A DNA stretch of 64,000 bases. It comes from Brevundimonas naejangsanensis DSM 23858 (GTDB lineage: Bacteria > Pseudomonadota > Alphaproteobacteria > Caulobacterales > Caulobacteraceae). The stretch covers positions 682,001 through 746,000 of the forward strand of contig NZ_ATXN01000002.1 in the NCBI RefSeq assembly GCF_000421705.1. The letters run 5' to 3'. Position 1 is the first letter of the stretch. Each line of letters begins with the position of its first letter. Both the position numbers and the translations under genes were made by a program. Under the pieces are notes generated by a model. It was not told the DNA's origin and did not search any database. It saw nothing but the letters and a program-made list of their open reading frames with translations. Positions 1 to 64,000 of the stretch are shown here, piece after piece.

Positions 1-597
1 ATAGATGTAGGTGTTGCGGACCATGAACTCCTTCAGAATGTCGTTCTGAATGGTCCCGGTCAGCTTGGCGTGGTCGACGCCCTGCTCCTCGCCCGCCACA
101 ACGTAGAGGGCCAGGATCGGCAGCACCGCGCCGTTCATGGTCATGGACACCGACATCTGGTCCAGCGGAATGCCGTCGAACAGGGTGCGCATGTCCAGAA
201 TGCTGTCGATGGCCACGCCGGCCATGCCGACGTCGCCCTTCACCCGCGGATGGTCCGAGTCATAGCCCCGGTGGGTGGCCAGATCGAAGGCGACCGACAG
301 GCCCTTTTGCCCCGCCGCCAGGTTGCGGCGATAGAAGGCGTTGGACTGCTCGGCGGTCGAGAAGCCCGCATATTGGCGGATGGTCCACGGCGCGCCCGCA
401 TACATGGTCGGATAGGGCCCGCGCACGAAGGGAGCGAAGCCCGGCAGGCCGTGGATGAAGTCCAGCCCGTCCAGCGCCTCCGGCCCATAGGCCGTCTCGA
501 CCGTCAGCCCCTCGGGCGTGGTCCACGGCGCGCGCTCAGGCCCGGCGTCGGTCGCGCGCAGATCAAGGGGGACCTTGGAGAAATTAGGAAAGCTCAT
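1..597 (-). CDS. mutB: Methylmalonyl-CoA mutase large (alpha) subunit, 5' part, cut by window edge
   Basis: This is the adenosylcobalamin-dependent subunit that isomerises methylmalonyl-CoA to succinyl-CoA in the cytoplasm. Translating the minus strand from the ATG at 595-597 gives 199 uninterrupted residues starting [12 protein letters not shown] and ending in the family signature [19 protein letters not shown], which lines the substrate barrel. Residues around 70-110 read [21 protein letters not shown], also typical. The rest, including the C-terminal cobalamin domain, lies beyond the left edge. The start overlaps the stop of mutA in an ATGA, which argues for translational coupling and supports this start. 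It is the last visible gene of the propionate operon. The identification is firm; only completeness cannot be judged. Confidence 0.95.
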
Positions 598-1970
598 TGG
601 GCGGCCTCCTCGAAGGCGGCGGCGAAGCGAACAGGCGCCAAGGCCTCGAACGCTCCGGCGACGGCGGCCACGGCGGGCGCGGGCGTCACCGGCGCGGAAC
701 GCACGTCCGGGTCGACAAATTTGGTGACGCCGACGATCTGGGCGGCGCCGTCCTTGAAGGCCTTCTCAGCCATGTCGCGAGCGCGGGCGATGCGGGGTTG
801 GATCACCCCGCCTTCCAGACAGGCGATGACGCCGCCTTCGGCCTCATAGACCTGAAACTCGGCCCAGGCGGCCTCGGCCAACTCACGCGTGCGGGCGTCC
901 AGATACCAGGAACCGCTGGCCGGATCGTCCACGCGGCCCAGATTGGACTCCTCCATCAGGATCAGCTGGGTGTTGCGAGCCTGACGCTTGGCGAAGTCGT
1001 CCGGCAGGCCCGCCGCGCGGGTGAAGCCGTCCAGCACCACCGCATCAGCCCCGCCCACGGCCCCGGCGAACCCGGCGGCGGTCAGGCGCAGCATATTCGG
1101 CCACGGATCGCGCGCCGACAGCATCCGTCGCGACGAGCGCGCCTCGATGACCGCCGGAACCTCGGCGCCGAACGCCCTAGAAACGCTGGCCCCGATCAGG
1201 CGCAGCGCGCGGATCTTCGCCAGGGAGTCGAAATAGGCCTGATCGACGGCGACACCTAGGACCACGCCTTTCAGAGCCGCCTCGACCGACAGACCCGCCT
1301 CAACCGCTGCCTTCACATAGGCCACAGCCGACGACGCGGCGAAGGCCAGTTCCTGGGCGATGGAGCCGCCCGCCTCGTGCGCTGCACGGCCCGAGGCCAT
1401 GAACAGCGTCGCCTCGGGATAGGTCGCGGCGTGGGCCGCCGCCGCCTTGGCCGTCGCAGCCATGAGGGCCGCGAAGTCGCCCGGCGCCCCGCCCGCCTCG
1501 GCATAGGCCGAGATCGGATCGAGGTGGAAGGCCAGCTTGGCGCGGGGCGAACCCTTGGCGACCGCCGACAGGGCCTCGGCCGCCTTCACCCCGTCGAACC
1601 CGGCGTCCAGCGCCACCGGCGCCAGCTCCAGCGCCACCCCGTCCAGCGCGCGCGCCAGACGCCCGACATCCGCCGCGACCGGCCCGGCGATCAGGATGGA
1701 GGCCGCCCCGTTTTCCAGATCGGTCAGGATGGCGCGGTTCAGGGCGTCCGCGTCCTCGCCCTCGTTCAGCGCCCGCACGTCCCACGCCCGACCTTCGGAA
1801 TCCGAGGGCCGGGGCGCAAACACCGACTCGCCGCCGTTCGCCGCCCCATACAGGGGCTTCGTCGCCAGATGATCCGCATCCAGATGGATGAGGCTCTCCA
1901 GCGAACGCTCCTTCAGCGCCTTTACGGCGGCTTCGCGCCACTCCAGCGGGGTCGGGTTGGGGAAGGTCAT
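594..1970 (-). CDS. mutA: Methylmalonyl-CoA mutase small (beta) subunit
   Basis: A 458-residue protein pairing with MutB. It keeps the TIM-barrel fold of the large subunit but does not bind cobalamin. Recognisable features are the N-terminal [21 protein letters not shown], the middle stretch [23 protein letters not shown], and [19 protein letters not shown] near residue 355, all shared by mutase subunits. The family's C-terminal cobalamin-binding domain is reduced to an Ala/Pro-rich tail, as usual for small subunits. The ATG start at 1970 lies about 210 bp downstream of pccA, separated by an inverted-repeat element. The stop overlaps the mutB start by 4 bp. Together they make the succinyl-CoA-forming enzyme of the pathway. 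Confidence 0.95.
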
Positions 1971-1990
1971 GCGGCCGCTCCTTCTTCCTT

Positions 1991-2164
1991 CGTCATCCTC
2001 CGGCCAGCCGCGCAGCGGCGCAGACTGGGGGACCCAGCGGCGCGCGAAAGCGCGAAGCTGTCACGCACGCCGTGCGCCCCATCGAAACACGGCGTTGTCG
2101 CCTTCGCTTCGCTGCGGCGCCGCTGGGTCCCCCGGTCGCTCCTGCGGAGCGCCGGAGGATGACG
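1991..2164. repeat. Long inverted-repeat intergenic element (GTCATCC family)
   Basis: The gap between pccA and mutA is filled by an imperfect palindrome. The outer arms GTCATCCTCCGG (1992-2003) and CCGGAGGATGAC (2152-2163) are perfect complements. So are the 17-bp inner arms GGGGGACCCAGCGGCGC (2027-2043) and GCGCCGCTGGGTCCCCC (2117-2133). It could fold into a long hairpin in the polycistronic RNA. Similar ends (GTCATCC...GGATGAC) recur at 41225-41290, with a relative at 63281-63370, so it is probably a dispersed repeat rather than a dedicated regulator. Confidence 0.8.
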
Positions 2165-2178
2165 AAAGAGGGAAAGCA

Positions 2179-4155
2179 TCACTCGAACTCCACCAGCACG
2201 TCGTCGGCCGCCACCGGATCGCCGGCCTTGGCCTTGACGGCCTTCACCTTGCCGTCGCGCTCGGCCTTGAGGATGTTCTGCATCTTCATGGCTTCGATGA
2301 TGGCGACGGTCTCGCCGGACTTGACCTCCCGCCCCTCGGTGACGGGGATGTCGACCACCAGACCCGGCATCGGCGACAGCACCAGCTTGGAGGTGTCCGC
2401 CGCCTGCTTCTCGGGCAGCAGAGCATAGAGGTGCGCCACGTCGGGACGCAGCACCCGCACCCGCGCCTTGGCCGCGCGGTGGCGGATGTCGAAGCCGTCG
2501 GCGGCGCGCTTCACCTCGGCGGTGAAGGCGTCGTCGTCCAGCACCGCCTTGAACAGCGACAGGCCCGGCCGCCAGTCGATCTCCGACAGGGAGACCTCCT
2601 CGCCGTCGATGGCGACGATCAGGTCCTCGGCCTCGTCATAGCCGACCTCGACCTCATGGGCCGTCTTGTCGACCAGCACGGTCCAGTCGGTGCGCTCGCT
2701 GGGGTCGCCGTCCTGTTCGGCGATGACCTCGTTCATGGCCACGGCCGAGGCGATCAGGATCTTCACCTGCTCCGGCGTCGGCGCCAGACCGTGGAAGCCC
2801 TCGGGGAACTCGTCCTTGATGTAGCTGGTCGACAGCTGGCCGGACTGGAAGCGTTCCTGGTCCATGACCGCCGCCAGGAAGGGCACATTGTGGCCCAGCC
2901 CCGACAGATGGGTGTCCTCCAGCGCGCGGGCCATGCCGCGCACGGCGTCCTCGCGCGTCTCGCCCCAGGCGCACAGCTTGGCGATCATGGGGTCGTAGAA
3001 CATGCTGATCTCGTCGCCCTCGCGGACGCCCGAGTCATTGCGGACGATGTAGTCGCCCTGATCGCCTTCCTCGGGCTGCTCATAGCGCACCAGACGGCCG
3101 ATCGACGGCAGGAAGCCGCGATAGGGGTCCTCGGCGTAGATGCGGCTCTCGATGGCCCAGCCGTTGATCGAGAGGTCTTCCTGCCTGATCGCCAGCTGCT
3201 CGCCCCAGGCCGAGCGGATCATCTGTTCGACCAGATCGACGCCGGTGATCAGCTCCGTCACCGGATGCTCGACCTGCAGACGGGTGTTCATCTCAAGGAA
3301 GAAGAAGCTCTTGTCCTGACCGGCGACGAACTCGACCGTGCCCGCCGAGTCATAGTTCACCGCCTTGGCCAGGGCGACGGCCTGCGCCCCCATGGCGGCG
3401 CGGGTGGCCTCGTCCAGCAGGGGCGACGGCGCCTCTTCGATGACCTTCTGGTTGCGGCGCTGGATCGAGCATTCGCGCTCGAACAGGTGGATGACGTTGC
3501 CGTGCTTGTCGCCCAGCACCTGAATCTCGATGTGGCGCGGGTCGACGATGAACTTCTCGAGGAAGACGCGGTCGTCGCCGAAGGCGTTCAGCGCCTCGGC
3601 CTTCACGGCGGCGAAGCCCTCGGCCATGTCGTCGTCCGAATGGGCGACGCGGATGCCCTTGCCCCCGCCCCCGGCCGAGGCCTTGATCATCACCGGATAG
3701 CCGATCTCACGCGCGATCTTCACGGCCTCCTCCGGCGTTTCGATCAGGCCCATATGGCCCGGCACGGTCGAGACGCCCGCCTCGGCCGCGAACTTCTTGG
3801 ACGTGATCTTGTCGCCCATGGCGTCAATCGCCTCGGGGTTCGGCCCGATGAAGGCGATGCCCTCGGCCTTCAACCGCCGCGCAAACCCGGCGTTTTCCGA
3901 CAGGAAACCGAAGCCGGGGTGCACGGCCTGCGCCCCCGTCTGCTTCACGGCGTCCACGATCTTATCCTGGATCAGATAGGACTGGGCAGCGGGCGACGGG
4001 CCGATGTGAACCGTCTCATCCGCCATCTCACACGCCAGCGAACCAGCGTCGGCGTCGGAATAGACGACGACGGTTTTGATGCCCATCTTGCGGCAGGTCT
4101 TGATGACGCGAACAGCAATTTCGCCTCGGTTGGCGATGAGGATTTTGGAGAACAT
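2179..4155 (-). CDS. pccA: Propionyl-CoA carboxylase alpha subunit (biotin carboxylase plus biotin carrier)
   Basis: A 658-residue cytoplasmic enzyme that carboxylates biotin with ATP and bicarbonate and passes CO2 to propionyl-CoA bound on PccB. In order: biotin carboxylase N-domain (KILIANRGEIAVRVI, residues 4-18), ATP-grasp with glycine-rich loop SAGGGGKGIRV (160-170), the catalytic stretch EMNTRLQVEHPVTE, the C-domain, a BT linker region, and a C-terminal biotinyl domain with EAMKM, whose Lys624 would carry biotin. The BT-containing layout and length fit PccA better than acetyl- or methylcrotonyl-CoA carboxylase. The position between pccB and mutAB settles the substrate. The start lies 15 bp after the stop of the inserted STAS/ATPase gene, and no strong ribosome binding site is visible ahead of it. 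Confidence 0.95.
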   Translation of the reverse strand: MFSKILIANRGEIAVRVIKTCRKMGIKTVVVYSDADAGSLACEMADETVHIGPSPAAQSYLIQDKIVDAVKQTGAQAVHPGFGFLSENAGFARRLKAEGIAFIGPNPEAIDAMGDKITSKKFAAEAGVSTVPGHMGLIETPEEAVKIAREIGYPVMIKASAGGGGKGIRVAHSDDDMAEGFAAVKAEALNAFGDDRVFLEKFIVDPRHIEIQVLGDKHGNVIHLFERECSIQRRNQKVIEEAPSPLLDEATRAAMGAQAVALAKAVNYDSAGTVEFVAGQDKSFFFLEMNTRLQVEHPVTELITGVDLVEQMIRSAWGEQLAIRQEDLSINGWAIESRIYAEDPYRGFLPSIGRLVRYEQPEEGDQGDYIVRNDSGVREGDEISMFYDPMIAKLCAWGETREDAVRGMARALEDTHLSGLGHNVPFLAAVMDQERFQSGQLSTSYIKDEFPEGFHGLAPTPEQVKILIASAVAMNEVIAEQDGDPSERTDWTVLVDKTAHEVEVGYDEAEDLIVAIDGEEVSLSEIDWRPGLSLFKAVLDDDAFTAEVKRAADGFDIRHRAAKARVRVLRPDVAHLYALLPEKQAADTSKLVLSPMPGLVVDIPVTEGREVKSGETVAIIEAMKMQNILKAERDGKVKAVKAKAGDPVAADDVLVEFE

Positions 4156-4170
4156 GGTCAGTCTCGGATT

Positions 4171-5382
4171 CTAGTTTGTCTGCCTAAGCCGGGAAGCGAT
4201 TTCGCGAGAAATGATGCCTTGAATGACATCATTCGCTCGCTGAACGAGTACTCGGCGCCTTAGCCATTCTTCGCCCCTTTTCTCGGCCAACTTCGCGAAG
4301 ACTTCGTCAGCGAAGCTGCTGCTGATCACCGAGATGTCCGCAAACGATATGATCACGCCGCCCCCATCATCAGCGGCGGCGGCCAAGTTTTCAACTAGAT
4401 TTCGGAAACGTTCTCCGCCAGCTCTAGTTGATATGTCGCCAATACGGTCTCTAACAAATATAGTATAATGATCTTCATCATGATCAAAAGTCTTGTCTAT
4501 GAAGTCGAAATATATTTCATGGGATTTTCCTTCAAATACCAATGCGTTTTTTAGCAGATCTGGATCGTCGAGGCCGACCGACCAGTGCACCAATGTTCCT
4601 GAGAAGGGAATTTTCTCTGAAGACGAAGAAACCGAGTTGTTCATTCTATTGTAGAACAATCTTGCATACCCGCTATCCATAAGGAAATGCCCCTTGGATT
4701 TCATCGCAATCTGGGATGTACCAAATAGGCCGTTCCCTTTGTTGTATCCTTTGTTGCTTGTCACGCCCTCTTTGATTGACTGGCTTAGGGCTTCGGGGGC
4801 GTTATGAATTCCAATCCTTTTCATAGACTCTGGAATTCCTTTGCCGGAGTCTCCGACAACAAACTCAACCACCCGCTTTTTCTTGAAAATTGTCGCTTCT
4901 AGATAGGCCCCGTTTCGGGATCCTCCGTGGTTGAATACATTGTCGACTACCTCATTCAGAGACCATTCGAGTGCTTGAAGTTGAGGTCGACCAACCCCCG
5001 GAACCGCAGTCAGGATGGTCCTGAGAACCTGATCCACGGCCAAGTGCACTTGCTTGCTCGACATAACGTGGATGAGTGAAGTGCTTCCCGAAACTGATTT
5101 CGGAATATCGTCGAACGGCTGACGAAGGATGTGAAATTCCCAGCAGTTCTTCTTGAATATGGACGCGAGCTTTTTGTCTTCGGGAGCTACGAAAAGATAC
5201 GAAATCTCAGGAGATAGCTGAGATATCAAACCAATCATGGCGCTAGGCATAGCTTTCTTAGTGTTGGAAAAATCAAGGATTATGTCCTTCTTCCCAGATC
5301 TTTCGAGCCCATGAAGTCCGGCCAAAAGAAACTTGTAGGACTTCAAATCCACCTCAGCAGGAAACGTGATAGTTCGGTCCAC
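4171..5382 (-). CDS. STAS-like / GHKL ATPase / DUF4325-like three-domain protein, AT-rich insert in the propionate operon
   Basis: A 403-residue protein I cannot name. Residues 1-95 resemble a STAS-like anti-sigma-antagonist fold (KKDIILDFSNTKKAMPSAMIGLI, 31-52). Residues about 115-270 form a GHKL/HATPase_c domain: N-box EWSLNEVVDNVFNH (139-152), G1 box DSGKGI (178-183), and the lid/G2 stretch NKGNGLFG (214-221). Residues 300-395 match the STAS-like DUF4325 style (RDRIGDISTRAGGERFRNLV ... ISSSFADEVFAKL). There is no signal peptide or membrane segment. Known pathways built from such modules are SpoIIAB/RsbW-type partner-switching kinases; its own role is unknown. The start is a GTG at 5380-5382, 11 bp after pccB; no in-frame ATG is nearby. 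G+C is low (sampled lines 28-47%, against about 67% in pccB), so it looks acquired. Being in the same direction with tiny gaps, it should be co-transcribed with pccBA. Confidence 0.75.
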   Translation of the reverse strand: MDRTITFPAEVDLKSYKFLLAGLHGLERSGKKDIILDFSNTKKAMPSAMIGLISQLSPEISYLFVAPEDKKLASIFKKNCWEFHILRQPFDDIPKSVSGSTSLIHVMSSKQVHLAVDQVLRTILTAVPGVGRPQLQALEWSLNEVVDNVFNHGGSRNGAYLEATIFKKKRVVEFVVGDSGKGIPESMKRIGIHNAPEALSQSIKEGVTSNKGYNKGNGLFGTSQIAMKSKGHFLMDSGYARLFYNRMNNSVSSSSEKIPFSGTLVHWSVGLDDPDLLKNALVFEGKSHEIYFDFIDKTFDHDEDHYTIFVRDRIGDISTRAGGERFRNLVENLAAAADDGGGVIISFADISVISSSFADEVFAKLAEKRGEEWLRRRVLVQRANDVIQGIISREIASRLRQTN

Positions 5383-5393
5383 GATATGATCGC

Positions 5394-6929
<1,536 letters not shown>

Positions 6930-6975
6930 GGTTGGGCGACTCCCTGACTTCGTTCAGGGTCCAACAAGCCGCTTC

Positions 6976-7062
6976 GTTGCAAAAAGGCAATCGCAACTTT
7001 GCAAAAGGTGCGTAAGTGCGTAAGCCTGCCAAGGCGCACAGGCGTTTTTGCAAAGTTGCAAC
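6976..7062. promoter_or_regulatory. ScfR/PccR operator cluster between pccB and scfR
   Basis: This divergent promoter region holds TTTGCAAA at 6998-7005 and again at 7047-7054, plus TTGCAAA at 6977-6983. The first and second copies lie in a perfect 14-bp inverted repeat, GCAACTTTGCAAAA (6993-7006) and its complement TTTTGCAAAGTTGC (7046-7059). TTTGCAAA-type half sites are, as I recall, the binding motif of the short-chain acyl-CoA regulator PccR of Rhodobacter sphaeroides. A tandem TGCGTAAG pair sits between (7009-7024). Binding by the adjacent regulator is an inference. Confidence 0.75.
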
Positions 7063-7083
7063 GCCGATGACCGATGCAGGGCG

Positions 7084-8496
7084 ATGGCTGAAAAACTCTA
7101 CCTCGGGACCAAGGTCCGCAAGCTGCGCGAGACGCGCGGCTGGACGCTGGAGCAGTGCGCCGGGCGGCTGGCGCTGTCGCCGTCCTACCTGTCGCAGATC
7201 GAGACCAATCAGCGTCCGGCGACGGCGCGGGTGCTGATCGCCCTGACACGGGCCTTCGACGTGGACGCCAGCCTGTTCGACCTGGACGGCGACGCCCGCC
7301 TGATCGCCGACCTGCGCGAGGCGACCACCGACGTCGCGGGCCACGCCGAGGCGCCGACGGCGGGCGAGCTGAAGCAGGCGGCCATGAACGCGCCCCGGCT
7401 GGCGCGACAGTTTCTGGCCCTGCATCAGGACTATCGCCGTCTGGACGAGCGGCTGAAGACGCTGAACGAGACGCTGGGCCGCGACGAACGCGCCACAGTC
7501 GCCGCCCCCGCCCTGCCCTATGAGGCGGTGCGCGACTTCTTCCACTATCGCGACAACTACATCGACGCCCTGGATCGGGCGGCCGAGGATCTGGCCGCAC
7601 GGCTGAACCTGGGCGACGGCGCCCACCCTGAGCGCGAGTTGGAGGCCGCCCTCAACGACCTGTGCGGCGTGCGCGTCGCCACAAGTCAGGGGCGCGGCGC
7701 CATGCGACGCTTCGATCCAGGCGCGCGCATCCTCTATGTCGACGCCAGCCTGCCGGGCGCCACCCGCGCCTTTCAGATGGCGCACCAACTGGTTCGCTTA
7801 CGGTTCGAGGACCTGATCGAGCACGAGCTGGACCGCGCCGCCTTCGACATTCCCGCCGCGCGCGACGTGTGTCGGGTCGGTCTGGCCAACTATGCGGCGG
7901 GGGCGCTGCTGCTGCCCTATCGTGCGTTTCTGGAGGCGGCGCGGGAGCTGCGGCACGACGTGGACCGCCTGCGCAACCGCTTTCACGTCAGCTTTGAACA
8001 GGCCTGCCACCGGCTGAGCACGCTACAGCGCCCCGGCTGGCGCGGCGTGCCCTTCTACTTCGCGCGGGTGGACATGGCGGGCAACATCACCAAACGGCAC
8101 AGCGCGACGCGCTTCCAGTTCGCCCGCTTCGGCGGCGCCTGCCCGCTATGGAACGTGCATGAGGCGTTCAGCGCCCCGGACCGAATTCTGGTCAATCTGT
8201 CGGAAATGCCCGACGGCGCCCGCTACGTCTGCCTCGCCAAGAGCGTGTCCAAGCCCGGCGGGTCGTTCCTGGAGCCGGACCGGCGCTATGCGCTGGGTCT
8301 GGGGTGCGAGATCGAGCACGCGGCCCAGTTGGTCTATGCGGACGGGCTGGACCTCAACGGCCCACCCACGCGCATGGGCGTCAACTGCCGCATCTGCGAG
8401 CGGACGGACTGCACGCAACGGGCGTTTCCGCCAATCGACCGCACGCTGGCCGTGCCGGAGAACGAGCGGGGGGTGATCCCGTATGTTCTCAGTTGA
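7084..8496 (+). CDS. pccR: Short-chain fatty acyl-CoA regulator (ScfR/PccR family)
   Basis: A 470-residue transcription factor: an XRE-type helix-turn-helix (residues 10-60, LRETRGWTLEQCAGRLALSP then SYLSQIETNQR), a middle IrrE/M78-like domain, and a C-terminal DUF2083 domain with the cysteine cluster NCRICERTDCTQRAFPP. Family members sense propionyl-CoA or acetyl-CoA and control carboxylase or glyoxylate genes. The metalloprotease HExxH motif is absent; the corresponding helix reads AHQLVRL. I chose the ATG at 7084, preceded by GCAGGGCG. An in-frame TTG at 7048 would put the start inside the operator and is unlikely. Divergent from pccB with shared TTTGCAAA sites, so it most likely regulates the propionate operon and itself. 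The gene symbol is by function and context. Confidence 0.88.
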   Translation: MAEKLYLGTKVRKLRETRGWTLEQCAGRLALSPSYLSQIETNQRPATARVLIALTRAFDVDASLFDLDGDARLIADLREATTDVAGHAEAPTAGELKQAAMNAPRLARQFLALHQDYRRLDERLKTLNETLGRDERATVAAPALPYEAVRDFFHYRDNYIDALDRAAEDLAARLNLGDGAHPERELEAALNDLCGVRVATSQGRGAMRRFDPGARILYVDASLPGATRAFQMAHQLVRLRFEDLIEHELDRAAFDIPAARDVCRVGLANYAAGALLLPYRAFLEAARELRHDVDRLRNRFHVSFEQACHRLSTLQRPGWRGVPFYFARVDMAGNITKRHSATRFQFARFGGACPLWNVHEAFSAPDRILVNLSEMPDGARYVCLAKSVSKPGGSFLEPDRRYALGLGCEIEHAAQLVYADGLDLNGPPTRMGVNCRICERTDCTQRAFPPIDRTLAVPENERGVIPYVLS

Positions 8497-8498
8497 AT

Positions 8499-8664
8499 CC
8501 TTCCCCCGATGGGAGAAGGTGCCCCGAAGGGGCGGATGAGGGTTCTCGGCCTCAGTCGGCGTAAGCCGTCGCAAAACGGCTGACTTCGGAACCCTCACCC
8601 TTTCGCCTGTTCCAATCGCCTTCGGCTCTTGGTGGCTCAAGCCCTCTCCCATCGGGAGAGGGTC
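8499..8664. repeat. Inverted-repeat intergenic element (CCCTCTCCC family)
   Basis: The convergent gap between pccR and mmsA is almost entirely one imperfect palindrome. The left end CCTTCCCCCGATGGGAGAAGG (8499-8519) pairs with CCCTCTCCCATCGGGAGAGGG (8643-8663), and GATGAGGGTTC pairs with GAACCCTCACC inside. It could act as a bidirectional stop for the two genes that converge on it. Its ends resemble those of the element at 61311-61455. Confidence 0.7.
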
Positions 8665-8668
8665 AGAG

Positions 8669-10171
8669 TCAGCTCATCGTCGGGATGATGAAGCTGGAGT
8701 CTTCATGCTCCAGAGCGCTGTCGGGCCAGCGGGCCGTCACCGTCTTGGTCTTGGTCCAGAACTTCACGCCTTCCATGCCGTACTGGTTGGTGTCGCCGAA
8801 GCCCGAACGCTTCCAGCCGCCGAAGGAGTGGTAGGCCACCGGCACCGGGATCGGCACATTGATGCCGACCATGCCGACGTTGACGCGGGCGGCGAAGTCG
8901 CGGGCCGCGCGGCCGTTCTGGGTGAAGATGGCGACACCGTTGCCGTACTGGTGCTTGCTCGGCAGGCTCAGGGCCTCCTCAAAGTTGGCGGCGCGGACGA
9001 TCTGCAGCACCGGGCCGAAGATCTCTTCCTGATACGACGACATGTCCGTCGTCACATGGTCGAACAGCGACGGGCCGATGAAGTAGCCTTTCTCATGCCC
9101 CTGCAGGCTGAAGTCGCGCCCGTCGACGACCAGTTCGGCGCCTTCCTCAACGCCCTTGCTGATCCAGCCGGCGACGCGGTCACGGTGCTGGGCGGAGACC
9201 ACCGGGCCATAGTGAGCCTGGTCATCGGTCGAGACGCCGACGCGCAGGGTCGGGATTTCGGCGACCAGACGCACGCGCAGTTCATCGGCGGTCTTCTTGC
9301 CGACCGGCACGACGACCGGCAGGGCCATGCAGCGCTCGCCGGCCGAGCCATAGGCCGCGCCCGACAGGTCCTTGATGACCTGATCCAGATCGGCGTCGGG
9401 CATGACGATGCCGTGGTTCTTGGCGCCGCCCATGGCCTGGACGCGTTTCCCGTGCTGGGCGCCCGTCTGATAGACGTAGTGGGCGATGTCCGACGAGCCG
9501 ACGAAGCTGACGGCGTGGATGTCGGGATGGGCCAGGATGGCGTCGACCGCCGTCTTGTCGCCGTGGACGACGTTCAGCACGCCCTTGGGCGCGCCCGCCT
9601 CCATCATCAGTTCGCCCAGACGCACCGGCACGGACGGGTCGCGCTCGGACGGCTTCAGTATGAAGGTGTTGCCGACGGCGATGGCGACGCCGAACATCCA
9701 CATCGGGATCATGGCCGGGAAGTTGAACGGGGTGATGCCCGCCACCACGCCCAGGGCCTGACGCGAGGAGTAGACGTCGATGCCCGGACCGGCGCCCAGC
9801 GTGTATTCGCCCTTCAGGGCGTGCGGGATGCCGCAGGCGAACTCGATGACTTCCAGACCACGCTGGATGTCGCCCTTGGAGTCGGCGATGACCTTGCCGT
9901 GCTCGCTGGACAGCATCTCGGCCAGTTCGTTCATGTTCGCCTCGACCAGGCGCTTGAACTCGAACATGACGCGGGCGCGGCGCTGCGGGTTGGTCGAGGA
10001 CCAGCCTTCAAAGGCGGCCTGCGCCGACTGGACCGCGCGGTCCATCTCGCTGACGGTCGCCAGTTGGACGCGTGCCTGAACCTCGCCGGTATTGGGGTTG
10101 AAGACGTCGCCGAAGCGGCCCGACGCCCCCTCGAAAGCCGCACCGTCGATGAAGTGGCGAATATCGCGCAT
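8669..10171 (-). CDS. mmsA: Methylmalonate-semialdehyde dehydrogenase (CoA-acylating)
   Basis: A 500-residue cytoplasmic aldehyde dehydrogenase converting methylmalonate semialdehyde, NAD+ and CoA to propionyl-CoA and CO2 in valine and thymine breakdown. Catalytic Cys281 lies in GSAGERCMALP, the oxyanion Asn150 in TPFNFPAMIPMWMF, and the C-terminal half contains SFGGWKRSGFGDTNQYG. These are signatures of the CoA-dependent branch. I chose the ATG at 10171 because a GGGAGAG ribosome binding site precedes it; an upstream TTG at 10207 would add 12 residues without such a site. It is divergent from a LysR gene. Its product feeds directly into the PccAB-MutAB pathway encoded just to the left. Confidence 0.93.
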   Translation of the reverse strand: MRDIRHFIDGAAFEGASGRFGDVFNPNTGEVQARVQLATVSEMDRAVQSAQAAFEGWSSTNPQRRARVMFEFKRLVEANMNELAEMLSSEHGKVIADSKGDIQRGLEVIEFACGIPHALKGEYTLGAGPGIDVYSSRQALGVVAGITPFNFPAMIPMWMFGVAIAVGNTFILKPSERDPSVPVRLGELMMEAGAPKGVLNVVHGDKTAVDAILAHPDIHAVSFVGSSDIAHYVYQTGAQHGKRVQAMGGAKNHGIVMPDADLDQVIKDLSGAAYGSAGERCMALPVVVPVGKKTADELRVRLVAEIPTLRVGVSTDDQAHYGPVVSAQHRDRVAGWISKGVEEGAELVVDGRDFSLQGHEKGYFIGPSLFDHVTTDMSSYQEEIFGPVLQIVRAANFEEALSLPSKHQYGNGVAIFTQNGRAARDFAARVNVGMVGINVPIPVPVAYHSFGGWKRSGFGDTNQYGMEGVKFWTKTKTVTARWPDSALEHEDSSFIIPTMS

Positions 10172-10238
10172 TGAACGTCTCTCCCGATGATTATGGTTCT
10201 TCGTCAACCTGCCCTAGCAGAGCGGGTCGATCAGGCCC

Positions 10239-10279
10239 ATTGCAATCTTGCAGGTGATGATGTGCATATCTGCATATGT
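10239..10279. promoter_or_regulatory. Candidate regulator sites between mmsA and lysR
   Basis: The 104-bp divergent gap contains ATTGCAATCTTGCAGG (10239-10254), two TTGCA half sites 8 bp apart. It also has a tandem TGCATATC-TGCATATG (10263-10278) that runs into the lysR start codon. The first pair resembles the TTGCAA-type half sites ahead of pccB; the second could be the autoregulatory site of the LysR protein. Both roles are inference. Confidence 0.4.
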
Positions 10280-11169
10280 TCGACTGGGATGATCTGAGGG
10301 TGTTTCTGGCCGCCGCCCGCGCCGGGTCTCTGGCCACGGCGGCGCAGCGGCTGGGCGTGGATGCGGCCACCGTCGGGCGGCGTGTCGCGCGGCTGGAGAC
10401 GGCGCTGAAGTCGACCCTTCTGGTGCGCTCGGCCGCCGGGCTGCACCTGACGGCCACCGGCGCCCAGTTGCTGGAGCGAGCGCTGGACGCCGAAAGCGCG
10501 ATGGAGGCCGCCGGGCGCGTCACCCAGCCCGACCTGATCGCGGGCGCCGTGCGGATCAGCGCCTCGGAAGGCTTCGGCGGCGCGGTGTTGGCTCCCGCCC
10601 TGCCGGGCCTGCTGGCGGCGCATCCGGGACTGAACGTCGAACTGGCGGCCAGTTCCGGCTTCCTGTCGCCCAGCCGGCGCGAGGTGGACATGGCCATCAC
10701 TCTCAGCCCCGCCGACAGCCCGCGCCTGATCGTCGAGCCGCTGACCACCTATCAGCTGGCGCTCTACGCCGCCCCCGAACACCTGGAACGGCACGGGGAG
10801 CCCGATAGCATCGACGATCTGAATCGTTTCGACATGGTCGGCTATGTCGACGACCTGATCTATGCCCCCGAGCTGCGCTATCTGGAGGAGATCCGGCCCA
10901 ACCTGCGGCCGCGACTGGCGTCCTCGTCCATCCGCGCCCAGCGGGACATGGTGGCGGCGGGCGGCGGCATCGGCGTCCTGCCGTGTTTTCTGGCCGAAGG
11001 GCTGACGCGGATTCTGGCCGATCAGGTGCTGATCGAACGGCGCTTCTGGCTCAGCACCCACCGCGAGGTTCACGGCGCCGCCCGGCTGAAAACGGTGCGG
11101 CGCTGGATCAAGTCCCTGTGCCGGGATCAGGCTCCCCGCTTGACCCCACTGCCAGGCTTGTCACAGTGA
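10276..11169 (+). CDS. LysR-family transcriptional regulator
   Basis: A 297-residue regulator. Residues 1-60 form the winged helix-turn-helix (DDLRVFLAAARAGSLATAAQRLGVDAATVGRRVARLE) and the remainder is a periplasmic-binding-like effector domain ending with KSLCRDQAPRLTPLPG. The domain has the form of the small LysR group that lacks a long linker helix. The ATG at 10276 overlaps the tandem TGCATAT motif. Divergence from mmsA makes control of methylmalonate-semialdehyde dehydrogenase the obvious hypothesis, with a valine-pathway intermediate as possible effector, but neither is shown by sequence. Confidence 0.88.
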   Translation: MFDWDDLRVFLAAARAGSLATAAQRLGVDAATVGRRVARLETALKSTLLVRSAAGLHLTATGAQLLERALDAESAMEAAGRVTQPDLIAGAVRISASEGFGGAVLAPALPGLLAAHPGLNVELAASSGFLSPSRREVDMAITLSPADSPRLIVEPLTTYQLALYAAPEHLERHGEPDSIDDLNRFDMVGYVDDLIYAPELRYLEEIRPNLRPRLASSSIRAQRDMVAAGGGIGVLPCFLAEGLTRILADQVLIERRFWLSTHREVHGAARLKTVRRWIKSLCRDQAPRLTPLPGLSQ

Positions 11170-11271
11170 ATTTCAACCTTTCCGCGAGGTGACCATATTT
11201 TACATTTTACACTCACCTAATCCGCCACTTCCACGGCTATGGTTCAGCCATTCCCCGGAGCGTGCAGAACT

Positions 11272-11982
11272 ATGAAAATCGCGGTGTTGGATGACGATCC
11301 TGTCCAGTTGGAGTTCATCTCCGACGTGGTCGAGGACGCCGGTTATCGCGCCACTCTTTTTTCGCGAGGCCAGGCGCTGATCTCGGCGCTGCGCAAGGAC
11401 ACCTTCGACATGATCATTGTCGACTGGAACCTGCCGGATCGGTCGGGGCTGGAAATCCTGACCTGGGCGCGGAACAATCTGAAGCCCGCGCCGCCCATGC
11501 TGCTGGTCACCAGCCGCGCCGAGGACGAAGACGTGGTCGCAGGCCTGGACGCCGGGGCTGACGATTACCTGCCCAAGCCCTTGTCCAAACCGGTGCTGGC
11601 CGCGCGCATCAACGCCCTGATCCGCCGCGCCTACGCCCAGCCGGTCACGCCGGGGATAGAAACCTACGACGACATCGTCTTTCACGAGGCGGCAGGCAGC
11701 GTGGCGCGCAATGGCGAGACAATCGCCCTGACGGCCAAGGAATACGCCCTGGCCCTGCTGCTGTTCCGCAACCTGCACCGGGCGCTGTCGCGGACCTATA
11801 TTCTGGAGACGGTCTGGGGCAACGAGCCCAACCTGAACAGCCGCTCGCTGGACATGCACGTCTCGCGCGTCCGCAACAAGCTGGAGCTAAGGCCGGAGCA
11901 AGGCTTCCGCCTGACCCCCATTTACAGCTACGGATACCGCCTGGAGCGCGTCGCGGGGGCCGAAACCGCCGTCGACGCCTGA
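11272..11982 (+). CDS. OmpR/PhoB-type response regulator
   Basis: A 236-residue two-domain regulator. The receiver has the acidic pair DDD at 7-9, phospho-acceptor Asp51 (IIVDWNLPD) and Lys102 (DDYLPKPLS). The C-terminal winged helix includes TAKEYALALLLFRN and the recognition region SRSLDMHVSRVRNKL. I chose the ATG at 11272 (MKIAVLDDD); an ATG 33 bp upstream gives an unlikely N-terminus. It is followed after 11 bp by the LysM-FecR gene and then by a CHASE2 histidine kinase, its probable partner. Confidence 0.9.
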   Translation: MKIAVLDDDPVQLEFISDVVEDAGYRATLFSRGQALISALRKDTFDMIIVDWNLPDRSGLEILTWARNNLKPAPPMLLVTSRAEDEDVVAGLDAGADDYLPKPLSKPVLAARINALIRRAYAQPVTPGIETYDDIVFHEAAGSVARNGETIALTAKEYALALLLFRNLHRALSRTYILETVWGNEPNLNSRSLDMHVSRVRNKLELRPEQGFRLTPIYSYGYRLERVAGAETAVDA

Positions 11983-11993
11983 GTATAGGCGGA

Positions 11994-13343
11994 ATGAGAC
12001 GAGGCATGAGCAACAACTGGGCCAGTGTTCTGGCGGCTGCGGTGCTGCTGTCGGCGGCACCGGCGGCGGCGCAGTCGACCGCCCCTTCACGCCAGGCCGA
12101 GACCCTCGACTATGTGGTTCGCCCCGGCGACACCCTGATCGACCTGGCGACCGCCTATATGAACCGGCCGCTGGATTACCGTCGGGTGCAGCGCGAGAAT
12201 AGGGTGGCCAATCCGCGCCGCCTGTCGATCGGACGCACCCTGGCTCTGCCCGTGGATCTGCTGCGCGCCGATCCGGATGAGGCGCGCATCGCCGGCTTTC
12301 GCGGCGCCGTCAGCCTGAATCAGGGCGGCGTTTCGGGCGCGCCCACAACCGGTCAGATCGTTCGTGAGTCCGCCGTCCTGAGCACCGGCGCCAACGCCTT
12401 CGTCCGCCTGGCCCTGTCGGACGGCAGCCATGTGGTCGTGCCTTCCAACAGCCGCGTGCGCGTCAGCCGCCTGCGCCGCTACGCCATCAACGGCGCCGTC
12501 GATCACGCCCTGACCGTCGAAACGGGCCGCGCGGAATCCAGGGTCACGCCGCGCACCCGCCCGGGCGGCTTCGCCATCCGCACCCCCGTCTCGGTTTCGG
12601 CCGTGCGCGGCACCGACTTCCGCGTCTCCTTCGACGAAGCCAGCGAACGGTCGGCCACCGAAGTGCTGGAAGGCGCCGTCGCCGTGGCCTCTGGCGAGGC
12701 TGAGCAACTGGCCGCCGCCGATGAGGGCGTCAGCGCCGCCGCAGGCGCCGTTCGCCTGCTGCCCCTGCTGCCCGCCCCCGCCCTCGCTCGCCCCGACGCG
12801 CCTCAGACCCAACCCCAGGTCGTTTTCGAGGTCCAGCTTCTGCCCGGCGCCGAACGCTATCGCGGCCGCGTCGCTCAGGACGCCGGCATGATCGAGGCCT
12901 TCGCCGAGGCCGACAGCCCGCCCGGCGGCCCGCTGGCGTTCGGAGACATGGAAGAAGGCGCCTACTTCCTGCGCCTGACCGCCCTGTCGCCCGAGGGGCT
13001 GGAGGGCAAGGCCACGACCTACAGTTTCATCCGCGCCCGTAACGGCGTCGGCGGTCTGGCCTCGGCGATGGACCAGCGCGACCGCAGGCGTTTCTATCGC
13101 TTCCGCTGGGAGGCCGAGGGCGTGGGCGAAGCCTCGTTCCGCTTCCAGCTGTGGCGCGAAACCGAGGAGGGCGGCGTCGACGGCCCCCTTCTGATCGACC
13201 AGCCCGGCCTGACCGACGAGGCCTTCACCCTCAGCGACCTTCCGCCAGGCGTCTACAGCTGGCGGGTACAGGGCGCGCGTCACCGCTTCGGCCGCCTGCT
13301 GGAAGCCTGGTCCGAGCCGCAACAGCTGCGCATCGGGCGCTAG
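11994..13343 (+). CDS. LysM and FecR domain envelope protein
   Basis: A 449-residue protein with a Sec signal peptide (residues 1-27, ending AAPAAAQ). A LysM domain follows at about 40-85 (YVVRPGDTLIDLATAYMNRP ... IGRTLALP) that would bind peptidoglycan. A FecR-like domain lies at about 120-225 (GQIVRESAVLSTG ... SVSAVRGTDFRVSFDE), then two fibronectin-like repeats up to the end (PPGVYSWRVQGARHRF). It is thus periplasmic. It lies between the response regulator and the CHASE2 kinase gene, separated by 11 bp and 1 bp, which suggests it presents or modulates the signal sensed by the kinase. An alternative ATG lies four codons downstream. Confidence 0.8.
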   Translation: MRRGMSNNWASVLAAAVLLSAAPAAAQSTAPSRQAETLDYVVRPGDTLIDLATAYMNRPLDYRRVQRENRVANPRRLSIGRTLALPVDLLRADPDEARIAGFRGAVSLNQGGVSGAPTTGQIVRESAVLSTGANAFVRLALSDGSHVVVPSNSRVRVSRLRRYAINGAVDHALTVETGRAESRVTPRTRPGGFAIRTPVSVSAVRGTDFRVSFDEASERSATEVLEGAVAVASGEAEQLAAADEGVSAAAGAVRLLPLLPAPALARPDAPQTQPQVVFEVQLLPGAERYRGRVAQDAGMIEAFAEADSPPGGPLAFGDMEEGAYFLRLTALSPEGLEGKATTYSFIRARNGVGGLASAMDQRDRRRFYRFRWEAEGVGEASFRFQLWRETEEGGVDGPLLIDQPGLTDEAFTLSDLPPGVYSWRVQGARHRFGRLLEAWSEPQQLRIGR

Positions 13344-13344
13344 G

Positions 13345-15651
13345 GTGGCGCCCGCGCCTTCCGGGCTGAGAGGCGGCTGGAAACGCTGGTTCGGCGCTCG
13401 CCTCACCGGCCGCCGCGCCCTGGTCGAATGGGTCGTCGTTGCGGCTTCATCCGCCCTGCTGGTCAGTTGGCTGGCGCTGACGCCCGTGGCCGACGGGCCC
13501 GACCACCTGGCCTATGACGTCCTGATGCGGGCCAAGGCCGGGCCGGCTGACGAGAACATCGTCATCATCGCCATCGACGACCGCAGTCTGGAGGCCCTGG
13601 GGCAATGGCCCTGGCCGCGCGACCTGCACGCCCGCCTGATCGACCGCCTGACCAAGGCGGGCGCCGGGCCGGTCGCCTATGACGTCCTGTTCACCGAGCC
13701 GTCTTCGCAGGATGACGCCCTGGCCGCCGCCCTGGCTCGCAACGGCAAGGTCCGCCTGCCTGTCGTCGTGGATGCGCCGGGTCTGAACGACGCCGCCTTT
13801 CGCGAAGACGCCCCCGCCCCCATTCTGGCCACGTCGGCAGCGGGGATGGGCCACGTCAATCTGACGGTCGACAACGACGGCGTCGTGCGTCGCCTGCCCC
13901 TGTATCTCCAGTCGGGCGATCAGAGCTGGCCGCATCTGATCCTGCCTCTGGCCGCCACGAGAACCGCTATCCCGCCGCCGCCCGCGCCACAGGCCGACGA
14001 CGCCCTCTATCCCGCCGCATCGGAGGCTGTCGTCTATCGCGGCCCGCCCGGCGCCTTCCGCACCCTGTCCTTTGCCGATGCATTGACCGGCGAGACGCCC
14101 GCCGCCTTTCTGAAGGACAGACTGGTGCTGGTCGGGGCCACCGCGCCGGGACTGGGCGACCGCTACGCCACCCCGGCCACGCCGCACGGCGAGCTACGCC
14201 CCGGCGTCGAGGTGCAGGCCGCCCTGTTGCAAACCCTGCTGGACGGCGGCGGCCCTCGCAGCCTCTCGCCCGGCTGGGTGCTGGTCCTTTCCCTGCTGCC
14301 GCTCAGCCTGCTGGTCGTCGGCTTTCTGATCCTGCGCCCGGCGGCCAATATGGCGCTGGGCGTCGGTCTTATCATCCTGACCCTGTTCGCCACAGCGCTG
14401 GCCTTCCTGGCGGGCGGCCTGTGGTTCCCGCCCTCGGCGGCCGTGGCCGGGCTGGCTCTGGCCTATCCGCTGTGGAGCTGGCGCCGCCTGGCCGCCGCCT
14501 CGGCCTATATGCAGAGCGAGGTCGAGGCCTTCGAGCGCGACGGCGTACGTCTCAGCGGCCCGGCCCGAGGCGGCGACGTCGTGGCCCGTCAGGTCGACGC
14601 CCTGCGCGCCGCCGTGCGCCAGGTCCGCGACCTCGAACGCTTCATCTCCGACGCCCTGCGCAGCCTGCCCGACGCCACGGTGGTGGCCGACCCCTACGCC
14701 CGCATCATCCTGTCCAACGACCGGGCCGAGGCCCTGTTCGGCGACCAGTTGCAAACGGACGCCGACCTGCCCCTGCTGTTCCAGTCGCTGGGCGAGCCCG
14801 CCTGGCGCCGCTTCCTCGACCCGGACGGCGATCCCGGCGAGATCACCACGCCCGACGGCCGCATCCTGAAAGCGGCGGCCTCTGTCCTGACCGACGCCGA
14901 GGGGCAGCCCGTCGGCCACATCGTGCGCTTCGCCGACATGACCCGTTTCCGCGCCGCCGAGCGCCAGCGGACCGAGGCGCTGCAACTGCTCAGCCACGAC
15001 ATGCGCGCGCCCCAGGTGTCGATCCTGACGCTGCTGGACGGCCCCGCGCCGCGTCTGGACGCAGCGGTCCAGAAACGCATCGCCGATTACGCGCGCCAGA
15101 CCCTCGACCTGGCTGAAGGCTATGTGCAGCTGGCCCGCGCCGAGAGCCAGCCCTATCGCTCAGAGCTCATGGACCTGGGTCAGGTGGCGATGGACGCCGC
15201 CGACATCCTGTGGCCCCAGGCGTCGAAGAAGGGCGTCCGCATCCTGACGCCCGACGGCGAAGAAGAATTCCTGGTTCAGGGCGATCCCGCCCTGCTGCGT
15301 CGCCTGACCACCAATCTACTGGACAACGCCCTGAAATACGGCCCCAGCGACGGAACCATTCAGGTCAGCCTGAGCGGCGCCGAAGAAAACGGCCGCCCGG
15401 TCTGCGTCCTCAGCGTCAGCGATCAGGGACCCGGTCTGTCCGAAGACGCCGCCCGGCGCCTGTTCCAGGCCTTCGGTCACGGCGGCGCCGACCATCGAGG
15501 CGCGGGCCTCGGCCTCGCCTTCGTCCGCACGGTCGCCGAGCGTCACGGCGGAACCATCAGTCATCAGCCCGGCACGCCAGGCGCGACCTTCGTCCTGACC
15601 TTGCCCAGGATCATTGAGACAGAGTCGCCCGCGACCAGCTCCGCAGGCTAG
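13345..15651 (+). CDS. CHASE2-PAS sensor histidine kinase
   Basis: A 768-residue membrane kinase. An N-terminal membrane segment (about 25-47) precedes a periplasmic CHASE2 domain (about 55-310, with NIVIIAIDDRSLEALGQWPWPR and LVLVGATAPGLGDRYATP). Three closely spaced membrane helices follow (about 310-395), then a PAS-type domain (about 435-535), a HisKA domain with His551 in LLSHDMRAPQVS, and a HATPase domain (NLLDNALKYG, SDQGPGLS, GAGLGLAFV). The start is a GTG at 13345, one base after the FecR gene's stop. The kinase probably phosphorylates the response regulator at 11272. It ends in a 4-bp tail-to-tail overlap with the lipoprotein gene on the other strand. Confidence 0.9.
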   Translation: MAPAPSGLRGGWKRWFGARLTGRRALVEWVVVAASSALLVSWLALTPVADGPDHLAYDVLMRAKAGPADENIVIIAIDDRSLEALGQWPWPRDLHARLIDRLTKAGAGPVAYDVLFTEPSSQDDALAAALARNGKVRLPVVVDAPGLNDAAFREDAPAPILATSAAGMGHVNLTVDNDGVVRRLPLYLQSGDQSWPHLILPLAATRTAIPPPPAPQADDALYPAASEAVVYRGPPGAFRTLSFADALTGETPAAFLKDRLVLVGATAPGLGDRYATPATPHGELRPGVEVQAALLQTLLDGGGPRSLSPGWVLVLSLLPLSLLVVGFLILRPAANMALGVGLIILTLFATALAFLAGGLWFPPSAAVAGLALAYPLWSWRRLAAASAYMQSEVEAFERDGVRLSGPARGGDVVARQVDALRAAVRQVRDLERFISDALRSLPDATVVADPYARIILSNDRAEALFGDQLQTDADLPLLFQSLGEPAWRRFLDPDGDPGEITTPDGRILKAAASVLTDAEGQPVGHIVRFADMTRFRAAERQRTEALQLLSHDMRAPQVSILTLLDGPAPRLDAAVQKRIADYARQTLDLAEGYVQLARAESQPYRSELMDLGQVAMDAADILWPQASKKGVRILTPDGEEEFLVQGDPALLRRLTTNLLDNALKYGPSDGTIQVSLSGAEENGRPVCVLSVSDQGPGLSEDAARRLFQAFGHGGADHRGAGLGLAFVRTVAERHGGTISHQPGTPGATFVLTLPRIIETESPATSSAG

Positions 15652-16151
15652 TTCGCGGCTTCCAGTTGCGCCACCGCCGCCTCGGCCAGCAGGTTCGCCG
15701 CACCGTCCGCCTGACGACGCCCCAGCACCGCGACCGCCGACGCGCGATAGGCGCCCGCCTCATCGCCCGGTCCCGTCAGGATCACGCTCAGGGAGTGGAT
15801 CTGACGGTTGCGGCTCCACCATTGCGGCAAATGCGGCGCCTCGGTCCATTCGCCGCCCCGCGCATCGACATCGGTGAAGACCCCGGTCTTCTGCGGCCGC
15901 ACGGCATAGGCCGTCTCAACCCGCCAGGCGGTCTTGTCGTCCACCTCGCGCCAGCCGCGCGCGGCCAGCGCCTGGCGCACGGCGTCGCTCGCCGCGCGAT
16001 CGGCCGCAGTCGGCGCTTCGCCCTCGAACAGGCGATAGGCGGTCACAGCGACAGGCACGACGGCCGACAGGCGGGTCTCGACGCGCGGCGCCGAGGCGCA
16101 GCCCGCCAGAACGGCCGCACTGATCAGGGGAAGAGCTGCACGTGAGAACAT
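15648..16151 (-). CDS. Small lipoprotein (DUF4136-like)
   Basis: A 167-residue protein with a lipoprotein signal, lipobox LAGC at residues 14-17, so it should be anchored in the outer membrane or inner leaflet. The body (VVPVAVTAYRLFEGEAPTAADRAASDAVRQALAARG) has the look of DUF4136 lipoproteins of unknown function, but this match is by eye. It lies 69 bp after gspM on the same strand and might be the last gene of the type II operon. A role as a pilotin for the secretin is conceivable but unsupported. Confidence 0.65.
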   Translation of the reverse strand: MFSRAALPLISAAVLAGCASAPRVETRLSAVVPVAVTAYRLFEGEAPTAADRAASDAVRQALAARGWREVDDKTAWRVETAYAVRPQKTGVFTDVDARGGEWTEAPHLPQWWSRNRQIHSLSVILTGPGDEAGAYRASAVAVLGRRQADGAANLLAEAAVAQLEAAN

Positions 16152-16220
16152 GACTGCGATACCTGCCCCGGCGCGCCGCCCAAGTCCACAACCGTCGAAG
16201 GGAGCAGGTTGAAAAGCGCT

Positions 16221-16688
16221 CTAGGCGCCCGAGGCCAGCGCGCCGCTGACGCCCAGCGTTCCGTCAGCATTTTCGACCACGCCCAGTTCCTCGATCCGCG
16301 CACCGCCCTGCTCCAGCGCCGCCAGCCAGCCGAAGGCCTGGGTCGTCGTCACGCGATCCAGTCGAAAACCCAGCCGCCCGCCTTCGGACATGCCCAGCGC
16401 CGGCTGAACGCCCGCCGCCGATGCCGTCGAAGCGACGAGCGCCTGAAGGTCGACAGCCTCGGTCGGTCGCGCGCCTCGCTGGGCCACAGCGGTCTGAACC
16501 TGCGCCATCTGCCGCTCGGCCGCGACGCGGGCGCGCGCCTGATCGGCCCTCCAGCCGTCCAGCGGCCGCACCACGCCCAGCCAGGCGATGACGCCCAGCA
16601 CCACAACGCCCATGACCGCCAGCATCCGCCGTTCGCGCAATGACCGCCCGTCCCACAAGGCGACGACGGATGTGAAGGAGGTCCTCAT
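16221..16688 (-). CDS. gspM: Type II secretion protein M
   Basis: A 155-residue bitopic inner-membrane protein: a short cytoplasmic N-terminus, one membrane helix (about 23-42, MLAVMGVVVLGVIAWLGVV), a coiled stretch (ADQARARVAAERQMAQVQTA) and a periplasmic ferredoxin-like domain. GspM binds GspL and stabilises the inner-membrane platform. The sequence itself is weakly conserved. The call rests on this layout, the size and the position directly after gspL, with which it shares an ATGA overlap. Confidence 0.85.
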   Translation of the reverse strand: MRTSFTSVVALWDGRSLRERRMLAVMGVVVLGVIAWLGVVRPLDGWRADQARARVAAERQMAQVQTAVAQRGARPTEAVDLQALVASTASAAGVQPALGMSEGGRLGFRLDRVTTTQAFGWLAALEQGGARIEELGVVENADGTLGVSGALASGA

Positions 16689-17788
16689 CGGGCGCCTCCG
16701 ATCGTGAGCGTGCTGATCATCCGCCCGCCCTCCTCAGCCGAGGTTTCATCGACCACCGCCAGACCGGCCTCGACCAGGTCGACGCGCACGCCGTCCAGAT
16801 CATTGAAGGCCGCGTGGTTCATCGTGACCCGCAGCCCTTCGCCGCCCAGCGTCGCATCATCCAGTTCGGCGCCCGGCACACGCTCGACGGCGGCGAAGAC
16901 GGCGGCCATGGCGCGCGCAGTTCCGCCCGGCGGCGGGCCAGCGTCCAGACGGCGCAGAGCTTCGGGCGCCGCATCCTTCATCGTCGCCAGTTCGGGATAC
17001 AGCTTCACCGCCCCGGCCCTTGCGTCCGCTCCGGCGCGATCCGCCGCCGCACGGTCACGCAGCCCTTCAGCCGCCATCAGGATCAAAGGCGAGACCAGAA
17101 GCGCCGCCGCCAGACCGGCCGCCAGCCGCCAGCCCCTGGCCGCCTGCCCCCGCTCGCGCCGGTCATGGACCTGCAACAGATCGACCGACGCCGCCATCGC
17201 CCCCGCCGCCATCGCGACGTCCAGCGCCTCGCCCTGCAGCCAGTCGAGCGCGCGCCCGGCCGCAATCGCCTCGACGAGATCAGGCTGCACCGTCGCAGCG
17301 AAGGTCGAACCGCGCAGAGCCACGTCCGCGCCCACCTGCGCAGCGGCCAACATCTCGCCTTCCAGCGGCGCGGGCAGGCAAAGATTGTCCGGCACAACGA
17401 CTTCGGGCCGAATGTCGAAGGTCTCCATCCACCGCAGCCAGGCCTGCAACAGCTTAGCCGACACCGCCGCCGTCAGGCGCGGGCCGCCGTCGACAGGCGC
17501 GGCGCCCAGCGCGACGTCCAGCCCTTCGACCTCGCCCGCCGCCTGATCACGCAACGTCCAGCGCGCGGCGGCTCTGGCCTGGGCCATATTGCCCGGCGGC
17601 AGGTCCAGCCAGCGCGTCATGACGTCGGCGCCCGGCGCTACGGCGATGGTCCGGATCGGCGGCGGGGTCTCGGCCTGATGCGGGTCCAGTTCGCCGCGCC
17701 CGACGACGCGGCCTTCGCGATCGACCAGCAGGAAACGCGCGGGCAAGGTCGCGTTGGTCGGGATGAACAGGATGCGGGCGTGGCTCAT
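16685..17788 (-). CDS. gspL: Type II secretion protein L
   Basis: A 367-residue inner-membrane protein that recruits the ATPase GspE. It has an actin-like cytoplasmic domain (about 1-215, RFLLVDREGRVVGRGELDP ... VVPDNLCLPAPLEGE), one membrane helix (about 225-245, GLAAALLVSPLILMAAEGL) and a periplasmic ferredoxin-like domain. I take the ATG at 17788 (MSHARILFIPTNATLP), preceded by GGAAGA, rather than an upstream start at 17845 that lies inside gspK. The stop overlaps the gspM start by 4 bp. Confidence 0.87.
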   Translation of the reverse strand: MSHARILFIPTNATLPARFLLVDREGRVVGRGELDPHQAETPPPIRTIAVAPGADVMTRWLDLPPGNMAQARAAARWTLRDQAAGEVEGLDVALGAAPVDGGPRLTAAVSAKLLQAWLRWMETFDIRPEVVVPDNLCLPAPLEGEMLAAAQVGADVALRGSTFAATVQPDLVEAIAAGRALDWLQGEALDVAMAAGAMAASVDLLQVHDRRERGQAARGWRLAAGLAAALLVSPLILMAAEGLRDRAAADRAGADARAGAVKLYPELATMKDAAPEALRRLDAGPPPGGTARAMAAVFAAVERVPGAELDDATLGGEGLRVTMNHAAFNDLDGVRVDLVEAGLAVVDETSAEEGGRMISTLTIGGAR

Positions 17789-17798
17789 TCTTCCATGC

Positions 17799-18785
17799 TC
17801 ATTCTTCAGGCGTCCAGCGACGGATGACGGTGCGCGCCACGCCATCAGGCGCGACGTGGATCAGGGCGGTGCGGACGGCGCGGGCGTCGCCGTGCTCGAT
17901 CTCGACCCTCAGGTCGAAATAGCGGGTAGCCAGGGTGATCTGGCCCTTGGCCTCTTCTTCTACGACGACGCTGGAGAGGGCGGGCTGAGCCCAGAAGGCG
18001 TCCGGGCTGCTCCACCCCGCCGCCGGGCGCGCGGCGATAGCCGCCTTGGCCGCGTTCAGCCCCACCACGCCCCGACTGATCGCGACCAGAAGCACGGCGT
18101 CCTGCGGCTCCAGCGTATTGACGTTCAGCGGCGACAGCCTCGCCTCCGGCAAGGCGCACAGATGTGGCCTCAGGCGGCGATAGAGTGCGTCGTCCACCTC
18201 CGCCACGGCGCGCAGTTCGCTAACCTCGGCCAGCATGACTCCGCCGGTGCGATAGGGCGTAGGGCGGCTGGCGTAGGCGGCGTCCTCGGCCCCCTGCGGC
18301 GAGACCTCGTCGTCGCCGTCCATCCAGTCGGTCAGGGCCGCCGCCACCGTCGCCATCCGCCCGCGCGGCGCGCCCAGCGCCTCGCCGAGCGCGATGAACT
18401 GCGCCGCTCCTTCCGGCCGGGCGATCAGATCCTCGCCCTGCCCCAGCACCAGACTGTTCAGGTTGAAACAGGCCTGGCCGTCGCGGATCACCGCACGCCC
18501 CTCGCCCTCTTCCAGCGGCAGGGCGAAGACGCGGCCGTTCCACTGGGGTTGAAGCGGCGTGCGGGCAGGATCAGCGCGGACCAGATCGGACAGCCGCCGC
18601 CGCGCCAGGGCCTCCGCCCCCGCCGCAAAGCCTTGCGCCTGCGCCTGGCTCTCGGCGTTGGTGGTACGCCGCACGGAAAAGCGCACATCGTCCAGCAGCA
18701 CCACGCACAGCGCCGCCATCACCGCCACCAGCAGCAGGACGGTCAGCAGGGCCATGCCCCGGCGGTCACGCGCGCCCGGCTTCAT
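17799..18785 (-). CDS. gspK: Type II secretion minor pseudopilin K
   Basis: A 328-residue minor pseudopilin that caps the tip of the pseudopilus with GspI and GspJ. It begins with a prepilin leader and cleavage site (MKPGARDRRG then MALLTVLLLVAVMAALCVVLL). The large periplasmic domain carries the helix-hairpin-helix-like stretch SPLNVNTLEPQDAVLL typical of GspK. The mature protein starts with Met rather than Phe, as is common in this subunit. The start overlaps the gspJ stop in an ATGA. Confidence 0.92.
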   Translation of the reverse strand: MKPGARDRRGMALLTVLLLVAVMAALCVVLLDDVRFSVRRTTNAESQAQAQGFAAGAEALARRRLSDLVRADPARTPLQPQWNGRVFALPLEEGEGRAVIRDGQACFNLNSLVLGQGEDLIARPEGAAQFIALGEALGAPRGRMATVAAALTDWMDGDDEVSPQGAEDAAYASRPTPYRTGGVMLAEVSELRAVAEVDDALYRRLRPHLCALPEARLSPLNVNTLEPQDAVLLVAISRGVVGLNAAKAAIAARPAAGWSSPDAFWAQPALSSVVVEEEAKGQITLATRYFDLRVEIEHGDARAVRTALIHVAPDGVARTVIRRWTPEE

Positions 18786-19474
18786 GCGGCGGCGACCATA
18801 AACAGCTGCTCGACCGGGCCGAAGCCGTCGAGCGTCAACGTCACCCGCACGGCGTCCGGCAGGGGCCGGTCGCTGCTGGCGGAAAAGGCGGGCGCCTCGG
18901 ACCCGTTCTGGATGAAGGCGACGCGGGCGTCCTTCACCCCGCGATACAGCACCTGCGGCGGCCCGGCTCGCGTTCCATCCAGATAGGGGGCGACGCGGCG
19001 CTCCAGCCGGTCCTCGACCAGTCGGTATTCTACCCGCTGCAACGAGGCGCGCGGCGCGCCGTCCGGGTTGCTCCAGCCGCTGCGGGCCAGCACCAGCAGG
19101 GGATCGCCCGGCCGTTGCGGCCCCATGATCGCCTGAGGCGCCGGACGCCCCGTCGGCCCGCGCACCCGACGCCCCGTCGCCTGCGCCAGATCAGCGCGCA
19201 GCAGTGCCCGCGTGCGTTGCAGAGCTGCTACTCGGTCAGCATTGGCCTTCACCGCAAATCGGTTGTCGATCGACTGCCCCAGAACCAACGCGCCCGCCCC
19301 CGCAAGCAGGGCGAAGATCAACAGAGCGATCATGACTTCGACAAGGGTGAACCCTTGTCGGCTTTTCGCGCTATCGCTCGCGCCACGGGCGCTCGCTGCT
19401 TGAGCGCGTTTGGAAGCGCTACCGCTCGCCGCGCGGCGGCTCGCTGCTTGAGCGGATAGGCGATCTTTCGTCAT
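18782..19474 (-). CDS. gspJ: Type II secretion minor pseudopilin J with element-bearing leader
   Basis: A 230-residue minor pseudopilin. The prepilin site is G41/F42 in RQGFTLVEVMIALLIFALL, and the rest is a typical GspJ beta domain (RADLAQATGRRVRGPTGRPA). The leader is 41 residues, far longer than the usual 6-20, and consists of two Ala/Arg/Ser repeats (AQAASRRAASGSASKR and AQAASARGASDSAK). At DNA level these are two copies of an element also found in gspG and gspH. I chose the ATG at 19474, which overlaps the gspI stop by ATGA; starts further upstream lie within gspI. Being cleaved off, the leader extension need not affect the mature protein. Confidence 0.9.
   Translation of the reverse strand: MTKDRLSAQAASRRAASGSASKRAQAASARGASDSAKSRQGFTLVEVMIALLIFALLAGAGALVLGQSIDNRFAVKANADRVAALQRTRALLRADLAQATGRRVRGPTGRPAPQAIMGPQRPGDPLLVLARSGWSNPDGAPRASLQRVEYRLVEDRLERRVAPYLDGTRAGPPQVLYRGVKDARVAFIQNGSEAPAFSASSDRPLPDAVRVTLTLDGFGPVEQLFMVAAA
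19339..19454 (-). repeat. Palindromic leader elements in gspJ (two copies)
   Basis: Reading outward from the cleavage site, the segment holds a near-perfect hairpin (CGACAAGGGT ... ACCCTTGTCG, 19339-19360). After it come two copies of a 39-42-bp element, a diverged one at 19368-19409 and a well-conserved one at 19416-19454. The conserved copy has the core GCCGCGCGGC and ends in GCTGCTTGAGCG on the plus strand. Both are in frame and encode the Ala/Ser/Arg leader. Confidence 0.8.
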
Positions 19475-19836
19475 GCCCCCGCCGCCCGGAACAGCACCCG
19501 CTCGGCGGCCTGTTCCTCGTCGGCGAAGACGCGCACGACGATGGCGCCTACGCCCGGCATATCCGTCGCGCTGACCACCCGCACCCAGCGCCACTCGCGC
19601 CCGCCCAGCGACGCCTGACCGCCCGTGCTGCCGCTGGGCAGGTCGCGCGCGATCATCGCCTCGGCGGCCACATTATCGGCGACGATGCCGCCCAGCGTCC
19701 GCGTTTCGACCCGCGCCGCCGAGCGGGTGCTCTCGCCTGACAGGTTCAGCAGCGCCATCGCCGCCAGACCGAACACGGCCAGCGCCACCAGGCATTCGAT
19801 CAGGGTGAAGCCCGCACGGGACGAACCCTCACTCAT
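19471..19836 (-). CDS. gspI: Type II secretion minor pseudopilin I
   Basis: A 121-residue minor pseudopilin that starts tip assembly with GspJ and GspK. The short leader MSEGSSRAG is followed by FTLIECLVALAVFGLAAMALL, the hydrophobic assembly helix with conserved Glu5. A small beta domain follows, with the GspI-like ending ADEEQAAERVLFRAAGA. Unlike its three neighbours it has a normal 9-residue leader without the repeat element. It overlaps gspH by 8 bp and gspJ by 4 bp. Confidence 0.93.
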   Translation of the reverse strand: MSEGSSRAGFTLIECLVALAVFGLAAMALLNLSGESTRSAARVETRTLGGIVADNVAAEAMIARDLPSGSTGGQASLGGREWRWVRVVSATDMPGVGAIVVRVFADEEQAAERVLFRAAGA

Positions 19837-20365
19837 GGATCGTCACCTCGCCCGCGCCGTCGATGGCCACGGTGACGGCCTGACCCTCGCGCTCCAGCCG
19901 CACACTGGCGGCGTCGGCGCCGCCGGTGGGGTCGAACACGGCGCGGGCGGCTCCGGCGACGGCGGCGCCCTCGCCCCACGCCTTGGGCGCCAGAACGCCG
20001 GTTAAAGGCGTCCAGACGGCGCCGTCGAAGCTCTCGAAACCATAGCCCGCCGCATCGGCGCGCAGGGCTACCGGACGGTTCGTCATCACCGCCTCCTCCC
20101 GCGCCAGCGTCAGGCGCGCAGCGAACCGCTCGGCCTCGACCGCCAGCGTCGGACGCGGGTCCGGCATGGATAGCATCACCGCCCCCGCCGCCACGCCGAT
20201 AATGGCGATGACCACCATTAACTCGACAAGGGTAAACCCTTGTCGCGCGCTACCGCTCGCCGCGCGGCGGCTCACTGCTTCAGCGCGTTTGGGCGTGTCC
20301 ACGGCTGTCGAGCGAGCCGAACGGGAATGCGCCTCAGCCCTGCCAGTTGCCGATGTCGGCGTCAT
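19829..20365 (-). CDS. gspH: Type II secretion pseudopilin H with element-bearing leader
   Basis: A 178-residue minor pseudopilin. The prepilin site is G43/F44 in RQGFTLVELMVVIAIIGVAAG, and the C-terminal GspH domain contains AERFAARLTLAREEAVMTNRPV. From the ATG at 20365, which has GGAAGGGGGCGAGGGGA just upstream, the leader is 43 residues and ends with KRAEAVSRRAASGSA, encoded by the repeat element. That start overlaps the end of gspG by 32 bp. A start further upstream at 20488 would overlap gspG much more and is unlikely. The exact start remains uncertain. Confidence 0.85.
   Translation of the reverse strand: MTPTSATGRAEAHSRSARSTAVDTPKRAEAVSRRAASGSARQGFTLVELMVVIAIIGVAAGAVMLSMPDPRPTLAVEAERFAARLTLAREEAVMTNRPVALRADAAGYGFESFDGAVWTPLTGVLAPKAWGEGAAVAGAARAVFDPTGGADAASVRLEREGQAVTVAIDGAGEVTIHE
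20224..20288 (-). repeat. Palindromic leader element in gspH
   Basis: A perfect 10-bp-arm hairpin, CGACAAGGGT-AA-ACCCTTGTCG (20224-20245), encodes the RQGFTLV cleavage site. It is followed by the 42-bp GC-rich element (20247-20288) with core GCCGCGCGGC. The sequence matches the gspG copy except for a few bases. Confidence 0.8.
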
Positions 20366-20852
20366 TCCCCTCGCCCCCTTCCTGACCGTCGGCGCCGAAG
20401 GACCAGATGTCGAACTGGCCGCCATGGGCGCTGCGGCGGCGGTACTGGTAGGGATTGCCCCACGGATCTTCCGGCAGGCGACGGACATAGCCGCCCTGGC
20501 GATAGCGTTCCGGCCGCGCCAGATCGGCAGGCGGCGCGGTCAGGGCTTTCAGCCCCTGTTGGTCCGTCGGGAAGGTCAGATTGTCGAGGCGATAGGTCTC
20601 CACCGCCTGCTCCAGCACCGAGATGTCGGCCCGCGCCTTGCCGACCATCGCCTTGTCCTGACTGGGCAGGACGTTGATCGCCACCACCGTCGCCAACAGG
20701 CCGATGATGACGATGACGACCATCAGCTCGACAAGGGTAAACCCTTGTCGTGCGCTACCGCTCGCCGCGCGGCGGCTCGCTGCTTGAGCGCGTCGGGCGC
20801 GCGCTTGGTGGACATGGCGCAGGCGTCGGGCGCAGGTCTTGAGAACGGACAT
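20334..20852 (-). CDS. gspG: Type II secretion major pseudopilin G with element-bearing leader
   Basis: A 172-residue major pseudopilin that polymerises into the pseudopilus. The prepilin site is G37/F38 in RQGFTLVELMVVIVIIGLLAT. The mature protein ends in the GspG hallmark: TDQQGLKALTAPP, then RLPEDPWGNPYQYRRRSAHGGQFDIWSFGADGQEGGEGNDADIGNW, including the calcium-site loop. The leader is 37 residues and contains AQAASRRAASGSA from the repeat element. The ATG at 20852 has GAGAGG upstream and lies 11 bp after gspF. Confidence 0.94.
   Translation of the reverse strand: MSVLKTCARRLRHVHQARARRAQAASRRAASGSARQGFTLVELMVVIVIIGLLATVVAINVLPSQDKAMVGKARADISVLEQAVETYRLDNLTFPTDQQGLKALTAPPADLARPERYRQGGYVRRLPEDPWGNPYQYRRRSAHGGQFDIWSFGADGQEGGEGNDADIGNWQG
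20729..20793 (-). repeat. Palindromic leader element in gspG
   Basis: A perfect hairpin CGACAAGGGT-AA-ACCCTTGTCG (20729-20750) is followed by a 42-bp element (20752-20793) with core GCCGCGCGGC and the end GCTGCTTGAGCGCGT on the plus strand. It encodes the leader residues AQAASRRAASGSA and is nearly identical to the gspH copy. Confidence 0.8.
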
Positions 20853-20863
20853 CAATGCCTCTC

Positions 20864-22075
20864 TCACCCCAAAGCCAGGGTGTTGATCTGAAGAATGGGA
20901 AGCAGGATCGACAGCACGATCACGGCGACGATCCCGCCCATGACCACGATGATCGCTGGCTCCAGCAGGCTGAGCATCACGGCGGTGAAGTTGGAGAATT
21001 CGCGCTCCAGATAGTCGGCCGCACGCTCCAGCATGGGCTCCAGCCGACCGCTGCTTTCGCCGGATGCAGTCATGTAGACGAGGATGGGCGGGAAGACCTC
21101 GGCGCGGCGCATGGCGGCCGACAGGCCCCCGCCTTCGCGCACGGCCTCGGCCATCTGTTCGGTGGCGCGGCGCAGGGCGCGGTTGGAGACGGTGCGGGCG
21201 GTGATGGTCAGCCCCTCCAGCACCGGCAGGCCCGCCGCGATCATGGTCGACAGGGTGCGGGCCATGCGCGCTCCGTGCAGATCGCGCGTCAACCGCCCGA
21301 CCAGCGGCAGCCTGAGAACCCAGGCGTCCAGCTTCAGCCGCACCGCCTCGCGACGCCGCGCGATCAACCCAGCGACAACCACGACGGCGACTATCAGCAC
21401 CATCAGCCAGCCCCAGTCGCGCATCAGGTCCGACAGGCCGATGACCAGCCGCGTCAGCAGCGGCAGGGTCTGGTCCATGCTGTCGAACTGATCGACCACC
21501 TTGGGCACGATATAGGTCATCATGGCGACGATGACGCCCAGCGCCACGACCGCCAGCACGCATGGATAGACCAGCGCCGTCAGCACCTTGCCGCGCACGA
21601 CCTCGTCCCGCTCCAACCCGTCGGCCAGCCGTTCGAGAATGGGCTGGAGCGCGCCCGACTGCTCGCCCGCCGCCGTCATGGCGCGATACAGCGGCGGAAA
21701 GGCCGCGCCCTGCTGGCCCATAGCGTCGGACAGGCGCCGCCCCTCGATCACCCCAGCGTGGACGCCTTCCAGCACGCGGCGCACGTTGGGCCGGTCGGCC
21801 TGAAGCATCAGGTTCCGCAGCGCCTCCTCCAACGGAGAGACGGAGATCAGCGTCGCCAGCTGCCGCGTCGTCAGCGCCAGCGCCTTGGGCGACAACCGTC
21901 CTGCCTTGCCGACCTTCGACGCCGCGACCGCCCCCGCACGACCGGGCGACAGTTGCAGCGGCGCCAGCTGACGCTTCGCCAGCGCCTTGCGCGCGGCGGC
22001 CTCATCGGCGGCGCTCAGCGAGCCGCTGACCATCCGCCCGGCCGCATCGGCGGCGATGTAGTCGAAGGCCGCCAT
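20864..22075 (-). CDS. gspF: Type II secretion inner-membrane platform protein F
   Basis: A 403-residue polytopic protein at the base of the pseudopilus. Two T2SSF domains (about 65-190 and 270-390) are each followed by membrane helices (VLTALVYPCVLAVVALGVIVAMM and LLEPAIIVVMGGIVAVIVLSI). The repeated motif AGEQSGALQPILERLADGLE / SGESSGRLEPMLERAADYLE is diagnostic. It starts in a TGATG overlap with gspE. Confidence 0.95.
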   Translation of the reverse strand: MAAFDYIAADAAGRMVSGSLSAADEAAARKALAKRQLAPLQLSPGRAGAVAASKVGKAGRLSPKALALTTRQLATLISVSPLEEALRNLMLQADRPNVRRVLEGVHAGVIEGRRLSDAMGQQGAAFPPLYRAMTAAGEQSGALQPILERLADGLERDEVVRGKVLTALVYPCVLAVVALGVIVAMMTYIVPKVVDQFDSMDQTLPLLTRLVIGLSDLMRDWGWLMVLIVAVVVVAGLIARRREAVRLKLDAWVLRLPLVGRLTRDLHGARMARTLSTMIAAGLPVLEGLTITARTVSNRALRRATEQMAEAVREGGGLSAAMRRAEVFPPILVYMTASGESSGRLEPMLERAADYLEREFSNFTAVMLSLLEPAIIVVMGGIVAVIVLSILLPILQINTLALG

Positions 22076-23568
22076 CAGGCCGCGACCTCTTCGGCGGCGG
22101 TTTCCTGACGCGCCACGCGCAGGGCCTCCTCGACCGAGGTGACGCCTTCCAGCACCAGCGCCCGCGCCCGGTCGGCCAGCGTCCCGCCGCGCGCGAAGGC
22201 GGCGTCGAACACCGCGTCCTCATCGGCACCCGAGGCGATCAGGCGGCGCACCTTCTCGTCCACCGTCAGCGTCTCATAGAGGCCGATGCGGCCGACATAG
22301 CCGGTCGAGCCGCAGTCGGCGCAGCCGTGCGGGCGCCAGACGCGCACGCCCTCTTCGGCGCCGATCAGACGCGCCGTCGCCCTGTCCGCAGTCTCCTCGA
22401 TCCGGCAGTGCGGGCACAGGCGCCGCACCAGCCGCTGCGCCACCACCAGCCGCAGGGTCGAGGCCAGCAGGAAGGGCTCGACCCCCATGTCGCGCAGGCG
22501 CGTCACGGCTCCGGCCGCGTCATTGGTGTGGACCGTCGACAGCACCAGGTGGCCTGTCAGCGACGCCTGCACGGCGATGGCCGCCGTCTCCGTGTCGCGG
22601 ATCTCGCCGACCATGACCACATCGGGATCCTGACGCAGGATGGCGCGCAGACCGGCGGCGAAGGTCATGCCGACCTTGGGGTTCACCTGCGTCTGGCCCA
22701 CGCCCTCCATGGCGTATTCAACCGGGTCTTCGACCGTCAGGATGTTGCGCGAGCCGTCGTTCAGCAGCGACAGTCCGGCATAGAGGCTGGTCGTCTTGCC
22801 CGAACCGGTCGGGCCGGTGACGAGGATGATGCCGTTCGGCTCGGCCAGCGCGTGACGGAAGGCCTCCAGCGCCGCCGGATTCATGCCCAGCCGATCCAGC
22901 GTCAGCCCGGCCTGATCCTTGTCCAGAATCCGCAGCACCACCCGCTCGCCCGCCCGCGACGGCAGGGTCGAGACGCGCACGTCCAGCGACTTTCCGCCCA
23001 GCGTCAGGGGAATGCGCCCGTCCTGAGGTTTGCGCTTCTCGGCGATGTCGAGACGCGCCATGACCTTGATACGCGACACCAGCAGCGGCGCCACGCGTGG
23101 GTTCAGGCTCAGCGCCTCGCGCAGCACCCCGTCCACCCGCATCCGCACCAGCAGGCGCGTCTCATAGCTTTCCAGATGCACGTCCGAGGCGCCGATGCGG
23201 GCGGCCTCGGCGATGACGCCGTTGATCAGGCGGATGACCGGCGCGTCGTCCGTGGCGTCCAGCAGGTCCGCCGCCGCCGGAATGTCGTCCACCAGACTGT
23301 CCAGCCCCACCGGCAGGGACAGGTCGTCGCCGTCGGCCGCCGTCAACTGCTCGCCCGCATAGACTTCCGACAGCTTGCGATCGAAGGCGGCGGCGCTGAG
23401 CGGCGTCGCCTCCAGCGGGCGGCCCAGCGCGCGGCGCGCCTCGACCAGCGCCAGAGGGTCTGCGCCCTCGCGCACCCCCACCGCCATCACCTCGCCCGCC
23501 GCCAGCAGCAGGACGCCGTGAGTCTTGGCGAAGCCGTAGGGCAGACGCGGATCGACGACGGTGATCAC
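22075..23568 (-). CDS. gspE: Type II secretion ATPase E
   Basis: A 497-residue cytoplasmic ATPase that drives pseudopilus assembly. An N-terminal domain (about 1-110) is followed by the catalytic core with Walker A GPTGSGKTTS, an Asp box (TVEDPVEY), Walker B region DVVMVGEIRD, and HLVLSTVHTNDAAGA. A C-terminal zinc site has CPHC and CADC cysteine pairs. Overlaps of 4 bp with gspD and 1 bp with gspF show a tightly coupled operon. Confidence 0.96.
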   Translation of the reverse strand: MITVVDPRLPYGFAKTHGVLLLAAGEVMAVGVREGADPLALVEARRALGRPLEATPLSAAAFDRKLSEVYAGEQLTAADGDDLSLPVGLDSLVDDIPAAADLLDATDDAPVIRLINGVIAEAARIGASDVHLESYETRLLVRMRVDGVLREALSLNPRVAPLLVSRIKVMARLDIAEKRKPQDGRIPLTLGGKSLDVRVSTLPSRAGERVVLRILDKDQAGLTLDRLGMNPAALEAFRHALAEPNGIILVTGPTGSGKTTSLYAGLSLLNDGSRNILTVEDPVEYAMEGVGQTQVNPKVGMTFAAGLRAILRQDPDVVMVGEIRDTETAAIAVQASLTGHLVLSTVHTNDAAGAVTRLRDMGVEPFLLASTLRLVVAQRLVRRLCPHCRIEETADRATARLIGAEEGVRVWRPHGCADCGSTGYVGRIGLYETLTVDEKVRRLIASGADEDAVFDAAFARGGTLADRARALVLEGVTSVEEALRVARQETAAEEVAA

Positions 23569-25700
23569 CGCGCGCCCCCCGATACCGGCGGCAACGGCCG
23601 GGCCGCGACCGGCGCCACAGGGGCGATGACCAGCGGCTCGCCTGCTGCCGGGGCCGCAGGCGGCTGGGCCTGCATATAGTCGCGCAGCAGGGCGTCGAGG
23701 CTCGGCTCGCGATCTGGGTGAACGCGCTGCTGCTCGCCGCGCATATAGCCCCAGCGATCCGCCGCCAGCCCCTGCGCGTCCGCCGTGGTGCGCAGGATGG
23801 TCGGGCGCAGGAAGACCATCAGATTGGTCCGTCCCCGCTCGCGGCTGGTCGAGCGGAACAGGACGCCGACGCCCGGAATGTCGCCCAGCCCCGGCACCTT
23901 GCTGGTCTCCAGCCGATCGTTCTGATCCAGCAGGCCGCCCGCCACGGCGATGTCGCCGTCATCGACGACCAGCGTCGTCTCCAGCTCGCGCTTGTCCAGG
24001 ATCAGGTCGTTGGCGCCGCTGGTCAGCAGGCCGTTGATGCTCGACACCTCCTGCCGCAGGGTCAGGGTGATGGAGCCGCCCGCATTGATCTGGGGCCGCA
24101 CCGTCAGGCGCACCCCGATGTCCTTGCGCTCGGTCGTTGTGAAGGGGTTGGAGTTGCCGTCCAGAATAGCCCGGCCGGTGGTGATCGGCACCTCCTGCCC
24201 GACCAGGAAGGTCGCCTCTTCGTTGTCCAGCGTCATGATCGACGGGGTCTGCAACAGGTTGGAGCCCGCGTCCGTCTTGGCCGCATTGATGATGAAGCCG
24301 AACAGGCCGTCGCCCCACTTGCCGCCCGCCCCGCCGACAAAGCCGTTGGCGCCCAGCAGGCTGTTCAGAGCCAGGTTCTGCAGCCGTTCGCGCAGGGGAT
24401 CGTCCTTGTCGAGCTGGCCCGCCGCCGCCCCGCCCGCAATGGGGACCAGCGGCGCCGCGCGGTCGGAATAGTTGGTCAGACCGACGCCGTTTTCGCCCGC
24501 CATCAGCCACTGCACGCCCAGATCGCGCACGGCCTTGTCGCTCAGTTCGACGACGATGGCCTCGATCAGCACCTGCTGGCGACGCACGTCCAGTTGGCGG
24601 ATCACCTCCGTCAGGGTGCGTTGCAGGTCCGCCGGGCCGGAGATGACCAGAGCGTTCGCGCCGGGGAAACGGGCGATCGTGGCGCGCTGGCCGGTGGCGG
24701 TCACCGTGGTCGAGCCGATCGGCCCGCTGTCGCCCTCGCCCGTCGTGGTCAGGCCGCCCTGCCCCATGCCGCTGGTCGTCTGGTTCGTCCCGGCGCGGGC
24801 GGTCCGCAGGCGCGGGGACGAGGTCGCCGCCGCATCCGCAGGCTGCCCCACGATCTGTTGCAGGACCGGCAGAAGCTGCTCGGCGTCCGCGTGCTCCAGA
24901 AAGACGACATTGACGTCCTGACTGGCCCGCGCCCGGCCGTCCAGATCGGCGATCAGGCCGCGCACCCGCGCCAGCGCCTGACCGTCCCCGCGCAGCACCA
25001 GGGCGTTGGAGCTTTCGACCGGGGTGATCGTCACCAGGCCGGGACCGCCGGGACCGCCCGTCACCTGTTGCAGCACGCCTGCGATCTCGCGCGCCGAGGC
25101 GTTCTCCAGCGCCACGACCTCATAGGCCGAACGGTCCACGTCGATGCGGCCGACCAGCGCCCGGATGCGCGCCAGGTTGTCGGCGAAGTCGGCCACCACC
25201 ACGCTGTTGGCGCCGGGATTGGCCAGCACCTGCCCCTGCGCTCCAACCAGAGGCCGGATCGTCTCGGCGGCCGAGGCGGCGTCGATGTGGCGAAGGGTGA
25301 AGACCTCGGTCGAGAACCGCTCGGCGCCGACCGTGGCCGGACCCTGCGCCGCACCCTGCGCCGGACTGATGCGATAGGCGCCTGACGACGTCGGCGTCAC
25401 GACGAGGCCATTGGCCCGCAGCGTCGACAGGAAGACCTCAAATAGTTGGGCGCGGGTCAGGGGACGCGGGCTGGACACCGTCACCGTGCCCATCACCGCC
25501 GGATCGACGATGAAGGTGCGCCCCGTCGTGCGCGCCACATCCTGCACGAAAGCGCGGATGTCGGCGTTCTGGACGTTCAGCGTCTGGCGCGTCTCCTGCG
25601 CCATCACCGGCGCGGCGGCCAGCGGCTGGACCGCCAGAACAGCGGCCAGAACGCCGGTAAGCAGGGAGCAGCTTCCAGAGCGACGACTGGGGGCCTTCAT
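23565..25700 (-). CDS. gspD: Type II secretion secretin D
   Basis: A 711-residue outer-membrane channel protein. A signal peptide (about 1-34, ending PVMAQ) is followed by an N0 domain (LNVQNADIRAFVQDVARTTG), N1-N3 repeats (TLRHIDAASAAETIRPLV and similar), and a secretin domain (about 430-640) with VPGLGDIPGVGVLFRSTSRERGRTNLMVFLRPTI. The N2-N3 region has a Ser/Thr/Gly-rich spacer around residues 295-330. The C-terminal extension is short, with a Pro/Ala-rich tail. Confidence 0.96.
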   Translation of the reverse strand: MKAPSRRSGSCSLLTGVLAAVLAVQPLAAAPVMAQETRQTLNVQNADIRAFVQDVARTTGRTFIVDPAVMGTVTVSSPRPLTRAQLFEVFLSTLRANGLVVTPTSSGAYRISPAQGAAQGPATVGAERFSTEVFTLRHIDAASAAETIRPLVGAQGQVLANPGANSVVVADFADNLARIRALVGRIDVDRSAYEVVALENASAREIAGVLQQVTGGPGGPGLVTITPVESSNALVLRGDGQALARVRGLIADLDGRARASQDVNVVFLEHADAEQLLPVLQQIVGQPADAAATSSPRLRTARAGTNQTTSGMGQGGLTTTGEGDSGPIGSTTVTATGQRATIARFPGANALVISGPADLQRTLTEVIRQLDVRRQQVLIEAIVVELSDKAVRDLGVQWLMAGENGVGLTNYSDRAAPLVPIAGGAAAGQLDKDDPLRERLQNLALNSLLGANGFVGGAGGKWGDGLFGFIINAAKTDAGSNLLQTPSIMTLDNEEATFLVGQEVPITTGRAILDGNSNPFTTTERKDIGVRLTVRPQINAGGSITLTLRQEVSSINGLLTSGANDLILDKRELETTLVVDDGDIAVAGGLLDQNDRLETSKVPGLGDIPGVGVLFRSTSRERGRTNLMVFLRPTILRTTADAQGLAADRWGYMRGEQQRVHPDREPSLDALLRDYMQAQPPAAPAAGEPLVIAPVAPVAARPLPPVSGGAR

Positions 25701-26554
25701 GGGCGCGTCCTTAGGGTGGTGGAGCGGACCTGACCGTCGCGCTCGAACTGAATCTGGGCCGAAGGGGTGTCGGCCAGCTGGCCGCGCAGGGCGGCGAGCG
25801 CCTGAGGGCTGTTCAGGGCCGTGCCGTTGACAGACAGGATGACGTCGCCCGAGCGCAGCCCCGCATTGCGCAACTCGCCCCCGTCGCCCGATGCGGAAAC
25901 GGTCAGGCCGTTGACGCCCAGCCCCTGGATGCGGGGTCGCAGCCTCGCCTGGGCGATCAGGCGCTGAGGATCGACCACCGCGTCCTCGGCCGAGGCGGGT
26001 TCAGGCGCCGTCACAGCGGGTTGCGGCGTCGTTGCAGGCGCTGCAGGCACGGCGCCCGAGACCATATCGGGAAAGTCGAGACGGAACGGCGCGCCGCCGC
26101 GCGACAGCATGACATGATCAGGGGCGACCGAGGTCAGGGTCAGACCCGCCTCCAGTTCCTCGCCCGCGCCGACCGAGACCTGGCGTCCGTCCGACAGGCC
26201 GATGATGGCCGAACCGCCGCCCGCGCCGTCCGCGCGCACGCCGAACAGGGTCAGGCCGCCGCCGTCCGACGGAGATGTTTGCGCACCTCCACCGCCGTTA
26301 CGGAAGAAGGCGTCGAAGCGCGACAGGATGCTGAGATCGACCTCCGGCAGAAGACGCGCCTGCACGGCCTGCGGCGCCGGAGCCGCGAACAGCCAGACCA
26401 GCCGCCCGCCCTGCGCCAGAAGAAGCAGGATCAGCGCCGCTTCGACCACGCGCCGCAGCGGCAGATGACGAAGGGATAGGCGGCGAAGAGACAGGCCGTC
26501 CCGGCCCCATGAAACGCCGCTCAGTTTGCGAAGGCCAGCGAGCAAGGAAGACAT
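25697..26554 (-). CDS. gspC: Type II secretion protein C with PDZ domain
   Basis: A 285-residue inner-membrane protein that connects the platform to the secretin. It has one membrane helix (about 35-55, VVEAALILLLLAQGGRLVWLF), a homology region (about 90-165, LTLFGVRADGAGGGSAIIGLSDG), a Pro/Ala linker, and a C-terminal PDZ domain (GLRSGDVILSVNGTALNSPQ). I chose the ATG at 26554 (MSSLLAGLRKL), preceded by a G-rich run. An earlier start at 26689 adds a Cys/Arg-rich stretch unlike GspC. Its stop overlaps gspD by 4 bp. Confidence 0.9.
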   Translation of the reverse strand: MSSLLAGLRKLSGVSWGRDGLSLRRLSLRHLPLRRVVEAALILLLLAQGGRLVWLFAAPAPQAVQARLLPEVDLSILSRFDAFFRNGGGGAQTSPSDGGGLTLFGVRADGAGGGSAIIGLSDGRQVSVGAGEELEAGLTLTSVAPDHVMLSRGGAPFRLDFPDMVSGAVPAAPATTPQPAVTAPEPASAEDAVVDPQRLIAQARLRPRIQGLGVNGLTVSASGDGGELRNAGLRSGDVILSVNGTALNSPQALAALRGQLADTPSAQIQFERDGQVRSTTLRTRP

Positions 26555-26710
26555 CCCCCACGGCCTCTCGCGGCCGCAACGCCTCCCTAGGCGGATGCTC
26601 CGTACCCGGCTCGCTCCGAACCATGACAGCGCCGAGAAGTTGTCACGACAGATGCAGCGGGTTCGGAGCGAATGACGTGCAAACGTCACCCTCCCACAGC
26701 GAGAGGGCGA

Positions 26711-26746
26711 ATAAAAAAGCCGGGAGGCCGCTAGACCTCCCGGCTC
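26711..26746 (-). terminator. Rho-independent terminator after the TonB receptor gene
   Basis: A 9-bp stem (GCCGGGAGG at 26719-26727 with CCTCCCGGC at 26736-26744) is followed, on the minus strand, by a run of T residues (plus-strand AAAAAA at 26713-26718). It lies 23 bp after the receptor stop and would separate it from gspC. The gspC operon therefore probably has its own promoter in the remaining 160 bp. Confidence 0.85.
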
Positions 26747-26768
26747 AAATGTCAGTCGTAACCTGCGC

Positions 26769-29474
26769 TTAGAAACGCGCGGTCAGGCTAACCGAGGCGC
26801 TCTGGCCCAGATCGTATTTGTTGATACGGATCTTGTTGCCCTTCTCCTGGTATTCCTCGAACCCGGTTCCCAGCAGGTTGCGCAGCTCGAAGGCGAAGCC
26901 CAGATCGCGGCCCTTCACGGTGAAGTCCTTGCGATAGACGAAGTCGAGGAAGGCGCCCGGCTCCTGCAGATAGTCAGGCTCGCGGGCTTCATACAGACCC
27001 GCGCCACGCGCCGTGATCCGCTCCGACACATAGTTCAGGATCAGCGTCGCCTGCGACCGCGCCGTGTCGTCTTCCCAGCCCAGTTGCAAGTTGGCGACGT
27101 GTTCGGACTGGCCCTGCAAACGGCTGCCGTCTTGCAGGAAGGCGCGGGCCGGTTGCGGGGCGCCCGCGCCGCTCAGAGTGATGACGGTGTCGTTCTCCCC
27201 CACCGAAATCTCGGAGTCGGACCAGGTGTAGTTGGCCTGCACCAGCCAGCGCTTGTTGGAAATGAAGGCCGTCTGATCGGCGAACTCGAAATACTTCTTC
27301 ACCTCGGCCTCGACGCCCATGACGGTCGCTTCCGGCGCATTGAGGAAGGACTGCTGGCGCTGATTGCCGACGTCGACGATCATCGCTTCGACCGGCTTGT
27401 CCAGCTTCTTGTAGAAGACGCCCGCCGTGACGAACTGCTGGCGACCGAAGTACCATTCCCAGCGCGCGTCCAGGTTCAGGATCTCGGTGTCCGTCAGATA
27501 GGGGTTGCCGATGAAGACGCGGTCGCTTTCCGGATCGGTGTAGGCCTGAGGCGCCAGCTCGCGGAACTGCGGGCGGCCGATGGTCTTGGACGCCCCGAAG
27601 CGCAGTTGCTGATCCTCGGTGAAGTTCCACGTCGCGGTGAACGACGGCAGCCAATACTGCTCCTTGATCTCGGTCGCCTCATAGGACGAGGTCCCGCCGA
27701 ACAGGTCGCGGGGGGTCACGCTCTGCTGTCCGTCCTCGAAACGGACGCCGAAGGTGGTGCGCACGGTCGGCACGAACTCGGCGTCGACCATGGCGTAGAT
27801 CGCGTTGACCTTGAGGTCGGCGTCATAGGCGTTGGCGCCGTTCGAGCCTGCGACCTCACGCAACTGCAGGGTCCACGGATTGATGTTGAAGTCCGAGAAC
27901 AGATAGTCGATGCGCGCGCGGCGCTGGCTGTCGGTCAGGCCGTTGACGGCCTCGAACTGCAGGTCGTGACGCTCGGCCGAGCGGGTGTTGTCCAGCGTCG
28001 ATGCGCCGACGCTGATGGTTGCTTCGCGCCCCGCCGCCATCGGCAGTTTGTAGGCCAGGTCCGCGCCGCCGGACCAGACTTCATCGTCCAGTTCGCTGAA
28101 CGAGATCTGGTTGCCCTGAACGTTGTGGATGAAGCGGTCCTGGGCGTCGACACCGTACTGGAAGCGCGATTCATAAGGGGCGTCGCGCGAGGTCTTGGCG
28201 TAGGCCGCACGCCAGTCCAGCTTCCACGCGCCGTCAGCGCCGAAATAATGTTCGCCCGCGAGCTGGCTGGTGAACAACTGGCGCACGAACCATTCCGTGT
28301 AGTCGTTGCGGATGATGCTGTCGCCCGCGTCGAAGTCAGGGCCGCTGGAGATGCGGGCGCGCTTGGTCGTGGTGCGGACATAGAGGTTCGTCCACTTCAC
28401 CTCATGATCGTCGGTCGTCAGCGACAGGCCGCCCAGTAAGTTCAGGCGCACATCGTTCTGATTGGACTCTACATCCTTGGTCGACCGGGGGATCAGGATG
28501 TCGCCTTCGAACTGCGACTTTTCCTGGATCGCCTGACGGGTGCGCCACGAGTTGTCATAGCCGGCGACGGCGATGACGCCCATGTCGCCGATCTCGGTCG
28601 GGGTGCGGAAGCCGCCCGCCAGCTCCAGACTGCCGTCGACCGGCGTCTGCTGACGCTGCATCAGACGCAGCGGCGCATTGACCAGCGAGCGGCCCATCGC
28701 CTGAACTTCCGACGCCGAGAAGTTGGCCAGGTTGATCTGTTTGCCGAGACGGAAGGCCTGGGCGATCTGGCCCGGAACCTTGCGGGTGTCGTCGTCGAAC
28801 CCGGTCCAGTCGGAATCCGAGCCGTAGTAGACGAGGTTGTCGCGCGCGGTGGTCTCGGTGTTGCCGCCGACGCCCGCCTTGAAGGTCAGGAAGGGCTCGG
28901 CCGGGGCGTCCACCGTACGCAGGTCGATGACCCCGCCGCCGAACTCGCCCGGATAGTTGGGAGAATAGGACTTCTGAACCGTCACGCCCGCCAGGATGCT
29001 GGAGGGGAACAGGTCCAGCGGCACCACGCGTTGCAGCGGTTCGGGACTGGGCAACGGCGAGCCGTTCAGCAGGGCCGAGGAATAGCGCTCGCCTAGGCCG
29101 CGTACATAGACGAAGCGACCATCGACTATCGACAGGCCGGTCACGCGGGTCAGGGCGGCGGCGGCGGTGGAATCGCCGGTGCGTTGCAGGTCTTCGGAGG
29201 TCAGGAAAGCAGCCACCTCGGCGCTCTGACGGTTCGGCTCCGGGATATTGCGCCCCAGGACGACGATGTCGCCCAACTGGGTGGCCGGGGTCTGCGTCAC
29301 CTGATCCGGGCTTTCCGGATCGGCGGGCAGTTCAGTGCTCAGCGCCACGGCGGCGGCGGGAGCAGCCGCCTGTGCGACAGCCTGGGCGAGCGCGAGACTG
29401 GGCGCGCCGAAAGCGGCGACGAGGGCGCTGCTGGCCAGCAGCACCCCGTTACGGGTCAGGGTCTTGTTCTTCAT
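26769..29474 (-). CDS. TonB-dependent outer-membrane receptor
   Basis: A 901-residue outer-membrane receptor: signal peptide (about 1-30, ending SLALAQ), plug domain (about 65-220, with RVTGLSIVDGRFVYVRGLGERYSSALLNGSPLPS and YPGEFGGGVIDLRT) and a 22-strand barrel ending in the aromatic residue of SVSLTARF. The plug is of the Caulobacter type often seen near phosphate-responsive genes. Start at 29474 (MKNKTLTRNG). It lies 89 bp after the elpS-like gene on the same strand and before gspC, as I recall for the corresponding Caulobacter locus. Its substrate cannot be read from sequence. Confidence 0.9.
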   Translation of the reverse strand: MKNKTLTRNGVLLASSALVAAFGAPSLALAQAVAQAAAPAAAVALSTELPADPESPDQVTQTPATQLGDIVVLGRNIPEPNRQSAEVAAFLTSEDLQRTGDSTAAAALTRVTGLSIVDGRFVYVRGLGERYSSALLNGSPLPSPEPLQRVVPLDLFPSSILAGVTVQKSYSPNYPGEFGGGVIDLRTVDAPAEPFLTFKAGVGGNTETTARDNLVYYGSDSDWTGFDDDTRKVPGQIAQAFRLGKQINLANFSASEVQAMGRSLVNAPLRLMQRQQTPVDGSLELAGGFRTPTEIGDMGVIAVAGYDNSWRTRQAIQEKSQFEGDILIPRSTKDVESNQNDVRLNLLGGLSLTTDDHEVKWTNLYVRTTTKRARISSGPDFDAGDSIIRNDYTEWFVRQLFTSQLAGEHYFGADGAWKLDWRAAYAKTSRDAPYESRFQYGVDAQDRFIHNVQGNQISFSELDDEVWSGGADLAYKLPMAAGREATISVGASTLDNTRSAERHDLQFEAVNGLTDSQRRARIDYLFSDFNINPWTLQLREVAGSNGANAYDADLKVNAIYAMVDAEFVPTVRTTFGVRFEDGQQSVTPRDLFGGTSSYEATEIKEQYWLPSFTATWNFTEDQQLRFGASKTIGRPQFRELAPQAYTDPESDRVFIGNPYLTDTEILNLDARWEWYFGRQQFVTAGVFYKKLDKPVEAMIVDVGNQRQQSFLNAPEATVMGVEAEVKKYFEFADQTAFISNKRWLVQANYTWSDSEISVGENDTVITLSGAGAPQPARAFLQDGSRLQGQSEHVANLQLGWEDDTARSQATLILNYVSERITARGAGLYEAREPDYLQEPGAFLDFVYRKDFTVKGRDLGFAFELRNLLGTGFEEYQEKGNKIRINKYDLGQSASVSLTARF

Positions 29475-29563
29475 GTTCGGCTGCCTTGCGAAGGTCGAGA
29501 GAGGCTGAGCGCTCAATGGGTCGGCGGCGGCCCTTTCGGACCGCCGCCTCGCCAGAGGGTTCA

Positions 29564-31072
29564 TCAGCACTTCGAGTTGGCGGTCAGGCCGCAGGTCCAA
29601 CCCTGCCACCAGGTGTCCGAGGCGTTCTTCACGGCGCCGATGTAGTCGGTATCGACAAAGAAGGGATGCACGCCCGAGGCCTTGACCGGGGTCACGGCGG
29701 TTTCATTGGCGCCGTTGATGAAGGTCAGAACCTGATTGGTGATGGTGACGCCCGAGGTCGGCGCGGTCAGGGTCGAGGTTCCCTTGACCGTGTTGTTCGA
29801 ACCGGCCGTGAAGATCGGCTCCGAACGCGCAGCGCCGCTGGCGCGGTAGGGAATGCCGCAGGACATGAAGACCGAGTTGAACACCGGGTTCACGCTGGCG
29901 GTGTCGGCGTCAGCAATGTCCAGGCAACCGGCTGCGGAACCCGCCACGCTGGTGAAGACCGAGTTGACGACGGTGGCCTTCACGCCCGTGTCGAAGTGGG
30001 CGACGGTGTGGGCGTCGGTCGGCGAGTTGCGGCCCACCAGGGTCCAGTTGGCGATCTTGGGCTGGGAGTTGTAGCGCTGGGCCAGCGGCGTCGAGGCCGG
30101 GGCGGCCGAGAACTCGAAACCGGCCGAGCGGCTGGTCGCATTCGGAGCGCGCTGGGTCACGATGCCGAACTGGGCGCCGCCGCGCCAGCCGGTGTCGGTG
30201 TCGAAGCCATCGTCGTCAGCGCCGTTGATGACGATGCGGCTCAGGTTGACGTTGCCGCCGAAGATTTCGATGCCGTCGTCCGACGAGTTGTAAGACTGGA
30301 CGTATTCGATGACAGTGCCCGCGCCGACGCCCGCCAGGGTCAGAGCCTGCAGTTCGTTGCCGGTCGAGATTTCAAAGCCCGAATAACGGATCTGCACGTA
30401 ACGCAGACGCCCCGAGTTGTCGTTGGCGTTGCCGCCGCCGTAGAAGGCGTTGGTGCCCTCGACCTGGCCGGTGCAGGTGACCGGTGCGGTCAGTTGGCAG
30501 TTGGCCTGAGGCGCGCGGCCGGCGATGACGATGCCGCCCCATTGGCCGTGCGAGTTCTCGTTCGTCGCGCCTTCGACGTTCTGGCGGCTGGTGAAGATGA
30601 TCGGCTGCGAGGCCGTGCCTTCAGCGTAAATCTGCGAGCCGCGGTTGATCAGAAGATAGTCGCCGCCGCCCGAGGCGAAGATGGTCACGCCCGCCTCGAC
30701 CGTCAGTACGCCCTGAGTGCCGGTGTTGGCCGAGGCGTCGACGCCGCCGTCCACGCCGACGGCCGTGCGGCCCGAAATCGAATAGATGGTGCCGGCGCGC
30801 AGCGGCACGGTCAGCGGACCGTTGATCTGCTGCGGCAGCTGACAGTTGCGCAACGTGCCGTTGGCCATGGTGCCGACGTTGGCGAAACCAGCGGGGCAGT
30901 CCGCCGCCGCCTGGCCGTTGCCGCCATTGCCGTTGCCATTACCGCCGCCATTGCCGCCGCCATTGCCGAAGTCGCCCTCGCCGGGCGAAGCCACCTCGGC
31001 CGAGCCGCCGCAGGCCGCCAGAGCCAGGGTGCTGGCCGCCACCACGAGCAGGGTCTTGAAGCTGCTGTTCAT
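29564..31072 (-). CDS. elpS: ElpS-like secreted lipoprotein, probable type II substrate
   Basis: A 502-residue lipoprotein with lipobox LAAC at residues 18-21, then a Gly/Asn linker (GNGGGNGGGNGNGNGGNG, about 37-54). The body is repetitive and beta-rich, consistent with a right-handed parallel helix (GQWGGIVIAGRAP, SDDGIEIFGGNVNLSRIVINGADDDGFDTDTGWRGG). In Caulobacter crescentus, a lipoprotein called ElpS lies beside a TonB receptor and the type II operon and is exported by that system under phosphate starvation. The same gene order here supports orthology, though I recall this rather than checked it. The symbol is tentative. Two cysteine pairs in the body could form disulfides. Confidence 0.7.
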   Translation of the reverse strand: MNSSFKTLLVVAASTLALAACGGSAEVASPGEGDFGNGGGNGGGNGNGNGGNGQAAADCPAGFANVGTMANGTLRNCQLPQQINGPLTVPLRAGTIYSISGRTAVGVDGGVDASANTGTQGVLTVEAGVTIFASGGGDYLLINRGSQIYAEGTASQPIIFTSRQNVEGATNENSHGQWGGIVIAGRAPQANCQLTAPVTCTGQVEGTNAFYGGGNANDNSGRLRYVQIRYSGFEISTGNELQALTLAGVGAGTVIEYVQSYNSSDDGIEIFGGNVNLSRIVINGADDDGFDTDTGWRGGAQFGIVTQRAPNATSRSAGFEFSAAPASTPLAQRYNSQPKIANWTLVGRNSPTDAHTVAHFDTGVKATVVNSVFTSVAGSAAGCLDIADADTASVNPVFNSVFMSCGIPYRASGAARSEPIFTAGSNNTVKGTSTLTAPTSGVTITNQVLTFINGANETAVTPVKASGVHPFFVDTDYIGAVKNASDTWWQGWTCGLTANSKC

Positions 31073-31374
31073 CGTCGTTCCACCGATTGATCAAAAATCT
31101 GCGGCGGGGGGCCGGCCATACCGACCGGTAATGACATCGGACCCCTCCTGCCCGACGGCGAGGGATAGAGAAAAGCGCGATGGAAGCTTGCGCGTGCCGG
31201 TGACGGATCGGCCTCGTTTTCGTGCCGTTTCAACGGTGAAACCGTGACGAAAATTCCGCCATCGGATCAGAAATCCGGACGGGTCGTCCGCTGGCGCGCC
31301 CGAGCCCCTTGTATTGCCGCGGCATCCACCGCAAACCCGCTGGCTTCATGACCTTCCCCAGACAGGAGCCACCG
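31073..31374. promoter_or_regulatory. Divergent intergenic region, elpS-like gene and permease
   Basis: About 300 bp without a gene. It contains a near-palindrome GTTTCAACGGTGAAAC (31227-31242) and, reading toward the elpS-like gene, TGTCATTACCGGTCGGTA (complement of 31119-31136), whose first half resembles a PhoB half site but whose second half does not. The permease start codon at 31375 is preceded by CAGGAG. I see no confident promoter boxes. Confidence 0.3.
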
Positions 31375-32790
31375 ATGGGCGGCCCAGACGCGCTACCGCG
31401 CCCCAATCCAGAACCGGGCCCCCAGACCCTCGCTCGCAGCCTGAGCTGGCCGCATCTGGTGGCGATGGGCGTAGGCGCCATCGTCGGCACCGGCATCCTG
31501 ACCCTGATCGGCATCGGCGCGGACAAGGCGGGCCCCGCCGTCCTGCTGTCCTTCCTGATCGCCGGTTTCGTCTGCGCCTGCGCCGCCATGTGCTACGCAG
31601 AGATGGCCAGCACGGTGACGGCGTCGGGCAGCGCCTATACCTATTCGCGCGTAGTGCTGGGCCAGATGGCCGGTTGGGTCATCGGCTGGAGCCTGATCCT
31701 GGAATACAGCCTTGTGGTCAGCGCCGTGGCCGTCAGTTGGGCAGGTTATGCGGCCCCGCTGCTGCATGATTGGCTGGGCCTGCCGATGGCACTGATGCAG
31801 GGGCCGCACGCGGGCGGAATCGCCAACGTCCCCGCCCTCTTCATCATCATCGTCGTGGCCGCCCTGCTGCTGACCGGCGCCAAGAAAAGCGCAACGCTGA
31901 ACCTGATCCTGGTGGCGGTGAAGCTGTCGGCCCTGGCCCTGTTCGTCTGGTTCGCCCTGCCTCACTTCAACGCCGCCAACCTGGAGCCCTTCAGCCCCTA
32001 TGGTTTCGCCCGTCACATGGGGCCTGACGGCGTCGAGCGCGGGGTCATGGCGGCGGCGGCCATCATCTTCTCGGCCTTCTACGGTTTCGACGCCATCGCC
32101 ACGGCGGCCGAGGAAACGCGCAATCCCAAGCGCGACCTGGCCATTGGGATCATCGGCTCCATGCTGGCCTGCGCGGCCATCTACACCATCATCGCCACCG
32201 TCGCCCTGGGGGCGACACCCTTCACCCGCTTCGCCAACAGCCCCGAGCCGCTGGCCCTGATCCTGCGCGAGATCAGCCAGCCTGGCGCCGCTCATTTCCT
32301 GGCGGTCACGGCGGTCCTGACCCTGCCCACGGTGATCCTGGCCTTCTTCTACGGCCAGAGCCGCATCTTCTTCGTCATGGCGCGCGACGGCCTGCTGCCG
32401 CGCGGCCTGGCCCGCGTCTCCAGGGGCGGCGCCCCGGTGCGCATCACCGTGTTCACCGCCTGCGTGGTGGGAACCATCGCCCTGTTCTTCCCGCTGGACG
32501 AAATCGTCGCCCTCGCCAACGCGGGCACTCTGGTGGCGTTCAGCGCGGTGGCCCTGTGCATGTTGATCCTGCGTCGTCGCGCGCCGGACATGGCGCGCGG
32601 CTTCCGCACGCCGCTGGGCTGGTTCGTTGGTCCCGTCGCCATCGCAGGCTGTCTGTACCTGCTCGCGAGCCTGCCGCAGAAGACACAGATCTGGTTCGTG
32701 GTCTGGAACCTGGTCGGCCTCGTCGTCTACTTCATCTATGGCCGCAGCCGGGCCGCGAAGGCGGCGCAGGCGGACGCCTCCAAAGACTGA
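31375..32790 (+). CDS. Amino-acid permease, APC superfamily
   Basis: A 471-residue inner-membrane transporter with about 12-14 hydrophobic helices. The first helix carries the APC signature HLVAMGVGAIVGTGILTLIGIGADKAGPAV. Further on it has EYSLVVSAVAVSWAGY and FYGFDAIATAAEETRNPKRDLAIGIIGS, the latter characteristic of the cationic amino-acid (CAT/YfnA) branch. Likely a proton-coupled symporter; which amino acid is unknown. I take the ATG at 31375, which has CAGGAG seven bases upstream, over weaker starts at 31309 and 31348. Confidence 0.9.
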   Translation: MGGPDALPRPNPEPGPQTLARSLSWPHLVAMGVGAIVGTGILTLIGIGADKAGPAVLLSFLIAGFVCACAAMCYAEMASTVTASGSAYTYSRVVLGQMAGWVIGWSLILEYSLVVSAVAVSWAGYAAPLLHDWLGLPMALMQGPHAGGIANVPALFIIIVVAALLLTGAKKSATLNLILVAVKLSALALFVWFALPHFNAANLEPFSPYGFARHMGPDGVERGVMAAAAIIFSAFYGFDAIATAAEETRNPKRDLAIGIIGSMLACAAIYTIIATVALGATPFTRFANSPEPLALILREISQPGAAHFLAVTAVLTLPTVILAFFYGQSRIFFVMARDGLLPRGLARVSRGGAPVRITVFTACVVGTIALFFPLDEIVALANAGTLVAFSAVALCMLILRRRAPDMARGFRTPLGWFVGPVAIAGCLYLLASLPQKTQIWFVVWNLVGLVVYFIYGRSRAAKAAQADASKD

Positions 32791-32810
32791 TTCCCGACGC
32801 TTCCCGCAGC

Positions 32811-32845
32811 AAAAAGGCCGCCCCGCAGACGCCGGGCGGCCTTTT
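32811..32845. terminator. Bidirectional terminator between the permease and peptidase genes
   Basis: AAAAAGGCCGCCC (32811-32823) pairs with GGGCGGCCTTTT (32834-32845), giving a stem with A-run on one side and T-run on the other, so it can stop transcription from both convergent genes. Confidence 0.85.
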
Positions 32846-32870
32846 CATTCTTCGTGCAGGTTCGCCGGGC

Positions 32871-35633
32871 TTAGCGGTCGTCCCTAGCCACGGCAGGACC
32901 ATAGAACAGGGCGTTGAAGAGCAGTCGCGACGACGCTCGCGCCTGGGCGCGGTTCACTACATCGGGACCCAGAACGATGACCCGGCCCTGGCCGTGCTCC
33001 AGGTCCAGCACGGCGTCGGCGCCCGACAGCCGTTCCGGACCGATCGCCCAGCCGCTGGAGACGGCGACCTGTTGCGGATAGCGCACCAGGCTGGCTCCTT
33101 CGCCCGCATGGCGGAAGCCCGTGTTGCGGTTGAAGAAGACGTTCATCTGACGCGGGGCGCCGAAGGTCAGGGGGCGGCTGTTGTCGACCTCGGTCTGCAT
33201 CACCGCGCCGGGGATGAAGAAGTCGGTCGAGGCCAGGGGCTTGCCGTCGGCGCCCGTCAGCACGTCCTGCACCGGCGCGCCCATGGCGGCGGCCAGGCGG
33301 TGGGCCGAGCCGATGGTGACGACGCTGCCGCCCGCCCGTGCAAAGGCGTCCAGCTGGGGCACGGTCGTCTCGGCGGTGATGTGGCCCAGCCAGCCGCGGT
33401 ATTCGGCGGGGATGCTCTCGGGCGCCGGCTGCGGGCGCTGGGCGGCGGCGGACAGGTCGGCCGGGATCATGTCCGAGGCGAAGACCAGGACGTCGAAATC
33501 CTTGTTCAGGTCGCCTGCGTCGAGGCGCTGCGGGTAGACCACCTCGAACGGATATTCGAACTGCTCCAGCATCCACTGGGTCCAGCCCGAGGCCATGGAG
33601 CCGCCGTAGCGGTCGACCAGGCCGATGCGCACCGGCTTCAGGGCGATCTGCTCGCCGCCCGGCGCGCGGGCGACTGCGTGGGCGGTCAGGCCCAGGTCGC
33701 GCACGGCCGCCTCGACGATCGGGCGGGCCTTGTCGTCGGCCGGAATCCACAGGGCGCCGGGCGGCAGGGTCGCGCGACCGGCGCGGGTCTCGCCCTCCTG
33801 CCAGTAGACGGGCAGACCCGCCGCCAGCAGGCGGTTGGTCAGGACGTAGCCATTGATCGGCGCATGATCGATCAGCCAACCTGCGCGACCATTGCCTTCA
33901 ATCCGCCCCGGCGGCGGGGCCATGACGTCGGCGACGCGTTCGGTCGGCGCCTCGAAGCCGTCCAGGATGCGGTCGAACTGTACGCCCATCTGCATGGCCA
34001 GCGTGTAGCCGGTGGCGTCATAGGGCAGTTTGGGCGGGCCGCCCGGATACTGCAGGTCGTGCGGGTGGTCCTGCGGCTCGAACATGTCCAGCACGTGCGG
34101 GCGATAGGCCTGGGCCGTCTTCACCACATAGGAGCCCGCCGGATAGGTCTTGCCGCCCACGGTGAAGGCCTGGGTGGCGCGATCCACATCCACGCCGGTC
34201 TTGATCAGGCTGTTGAGGAAGGCGACGGCGGTGGGCAGGTCGGCCTGATCCGCCGGGATGACATAGCCGCGCGGATCGCGCCGGGCCGGGTCGCGCAACA
34301 CGCTTTCATACAGCGCCGGATCGACTCGGCGAGCGTTCTCGCCCGCCGCTGCGTTCAGGGCGTCGATCGCCGAGGGCGTGACCCGCCAGGTGTCGGCATT
34401 ACCCTTGTCGATGGCGTTCTGGCCCATACGCCAGATGTTGAACAGCACCCTGTCCTTGTTGCGCGAGGCGTAGTTCAGCACCGCCCGGTTGATCGATTGC
34501 GAGTACTCAATCGACTGGGCGAAACGCCAGGTCTGGGGCGCCACCGGCATGGGCAGGTCGTTGCGCGGCAACTGGTTGTCCGGGATCAGGCTGATCTGGC
34601 TGGGCGTCGGGTGGCCTGTGATCTCGGTCAGCAGGCCGACCGCATTGTGGAAATAGGTGACGGAGCGCTCCATCCCGTTGTTCCACGTCGAATAGTTCGC
34701 CCCGCTGCGCATGGTCGAGCCGGGCTTGCCCTCCTCGATCAGGCGGCTGTGCATGGCGGCCCCGACCTCGGAGAGGGTGCTCATGACCAGCGGATCGTAG
34801 TTGTAGTTGAAGGGGTCGCGGAACGGCGGCATGAAGACCACGGTCCCCGCCGGCGCCGTCTGGTGGTGGTTGTAGATGATCTGAGGGAACCACTCGCGGA
34901 AGAACTGCCGATTGACGTTGGTCGTCTCGGTCATCGCCGACAGGTAGTAGTCGCGGTTGTTATCGTGACCGACGTACTTCTGATACAGGCGGGGAATAGA
35001 CGCGTATTCGCGCTTCAGCGGGTCCGCGTTGCGCATGTACCAGGTCGAGACCAGCTCCCATCCGTCCGGGTTCATCGGCGCGAACAGGATGACCACGTCG
35101 TCCAGGATGCGCCTGGCCTCGGCGTCTTCGGCGGTCAGCCATTCATACAGGGCGGCGATCAGGGCCTGGGGCGGCACGGTTTCGGTGGAGTGCAGACCGC
35201 CGTCGATCCACACCACGGCCTTGCCCTCGGCGGCCAGGGCGCGGGCTTCGTCCTCGCTGACGCCCTCGGCCTTGGCCAGGCGCCGCGCGATCTCCTGATA
35301 GCGGTCGATGTTCGCCAGGTTCTGCGGCGAGGAAACGACCGAGAGGTACTGCGTCCGCCCTTCGGAGGACTTGCCGATTTCCAGCAGCTTCATCCGGTCG
35401 GACTGGCCGGCCAGGGTGTGCAGATAGCGCTCGAACTGGCTGTAGGTGATCAGATGATAGTCCGCCCCCACCTCATGGCCGAACGCCTCCAGCGGCGTGG
35501 CGAGGGTGCGGGCGGGGGCAGCTTGGGCGACTATCGCCGCCGGGGCCGAACCGGCCTCCAGCGCCAGGGCGCTGACGGAAGACAGGGCCCAAAAAGCCAA
35601 ACTGGCCGCAAGCACGGCGGACGGACGGGTCAT
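32871..35633 (-). CDS. M14-family zinc carboxypeptidase, secreted
   Basis: A 920-residue protein with a Sec signal peptide (ending at about residue 25, WALSSVSALA). The N-terminal part is an M14 peptidase domain: zinc ligands in GGLHSTETVPPQ (the HxxE motif), NPDGWELVSTWYMRN with the substrate-binding Arg region, the third ligand region in IIYNHHQTAP, and the catalytic Glu in LLTEITGHPTPSQ. The C-terminal 350 residues resemble a class I glutamine-amidotransferase-like fold (GGSVVTIGSAHRLAAAMG) often fused to such peptidases. I take the ATG at 35633, which has CAGGAG at the right spacing; a GTG at 35654 is less likely. The substrate is unknown. Confidence 0.85.
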   Translation of the reverse strand: MTRPSAVLAASLAFWALSSVSALALEAGSAPAAIVAQAAPARTLATPLEAFGHEVGADYHLITYSQFERYLHTLAGQSDRMKLLEIGKSSEGRTQYLSVVSSPQNLANIDRYQEIARRLAKAEGVSEDEARALAAEGKAVVWIDGGLHSTETVPPQALIAALYEWLTAEDAEARRILDDVVILFAPMNPDGWELVSTWYMRNADPLKREYASIPRLYQKYVGHDNNRDYYLSAMTETTNVNRQFFREWFPQIIYNHHQTAPAGTVVFMPPFRDPFNYNYDPLVMSTLSEVGAAMHSRLIEEGKPGSTMRSGANYSTWNNGMERSVTYFHNAVGLLTEITGHPTPSQISLIPDNQLPRNDLPMPVAPQTWRFAQSIEYSQSINRAVLNYASRNKDRVLFNIWRMGQNAIDKGNADTWRVTPSAIDALNAAAGENARRVDPALYESVLRDPARRDPRGYVIPADQADLPTAVAFLNSLIKTGVDVDRATQAFTVGGKTYPAGSYVVKTAQAYRPHVLDMFEPQDHPHDLQYPGGPPKLPYDATGYTLAMQMGVQFDRILDGFEAPTERVADVMAPPPGRIEGNGRAGWLIDHAPINGYVLTNRLLAAGLPVYWQEGETRAGRATLPPGALWIPADDKARPIVEAAVRDLGLTAHAVARAPGGEQIALKPVRIGLVDRYGGSMASGWTQWMLEQFEYPFEVVYPQRLDAGDLNKDFDVLVFASDMIPADLSAAAQRPQPAPESIPAEYRGWLGHITAETTVPQLDAFARAGGSVVTIGSAHRLAAAMGAPVQDVLTGADGKPLASTDFFIPGAVMQTEVDNSRPLTFGAPRQMNVFFNRNTGFRHAGEGASLVRYPQQVAVSSGWAIGPERLSGADAVLDLEHGQGRVIVLGPDVVNRAQARASSRLLFNALFYGPAVARDDR

Positions 35634-35777
35634 GCGATCTCCTGATGCGTTCACTCTCAGCCTTCTGCGAGGCTTGGCGACAGCTTGGCGTCTTCGCGGC
35701 CCGGACGCAATTTACCCGCAGCCTGAAAAGGCCTGCGACAGGGATTACCCACAGCCAAGCCGCGGCGAGGCAAAAAG

Positions 35778-35809
35778 AAAGGGCGGCCGGATCGCTCCGG
35801 CCGCCCTTT
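35778..35809 (-). terminator. Rho-independent terminator of the ribosomal protein operon
   Basis: A perfect 14-bp stem, AAAGGGCGGCCGGA (35778-35791) with TCCGGCCGCCCTTT (35796-35809), 26 bp after the rplQ stop. On the minus strand it is followed by T-rich CTTTTTGCC. It should end transcription of the long operon running from rpsJ. Confidence 0.9.
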
Positions 35810-35835
35810 CGGCATTTCAGCAGTAAAGCCTGAAA

Positions 35836-36255
35836 TCAGGCCTCGTCGTCGCCCTCGATGGCGAAGACCGGACCGGAGTCCTTGCCCTTGGCCTCGACGT
35901 CGCGATCCACGAACTCGATGACGGCCATCGCGGCGTTGTCGCCGTGACGGAAGCCCGCCTTCATGATGCGGATGTAGCCGCCGTTACGCTCGGCGTAACG
36001 CGGAGCCAGCGTGTCGAACAGCTTGCCGACCTGCGGCACGTCGCGAACGGCGCTGATGGCCTGACGACGGGCGTGCAGGTCGCCCTTCTTGGCCAGGGTG
36101 ACCAGCTTCTCGACGAAGGGACGCAGTTCCTTCGCCTTGGGCAGGGTGGTCGTGATCTGCTCGTGCTTGATCAGCGAGGCGGCCATGTTGGCGAACATGG
36201 CCTGGCGGTGGCTGACCGTACGGCCGAGCTTACGATAGGCGGCGCCGTGGCGCAT
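35836..36255 (-). CDS. rplQ: 50S ribosomal protein L17
   Basis: 139 residues. The N-terminal [29 protein letters not shown] is the L17 hallmark, followed by [20 protein letters not shown]. Compared with the E. coli protein it has an acidic C-terminal tail ([13 protein letters not shown]). It is the last gene of the operon, 117 bp after rpoA. That larger gap may carry a promoter or leader, though I recognise none. Confidence 0.97.
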
Positions 36256-36372
36256 CGGGGTCTCTCCTACTCGACCCTGGTTTCTCGTCCCTACTTGGCG
36301 GACGAGACCTGGGGCCTCTCATTCTAACCGCCCCAACCGATCCACGCGGGACCTGGGCGGAGGGGTTAATGA

Positions 36373-37392
36373 TCAGATCTGGTCGTCGAACTTCTTGGCC
36401 AGATCTTCGATGTTTTCCGGCGGCCAGTTCGGCACATCCATGCCGAGGCTCAGGCTCATGGACGCCAGAACTTCCTTGATTTCGTTCAACGACTTGCGGC
36501 CGAAGTTCGGGGTGCGAAGCATTTCGCCCTCGGTCTTCTGGATCAGGTCGCCGATGTAGACGATGTTGTCGTTCTTCAGGCAGTTGGCCGAACGGACCGA
36601 CAGCTCCAGCTCGTCCACCTTCTTCAGCAGGGCCGGGTTGAAGGGCAGTTCGGGCTTGCCGTCCGACTGCTCGACAGCCTTGGTCGGCTCATCGAAGGTG
36701 ATGAAGATCTGCAGCTGGTCTTGCAGGATGCGCGCGGCGTAGGCCACGGCGTCAACCGGCGAGACGGCGCCGTTGGTTTCAACTTCCAGGATCAGCTTGT
36801 CGTAGTCCAGCGACTGGCCCTGACGGGTCGGCTCGACGCGATAAGCGACGCGCTTCACCGGCGAATACAGGGCGTCGACGGCGATCAGGCCGATCGGAGC
36901 GTCTTCCGGGCGGTTCAGTTCGGCGGCGACGTAGCCCTTGCCGTTCTGGACCGTCAGTTCCATGCGGACCGAAGCGCCGTCGTCCAGGGTGCAGATCACG
37001 TGATCCGGGTTCAGCACCTCGATATCGGCCGGCAGTTCGATCTGAGCCGCAGTCACCGGGCCGGGGCCCGTGGCGCGCAGGGTCATCCGCTTCGGACCTT
37101 CTGCGTGCATGCGCAGGGCCAATTGCTTGATGTTCAGAACGATGTCGACGACGTCCTCGCGAACGCCTTCCAGCGACGAGAACTCGTGAACAACGCCGTC
37201 GATCTGAATGGCCGTGACCGCCGCGCCTTGAAGCGAAGACAGCAGAACGCGACGAAGCGCGTTGCCGAGCGTCACACCGAAACCGCGCTCGAGAGGTTCG
37301 GCGATCAGACGCGCCTTGTGCTGCGGGTCAGACCCGCCCTCGACTTGCGGTTTCTCGGGACGGATCAGCTCTTGCCAGTTTCTTTCGATCAT
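36373..37392 (-). CDS. rpoA: RNA polymerase alpha subunit
   Basis: 339 residues. The N-terminal assembly domain has [32 protein letters not shown] and the C-terminal domain has [22 protein letters not shown] followed by [23 protein letters not shown], the helix-hairpin-helix surface that contacts UP elements and activators. Length and layout are normal. It follows rpsK by 88 bp within the alpha operon. Confidence 0.98.
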
Positions 37393-37480
37393 AAAGTCCC
37401 TCGAACGGGTTTCGACGGCTCCGTGTCCTCACGTTCAGGACAACAGGAGCCGCCGGGAGAAGGGGTAGGCGGCGTGAACC

Positions 37481-37870
37481 TTAGACGCGACGGCGCTTGG
37501 GCGGACGGCAGCCGTTGTGCGGCATCGGCGTCACGTCGCGGATGGTCGTGATCGTCATGCCGACGGCCTGCAGGGCGCGCAGGGCCGACTCACGGCCCGA
37601 ACCCGGACCCGAGACGTTCACTTCCAGCGTCTTGACGCCGTGCTCGGCGGCCTTCTTGCCAGCGTCTTCCGCAGCCATCTGAGCGGCGTACGGCGTCGAC
37701 TTGCGCGAGCCCTTGAAGCCCATGTGGCCGGCCGACGACCAGGAAATCGCGTTCCCTTGAGCGTCGGTGATGGTCACCATGGTGTTGTTGAACGAAGCAT
37801 TCACGTGGGCGACGCCCGAGGTGATGTTCTTACGTTCGCGGCGCTTAACGCGACCCGGTTCCTTAGCCAT
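37481..37870 (-). CDS. rpsK: 30S ribosomal protein S11
   Basis: 129 residues with [30 protein letters not shown] and the conserved end [18 protein letters not shown]. Platform protein binding the 690 loop of 16S rRNA. It lies 16 bp after rpsM and 88 bp ahead of rpoA. Confidence 0.98.
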
Positions 37871-37886
37871 CGGTCAGGCCTCTCTC

Positions 37887-38255
37887 TTACTTCTTCTTGC
37901 CGGCGATCGGCTTGGCCGGACCCTTGCGGGTGCGAGCGTTGGTGTGAGTGCGCTGGCCGCGGACCGGCAAGCCCTTACGGTGACGCAGGCCGCGATAGCA
38001 GGCCAGGTCCATCAGACGCTTGATGTTCATCGACGTCTCGCGACGCAGGTCGCCTTCGACAGTGTAGTCGCGGTCGATGGCTTCGCGGATCTGCAGAATC
38101 TCCGCGTCGGTCAGCTGGTTCACGCGGCGAGCCGGCTCAATGCCGATCTTGGCCGTGATCTCCTTGGCGTTATGCGCGCCAATGCCGTGGATGTACTGAA
38201 GCGCGATTTCAACGCGCTTGTTGGTCGGAATGTTGACGCCTGCGATACGGGCCAC
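37887..38255 (-). CDS. rpsM: 30S ribosomal protein S13
   Basis: 122 residues beginning [19 protein letters not shown] and ending in the basic tail [22 protein letters not shown] chose the GTG at 38255 because TTGGAG lies six bases upstream and family members start at this point. A TTG four codons earlier overlaps that binding site. It follows a TonB-like gene rather than the usual adk, map, infA or rpmJ. Confidence 0.96.
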
Positions 38256-38396
38256 GAAATTCTCCAAGTACGCGTTAATCAGACGCAGAAACCGCTCCGG
38301 TCAACAGACCAGGAGCGTGTACGCCCTTCGCGGAAGTCCGCCCTTATACAGGGGATTCCCGATGCGTCAACGGGCAAGCGCCGTGAGCAGGATGGT

Positions 38397-39089
38397 TCAG
38401 GGCCATTCGACCCCCACCCGGACCTCTCGACCATCAATCGGCGCTCCGTTCTGCGTCGGAGGACGAAAGCGGAAATATCGCGAGGCCGCAAGGGCCGCCT
38501 GACCGAATCCCATCCCCGGCGGCGTTTCGTCCACCAGGCGGCAGTCGCTCAGGGTGGTGTCCAGCCGAACCCGACAGGCCAGTGTCGCCTGCCCGCCCCT
38601 CCGCTGGCGGAAGGCTTCGCGCGGATGCAGGGCCCGCAGTTCGCCCACCGTCGGGCCGCGAATGATGCGCGGCGGGCCGTCGCCCTCGCCGGGGCCGACG
38701 CCGGAACCGCTGCCGCCGCCGCTGCCCGTCCCCTGCCCGCCCTGGCCCTGACCCGGCGTCGGACCGGGCTCTGGCGCCGCGCCGAGGACCAGTGGCTGTT
38801 CATGAGCGGGACGCGGGGGCGCGACGACTTCGGGCGGAGGCGGCGCCGGACGCGGTCGCGGGGGACGCACGCTTGAGGCGGCGGCGGGCGCTCCGCCCCC
38901 TTGCGTGACCGCCGGTTCCGCAGGCGGGGGCGGAGGCGGCTCGGGACGTTCAAACGGAATCAGGTCGACAATGATAAGCGGCGGCGGCGCGTCCAGGGTC
39001 GTCTCGGGCCGCCCTACGCCCAAAAGCACAAAGGCGCCGAGGTGCAGAAGAGCCACAAGCCCCGCCGCGCCCCAGCGCCATTGTTTCAT
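38397..39089 (-). CDS. TonB-like energy-transducer protein inside the ribosomal operon
   Basis: About 230 residues. One N-terminal membrane helix (GAAGLVALLHLGAFVLLGV) is followed by a Pro-rich spacer (PFERPEPPPPPPAEPAV), a Gly/Ser run (GQGGQGTGSGGGSGSGVG) and a C-terminal TonB-like domain (GGQATLACRVRLDTTLSDCRLVDETP ... ASRYFRFRPP). TonB proteins span the periplasm and energise outer-membrane receptors. I prefer the ATG at 39089 (MKQWRWGAAG); a GTG at 39119 is also open. It sits between adk and rpsM, 84 bp and 141 bp away, on the same strand. No exbB or exbD lies beside it, so it may be an accessory TonB. Confidence 0.8.
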   Translation of the reverse strand: MKQWRWGAAGLVALLHLGAFVLLGVGRPETTLDAPPPLIIVDLIPFERPEPPPPPPAEPAVTQGGGAPAAASSVRPPRPRPAPPPPEVVAPPRPAHEQPLVLGAAPEPGPTPGQGQGGQGTGSGGGSGSGVGPGEGDGPPRIIRGPTVGELRALHPREAFRQRRGGQATLACRVRLDTTLSDCRLVDETPPGMGFGQAALAASRYFRFRPPTQNGAPIDGREVRVGVEWP

Positions 39090-39173
39090 TCGTTCCGGTC
39101 GCAACCGCCTCTCCCGCACAGGCTTCCGAACGCTAACGCTTCAGAAGTCGAGGAGATCAGACCGCGCGTTCGA

Positions 39174-39737
39174 TCAGGCGTCCAGCGCCGCGTCGATAGC
39201 GGCGGCCACGGCGGCGATATCGCCCATGCCGTCCACCTCGGTCAGCTTGCCCTGGCCTTCATAGTAGGGAAGCAGCGGCGCGGTCTGGCGGTTGTAGACG
39301 GCCAGACGGTCCTTGAAGGTCTCGGGATTGTCGTCTGCACGGCCCTGTTCGGCGAACCGCTTGCCGATCCGATCCGTCAGGGCGGCGTCGTCCACCTTCA
39401 GGCGGATGACGCTGTCGATCTTGGCGCCGCGCTTGGCCAGCATGGCGTCCAATGCTTCAGCCTGAGCCACCGTGCGGGGGAAGCCGTCAAAGATGGCGCC
39501 GCCGGCGGCCTCGGCCTCCGGCAGACGGGCTTCGATCAGGGCGATGACGATCTCGTCGGTAACGAGGTCGCCGCGCGCCAGCACGTCCTTGACCTTCAGC
39601 CCCAGCTCGGAGCCGGAAGCGATCGCCGCGCGCAGCATGTCGCCGGTCGAGAGCTGGACCATGCCCCGCCCCTCGACCAGCCGCTTGGCCTGGGTGCCCT
39701 TGCCGGCCGCAGGCGGCCCGAACAGGATCAGGTTCAT
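39174..39737 (-). CDS. adk: Adenylate kinase
   Basis: 187 residues: P-loop GPPAAGKGTQ (residues 6-15), IFDGFPRTVAQAEALD, and a short LID region without zinc-binding cysteines, as in the short bacterial type. Interconverts ATP+AMP and ADP. It follows secY by 24 bp, the normal neighbour in the spc operon. Confidence 0.96.
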   Translation of the reverse strand: MNLILFGPPAAGKGTQAKRLVEGRGMVQLSTGDMLRAAIASGSELGLKVKDVLARGDLVTDEIVIALIEARLPEAEAAGGAIFDGFPRTVAQAEALDAMLAKRGAKIDSVIRLKVDDAALTDRIGKRFAEQGRADDNPETFKDRLAVYNRQTAPLLPYYEGQGKLTEVDGMGDIAAVAAAIDAALDA

Positions 39738-39761
39738 TATGTCTTCGGGCCCCCTACCCGA

Positions 39762-41138
39762 TCAGCGACGGGCAGGAGCGGAACCGCCCCGGCCACGGCC
39801 GCGCAACTTGGCCTTCTTGATCAGCCCCTCATACTGGTGAGCCAGCAGGTGCGACTGAATCTGGGCGACAGTGTCCATCGTCACCGAGACCACGATCAAG
39901 ATAGACGTTCCGCCAAAGTACAGGCTGTTCCCCAGGCTGCTGACCAGGAACTCCGGCAGCAGACAGACGGCGGTGATATAGGCGGCGCCGATCACCGTCA
40001 GGCGCGTCAGGACATAGTCCAGATACTCGGCCGTGCGCTTGCCCGGACGGATGCCCGGCAGGAAGCCGCCGTACTTGCGCAGGTTCTCGGCCGTGTCCTC
40101 GGGGTTGAAGGTGATCGAGGTGTAGAAGAAGCAGAAGAAGATGATCAGGACGGCGTACAGCACCATGAAGACGGGCTTGCCGTGCGTCAGCTGCGCCGTC
40201 ACCAGCGGCAGCCAACTCATCCATTCCGGCAGATTCGCGTTCGCCGTGAACTGAGCCACCGTCGTCGGCAGCATCAGCAGCGACGAAGCGAAGATGGCCG
40301 GGATCACGCCTGCGGTGTTGACCTTCAGCGGCAGGAAGCTGCGCTCGCCGCCGGTCATGCGGTTGCCTTCCTGGCGCTTCGGATACTGGATCAGAAGACG
40401 GCGCTGGGCGCGCTCCATAAAGACGATGAAGACGATGACCGCCACCGCCATGATGGCGATGAAGAACAGGGTGAAGGCCGACATCTGACCCTGCTGGGCC
40501 AGGCCCAGCATCCGCGCCACCGTCGACGGCAGAACCGCCACGATGCCCGCGAAGATGATCAGGGAGATGCCGTTGCCGACGCCGCGCGCCGTCACCTGCT
40601 CGCCCAGCCACATCAGGAACATGGTGCCGCCGGTCAGGACGGTGACCGTCGAAATGATGAAGAACAGACCGGGCTGGTCGATCAGGCCGGGCTGGGCGTT
40701 CAGGCCCACCGCGATGCCGAAGGACTGGGCCAGGGCCAGGAACACCGTCAGATAGCGAGTGTACTGGTTCAGCTGCTTGCGACCCGACTCGCCGCCTTCC
40801 TTCTTCAGCTTCTCCCACGGCGGATAGACCGCGCCCATCAGCTGGACGATGATCGACGCCGAGATGTAGGGCATCACGTTCAGAGCGAACACGGCCATGC
40901 GCTCGACAGCGCCGCCCGAGAACATGTTGAACATGTCCAGGATGCCGCGTTGGCCATCCGGATTCTGGAAGAAGGCCAGGAAGGCCTCGCCATTGATCCC
41001 AGGGATCGGAACATAGGTGCCGATCCGATAGACCAGCAGCGCGCCCAGCGTGAACAGCAGGCGCTTGTGCAGCTCGGTCGCTTTCGCGAACGAGCCGATG
41101 TTCATATTGGCAGCAAGTTGTTCAGCGGCCGAAGCCAT
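39762..41138 (-). CDS. secY: Preprotein translocase subunit SecY
   Basis: 458 residues with ten predicted membrane helices. It contains the SecY signatures RIGTYVPIPGINGEAF and, after the plug region, FNMFSGGAVERMAVFALNVMPYISASIIVQLM; further on GNRMTGGERSFLPLKVNTAGVIPAIFASSLL and KYGGFLPGIRPGKRTAEYLDYVL. It forms the protein-conducting channel of the inner membrane. The gap to rplO upstream (159 bp) is larger than usual and holds an inverted-repeat element. Confidence 0.98.
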   Translation of the reverse strand: MASAAEQLAANMNIGSFAKATELHKRLLFTLGALLVYRIGTYVPIPGINGEAFLAFFQNPDGQRGILDMFNMFSGGAVERMAVFALNVMPYISASIIVQLMGAVYPPWEKLKKEGGESGRKQLNQYTRYLTVFLALAQSFGIAVGLNAQPGLIDQPGLFFIISTVTVLTGGTMFLMWLGEQVTARGVGNGISLIIFAGIVAVLPSTVARMLGLAQQGQMSAFTLFFIAIMAVAVIVFIVFMERAQRRLLIQYPKRQEGNRMTGGERSFLPLKVNTAGVIPAIFASSLLMLPTTVAQFTANANLPEWMSWLPLVTAQLTHGKPVFMVLYAVLIIFFCFFYTSITFNPEDTAENLRKYGGFLPGIRPGKRTAEYLDYVLTRLTVIGAAYITAVCLLPEFLVSSLGNSLYFGGTSILIVVSVTMDTVAQIQSHLLAHQYEGLIKKAKLRGRGRGGSAPARR

Positions 41139-41189
41139 CAGGCGCTCCCCACACGGTCACCATTAGTCATGCCCGTGCTCAGATAGGCG

Positions 41190-41290
41190 GAAAGCGGCGC
41201 TCTTGCGAGGGCCGCTTTCGGAAAATCGTCATCCCGTTCCGGACCTTCCCGGCGAAGGCGCGAGAGTCGCGCCCCCGTCGGGATGACGAT
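41190..41290. repeat. Hairpins between rplO and secY, including a GTCATCC-family element
   Basis: Two structures fill the gap. A hairpin GAAAGCGGC (41190-41198) pairs with GCCGCTTTC (41211-41219). Then ATCGTCATCCCG (41225-41236) pairs perfectly with CGGGATGACGAT (41279-41290) around an internal CGCGAGAGTCGCG. The second has the same ends as the pccA-mutA element. It may affect expression of secY downstream but no T-run follows it. Confidence 0.7.
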
Positions 41291-41297
41291 ATCGGAT

Positions 41298-41891
41298 TTA
41301 GGCCTTGGCCGCGGCGCGCTTGGCGCGAGCCGAGATCTTGTTGGCGTCGCCCAGCGGAGCCTTCGGCGCCGGGGCCTTGCCGCGAGCCGCATTGCGCTTC
41401 TCGAGACGGGCCGCAGCCTTGGCTTCAGCTTCGATGCGCTCCTGCTTGACCGAACCGCCGGCGGCTTCCACCGCCTTGATGGCGCCGGCCGAGGCCGACC
41501 AGACCACCAGGTTCAGCTTGGCCTTCAGTTCACCTTCGCCCAGCACGCGCACGCCGTCCTTGACGCGGCGGATCACGCCGGCGGCGACCAGGGCCGCGCC
41601 GTTGATCTCGGCCTTGGCGTCCAGCTTGCCGCCGTCGATGGCCTCTTGCAGGCGCCACAGGTTGACTTCAGCCAGCTTCGGCGCGTTCGGCACGTTAAAG
41701 CCGCGCTTCGGCATACGCATGTACAGCGGCATCTGGCCGCCTTCGAAGCCGACCTTGCCGCCGCCCGAACGCGAGTTCTGGCCCTTGACGCCGCGACCAG
41801 CGGTCTTGCCCTTGCCCGAGCCCGGGCCACGGCCGACGCGCATGCGCTTCTTGGTTGCGCCTTCGTTGTCGCGGATTTCGTTCAGTTTCAT
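41298..41891 (-). CDS. rplO: 50S ribosomal protein L15
   Basis: 197 residues. The core [38 protein letters not shown] and [15 protein letters not shown] is typical L15. It is longer than the roughly 145-residue E. coli protein because of an Ala/Lys-rich C-terminal extension ([36 protein letters not shown]), as seen in related alphaproteobacteria. Confidence 0.96.
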
Positions 41892-41959
41892 TGCCTGATC
41901 CTTTCGGGTTCTAGCGCCAGGTCCGCTAGGCGGTCCTGACTCGGCGTTGTAAAAATGAA

Positions 41960-42044
41960 GGGTCGCTGATTAAGCGACCCGCGTCTGCATCGCAAGATGC
42001 TTCTTCACAAAGCGAAACGCCCTCCCCCGCGAACGGGAGAGGGC
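41960..42044. repeat. Two hairpins between rpmD and rplO
   Basis: GGGTCGCT (41960-41967) pairs with AGCGACCC (41973-41980). Downstream on the minus strand follows TTCATTTTTACA, so it resembles a weak intrinsic terminator or attenuator. CGCCCTCCCCCG (42019-42030) pairs with CGGGAGAGGGCG (42033-42044), related to the CCCTCTCCC family. Both lie in a 161-bp gap inside an otherwise tight operon. Confidence 0.65.
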
Positions 42045-42052
42045 GAAGCGTC

Positions 42053-42247
42053 TTATTTCTCGACCACTTCCACCATGTGGGCGACCTTGGCGATCATCCC
42101 ACGGACGGAGGGGGTGTCTTCCAGGGTCGACTCACGGCCGATCTGGTTGAGACCCAGGCCCACCAGGGTGGCGCGCTGATCGCCCTTGCGGCGGATCGGG
42201 CTCGCCGTCTGACGGACGGTCACAGTCTTCTTTTCGGTCTTGGCCAT
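42053..42247 (-). CDS. rpmD: 50S ribosomal protein L30
   Basis: 64 residues with [51 protein letters not shown], the whole conserved L30 core. It begins 3 bp after the stop of rpsE. Confidence 0.95.
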
Positions 42248-42250
42248 CTA

Positions 42251-42850
42251 TCAGCCCTCCACGGCTTCCGGCGCCGAAGCGCCGTCATTGCGGCGGCCCA
42301 TCAGGTCGGACACCTTCTTGCCCCGCTTGGAGGCGATCTGGCGCGGCGACGACTGGACCTTCAGAGCTTCGAAGGTGGCGCGGATCATGTTGTAGGGGTT
42401 CGACGAGCCGGTCGACTTGCCCACGACGTCCTGGACGCCGAGGGTTTCGAGGACTGCACGCATCGGACCGCCCGCGATGACGCCGGTGCCCGGAGGCGCC
42501 GCACGCATCATGATCTTGCCAGCGCCCCAACGGCCGTTGCCGTCGTGGTGCAGGGTGCGGTTCTCGCGCAGCGGAACCTTGATCATGGTCTTCTTCGCTT
42601 CTTCGGTCGCCTTGCGGATGGCTTCCGGCACTTCGCGCGCCTTGCCATGACCGAAGCCGACGCGGCCCTTGCCGTCGCCGACGACCATCAGGGCCGCGAA
42701 CGAGAACCGGCGGCCGCCTTTGACGGTGGCGGCGACGCGGTTGATGTGCACCAGCTTCTCGACGATGTCCGAATCCGGACCATCAACGGGAGCGTTGCGG
42801 TTGTCGCGACGGTTGCGGTCGCCGCCGCCGCGTTGGGGTTCACGAGCCAT
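42251..42850 (-). CDS. rpsE: 30S ribosomal protein S5
   Basis: 199 residues with [45 protein letters not shown] and [41 protein letters not shown]. It guards the mRNA channel and decoding fidelity. Charged extensions at both ends make it longer than in E. coli. Confidence 0.97.
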
Positions 42851-42863
42851 GCTTGCCGTTCCC

Positions 42864-43220
42864 TTAGAAGTTCAGGCCGGCTTCGCGCGCGGCTTCCGCC
42901 AGCGCCTTGACCCGGCCGTGATAGATGTAGCCGCCACGATCGAAGACGACGTCGGTGACGCCCTTCTCGATGGCGCGCTCGGCGATCAGCTTGCCGATCT
43001 TGGCAGCGGCTGCGACGTCCGAACCCTTGGACCCCTTGCCGCCTTCCAGCGACGAGGCGGAGGCCACCGTGACGCCCTGGGCGTCGTCGATGATCTGGGC
43101 CGAGATGTTCTTGTCCGACCGGTGAACCGACAGACGCAGGCGACCGTTGGCGACAGCCTTCAGGCGGCGGCGAGTGCGCTCGGCGCGGCGCTTGGCTTGT
43201 TGTTGAAGAGAGAGAGCCAT
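42864..43220 (-). CDS. rplR: 50S ribosomal protein L18
   Basis: 118 residues; [29 protein letters not shown] and [26 protein letters not shown] are the 5S rRNA-binding core. It lies 3 bp after rplF and 13 bp ahead of rpsE. Confidence 0.97.
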
Positions 43221-43223
43221 GAC

Positions 43224-43757
43224 TTACTTCTTCTTGCCTTCCTTGCGCCGGACGAATTCGCCCTGATAGCGCACGCCCTTGCCCTTATACGGCTCCGGCG
43301 GACGCATCTTGCGGATGACTGCGGCGATTTCACCAACGACCTGCTTGTCGGCGCCCGAGATCTTGATCTCGGTCTGCTTCGGAACAGCGAAGGTGACGCC
43401 TTCCGGCGGAGCGATGTCGACGTCGTGCGAGAAGCCGAGCTGCAGCGAGAGATCCTTGCCCTTCAGGGCGGCGCGGTAACCGACGCCGACCAGTTCCAGG
43501 GTCTTCTCGAAGCCGTCGGTCACGCCGGTCACCATGTTGGCGACCAGGGTGCGCGACAGGCCCCACATGGCCTTGGCGCGCTGCGTGTCCGAACGCGGGG
43601 TCAGCGACAGTTCGTCGCCTTCCTGCTTGACTTCGATCTCTTCGGCGACGGTCCAGGAGCGTTCGCCCTTCGGACCCTTCACGGTGATGTCCTGGCCGTT
43701 GAGCGTGACGGTCACGCCCTTCGGCACAGCGATGGTTTTCTTGCCGATACGAGACAT
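43224..43757 (-). CDS. rplF: 50S ribosomal protein L6
   Basis: 177 residues with [32 protein letters not shown] and the C-terminal [24 protein letters not shown], the conserved GTPase-centre-binding region. Start 1 bp after rpsH. Confidence 0.97.
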
Positions 43758-43758
43758 A

Positions 43759-44157
43759 TCAGTAGACCCTGCAGAGGACTTCGCCGCCGACGTTAGCGTC
43801 GCGGGCGGCGGCGTCGGACATGACGCCCTTCGAAGTCGAAAGGATCGAGATGCCGAGGCCGTTCTTGACCGGCTTCAGATCGCCGATGGCCGAATAGACG
43901 CGACGGCCGGGTTTCGACACGCGGGCGATCTCGGCGATCACCGGCTGGCCGTCGAAGTATTTCAGCTCGATCTCGAACTGCGGGAATTCGCCGGGGTTCT
44001 GAACCAGCGAATAGCCGCGGATGTAGCCCTCGTCCTGCAGCACGTCCAGGACGCGCTGGCGCAGGCGGGAAGCCGGGGTGAGCACCGACGAACGCTTGCG
44101 GGTGGCCGCGTTCTTGATGCGAGCGATCATGTCGCTCAGGGGATCGTTGATCATCAT
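43759..44157 (-). CDS. rpsH: 30S ribosomal protein S8
   Basis: 132 residues beginning [22 protein letters not shown] and ending [25 protein letters not shown]. It binds 16S rRNA helix 21 and in many bacteria represses the spc operon. Either of the first two adjacent ATGs may be used. Confidence 0.97.
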
Positions 44158-44172
44158 GTCTGTTCGCTCCCC

Positions 44173-44478
44173 TTACCAGCTCGACTTCGTCAGGCCGGGG
44201 ATCTGACCCATGTTGCCCAGCTCACGCAGGGCGACACGGCTCATCTTGAGCTTGCGGTAATAAGCCCGCGGACGACCCGTCACTTCGCAACGGTTGCGAA
44301 TGCGGCTCGGAGCCGAGTTGCGCGGCAGGGCCGCCAGCTTCAGGCGCGCGTCGAAACGCTCCTCAAGCGGCAGGCTCTCGTCGTTGGCGATAGCCTTCAG
44401 GGCGTCCCGCTTCGCGGCATACTTCGCAACCAGGGCCTTGACGGCTTCGTTGCGGTTTACGGCGCTTTTCTTAGCCAT
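44173..44478 (-). CDS. rpsN: 30S ribosomal protein S14, zinc-free type
   Basis: 101 residues ending [40 protein letters not shown]. The zinc-ribbon cysteines of the C+ type are missing, so it is the long, zinc-independent form usual in proteobacteria. Confidence 0.97.
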
Positions 44479-44497
44479 TGTTCTCTTCCCTTCCCGC

Positions 44498-45055
44498 TCA
44501 GTTCACGAACGGGAACTTGAACTCGGTGAGGAGAGCCTTGGCTTCCTCATCGGTCTTGGCCGTGGTGCAGACGATGATGTCCATGCCCCACATCTGGTCG
44601 ATCTGGTCGTAGTTGATCTCGGGGAACACGATGTGCTCCTTCAGACCCGTGGCGTAGTTGCCGCGACCGTCGAACGAGGTGCCCTTCAGGCCACGGAAGT
44701 CCTTCACGCGCGGCAGGGCGATCGTGATGAAGCGGTCCAGGAACTCGTACATCTGGGCGCCACGCAGGGTGACCTTCCCGCCGATGATCATGCCTTCGCG
44801 CAGCTTGAAGCCGGCGATGGAGTTACGAGCCTTGGTCGGCACGGCCTTCTGACCGGCGATGGCCGTCAGGTCCTTGAGGGCCGCAGTGGCCTTCTTGGAG
44901 TCCGCGACGGCTTCACCGATGCCCATGTTCAGGACGATCTTGTCCAGCTTGGGGATCTGCATCTCGTTCGTGTAGCCGAACTTTTCCTTCAGGGCGCCGC
45001 GGATGCGGTCCTGATAGTCGGTCTTGAGACGCGGCGTGTACTTGGTGTCGGCCAT
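44498..45055 (-). CDS. rplE: 50S ribosomal protein L5
   Basis: 185 residues: [66 protein letters not shown] and [19 protein letters not shown]. It contacts 5S rRNA. It shares a TGATG junction with rplX. Confidence 0.98.
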
Positions 45056-45363
45056 CAGATGACGTCTCCCGTCGACTTGGCGAAGCGGACCTTCTTGTCC
45101 CCCTCGACCTTGAAGCCCACGCGGGTCGCCTTGCCGTTGGCGTCGGCGATCGCGACGTTCGACAGGTGAAGCGAGGCTTCCTTGTGCTTGATGCCGCCTT
45201 GCGGGTCAGCCTGGGTCGGGCGCGTGTGGCGCTGGACCATGTTGACGCCTTGCACGACGACGCGGTTCTCGGTCGGCAGGACCTGCAGCACCTGGCCGGT
45301 GCGGCCCTTGTCCTTGCCGGTCAGGACGACGACCTTGTCGCCCTTTTTGATCTTGGCGGCCAT
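45055..45363 (-). CDS. rplX: 50S ribosomal protein L24
   Basis: 102 residues; the KOW motif [29 protein letters not shown] is at the N-terminus, then [31 protein letters not shown]. An assembly-initiator protein. One base after rplN. Confidence 0.97.
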
Positions 45364-45364
45364 G

Positions 45365-45733
45365 TTACAGGACCTCCGGAGCCAGCGAGATGATCTTCAT
45401 GTGGTTCTTGGCGCGCAGCTCGCGCGGAACCGGGCCGAAGATACGGGTGCCGACAGGCTCGTTTTGCTTGTTGACGATGACGGCGGCCGACTTGTCGAAA
45501 CGGATGACAGAGCCGTCCTTGCGTTGGATGTCCTTAGCGGTGCGCACGACGATGGCGCGAACGACGTCGCCCTTCTTCACGCGGCCGCGCGGAATCGCTT
45601 CCTTCACCGAGGCGACGATGGTGTCGCCGATCGAGGCGTAGCGGCGCTTGGAGCCGCCCAACACCTTGATGCACATGACCCGGCGAGCGCCCGAGTTATC
45701 GGCGACCTCCAGGTTAGTTTGCATCTGGATCAT
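45365..45733 (-). CDS. rplN: 50S ribosomal protein L14
   Basis: 122 residues, [37 protein letters not shown] through [26 protein letters not shown], matching the full conserved protein with normal length. Confidence 0.98.
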
Positions 45734-45751
45734 GGGATCCGATCCTTCTTC

Positions 45752-45994
45752 TTACGAAGCCGAAGACGGGGAAATGATTTCCCAGCGCTTCAACTTGGAC
45801 TTGGGGGCGCATTCGATGATGCGCGCGATATCGCCGACTTTGAGAGCGTTAGCTTCATCGTGGGCGTGGTAGTTCTTGGACTTACGAACCGTCTTGCGGA
45901 GCAGCGGGTGCAGCAGGGTGCGCTCGACCTTCACGACGACGGTCTTGTCGCCCTTGTCGGAGACGACCACGCCTTCAAGAATGCGTTTGGGCAT
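45752..45994 (-). CDS. rpsQ: 30S ribosomal protein S17
   Basis: 80 residues from the ATG at 45994 ([34 protein letters not shown]), which has TAAGGAAA upstream; an earlier frame extension to 46018 overlaps rpmC and is not needed. OB-fold protein early in 30S assembly. Confidence 0.96.
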
Positions 45995-46004
45995 CGGTGT
46001 TTCC

Positions 46005-46202
46005 TTACGAGGCCGCACGCTTCTCGCGCAGAAGCGTCGAGATGCGAGCGATGTCCTTGCGCACTTCCGAGACCCGGTGGGTCTTTTCCATCTGGCCGGT
46101 GGCGGCCTGGAAGCGCAGGTTGAACTGTTCCTTCTTGAGCTTCAGCAGCTCGTCGGACAGTTGGTCGACGGTTTGCGACCGGAGATCGGCGATCTTGGTC
46201 AT
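46005..46202 (-). CDS. rpmC: 50S ribosomal protein L29
   Basis: 65 residues with [58 protein letters not shown], the two-helix L29 at the tunnel exit. Starts in a TAATG junction with rplP. Confidence 0.96.
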
Positions 46203-46639
46203 TAGGCGGCTTGCTCCGTAACGATGCCGGCGTCCAGGCGGGTGACCACCTTGGTGCGGATCGGCAGCTTGGCGGCGCCGAGGCGCAGCGCTTCACGAGC
46301 CACGTCGTCCGGCACGCCGTCGATTTCGAACATGATGCGGCCAGGAGCCACGCGAGCGGCCCAGTGGTCCACCGCGCCCTTGCCCTTACCCATCCGCACT
46401 TCGGCCGGCTTGCCGGAAACCGGCACGTCGGGGAAGATACGGATCCAGACGCGGCCCTGACGCTTCATCTGACGGGTGATCGCGCGGCGAGCCGCTTCGA
46501 TCTGACGCGCCGTGATGCGCTCCGGCTCGACGGCCTTCAGACCGTAGGAGCCGAAGTTCAGCGAGAAACCACCCTTGGACGAGCCGTGGATGCGGCCCTT
46601 GAAGGCCTTGCGGTATTTGGTCTTTTTCGGTTGCAACAT
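46202..46639 (-). CDS. rplP: 50S ribosomal protein L16
   Basis: 145 residues: [68 protein letters not shown] and [33 protein letters not shown]. It helps form the A-site region of the 50S subunit. It lies 6 bp after rpsC. Confidence 0.98.
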
Positions 46640-46645
46640 GGCCTA

Positions 46646-47392
46646 TCAGCCCTCACGACCACGGCGCGGACCGCGATCACCGCGGGGGCCGCGCTCACGG
46701 CCTTCGTTGGACGACGGACCCGAGGCTTCCTGGGCCCAGCGCTTGTCCTGGGCCATCGGGTCGTGCTCGAGCACTTCACCCTTAAACACCCAGACCTTCA
46801 CGCCAATGATGCCGTAGGTCGTCTTGGCTTCATAGAAGCCGTAGTCGATGTCGGCGCGCAGGGTGTGCAGCGGCACGCGACCTTCGCGGTACCACTCCAT
46901 ACGAGCGATTTCGGCGCCGCCCAGACGGCCCGAGACGTTGATGCGGACACCCTTGGCGCCCAGGCGCATGGCCGACTGCATCGAACGCTTCATGGCGCGG
47001 CGGAACGCGATACGGCGTTCCAGCTGCTGAGCGATGTTCTCGGCGATCAGCTGAGCGTCGGTTTCCGGCTTGCGGACCTCGACGATGTTCAGGTGAACTT
47101 CGCCTTCGGTGCGGGCCGCGATGTCCTTGCGCAGCTTCTCGATGTCAGCGCCCTTCTTGCCGATCACGACACCCGGACGGGCGGCGTAGATCGTCACGCG
47201 GCACTTCTTGTGCGGACGCTCGATGATGATGCGCGACACGCCGGCGGCCGACAGGCGTTCCTTCAGCCACGTGCGCAGCTTCAGGTCCTGGTGGAGCAGT
47301 TTGGCGTAGTCGGCGCCGCCGGCGAACCAGCGGCTGTCCCACGTGCGGTTCACGCCGAGGCGCAGACCGATCGGATTGATTTTCTGACCCAT
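46646..47392 (-). CDS. rpsC: 30S ribosomal protein S3
   Basis: 248 residues. [25 protein letters not shown], a KH domain ([26 protein letters not shown]), and [24 protein letters not shown] are the hallmarks. The C-terminus carries a Gly/Arg-rich tail ([17 protein letters not shown]). It shares a TGATG junction with rplV. Confidence 0.98.
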
Positions 47393-47772
47393 CAGGCGGC
47401 CTCACCTGCTTCGCGAACCACGATGGTGATTTCGCTGAACGGTTTCAGGATGCGCGACGAGCGGCCGCGAGCACGGCTCGCGAAACGCTTCATCACCAGG
47501 TTCTTGCCCACGAAGGCCTCGGCGACGACCAGGTTGTCGATGTCGAGGTTGTGGTTGTTCTCGGCGTTCGAGACGGCCGAGTACAGGACCTTGCGGACGT
47601 CGCCGGCGATGCGCTTGCGGCTGAATTCCAGCTCGTTGAGAGCCTTCTGCACCGGCAGGCCGCGGATCGATTGGGCCACCAGGTTCAGCTTCTGAGGGCT
47701 GATGCGGACGTTGACCAGCTTGGCGCGGGCCTCGGTCGTCGCAACGCGACGGGGGTTCTTGGTCTGGGCCAT
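47392..47772 (-). CDS. rplV: 50S ribosomal protein L22
   Basis: 126 residues with [59 protein letters not shown] and [24 protein letters not shown]. It lines the exit tunnel. Three bases after rpsS. Confidence 0.97.
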
Positions 47773-47775
47773 GGA

Positions 47776-48054
47776 TTACTTCCTCTTGGCCTTCTTGTCC
47801 GCCGCGTGGCCCGGGAAGTTCCGGGTCGGGGCGAACTCGCCGAACTTCATGCCGACCATTTCTTCGGAGACCGACACCGGCACATGCTTCTGGCCGTTGT
47901 GGACGCCGAACGTCAGACCGACGAACTGCGGCAGGATGGTGGAGCGGCGCGACCAGGTCTTGATCACGTCCTTGCGGCCCGACGATTGAGCGGCGTCGGC
48001 CTTCTTGAGCAGATACCCGTCGACAAACGGGCCTTTCCAGGAGGAGCGGGCCAT
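47776..48054 (-). CDS. rpsS: 30S ribosomal protein S19
   Basis: 92 residues, [60 protein letters not shown], the standard S19 sequence of the 30S head. Two bases after rplB. Confidence 0.98.
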
Positions 48055-48056
48055 TC

Positions 48057-48893
48057 TTAGCGAGCCTTCTTCACGTGACGGCTACGGATGATGAACTTAT
48101 CCGTCGCCTTGTTCTTGCGGGTACGAGAGCCCTTGGTGTCCTTGCCCCACGGCGTAACCGGGGTACGACCACCAGAGGTCCGGCCTTCACCACCACCATG
48201 CGGGTGGTCGATCGGGTTCATGGCGACGCCGCGAACGTGCGGACGCCAGCCCATGTGACGCTTGCGACCGGCCTTGCCCAGGTTCTGGTTCATGTGCTCG
48301 GGGTTCGACACGGCGCCGACCACGGCCAGGCACGAGTCCAGAACCATGCGCAGCTCGCCCGAGCCCAGACGGATCTGAGCGTAGCCCTGGTCGCGACCGA
48401 CCAGTTGAGCGTAGGCGCCGGCCGAACGGGCCAGCTGAGCGCCCTTGCCCGGCTTCATCTCCACGTTGTGGATGATGGTGCCGACCGGCATGGAGCGCAG
48501 GGGCATGGCGTTGCCCGGCTTCACGTCGACCTTCTCACCCGCGACGATGGTGTCGCCGGCGTGCAGGCGCTGAGGCGCGATGATGTAGGTCTTCTCGCCG
48601 TCGGCGTAGTTCACCAGAGCGATGAAGGCGGTGCGGTTCGGGTCGTATTCCAGACGCTCGACCGTGCCGACCACGTCGAACTTGCGACGCTTGAAGTCGA
48701 TCTTGCGGTACAGCTTCTTGGCGCCGCCGCCGCGGAAGCGGACAGCGATACGACCGCCCTGACCGCGACCGCCCGACTTGGTCAGGCCTTCGGTCAGCGA
48801 CTTCTCCGGGCGGCCCTTGTGCAGCTCGGAGCGGTCGACCAGCACCAGGGCGCGGCGGCCCGGCGACGTCGGATTGTAATGCTTCAGAGCCAT
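48057..48893 (-). CDS. rplB: 50S ribosomal protein L2
   Basis: 278 residues from [33 protein letters not shown]; the catalytic-region His lies in [20 protein letters not shown]. An upstream extension to 48932 in the same frame overlaps rplW and was rejected. Required for subunit association and peptidyl transfer. Confidence 0.98.
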
Positions 48894-48897
48894 GGTC

Positions 48898-49203
48898 TTA
48901 GAGCCCCGTCGTGACGTCGATCGACTGACCATCGGCCAGCGTCACGATCGCTTTCTTGATGTCCACGCGGCGACCGAGGATGCCCCGGAAGCGCTTGGTC
49001 TTGCCCTTTTGAACCAGGGTGTTGACCTTGAGGACGTTGACTTTGAACAGGCTTTCGACCGCAGCGGCGATCTCGTCCTTGGTCGCCGTGCCGGCGACGC
49101 GGAACACGACCTTGTTCTGCTCCGACAGGATCGTGGCCTTCTCGGTGATCACCGGAGCCAGGATGGTGTCGTAGTGCTTGGCGGTGGGTTGAGCGGCGGC
49201 CAT
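48898..49203 (-). CDS. rplW: 50S ribosomal protein L23
   Basis: 101 residues: [53 protein letters not shown], followed by [29 protein letters not shown]. Docking site for trigger factor and SRP at the tunnel exit. TAATG junction with rplD. Confidence 0.97.
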
Positions 49204-49841
49204 TATGCGGCTTCCTTCTCAGCGAAGCGGGCCTCGATCGCCTCGACGGCGGCCTTGGTCAGCACCAGTTTGTCCGCCCGCAGGATGTCATAGACGTTCA
49301 GGCCGGCGTTCGGCAGCACGTCGATGTGCGGGATGTTGCGAGCCGCCAGGCCGAAGTTGGCTTCGACTTCCGGACCCGCGATGATCAGAGCCTTGCTCCA
49401 GCCCAGCTTGCCGAAGGTTTCGCGCAGAGCGGCCGTCTTCGGCTCCTTGACCGAGACGCTGTCGACAACGACCAGATCGCCGGCCTTAACCTTGGACGAC
49501 AGGGCGTGCTTCAGCGCCAGGGCGCGGACCTTTTTCGGCAGCGAGAAGCCGTGGTCGCGGACGACCGGGCCGAACGCCGGCGAACCGCCGACGAACTGGG
49601 GCGCACGACGCGAGCCGTGACGGGCGCCGCCCGTGCCCTTCTGCTTGTACATCTTCTTGCCCGTACGAGAGTTCTCGTTGCGGGTTTGAACCTTGTGGGT
49701 GCCGGCGCGGCGCTTGGCCAGCTGCCAGTTGACGTAGCGGGCCAGCAGGTCGCCGCGGATGTCGGAGATGCCGAAAACGGCGTCCGACAGCTCAACGTCG
49801 CCAGCAGCCTTGCCGTCGAGTTTGATGACCGAGAGTTTCAT
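49203..49841 (-). CDS. rplD: 50S ribosomal protein L4
   Basis: 212 residues with [61 protein letters not shown], the rRNA-binding loop. In E. coli L4 also represses the S10 operon; whether it does here is unknown. TAATG junction with rplC. Confidence 0.97.
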
Positions 49842-50587
49842 TACGCTTCACCGCCTTCGGTCGCTTCCACGGCCGGAGCTTCTTCAGCCGGCGTCGAAGC
49901 GGGTTGAGCAGCGGCCGACTTGACGGCGCCCGGGAACGGGGCATCCGACGGACGGGCCTTCTTGATGGCGTCGCTGATCTTGACGTAGGCGCCATCGTGA
50001 CCCGGGACGGCGCCCTTGATCAGGATCAGGCCACGTTCGGCGTCGACGCGGACGACGGTCAGGTTCTGGGTGGTGACGACTTCCTGGCCCAGGTGGCCGG
50101 CCATCTTCTTACCCTTGAAGACCTTGCCCGGATCCTGACGCTGGCCGGTCGAACCGTGCGAGCGGTGCGAAATCGACACGCCGTGCGAAGCACGCAGACC
50201 GCCGAAATTCCAGCGCTTCATGGCGCCGGCAAAGCCCTTACCAATGGTATGGCCCTGGATGTCGACCTTTTGACCCGCGAGGAAGTGGTCGGCCGACAGT
50301 TCGGCGCCCACGTCCAGCAGGGCGTCTTCGCCCACGCGGAACTCAGTCACATAGGCCTTCGGCTCGACCTCGGCCTTCGCGAAAACTTCGCGTTGAGCCT
50401 TGGCCGTGTTCTTGGCCTTCTTAACGCCAGCGCCCAGCTGAAGGGCGACGTAGCCGTCGCGCTCCTTGGTACGTTGGCCGACGACTTGGCAGCCGTCGAG
50501 CTGGAGTACAGTGACCGGAACGTGTGCGCCGTCATCGGCGAACACGCGGGTCATCCCCAGCTTCTTGGCGATCACGCCCGTGCGCAT
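49841..50587 (-). CDS. rplC: 50S ribosomal protein L3
   Basis: 248 residues: [36 protein letters not shown] and [49 protein letters not shown]. It has a C-terminal Ala/Pro/Glu extension ([23 protein letters not shown]) beyond the E. coli length. Confidence 0.97.
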
Positions 50588-50610
50588 GTCGGATCCCGCC
50601 TCTTTCTTTC

Positions 50611-50916
<306 letters not shown>

Positions 50917-51499
50917 ATCGGTTGTTATTCCCATGCGGCCGGAGCCGCGTCCCTGTGAACCATTTCAAAGACCGAAGCCCCGAGACGAAAACTCATCCCC
51001 AGGAAACGCAAATCCGCAAAAACGAGCGGCCCACGCAGTCCCCCGCGAAGGCCGTAAGTTCCCAAGAAGCTGCAAAGAACAGTAACTTAGGTCGTTCCTG
51101 CGGACCGCGTCTGCACCCGAAAGTACACAGCCGGTCCAACAAGAGGGGCGCTTATGCCCTCCGATTCCGTTTCCGTCAAGCGTGGAAATCCCCGCCCCGT
51201 CAGGGTTTGCGACTCACCGCCCGCGCTGCCCCCAGAAACGATGCGGCGCAACATAACACGGGCTGATTGTTAGGGACTACGGCCGGAAAGCGGCCATATG
51301 AACGCGCCGGAAAGGCGCCGCCGCAATGCTCGCCGTATACTGACGCACTTATGCCTCAATGCGTCACTTTTGGGCAACATCGCCCCCGATGTGACGAGGC
51401 CATGACATGTTTGTTACGGCAAAGGGCGAAACTGCGACCTATGTCTTGCCCATCGCCGGGCGGCTCAGCTTCCCGGCGGCAGTACATAAGGACAAAAAA
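50917..51499. promoter_or_regulatory. 583-bp region between rpsJ and the outer-membrane protein gene
   Basis: No convincing gene. The left part should hold the promoter and leader of the S10 operon, but I cannot place boxes. The right part has two small similar hairpins, GGCCG-GAAAG-CGGCC (51281-51295) and GGCGC-type arms 51304-51308 with 51314-51318 around GGAAA, about 200 bp ahead of the porin-like start. They could belong to its leader RNA. Confidence 0.4.
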
Positions 51500-52258
51500 A
51501 TGAAAACCGTCTTTCTCGCTTCGGTCGCCGCCGCGACCCTGATCGCTGCTCCCGCCTTCGCCCAAGACGCCATCGGCTCGGCCGGCATCGCCTATAACTA
51601 CGCCGACGTGGACGGCACGGACGTGAACCGCGGCGTCATCGACGGCACCGTCGCCTCGTCGGTGTTCGGCGACTGGACCGTGACCTTCAACGCTGAAGCC
51701 GCCTATACCGACGTCAAGCACGGTGGCGACGAAACCACCCTGGCCGGCGCCGTCCACCTGTCGAAGAAGGTCGAAGACATGCGCTTCGGCGGCTTCTACG
51801 GCGCTTCGGAACTGGGCGCGACCACGCTGAACACCTTCGGCCTGGAAGGCCAGAAGTACCTGGACCGCGCCACCCTGACGGGCGTCGTCTCGTACGGCAC
51901 GGCTGCTGACGCCGACATCTGGACCGTGGCCGGCGACGCCGCCTTCTACGCCACGCCGCAACTGCGCCTGAGCGGCGGCGCCGCCTACACCAACGTCGAC
52001 GCCGACAACATCTTCATCGGCGCCGGCGACGTGGACGCCTGGTCGGCTGGCGTGGCTGCCGAGTATCAGTTCGCCAACTCGCCGTACTCGGTCTTCGGCG
52101 GCTACGACTACGTCAAGTCCTCGGACCTGGACGTCGACGCCAACGTCTTCAAGATCGGCATGCGCTACAGCTTCGGCGGCGGTCTGCAAGCCCGCGACCA
52201 AGCCGGTGCCAACCTGGGCCGCACGCACAACGGCGTCGCCGCCCTGTTCGGCCACTAA
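51500..52258 (+). CDS. Outer-membrane beta-barrel protein
   Basis: 252 residues: a classical signal peptide (MKTVFLASVAAATLIAAPAFAQ, cleavage near 22) and alternating-residue strands such as VFGDWTVTFNAEAAYTDVKHGGDETTLAGAVHLSKKV through the C-terminal SVFGGYDYVKSSDLDVDANVFKIGMRYSFGG. A small barrel of 8-12 strands, close in style to Caulobacter outer-membrane porin-like proteins. The C-terminal GLQARDQAGANLGRTHNGVAALFGH follows the barrel. I take the ATG at 51500 with TAAGGAC upstream; a longer frame from 51407 is not needed. Confidence 0.85.
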   Translation: MKTVFLASVAAATLIAAPAFAQDAIGSAGIAYNYADVDGTDVNRGVIDGTVASSVFGDWTVTFNAEAAYTDVKHGGDETTLAGAVHLSKKVEDMRFGGFYGASELGATTLNTFGLEGQKYLDRATLTGVVSYGTAADADIWTVAGDAAFYATPQLRLSGGAAYTNVDADNIFIGAGDVDAWSAGVAAEYQFANSPYSVFGGYDYVKSSDLDVDANVFKIGMRYSFGGGLQARDQAGANLGRTHNGVAALFGH

Positions 52259-52296
52259 GACGTCTGCGCGGTCCGCAAGGGCCGCATGGAACGACG

Positions 52297-52328
52297 AAAC
52301 CCCGGCGGAGCGATCCGCCGGGGTTTTT
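52297..52328 (+). terminator. Terminator of the outer-membrane protein gene
   Basis: AAACCCCGGCGGA (52297-52309) pairs with TCCGCCGGGGTTT (52314-52326), followed by a T-run on the plus strand. Confidence 0.88.
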
Positions 52329-52356
52329 GTTTGGCTCGCACCCGACTGAGGACGTG

Positions 52357-52394
52357 AAAAAAGGCCCGGAGGGTTCCACGCTCCCGGGCCTTTT
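52357..52394. terminator. Terminator of the GSG-repeat protein gene
   Basis: AAAAAAGGCCCGGAG (52357-52371) pairs with the complementary CTCCCGGGCCTTTT (52381-52394) around a short loop, close after the stop at 52416 of the minus-strand gene. The poly-T runs on the minus strand. Confidence 0.75.
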
Positions 52395-52415
52395 CCTTAG
52401 AAACCTCGCGCGGCG

Positions 52416-53312
52416 TCAGCGGCCGATACGCAGGTCTCCTGATCCGACGATCGAGCGCGACACCCGGCCGGTCGCCTCAGCCACCCGGACATCGCCCGAA
52501 CCGGCGATGGCCGCTGAAACATCGCCGGCCGTTCCCTCGAAGCGGACATCGCCCGAGCCGCCGATCGACACCTTGAGCGACGGAGCGCGCCCTGCGCGCA
52601 CCCGCACCCCGCCGGAGCCGCCGATGGCGATTTCGGTTTCACCATCCACCCGGGCCACTTCAATACTGCCCGAGCCGCCGACATTGGCCTCCAGCCTGCC
52701 TGTCGCCCCCGCCAAGACCGATCCGGAGCCGCCGACCGATGCCTCCAGATTGCGGGAGGTCCCGGCGCGGATGCTGCCCGAGCCGCCGACCGACAGATCG
52801 ACGTCGCCGTCGACGTTGGCCACAGTCCATGAGCCGCAGCCGCCAGAGCCAAGATCGACCGAGCGGGCGCCGCGTCCGATGGAGCCGAACACAGCCCCTC
52901 CCCCGTTAACGTCCACGTCGCGCGGCGTGCGCAGGACGATCATCGGCGCATCCTCCATCCGGATTCGTCCCTTGCCCCGCACCTCGACCGTGGCGCCGTC
53001 GCCGGGCTGGCGAGCGTCAGCCCGGCCGTTGTTGCACGAACCGATCAGGCCGCTGTTGAAGCCCATGCCGCGCGAACGACCCAGGCCTCCGTCGATGCGC
53101 ACCTGATCGCCGCGTCGCTCGATACGCAGTTCCGGCAGATCGGCTGAGCCCTGGGTGATCTCCACCCCGACATCCGCCCGGTCTTCCGGAATGACGATCA
53201 CACGCGCCACCGCATTGCGGATGGTCACTTCGGCGGCGAACGCCGGAGCCGCCAGAACGGCGGATGCGGCCAGGGCGGATCCCAAGGCAGCGGCGATAGC
53301 GGCGGGTTTCAT
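52416..53312 (-). CDS. Secreted GSG-repeat protein (DUF2807-like)
   Basis: 298 residues with a signal peptide (MKPAAIAAALGSALAASAVLAAPAFA). The C-terminal two thirds consist of about seven repeats of roughly 17-20 residues, each centred on GGSGS, GSGDV or similar (DLSVGGSGSIRAG, EANVGGSGSIEVA, IAGSGDVRVAEA, IVGSGDLRI), the pattern of the putative adhesin domain DUF2807 that makes a beta-solenoid. A possible disulfide lies at SCNNG and GGCGSW. The start is ATG 53312. Function unknown; surface or periplasmic. Confidence 0.8.
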   Translation of the reverse strand: MKPAAIAAALGSALAASAVLAAPAFAAEVTIRNAVARVIVIPEDRADVGVEITQGSADLPELRIERRGDQVRIDGGLGRSRGMGFNSGLIGSCNNGRADARQPGDGATVEVRGKGRIRMEDAPMIVLRTPRDVDVNGGGAVFGSIGRGARSVDLGSGGCGSWTVANVDGDVDLSVGGSGSIRAGTSRNLEASVGGSGSVLAGATGRLEANVGGSGSIEVARVDGETEIAIGGSGGVRVRAGRAPSLKVSIGGSGDVRFEGTAGDVSAAIAGSGDVRVAEATGRVSRSIVGSGDLRIGR

Positions 53313-53398
53313 CAGCGAGCTCTCCCTGTCTCTGTGTCCAGACGAAACTGAGGGCCCCACGCCGCAAAGTCAGTTTAAATCGAGGTCATGAACCCCTT

Positions 53399-54331
53399 TT
53401 AACCTTGGCCCCCCGCCGGCTCGGCGTTCAGTCGCCCGGCGCCGTCCACGGCGCCCGCCTCAGGCACGAAGTCACGCTCGAAGTTCTCCAGGCGGCTCTT
53501 CAGGGCGCCGGTCTTCTTCAGCAACACCGACGCCGCCCAGCGGGCGGCCAGTTCAGGCGTTCCCATCTGATCGGTCGAACGGGGCGCCCCTCCCCGGCTG
53601 CGCAGCACGGCGTTGGTATAGAGAGCGCCTCGTCTCAGTCGCGAACTCCAGGTCTGGAAGTCGACCGACAGGGAGACGCAGAACCGATCCAGATTCTCCA
53701 CCCGATGCGGCGCAAAGAAGGGCCAGGTCAGCGCCTGGCCGGGTTCCAGGTCGATCGCCCGGGCGTCCTGTTCAAAGGCGCGGACATAGGGGATTTCCTC
53801 GGTCGTCTGCCGCGCGATCACCTGCTCCATGCTGCGCTCAGGCAGATGCGCCTCATCGCCCGGAAAGACGAACAGCCGCTTGCGGCCGCGCATGTGGAAC
53901 AGGATCACCCCCGACGCGTCGAAATGATAGGGCACACGAGCCTTCGGCGACGACAGGATCAGCTGACCATTGCGGCTGACCGCCTTCAGGCCCGGATAGG
54001 CATCGCCCATGATCCGGTCGAACTCGGCCATTGTCGCCTGCCACAGCTCGGGCCAGCCGCGCTCGACGTCGCGCATATTGACCCACAACCGGCCCTGCTG
54101 GATCGCCTCCAGCAGTTCCGCCCCGTTCAGCCGCCCGCGAGCGCCCGTGCGCAGGCTGACCTGCCCTTCGTCGTCGTAGTCGTAGAGGTTGATGTCGAAC
54201 AGATCCGCCGGATACCGGTCCAGCACTTCGGCCAGCGCCTGATCCTCGGCGAAGCCGTTGGCGACCAGGGTATGAGCATGGACTGCCGCCTGGCTGATCG
54301 GACCCGCATAACGCGTCATGGAAGCCGTCAT
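53399..54331 (-). CDS. JmjC/cupin-8-type oxygenase-like protein
   Basis: 310 residues. The middle has the iron-binding pattern of 2-oxoglutarate oxygenases of the JmjC/cupin type: H137-x-D139 in VPYHFDASGVILFHMRGRKRLFVFPG and a third ligand at H209 in FFAPHRVENL. The N-terminal 60 residues are helical and carry DINLYDYDDEGQVSL. The ATG at 54331 has GAGGAGGAAACGGA upstream. It follows the GNAT gene by 36 bp on the same strand. A role in modifying a protein or secondary product with its partner is likely but its substrate is unknown. Confidence 0.75.
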   Translation of the reverse strand: MTASMTRYAGPISQAAVHAHTLVANGFAEDQALAEVLDRYPADLFDINLYDYDDEGQVSLRTGARGRLNGAELLEAIQQGRLWVNMRDVERGWPELWQATMAEFDRIMGDAYPGLKAVSRNGQLILSSPKARVPYHFDASGVILFHMRGRKRLFVFPGDEAHLPERSMEQVIARQTTEEIPYVRAFEQDARAIDLEPGQALTWPFFAPHRVENLDRFCVSLSVDFQTWSSRLRRGALYTNAVLRSRGGAPRSTDQMGTPELAARWAASVLLKKTGALKSRLENFERDFVPEAGAVDGAGRLNAEPAGGQG

Positions 54332-54367
54332 TCCGTTTCCTCCTCTACCGGCCTGTCCGGCCGCCCT

Positions 54368-55501
54368 CTATTTCCGCACCATGTCGACGGCGGCGCGCAA
54401 CGCCCCCGAAGCTCGGCCCGTCAAACTCGTTTCACACGCCTCGATCACGGCCCAGCGGCGCCGCGTACTGGTGCGCAGACGCTGCGCCCGCTCACGGCCC
54501 GCCAGGCCGACAGCGGCGCTCATCGTGGCGCACAGGGCCCTGGACACGCCGGGCCGGGCCACGACGCCTTCGACAGTCACCAGGCCGCCGTCATCGTAGT
54601 ATTTCTTGTAGTAGCCGCCTACGCCGACGCCGTAGTCGAAGATCCGGTAACCCCGTTCGGACCCCAGCCGGATCGTCTCCTGCGTCAGCACTATGCCCGG
54701 CGACCAGCGCGCGACTTCCTGATTATAGACCGGGAACCACAGGTGGAAATGACGTCCCGCGTGCATGGAATATTCCATCGCCACCACGCGGCCATCGACA
54801 CGCAGCACCGCCATCGACGCGCCGAAACCGTCTTCGCCCTCGCAGTCCATCAGGGCGTGCAGGACCTGACCGGTCCAGCCGCAGGCGAAAATGTCATGCA
54901 GCCCGGTGCGGCGATACTGCTCGCTCTTTTCGATGATCAGCCGCTCCAGCAGAGCGTGATCGTGGAGGCCGATCTCGATCTCTACCGTCTTGAAGGCGCC
55001 GTCCAGCCCCCGCCGCGAACGCTCCTTGTCCTTGAAGTATTTCGGAAAGGCTTTCCTGCGCCGCGCGTACCAGGCGTCGAAGCCGCCCTCATCCGGCACG
55101 ACCGAGACGACGCTGTGATGGCGAGGCATCTGTTCCGGCGCTTCGCCGATCCAGGCGGCGGCGGCGAAGCGCGGTGCGCCCAGCAGGCGCGCCGCTTCCT
55201 GCATCGAGGGCTTCTGATTCTTGGGACCGATGACCCCGTGATAGTCGTTCATCGGCGCCGCCAGCGGCTGGATCGTCCCGCCCCGGCGCTGATGCGGATA
55301 ATATCCGACGACGCGACCGTCCCGTTTGAAGACAGCCACGGCCGAGCCGGGACAGATCGCCCCCGCCGTGCGCGCGAACTCCCAACGGAAATAGGGGCTG
55401 CTCAGGTCGGGATCCGCGCGCGCCCAGCCATTCCACTGTGCGCCCTCATCGGGCGTCAGCTCGTCCAGGCTGCGGATTTCGACTGATAGTGGTCCCGACA
55501 T
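54368..55501 (-). CDS. GNAT-family acyltransferase, BioF2-like domain
   Basis: 377 residues. The C-terminal half carries a FemAB/BioF2-like acetyltransferase domain (LHDIFACGWTGQVLHALMDCEG, VVAMEYSMHAGRHFHLWFPVYNQE, YRIFDYGVGVGGYYKKYYDDGG), a fold used by acyltransferases for cell envelopes. Positioned ahead of the JmjC-like gene as an apparent two-gene unit. The start at 55501 has GAAGGGAGC upstream. It resembles the CelD/BcsL and PEP-CTERM-linked GNAT groups; which one cannot be told by eye. Confidence 0.75.
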   Translation of the reverse strand: MSGPLSVEIRSLDELTPDEGAQWNGWARADPDLSSPYFRWEFARTAGAICPGSAVAVFKRDGRVVGYYPHQRRGGTIQPLAAPMNDYHGVIGPKNQKPSMQEAARLLGAPRFAAAAWIGEAPEQMPRHHSVVSVVPDEGGFDAWYARRRKAFPKYFKDKERSRRGLDGAFKTVEIEIGLHDHALLERLIIEKSEQYRRTGLHDIFACGWTGQVLHALMDCEGEDGFGASMAVLRVDGRVVAMEYSMHAGRHFHLWFPVYNQEVARWSPGIVLTQETIRLGSERGYRIFDYGVGVGGYYKKYYDDGGLVTVEGVVARPGVSRALCATMSAAVGLAGRERAQRLRTSTRRRWAVIEACETSLTGRASGALRAAVDMVRK

Positions 55502-55650
55502 GACGCTCCCTTCGGAACGATCAAAGCAAGTCCCGTTCCATCCCTGCCTGATAAGGCCAAGCTCTTGAGGCGGGGTTAGCGCGCAGTCGCGTTGGCGCAG
55601 AAACGGAGCCTCTTGTCGCCCCCGGCATTGTCTTCAGCAGGAGGTCCCTC

Positions 55651-55815
55651 ATGACAACGCCCCGCCCCAAGGCACGCGAAACCGAGAACGAGAACCAGCG
55701 CCCAGACAAGGCCGGTCATCCGCCGCGCCCCGCGACCGAACCGAAAGGCGCCGAAGGCAGCAGCAACTCCGGCCGCACCGAAACCGACCCGGCGACAGGC
55801 GAGCCGAACAACTGA
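55651..55815 (+). CDS. Small hydrophilic protein, unknown
   Basis: A 54-residue ORF beginning MTTPRPKARETENENQRPDK and ending TGEPNN, with a strong GGAGG six bases upstream of the ATG at 55651. It is rich in Pro, Glu, Arg and Asn with no membrane segment, so likely disordered. Length alone would not convince; the perfect Shine-Dalgarno site and codon usage typical of the region do. It is divergent from the GNAT gene. I recognise no family. Confidence 0.6.
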   Translation: MTTPRPKARETENENQRPDKAGHPPRPATEPKGAEGSSNSGRTETDPATGEPNN

Positions 55816-55825
55816 ATGCAAAACG

Positions 55826-55854
55826 GCCCCCGGATCGCTCCAGGGGCCGCTCTG
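55826..55854 (+). terminator. Possible terminator after the 54-residue ORF
   Basis: GGCCCC (about 55826) and GGGGCC (about 55848) can pair around CGGATCGCTCCA, then CGCTCTGTT follows. The stem is strong but the T-run is poor, so this is a tentative call. Confidence 0.4.
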
Positions 55855-55870
55855 TTACGCTTTACTCTTG

Positions 55871-55994
55871 GCCTAACGCCCTTGCGGGCTGCTTGAGGCC
55901 ATTACTGCGGCCTAACGCCCTTTCGGGCTGCTTGAGGCCGGTACGCTTACGCTTACTCGTTACTGGCGAACCAGCGAGGGCCGAGGCCCTCGCT
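55871..55994. repeat. Tandem 30-bp palindromic units and hairpin downstream of tuf
   Basis: Two nearly identical 30-bp units (55871-55900 and 55910-55939), each GCCTAACGCCC-TTGC/TTTC-GGGCTGCTTGAGGCC, read as an imperfect palindrome. They are followed by a perfect hairpin AGCGAGGGCC (55973-55982) with GGCCCTCGCT (55985-55994), 17 bp after the tuf stop on the minus strand. The hairpin may serve as the tuf operon terminator, although no T-run follows. Confidence 0.65.
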
Positions 55995-56010
55995 CATTCT
56001 GACGTCGATA

Positions 56011-57201
<1,191 letters not shown>

Positions 57202-57261
57202 GGCCAAACTCCTGTGGCCCGGGTCCGGAACGGAGGGGCGCTGTGCTCAGTTCATAAAACC

Positions 57262-57335
57262 TGGAGCGGGTAGCGGGAATCGAACCCGCATATTCAGCTT
57301 GGAAGGCTGCTGCACTACCATTGTGCTATACCCGC
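57262..57335 (-). tRNA. tRNA-Gly (anticodon TCC)
   Basis: Reading the minus strand, the acceptor arm GCGGGTA (57329-57335) pairs with TACCCGC (57266-57272), followed by U and an encoded CCA (57262-57264). The anticodon loop is CTTCCAA with TCC at 57301-57303; the T arm GGTTCGATTCC is normal. Lies 60 bp ahead of tuf. Confidence 0.97.
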
Positions 57336-57431
57336 GCGAAGAATGCGGCTGCACCGCCCTTCGTTTGAAGAGCGACGTTTCCGCACCCGATTCCTTTCTG
57401 GACTCCCGGCCCGGCGGGCATTGAAGGCGCG

Positions 57432-57515
57432 TGGTGGGGGAAGCAGGACTCGAACCTGCGAAGCTTACGCAGCGGATTTACAGTCCGCCCCCTTTGCCGC
57501 TCGGGACATTCCCCC
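57432..57515 (-). tRNA. tRNA-Tyr (anticodon GTA)
   Basis: An 84-base tRNA with a long variable arm, as tyrosine tRNAs have. The acceptor arm GGGGGAA (57509-57515) pairs with TTCCCCC, then A and an encoded CCA (57432-57434). The anticodon GTA is the complement of 57479-57481. It precedes tRNA-Gly by 96 bp. Confidence 0.97.
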
Positions 57516-57664
57516 AGCGCGCCTTATGTCAATGCCGGTCTGGAAACGCCGGAAACAATCTTTCGATCATTTCGCGACGAAAGCCTTCGCTGTCGGGCGA
57601 CGCCTGCAGTAGAGGAAGCGCCTGAACCGAAAGCCCTGGGGCCCAAATCGGAGGCCGTCTTATA

Positions 57665-58543
57665 GTGTCGTCATTTCGAGAACGCAACGACCGGAAAACC
57701 GGTAAAAAACAATCTTTCCACAAGAGGGACGAAACACGCCCAAATCGGGCTCAACCCCCCGCCCCGCAAGGACGCAGCTCCGGCGAAAACGAGCGCAGAC
57801 CCGCCCGATCGCGCCCGGACGCCGATAATTTTCTTTGGGGACGCCACCCGGTTCTGGCCGCTTTGGCGAATCCGGCGCGGCGCGGAACGGGCCGTCTGAT
57901 GGTCACGGAAGACCGCGCCGAGGAGATTCAGCGCGAGAATCTGGCGAACGGCCACCGAATTGAAGTGGTCGATTCGGTCGCCCTTGGCCGGATGCTGCCC
58001 GCCGGGGCCGTGCACCAGGGCATGGCCTTCAAGGTCCAGCCGCTGGAGGGCGTCGATCTGGAAGACCTGGCCGAACCGGCTGAGGGCGTCATCGTCATGC
58101 TGGATCAACTGACCGACCCTCAGAACGTCGGCGCCATCTTCCGCTCGGCCCTGGCCTTCGGCGCGCGCGGCATCGTCGTGCAGGACCGCCACTCTCCCGC
58201 CCTCGCCGGCGCCCTAGCCAAGGCCTCGGCCGGCGCGACCGAGCGCCTGCCCTGCGCCCGCGTCACGAATCTCAGCCGCGCGCTGGAAAAGCTGGCCGAT
58301 CACGGCTGGCGCGCCATCGGCATGGACGGCGGCTCGGACCTGACGCTGGAACAGGCGCTGGACCCCCGTCCGACCGTCATCGTCATGGGTTCGGAAGGCG
58401 ACGGCGTGCGCCGCCTGGTGGCCGAGCACTGCGAAGCGATGGCCCGCATCCCCATGCCCGGCGGTTTCGAGAGCCTGAACGTCTCCAACGCCGCGGCCAT
58501 CGCCCTTTATGAAGCCGCGCGGGCTCAGGGGCGCGCAAGCTAG
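57665..58543 (+). CDS. rlmB: 23S rRNA 2'-O-ribose methyltransferase, RlmB/TrmH type
   Basis: 292 residues. A disordered basic N-terminal stretch (about 1-50) is followed by a substrate-binding domain (NFLWGRHPVLAALAN) and a SPOUT methyltransferase domain: VIVMLDQLTDPQNVGAIFRSALAFG (motif 1), TVIVMGSEGDGVRRLVAEHC (motif 2), and PGGFESLNVSNAAAIALYEAAR (motif 3, SAM knot). It would methylate G2251 of 23S rRNA. The start is a GTG at 57665 with GGAGG ten bases upstream. Divergent from the tuf-tRNA operon. Confidence 0.93.
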   Translation: MSSFRERNDRKTGKKQSFHKRDETRPNRAQPPAPQGRSSGENERRPARSRPDADNFLWGRHPVLAALANPARRGTGRLMVTEDRAEEIQRENLANGHRIEVVDSVALGRMLPAGAVHQGMAFKVQPLEGVDLEDLAEPAEGVIVMLDQLTDPQNVGAIFRSALAFGARGIVVQDRHSPALAGALAKASAGATERLPCARVTNLSRALEKLADHGWRAIGMDGGSDLTLEQALDPRPTVIVMGSEGDGVRRLVAEHCEAMARIPMPGGFESLNVSNAAAIALYEAARAQGRAS

Positions 58544-58615
58544 GGACACACCCCCCGCGCCACTTCGCCCCTGCGGCGTCTTGGCGCGGGTCCCGTCGGG
58601 CTTTATGAGTGCGGC

Positions 58616-59470
58616 ATGGACTTCCTCTCCAATCCCGAACTGATCAGTCAGGCCTCCGCCCTCGGCAAGGTGCTGATGATCGACCTGGTGCTGGCCGGCG
58701 ACAACGCTGTCGCCGTCGGCCTGGCCGCCGCCGCCCTGCCGCAGGAACAGCGCCGCAAGGCCATCCTGGTCGGCCTGGCCGCCGCCGTCGTCATGCGCAT
58801 CGGTCTGGCGCTGATCACCGTCCAGCTGTTGGCCATCGTCGGCCTGTTGCTGGCGGGCGGCTTCCTGCTTCTGTGGGTCTGCTGGAAGATGTGGCGTGAG
58901 CTGCGCGAACAGGCCACCCACGATCAGGCCGAAGCCGAAGCCGAGATCGAGCGCGCCATGGCCATCGAACACGGCGGCGGCCCCTCGCCCGAGGAAATGG
59001 GCCTGAAGCGCAAGACCTTCGGCGCCGCCCTGATCCAGATCATGATCGCTGACCTGACCATGTCGCTGGACAATGTGCTGGCCGTGGCGGGCGCCAGCCA
59101 TGATCACCCGTGGATCATGGTGTTCGGCCTGATCCTGTCGATCGCCCTGATGGGTCTGGCGGCCACCTTCATCGCCAAGCTGCTCAACCGTTATCGCTGG
59201 ATCGCCTATGTCGGCCTGGCGATCGTGCTGTACGTCGCGCTGCACATGATCTGGGACGGCGGCCGTTCGGTGATCGTGCGCACCGGCCATACGGAACAGT
59301 TCAACGCCTCGGCCCCGGCCTTCCTGGCGATCGGCGCGGAGGAAGAAGCCAAACATCTGCGTCAGGGCGGCAAGGGCGCAAACTCACATACGCCCCACGC
59401 CCTGCCCGGCGGTCGAGAGCGGGGCGCCCCGCCGCCGCAGACGGTCGAGCCCGCGCCGCCTGCGCCCTGA
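58616..59470 (+). CDS. TerC/YjbE-family membrane protein
   Basis: 284 residues with about seven membrane helices. Two acidic motifs of the TerC family occur: DLVLAGDNAVAVGLA and, further on, MIADLTMSLDNVLAVAGASHDH. The C-terminal 60 residues are hydrophilic and Pro-rich. These proteins are metal-ion transporters or exporters, with manganese the best known substrate. I see no yybP-type riboswitch in the 72 bp upstream. It lies in the same direction as rlmB, 72 bp downstream. Confidence 0.88.
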   Translation: MDFLSNPELISQASALGKVLMIDLVLAGDNAVAVGLAAAALPQEQRRKAILVGLAAAVVMRIGLALITVQLLAIVGLLLAGGFLLLWVCWKMWRELREQATHDQAEAEAEIERAMAIEHGGGPSPEEMGLKRKTFGAALIQIMIADLTMSLDNVLAVAGASHDHPWIMVFGLILSIALMGLAATFIAKLLNRYRWIAYVGLAIVLYVALHMIWDGGRSVIVRTGHTEQFNASAPAFLAIGAEEEAKHLRQGGKGANSHTPHALPGGRERGAPPPQTVEPAPPAP

Positions 59471-59473
59471 AAC

Positions 59474-59505
59474 AAAAAAGGCCCGGAGCGATCCGGGCCT
59501 TTTCT
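59474..59505. terminator. Terminator between terC and metG
   Basis: AAAAAAGGCCCGGA (59474-59487) pairs with TCCGGGCCTTTT (59492-59503) with T-run on the plus strand. The A-run lies on the other side, so it can also serve metG. Confidence 0.85.
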
Positions 59506-59533
59506 TTATTGCATGCCTTGGTCGTTAAGGCCC

Positions 59534-61243
59534 TTACCCCTCAGCGCCGCCGAAGCGTTCGGTCCATTCGGCGACCTGAGCGTCCTCGATCTTGGCGAAC
59601 AGCACCTGGGCAGAGGCTACGGCCTGCCCCGTCGGCAGGGCGTTCAGCAGATCGACCGGCGCGTCCGGCCAGGACAGGTCGGTCGCGCCCACGGTCGCGG
59701 CGATGCGGGCCGCCGCCTCGGGCATGAAGGGGGCGGTGATCCGGGCGAACAGGGCGACCAGGTTCAGGCCGGTGCGGACCCCGACGGCGGCGCGCTCACG
59801 GTCGGTCTTCAGCGCCGTCCACGGCGCGGCGACCTGCAGATACTCATTGCCCAAGGCCCACAGGGCGCGCGCGGCCTGGGCCGCCTTGCGGAACTCCATG
59901 GCCTCGAACTCGGCGGTCAGTTCGTCCAGCCCGGCCTTGATGTCGGCGGCCAGCTTGCTCTCCAGCGGCCCGGCCTCGCCTTCGGCCGGCAGCACGCCGT
60001 CGAACTTGGACTCGGTGAACTTGACGATGCGGTTGACGAAGTTGCCCAGCACGTCGGCCAGGTCCTTGTTCGTCGTCGACTGGAACTGCTCCCAGGTGAA
60101 GGCCGCGTCGGAATGTTCCGGCCCATAGGCTGTCAGGTGCCAGCGCCAGTAGTCGGCGGGCAGCAGCTCCAGCGCCTGATCCATGAAGACGCCCCGACCC
60201 ATGCTGGTCGAGAACTTTCCGCCGTACCAGTTCAGCCAGTTGAAGGCCTTCAGCTGGTCCACTGTCTTCCACGGCTCGCCTGAGCCGAGGATGGTCGATG
60301 GGAAGCTGACGGTGTGAAAGGCGACGTTGTCCTTGCCCATGAACTGAACGTAGCGCACGTCCTCGGCGCCCTCGTCCAGACGCCACCACGAGCGCCAGTT
60401 TCCGCCGGTCTTGTCGGCCCATTCCTCGGTTGCGCCGATGTATTCGATGGGCGCGTCGAACCAGACGTAAAAGACCTTGCCCTCCATGCCCGGACGCGGC
60501 CCGCCGTCAGGACCGACGACCGGCACGCCCCATTTCAGGTCGCGGGTGATGCCCCGGTCGATCAGGCCTTCATCCAGGTGCTTATAGGCGATGGAGCGGG
60601 CCAGCGGCTGCCACTGGGGCGAGCGGGCGTCGACCCAGGCGCGCACATCGTCGGCCACCTTGGTCTGCAGCAGATAGAGGTGGCGCGTGTCGCGGACCTC
60701 CAGATTGCGGCTGCCCGACACCGCCGAGTAGGGATTGATCAGATCGGTCGGATCCAGCAGGCGGCCGCAGTTGTCGCACTGGTCCCCGCGCGCCTTCTCA
60801 TAGGCGCAGTGCGGACAGGTCCCCTCGACGTAGCGGTCGGGCAGGAAGCGGGCGTCGTCGATCGAATAGATCATCCGGTCGACGCGCTCCTCGATCAGGC
60901 CGCGCTCCTCCAGCACCTTGGCGAAATGCTGGGTCAGGCGGGTGTTCGGCGAGTTGGAGCTGCGGCCGAACACGTCGAACGACAGGCTGAAGGCTTCGCC
61001 CGCGCGGCGCTGCACCTCGTGCTGCTCATCGCAATAGGCGCGCACGTCCTGACCGGCGGCGGCGGCGGCCAGTTCTGCCGGGGTGCCGTGTTCATCGGTG
61101 GCGCAGACATAGAGGACATCATGCCCCCTCGCCCGCATGAAACGCGCCCACACATCGGCGGGCAGCATCGACCCGGCCAGATTCCCAAGGTGCTTGATGC
61201 CGTTGATGTAGGGCAGCGCCGAGGTGATGAGGATGCGGGCCAT
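59534..61243 (-). CDS. metG: Methionyl-tRNA synthetase
   Basis: 569 residues. Class I synthetase with the HIGH-type motif in [16 protein letters not shown] (residues 12-27) and zinc-binding cysteines [18 protein letters not shown]. The anticodon-binding helices at the C-terminus include [25 protein letters not shown]. The KMSKS loop reads KFSTSMGRG, so the second Lys of the motif is replaced. No C-terminal tRNA-binding (EMAP-like) domain is present. I take the ATG at 61243; in-frame starts upstream cross an inverted-repeat element. Confidence 0.95.
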
Positions 61244-61310
61244 GATGTTCCAACGTCTGACAGGGAGGCGTCGGATATAGAGGGCGAAATGGGCGCCGTC
61301 ACCTTTAGCC

Positions 61311-61455
61311 TTCTCCCTCCCCTTCATGGGGAGGGTGGCTGAGCCTGAAGGGCGAGGCCGGGTGGGGGCGGCAAGGCAAACCAAGCGCGTTCCGTCACCT
61401 GGCTCTCCCCACCCGGTAGCTTTGCGACCGCCCTCCCCATGAAGGGGAGGGAGAA
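61311..61455. repeat. Long inverted repeat (CCCTCTCCC family) between metG and the MATE gene
   Basis: The 25-bp arms TTCTCCCTCCCCTTCATGGG plus GAGGG (61311-61335) and their perfect complement (61431-61455) flank a 95-bp centre. Each arm is itself palindromic around CATG. The left arm is upstream of metG, the right arm 3 bp from the MATE stop codon, so the whole gap is occupied by this element. Confidence 0.85.
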
Positions 61456-61457
61456 AT

Positions 61458-62828
61458 CTACGTCAGCCGCCGCGCGATGCGCACGAAGCGCCCGGTCAGC
61501 AGCGCGCCCGAGATCAGGCTGGCGACGATCACCGACCAGACCAGTCCGTCCACCCCGATCCGGTGCGCCAGGAACCAGCCCAGCGGGATCATGATCAGGC
61601 CATAGGACAACAGGTGCATCAGCGTCGGCCACACCACGTCGCCTGCCGCACGGTTGGCCTGTGCGGCGACCACCTGCATGGCGTCGGCGACGAAGAACAG
61701 CGTCGCCAGCACCAGCGCCGGAGCCGCAATGGCGAGGATCGCCGGGTCGGTCGTATAGGCGCCGACGATCAGCCGCGCCGACGGCCAGATGATCAGAGCG
61801 ATGATGAAGGCCAGCACCGTCACCACGCCGATGCCGGCCAGACCGCCGCGCATCACGCCCGCCTTGTCCGCCGCGCCATAGCTGCGACCGACCAGCACCG
61901 CCGTCGCGGACGAAAGCCCCATCGGCACCATGAAGACTATGGCCGAGATGTTGATCACGACCGCCCAACTGGCGGTCTGGGCGGCGCCCAGCTGACCGGC
62001 GAACAGGGTCATGGCGGCGAATGCGCCGACCTCGATGAAGTTCGACGCGCCCGCGCCCAGCCCGACCTTCATCTGCTGGCTCTCGACCGCCTTGTCGCGT
62101 TTGGGCTTCTTGAACACGCCCCAGGCCCGCGCCTCGGGCAGGCGCAGGATGAAGACGACCAGAAAGATCGCCAGCGCCGTGCGCGCGCCGAACGTCGCCC
62201 AGGCCGAGGCCACCGCGCCATGCAGGCCGATGCCCAGCAGGTCCGGCACCAGCAGCAGGTTCAGCGCCAGATTGACCGCATTGGCCACCCACATGGCGAC
62301 CATGCCCGCCTTGGGCCTGTGCAGTCCCTCAAGGAAGAACTGGGCGCAGACCGAAATCAGATAGGCGGGCATCGACAGGGCGAAGACCATCAGGGCGGGC
62401 GTCGCGCCCTCGCCCAGACCATCCTCCAGCCCCATGTGAACCAGTCCGAACGGCCCGAGCAGCAGCAGGCCGATCATCGAGACCAGACCGATCTGCAGCG
62501 AATAGGTCATCCCGCGCCTCAGGACGGCGCCGACCTCGTCGCCCCTGCCCTCGCCCAGCAGGCGGGCGGTCATGACCTGCACCCCCATCATCAGGCCGAC
62601 CGCCGTGGTCAGCACGACCGAGGACGGCGCCCATGCCAGGGAGTGGAAGGCCAGCTCGCGGCTGGCGTAGTGGCCGACGACGATGGCGTCCGTCAGCCCC
62701 ATCGTCATGATGCCCAGACGCGCCATAACGACCGGCCAGGCCAGCTTCAGCAGCTCGGACAGGGTGGCGCGTGTTTTGAAGCTGAACAGAGCGTGGGTCA
62801 TCGGAGGCCGCAACAGCCACGCGCCCAT
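61458..62828 (-). CDS. norM: MATE-family efflux transporter
   Basis: 456 residues with twelve hydrophobic helices. Typical stretches are [60 protein letters not shown] and [25 protein letters not shown]. It would export drugs or toxic cations by Na+ or H+ antiport. Either of two starts is open, 62828 or the ATG at 62801 ([17 protein letters not shown]); no strong Shine-Dalgarno site favours one. The symbol is a family name only. Confidence 0.88.
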
Positions 62829-62864
62829 GCGCGCGTCAATCGATTTTCCGTGTGTTTCGGGCGC

Positions 62865-63260
62865 CTACCAGGCGCCCAGTTCGCGCAACTCCCGCGCCAG
62901 TTCGGGCGGCAGGTCCGTCGGCTCGGCCACCGACAGGTCCGGCGGCACGTCCTTGTCGAAATAACGCCAACCCTGAAACGGCCGCCGGGCCAGCGGCGCG
63001 GTGCGGATGACCTGGCTGTCCAGCTTGATTTCACACCGGCTGGCCTTGCCCTCGCCCACGGTGGTGATGTCCAGAATGCGCTGACGGCAGGTCACTACGC
63101 CCTTCATCACCCAATAAAGGGAGCCGCCGTCTTCGATCTCGGCGGCGCGCTTGGGCGTCATGCGGGTGTGAACGATGCGCCAGTCGGACCGGGCGGCGTT
63201 CGCCTCCAGCGTCTCGACGTCCGACACGCCGACGCAGAGCTTGATCATGTGCAGGGGCAT
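62865..63260 (-). CDS. DUF1489-family protein
   Basis: 131 residues, MPLHMIKLCVGVSDVETLEANAARSDWRIVHTRMTPKRAAEIEDGGSLYWVMKGVVTCRQRILDI, which looks like the alphaproteobacterial family DUF1489. No function is known. No signal peptide or membrane helix. It precedes the MATE gene by 36 bp and may be co-transcribed. Confidence 0.85.
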   Translation of the reverse strand: MPLHMIKLCVGVSDVETLEANAARSDWRIVHTRMTPKRAAEIEDGGSLYWVMKGVVTCRQRILDITTVGEGKASRCEIKLDSQVIRTAPLARRPFQGWRYFDKDVPPDLSVAEPTDLPPELARELRELGAW

Positions 63261-63280
63261 GAAACGCCGCCTCTACTCCG

Positions 63281-63370
63281 TTCATCCCGGCGGACGCCGG
63301 GACCCAGTGAGAGCCCCGCACGCGGCGCTCGACAAACTTGCTCGGGCCAACTCCCGGCGTCCGCCGGATC
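63281..63370. repeat. Inverted repeat between the DUF1489 and carboxylase genes
   Basis: Perfect 16-bp arms CCGGCGGACGCCGGGA (63287-63302) and TCCCGGCGTCCGCCGG (63352-63367) are separated by 49 bp. The left end reads TTCATCCCGG, a relative of the GTCATCC family. Confidence 0.7.
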
Positions 63371-63379
63371 AGCGGCGGT

Positions 63380-64000
63380 TTAGTCCGCCGCCTTCACCAC
63401 AGCCAGAACCGCGCCGTCCACGACCTGATCACCGACAGCGACGTTGAACTCGGCCACCACGCCGTCGAAGGGCGCGGTCAGGGCGTGCTCCATCTTCATG
63501 GCTTCCAGCACCACGACGGGTTGGCCCTTGGTCACGGCGTCGCCGGCCTTGGCGGGCGCCGCGACGATCTTGCCCGGCATGGGCGCGCGCAGGCCGCCGT
63601 CCGAGGCGGCGCCTACTGTGGCCGTTGTCGGTCGGCACAGCGACACCCGCGAAACTTCCCCGGCGCGGAAAACGACGACGTCATCTTCAACCGATATGAT
63701 CGAGGCGGCAGGCCGACCGTCGAACATCACGGAGGCTCCCTTGCCACGCCCCCCCCATTGCACGTCAGTGACCAACGAGGTAGCGCCCGCGCTCACGTTC
63801 CAATTCCAATCCGGCCTAGACGAAAATACGAAGTCCGATGCCGCATCCGCCGAATAGACCCGCACCTTAGCCCCAGGCGAGCTATTGGCGCGGAACCCGA
63901 ATATGCCGTCCGGGGTCGGCGTCCACGGGTCGAAAGGCCCACTTCCCCAGAACGCCCGGTCGTCATCGCGGGCAAGACCGTCGAGCAGAGCAGCGGCTCC
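63380..64000 (-). CDS. Acyl-CoA carboxylase alpha subunit (probably methylcrotonyl-CoA carboxylase), C-terminal part, cut by window edge
   Basis: 206 residues of an open frame continuous to the right edge, ending in a biotinyl domain: MPGKIVAAPAKAGDAVTKGQPVVVLEAMKMEHALTAPFDGVVAEFNV, with the biotin Lys in EAMKM. Ahead of it stands a BT-type linker (PFDPWTPTPDGIFGFRANSS). The order biotin-carboxylase then biotin carrier fits the alpha subunit of methylcrotonyl-CoA carboxylase (leucine breakdown). It is not the propionyl-CoA subunit, which is pccA at 2179. The biotin carboxylase part lies outside the window, so the substrate is uncertain. Confidence 0.7.
   Translation of the reverse strand, partial: GAAALLDGLARDDDRAFWGSGPFDPWTPTPDGIFGFRANSSPGAKVRVYSADAASDFVFSSRPDWNWNVSAGATSLVTDVQWGGRGKGASVMFDGRPAASIISVEDDVVVFRAGEVSRVSLCRPTTATVGAASDGGLRAPMPGKIVAAPAKAGDAVTKGQPVVVLEAMKMEHALTAPFDGVVAEFNVAVGDQVVDGAVLAVVKAAD

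Follow-up and report, generated by a model that had tools for sequence, protein, structure and literature searches.

The closest described relatives of the protein reported here belong to two kinase-STAS systems characterized by Chambers et al. (EMBO J 2026, PMC13373217). The first, VapKSC, consists of the kinase VapK, the STAS antitoxin VapS and the PIN toxin VapC. VapK, a STAS-GHKL protein, is proposed to phosphorylate VapS, upon which the VapC toxin, otherwise inhibited by the C-terminal tail of VapS, is released; the protection conferred by vapKSC on E. coli, seen with one phage, was about 2-log (PMC13373217). In the second, CapK is an HTH-STAS-GHKL kinase that phosphorylates CapS, a STAS-winged-HTH repressor, when single-stranded DNA (ssDNA) is present, and together the two regulate Bub, CBASS and other immune operons (PMC13373217). 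The ssDNA trigger was shown for CapK and is proposed for VapK, and the ssDNA contact in VapK/CapK involves the aromatic residues F54 (VapK) and W68 (PMC13373217). The pairs SpoIIAB/SpoIIAA and RsbW/RsbV are separate proteins that control sigma factors (PMC13373217), and Rv1364c of M. tuberculosis carries a partner-switch kinase and a STAS domain on one polypeptide (PMC9138534).

In this study we analyzed a gene of Brevundimonas naejangsanensis DSM 23858, located in a 64,000-nucleotide stretch of contig NZ_ATXN01000002.1 (positions 682,001 to 746,000 of the forward strand, here referred to as the window). Judged by its sequence, the product appears to be a single-chain, effector-less variant of the kinase-STAS switch described in 2026. 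A preliminary description of this DNA had called the function unknown, which is too pessimistic, since the closest relatives are those characterized in PMC13373217. We found no description of the single-chain STAS-GHKL-STAS form in the open-licence PMC literature, and the terms "fusion", "single protein" and "DUF4325" are absent from the main text of PMC13373217.

The gene and its place in the pcc operon

The gene and its immediate surroundings in the window are as follows.

4171..5382, minus strand: single-chain STAS-GHKL-STAS (VapK-VapS-like) gene, 403 aa, GTG start; from the ORF, Pfam, a 49-row alignment and an AF2 model
5394..6929, minus strand: pccB, left wall of the insertion slot, found in 84 of 101 genomes at E <= 1e-200
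2179..4155, minus strand: pccA, which forms the right wall of the slot; an imported tract may make up its first 18-48 nt
4156..5393, no strand: the pccB-pccA insertion slot, 8-11 bp in relatives with an empty slot

Translation of 4171-5382 gave one intact ORF of 403 codons with a GTG start and no internal stops. It begins 11 bp after pccB and ends 15 bp before pccA, the same gaps as given in the preliminary description, whose "gene set" between pccB and pccA was correctly placed and is in fact one gene. The AT-rich contrast to the operon, put there at about 45% G+C in 67%, is also real, with figures that need correcting: the gene has a G+C content of 47.4%, and pccB and pccA have 66% each. The codon-adaptation comparison that had been proposed gave a GC3 of 0.52 for the gene versus 0.92 for each of its two neighbours, and the window's own codon usage gives the gene a negative score. 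Promoter-like sites are near chance (3 found versus 1.4 expected, sd 1.4), and we do not claim a promoter of its own for the gene.

Domain architecture and conserved residues

The 403-aa protein can be divided into four parts in the order STAS 1, SpoIIAB-type GHKL kinase, linker and STAS 2 (DUF4325), all encoded on the minus strand.

5107..5382, minus strand: STAS domain 1, residues 1-92; TM1442, a STAS protein, is matched by a profile built from 18 N-termini (E 4e-4)
4564..5094, minus strand: GHKL kinase domain of SpoIIAB type, residues 97-273; VIA-align to SpoIIAB 1til_E
4471..4563, minus strand: linker between kinase and STAS 2, residues 274-304; AF2 secondary structure
4174..4470, minus strand: STAS domain 2 (DUF4325), VapS-like substrate half, residues 305-403; PF14213 and VapS profile matches

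Pfam places DUF4325 (PF14213) at residues 323-386 (E 2e-13, 50 bits against a curated cut-off of 23) and HATPase_c at residues 142-233 (E 2e-5, 25.3 bits, just below the 26.4-bit cut-off), while an NCBIfam scan of the protein gave zero matches. An AF2 model built with 49 homologues is one confident chain (pLDDT 92.5, pTM 0.91), in which STAS 1 begins at residue 4 and residues 97-273 align with SpoIIAB 1til_E (VIA-align, Z 15.9, rmsd 2.5, 135 residues). When N-termini were compared singly with STAS_2, 3 of the 18 matched at E up to 0.1, and the window protein was not among these three; we regard its STAS 1 as a candidate sensor half. The three-domain plan put forward earlier, with a STAS-like domain, a GHKL ATPase and a DUF4325-like C-terminus, is thus borne out by Pfam, by profiles and by the model. 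Structure prediction shows a GHKL fold and two STAS domains, where finding neither fold would have spoken against that plan, and the suggestion that kinase and antagonist sides may lie in one chain agrees with the single ORF that carries both domain types.

Residue counts were taken from an alignment of 49 rows (A3). Seven loci were set aside from it, among them truncated, split or contig-end rows (L016, L017, L026, L058, L077, L078 and L083), and it also omits the divergent rows L072, L073, L075 and L076, the near copies L044, L046, L049 and L051, the weak matches L008-L014 and same-contig duplicates. The conserved positions are listed below.

4927..4968, minus strand: N-box EWSLNEVVDNVFNH, residues 139-152, with E144, D147, N148 and H152 in 49 of 49 rows
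4831..4851, minus strand: G1 box DSGKGIP, residues 178-184, with D178 and G180 in 49 of 49 rows
4720..4737, minus strand: G2 box GNGLFG, residues 216-221, with G216 and G218 in 49 of 49 rows
4318..4320, minus strand: Ser355, predicted phospho-acceptor, which aligns to the serine in VapS DFSNVKMFAS; 48 of the 49 rows have Ser
5140..5142, minus strand: Trp81, at the N[AT]NWAH motif of the family; 44 of the 49 rows have W here and 3 have a gap

The intact N-box, G1 box and GNGLFG lid reported from the letters alone are therefore real, their key residues being invariant throughout the alignment. For the solved VapS structure 9z7o, we take the DFSNVKMFAS serine to be the phosphosite that the paper numbers S48. 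The residue after Ser355 is also Ser in 48 of the 49 rows. At the corresponding acceptor position of STAS 1 the window protein has Pro46, in a column that holds P, A, E, S, Q or L across the 49 rows. An acceptor serine kept in STAS 2 and lost in STAS 1 is what would be predicted for a kinase with a built-in substrate. Column 346 has Ser in the window protein versus Asp in 45 of the 49 rows.

Comparison with known systems

The order and sequence of the two halves are those of vapK and vapS. On a plasmid of Deinococcus gobiensis, genes for an ATP-binding protein, a STAS-like protein and a PIN protein stand in a row (vapKSC). Residues 34-275 of the window family match the D. gobiensis VapK at E 3e-11 (hhalign), residues 317-397 match its VapS at E 1.4e-6 (profile comparison), and STAS 2 matches the solved VapS 9z7o at E 6e-8 in a profile search of solved structures. 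What is shared with VapKSC is a STAS-GHKL kinase followed, in the same order, by a STAS domain with a conserved acceptor Ser. However, VapK and VapS are separate genes there and one 403-aa chain here, no VapC PIN gene is adjacent here, where the neighbours are pccB and pccA, and the window protein is without the VapC-blocking C-terminal tail of VapS: five residues follow R398 (median 8 in the 49 rows), and in the D. gobiensis VapS 27 residues extend past its match. Across the 49 rows there is no invariant aromatic residue in the candidate ssDNA-contact loop, and the window protein has Lys43 where two VapK relatives, which are not the VapK and CapK of PMC13373217 itself, have Trp. Alignment did not place F54 or W68 on a residue of the window protein; the conserved aromatic that this family does have is W81. 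On an Alicyclobacillus plasmid both halves occur as separate genes, with no annotated PIN gene beside them.

With CapK/CapS the protein would share the use of a GHKL kinase with a STAS domain that acts on a STAS substrate. In contrast to these, it has neither an N-terminal HTH nor a C-terminal winged HTH, its chain ending with STAS 2, and an immune operon is absent beside the gene, which has the pcc operon on both sides. DUF4325 was found in 21 of 372 genomes of the sampled class at E <= 0.001. Eight of the short stand-alone DUF4325 genes follow a gene of 339-387 aa, in which the match to the STAS-GHKL profile comes behind an N-terminal extension of 40-90 residues, and we read these longer genes, from their sequence, as probably CapK-like. 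Since the anatomy is alike but some defining features of each system are lacking, we did not file the window protein under VapKSC or CapKS.

To the SpoIIAB/SpoIIAA and RsbW/RsbV pairs it is related by kinase fold (Z 15.9 to SpoIIAB) and by the position of the acceptor Ser; the fold and the N, G1 and G2 boxes of SpoIIAB/RsbW-type GHKL serine kinases are present, and kinase activity is predicted. In those pairs, however, kinase and STAS partner are separate proteins, whereas here they form one chain. The earlier remark had set the single chain against the separate proteins normally used in partner-switching; a one-chain kinase-STAS protein has a precedent, in another setting, in Rv1364c (PMC9138534). 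Rv1364c differs in having PAS and PP2C phosphatase domains and in regulating sigma F, while the window protein has a putative sensor STAS and no phosphatase.

The gene's only PADLOC match is DrmA of DISARM (PDLC02567), whose profile positions 137-392 match window residues 135-398 at E 1e-16. We rejected DrmA as a name for the protein, because only these positions of the 1750-position model match. The helicase part is missing here, and pcc genes take the place of DISARM neighbours. A 1736-aa protein (L072:7605-12815), beside ORFs of 1056 and 1377 aa, has the STAS-GHKL-STAS module before a long C-terminal region, which we read as a DrmA-type helicase, so that the same switch is seemingly wired to a helicase; a rare fusion of this type would explain the DrmA match of the window gene.

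Two further records resemble parts of this architecture. In a Francisella prophage table, a hypothetical protein of 293 aa precedes a DUF4325 protein of 112 aa, sizes close to those of VapK and VapS (PMC7924643), and the bacteria-like genes reported from the fungus Rhizophagus irregularis include one entered as "ATPase, DUF4325" (PMC5982333).

Distribution of the gene

Among the 101 genomes of the relatives search (own included; for 90 of them completeness is 90% or more and contamination 5% or less), no homologue was found at E <= 0.001 in any of the 100 relatives. Of 385 genomes in the class, a match of some kind is present in 14: the own genome, six with strong full-length matches and seven with weak partial ones. 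A scan of genome contigs with the single sequence gave 75 stretches with no relative among them. With a profile, the genome contigs yielded 54 loci, which belong to Pseudomonadota, Gemmatimonadota, Bacteroidota, Chloroflexota, Actinomycetota and others, and the viral contigs yielded five homologues. Two of these five have phage structural genes nearby: on one viral contig (L080) a Baseplate_J gene adjoins the homologue, and on another (L081) a weak match to Tail_completion_gp17, below the Pfam cut-off, lies two genes away. Most homologues are about 405-425 aa long with the same architecture, and many are far lower in G+C than their surroundings (L025, 44% in 65%; L030, 43% in 66%; L028, 46% in 68%). 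The Gemmatimonadota copies are only a few points off the surrounding G+C, and the gene in L068 is richer than its surroundings. In the tree, the window gene is a long branch (1.8) without a supported sister.

We then looked at the neighbours of the homologues. When ORFs of 64 homologue loci were clustered (up to 4 kb or the contig end), neighbours common to more than three loci were confined to loci of Gemmatimonadota type, and seven of these have one site in common. In these seven (L043-L046, L049, L051 and L053) the gene stands in a conserved place between the same neighbours at near-host G+C, and for these two reasons it seems to be vertically inherited in that lineage and not mobile. Of the 158 flanking genes that passed the filters (at most 2.5 kb away and at most 850 aa, five divergent or plasmid loci being excluded), 148 were scanned for Pfam and PADLOC families. 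No Pfam family occurred more than three times in them, integrase and HTH families reaching three, and PIN is not among the 25 commonest families and thus present in at most two of the 148 genes. PADLOC families beside homologues are each found in one or two genes, among them SoFic, a type II methyltransferase and CapP. No recurrent partner, VapC or other, was found beside homologues in the 64 clustered loci and the 148 scanned genes.

Three loci deviate in other ways. L075:7728-8822 and L076:4078-5181 encode shorter versions of 364-367 aa that align to the family only from about residue 118, and in L076 a long downstream gene resembles, by eye, a type I restriction methylase. On a Nostoc plasmid (L016:3202-4308) a DUF5895 gene follows the homologue after 44 bp on the same strand, one of few possible linked partners.

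The pccB-pccA slot as an insertion hotspot

The slot was surveyed in 30 loci (the own locus and 29 congeners), of which 24 were resolved; the other six have no pccA within the stretch. In 16 of the 24, the own locus included, it holds an insert of 396-1238 bp, and in the other eight it is empty (8-11 bp). Three control gene pairs of similar spacing in the same genus had inserts in 0/30, 0/30 and 0/22 loci (0/82 together, 8 of 30 loci being unresolved for the third pair), with a largest gap of 182 bp. Four species whose PccB is 99-100% identical have an empty slot, and a fifth has a different gene there (L089). Among 40 further stretches, 38 are without pccA, and the two with it are L120 (gap 1718 bp) and L143 (3410 bp, another genus). 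The pccB-pccA slot is therefore firmly an insertion hotspot.

Comparison of the insert DNA joined L091, L099, L101 and L102, weakly linked L103 with L108, and related L100 to part of L120; from this, the slot holds about a dozen different genes. We scanned the 16 inserts besides that of the window (15 from resolved loci and that of the congener L120). Pfam found GIY-YIG in four, Fic in two, and NucS_C, DUF4145, CAP12 TIR, LMWPc and DUF4760 in one each, and no Pfam family in L090, L096, L097, L105 and L107. PADLOC matches below 1e-8 were obtained in five of the 16: L095 (PDC-S02), L103 and L108 (PDC-S23), L106 (PD-T7-4) and L120 (PDC-S35), a set made up of one TIR, two Fic, one PD-T7-4-like and one NucS-like gene. 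The remaining 11 have no such match, the four GIY-YIG inserts reaching UzuA only at E 0.001-0.008 and seven giving none. Ten ordinary window genes, taken as control, had no PADLOC match below 0.001, and the difference between 5/16 and 0/10 has a one-sided exact probability of about 0.07, not significant alone. A defence hotspot is thus only suggested.

Some inserts have features of their own. The GIY-YIG genes of L091, L099, L101 and L102 lie on the antisense strand, and copies of the inverted sequence CGTCATCCT...AGGATGACG occur near the insert ends and inside; these inserts look like a small mobile unit. The gap of L120 (G059) contains a CAP12/Pycsar-type TIR gene and also DNA akin to the LMWPc insert found in L100, so that slots may accumulate two inserts. 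The conjugative plasmid p1 of Caulobacter sp. FWC26 (L269) has a pccB-pccA operon too, with its gap occupied by an SDR gene plus one hypothetical gene.

The preliminary description had seen the gene as a foreign insertion in the pcc operon, a view to be abandoned if the gene stood at this spot across most Caulobacterales with ordinary G+C. Instead, it is absent from all 100 relatives, and its codon usage is deviant. The comparison of related genomes with and without an insert, also suggested there, gave the 16 filled and eight empty slots reported above. For its further idea, that a reliable operon houses a parked defence or signalling module, the kinship with VapK/VapS and the hotspot are circumstantial support, but a defence match was obtained in only five of the 16 other inserts.

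How the insert arrived

All 24 alleles have their left junction immediately behind the final sense codon of pccB. In the window's pccA, the opening 30 nt share 97% identity with 10 of the 12 members of a distant congener group, versus 80-83% with the five nearest species. Over the first 600 nt there are 45 diagnostic sites, 40 of which match the near species and one neither; the first three (7, 8 and 18) and site 96 match the distant group. This suggests that the insert may have come by homologous recombination together with a short piece of the donor's pccA. Nucleotides 61-90, however, are likewise diverged from the near species (77-80% identity) and do not match the distant group either (67-80%), which counts against a simple story. 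We found no convincing terminal repeats or target duplication around the insert and no tRNA genes in window positions 1-10000.

Proposed role and alternative explanations

By a narrow preference, we take the gene to be a self-contained kinase-substrate switch, carried as a lone, horizontally moved cargo and most likely directed against phage or DNA damage. The mechanism that we infer would run as follows. First, a VapK-like sensor kinase, made of a degenerate STAS 1 and a SpoIIAB-type GHKL domain, would be fused to a VapS-like STAS 2 and activated by a stress signal, by homology ssDNA from DNA damage or phage infection. Second, the kinase would phosphorylate Ser355 in STAS 2 of its own or a neighbouring chain. 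Third, phospho-Ser355 would alter the binding of STAS 2, so that an effector encoded elsewhere is released or blocked. The cargo gene itself would be carried in the exchangeable slot and transcribed from the pcc operon.

The steps of this mechanism differ in strength. That S355 is the target of the GHKL kinase, whether within one chain or between partners, is probable. A role in phage defence or damage response has about an even chance, and ssDNA or DNA damage as the trigger can be proposed only tentatively, by homology. The output likely goes through an unlinked host target instead of a linked toxin, because no partner recurs beside homologues. A bolder version, in which a one-gene stress or anti-phage switch, with kinase and phospho-target in one chain and no need of a linked effector, applies STAS 2 directly to a host target and is traded by homologous recombination via a dedicated single-gene slot within a core metabolic operon, alternating with TIR, Fic, nuclease and PD-T7-4-like genes, appears rather doubtful.

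Four other explanations were weighed. The gene could be a decaying or neutral passenger, captured by chance and functionless. Its long branch, its alien codon usage and its presence in one genome of 101 would fit, but 403 codons have stayed open with the checked catalytic residues and S355 intact, and we consider a mere passenger improbable.

Another explanation makes the protein a VapKS-type antitoxin with an unlinked toxin, STAS 2 holding a PIN or other toxin and releasing it on phosphorylation. Its order and sequence match to vapK-vapS and the split version on the Alicyclobacillus plasmid without an annotated PIN gene argue for this. The missing VapC-inhibiting tail and the rarity of PIN among the 148 flanking genes (at most two) argue against it, and an antitoxin moving alone would be unusual; altogether this account is distinctly improbable.

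It is very unlikely that the switch regulates the pcc operon or propionate metabolism, controlling a sigma factor or the carboxylase by metabolic state. Such a regulator might be expected inside the operon, with gaps of 11 and 15 bp, and with homology to anti-sigma kinases and antagonists. But the relatives, all without the gene, mostly keep pccB (84 of 101 genomes), unrelated genes occupy the same place in relatives, homologues elsewhere stand beside unrelated genes, and the protein has no DNA-binding domain.

Finally, the protein could be a GHKL ATPase machine that, like MutL or Hsp90, opens and closes with ATP and so shifts its STAS domains without phosphotransfer. Topoisomerase, MutL and Hsp90-type ATPases also appear in the Foldseek list, but this account is hardly credible, since topoisomerases lie clearly further from residues 97-273 (Z about 10) than SpoIIAB chains (Z 15-16) and the acceptor Ser is conserved in STAS 2 and not in STAS 1.

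Meaning of the finding

We found no description of the pccB-pccA slot in the open-licence PMC literature. It is comparable with the core defence hotspots cDHS1/2 of P. aeruginosa, which have conserved flanks and highly variable content including defence genes, with islands of median 26 and 6 kb beside tRNA or tmRNA genes (PMC10250203). The slot likewise has conserved flanking genes and highly variable content that includes genes matching defence models; it differs in that its inserts are mostly one gene each, 0.4-1.2 kb long, and in its place within a catabolic operon with no tRNA nearby. It thus resembles the Pseudomonas hotspots of PMC10250203 at single-gene scale within an operon.

If our preferred reading of a self-contained, horizontally moved switch is true, cargo genes would be exchangeable inside a core operon with both walls left intact, and the slot would serve as a small trap, simple to amplify, in which undescribed single-gene cargo, including defence systems, could be caught. 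The damage-sensing chemistry of VapK/CapK would then be available as a portable single-protein device across many phyla, one that could be cloned and tested as one gene.
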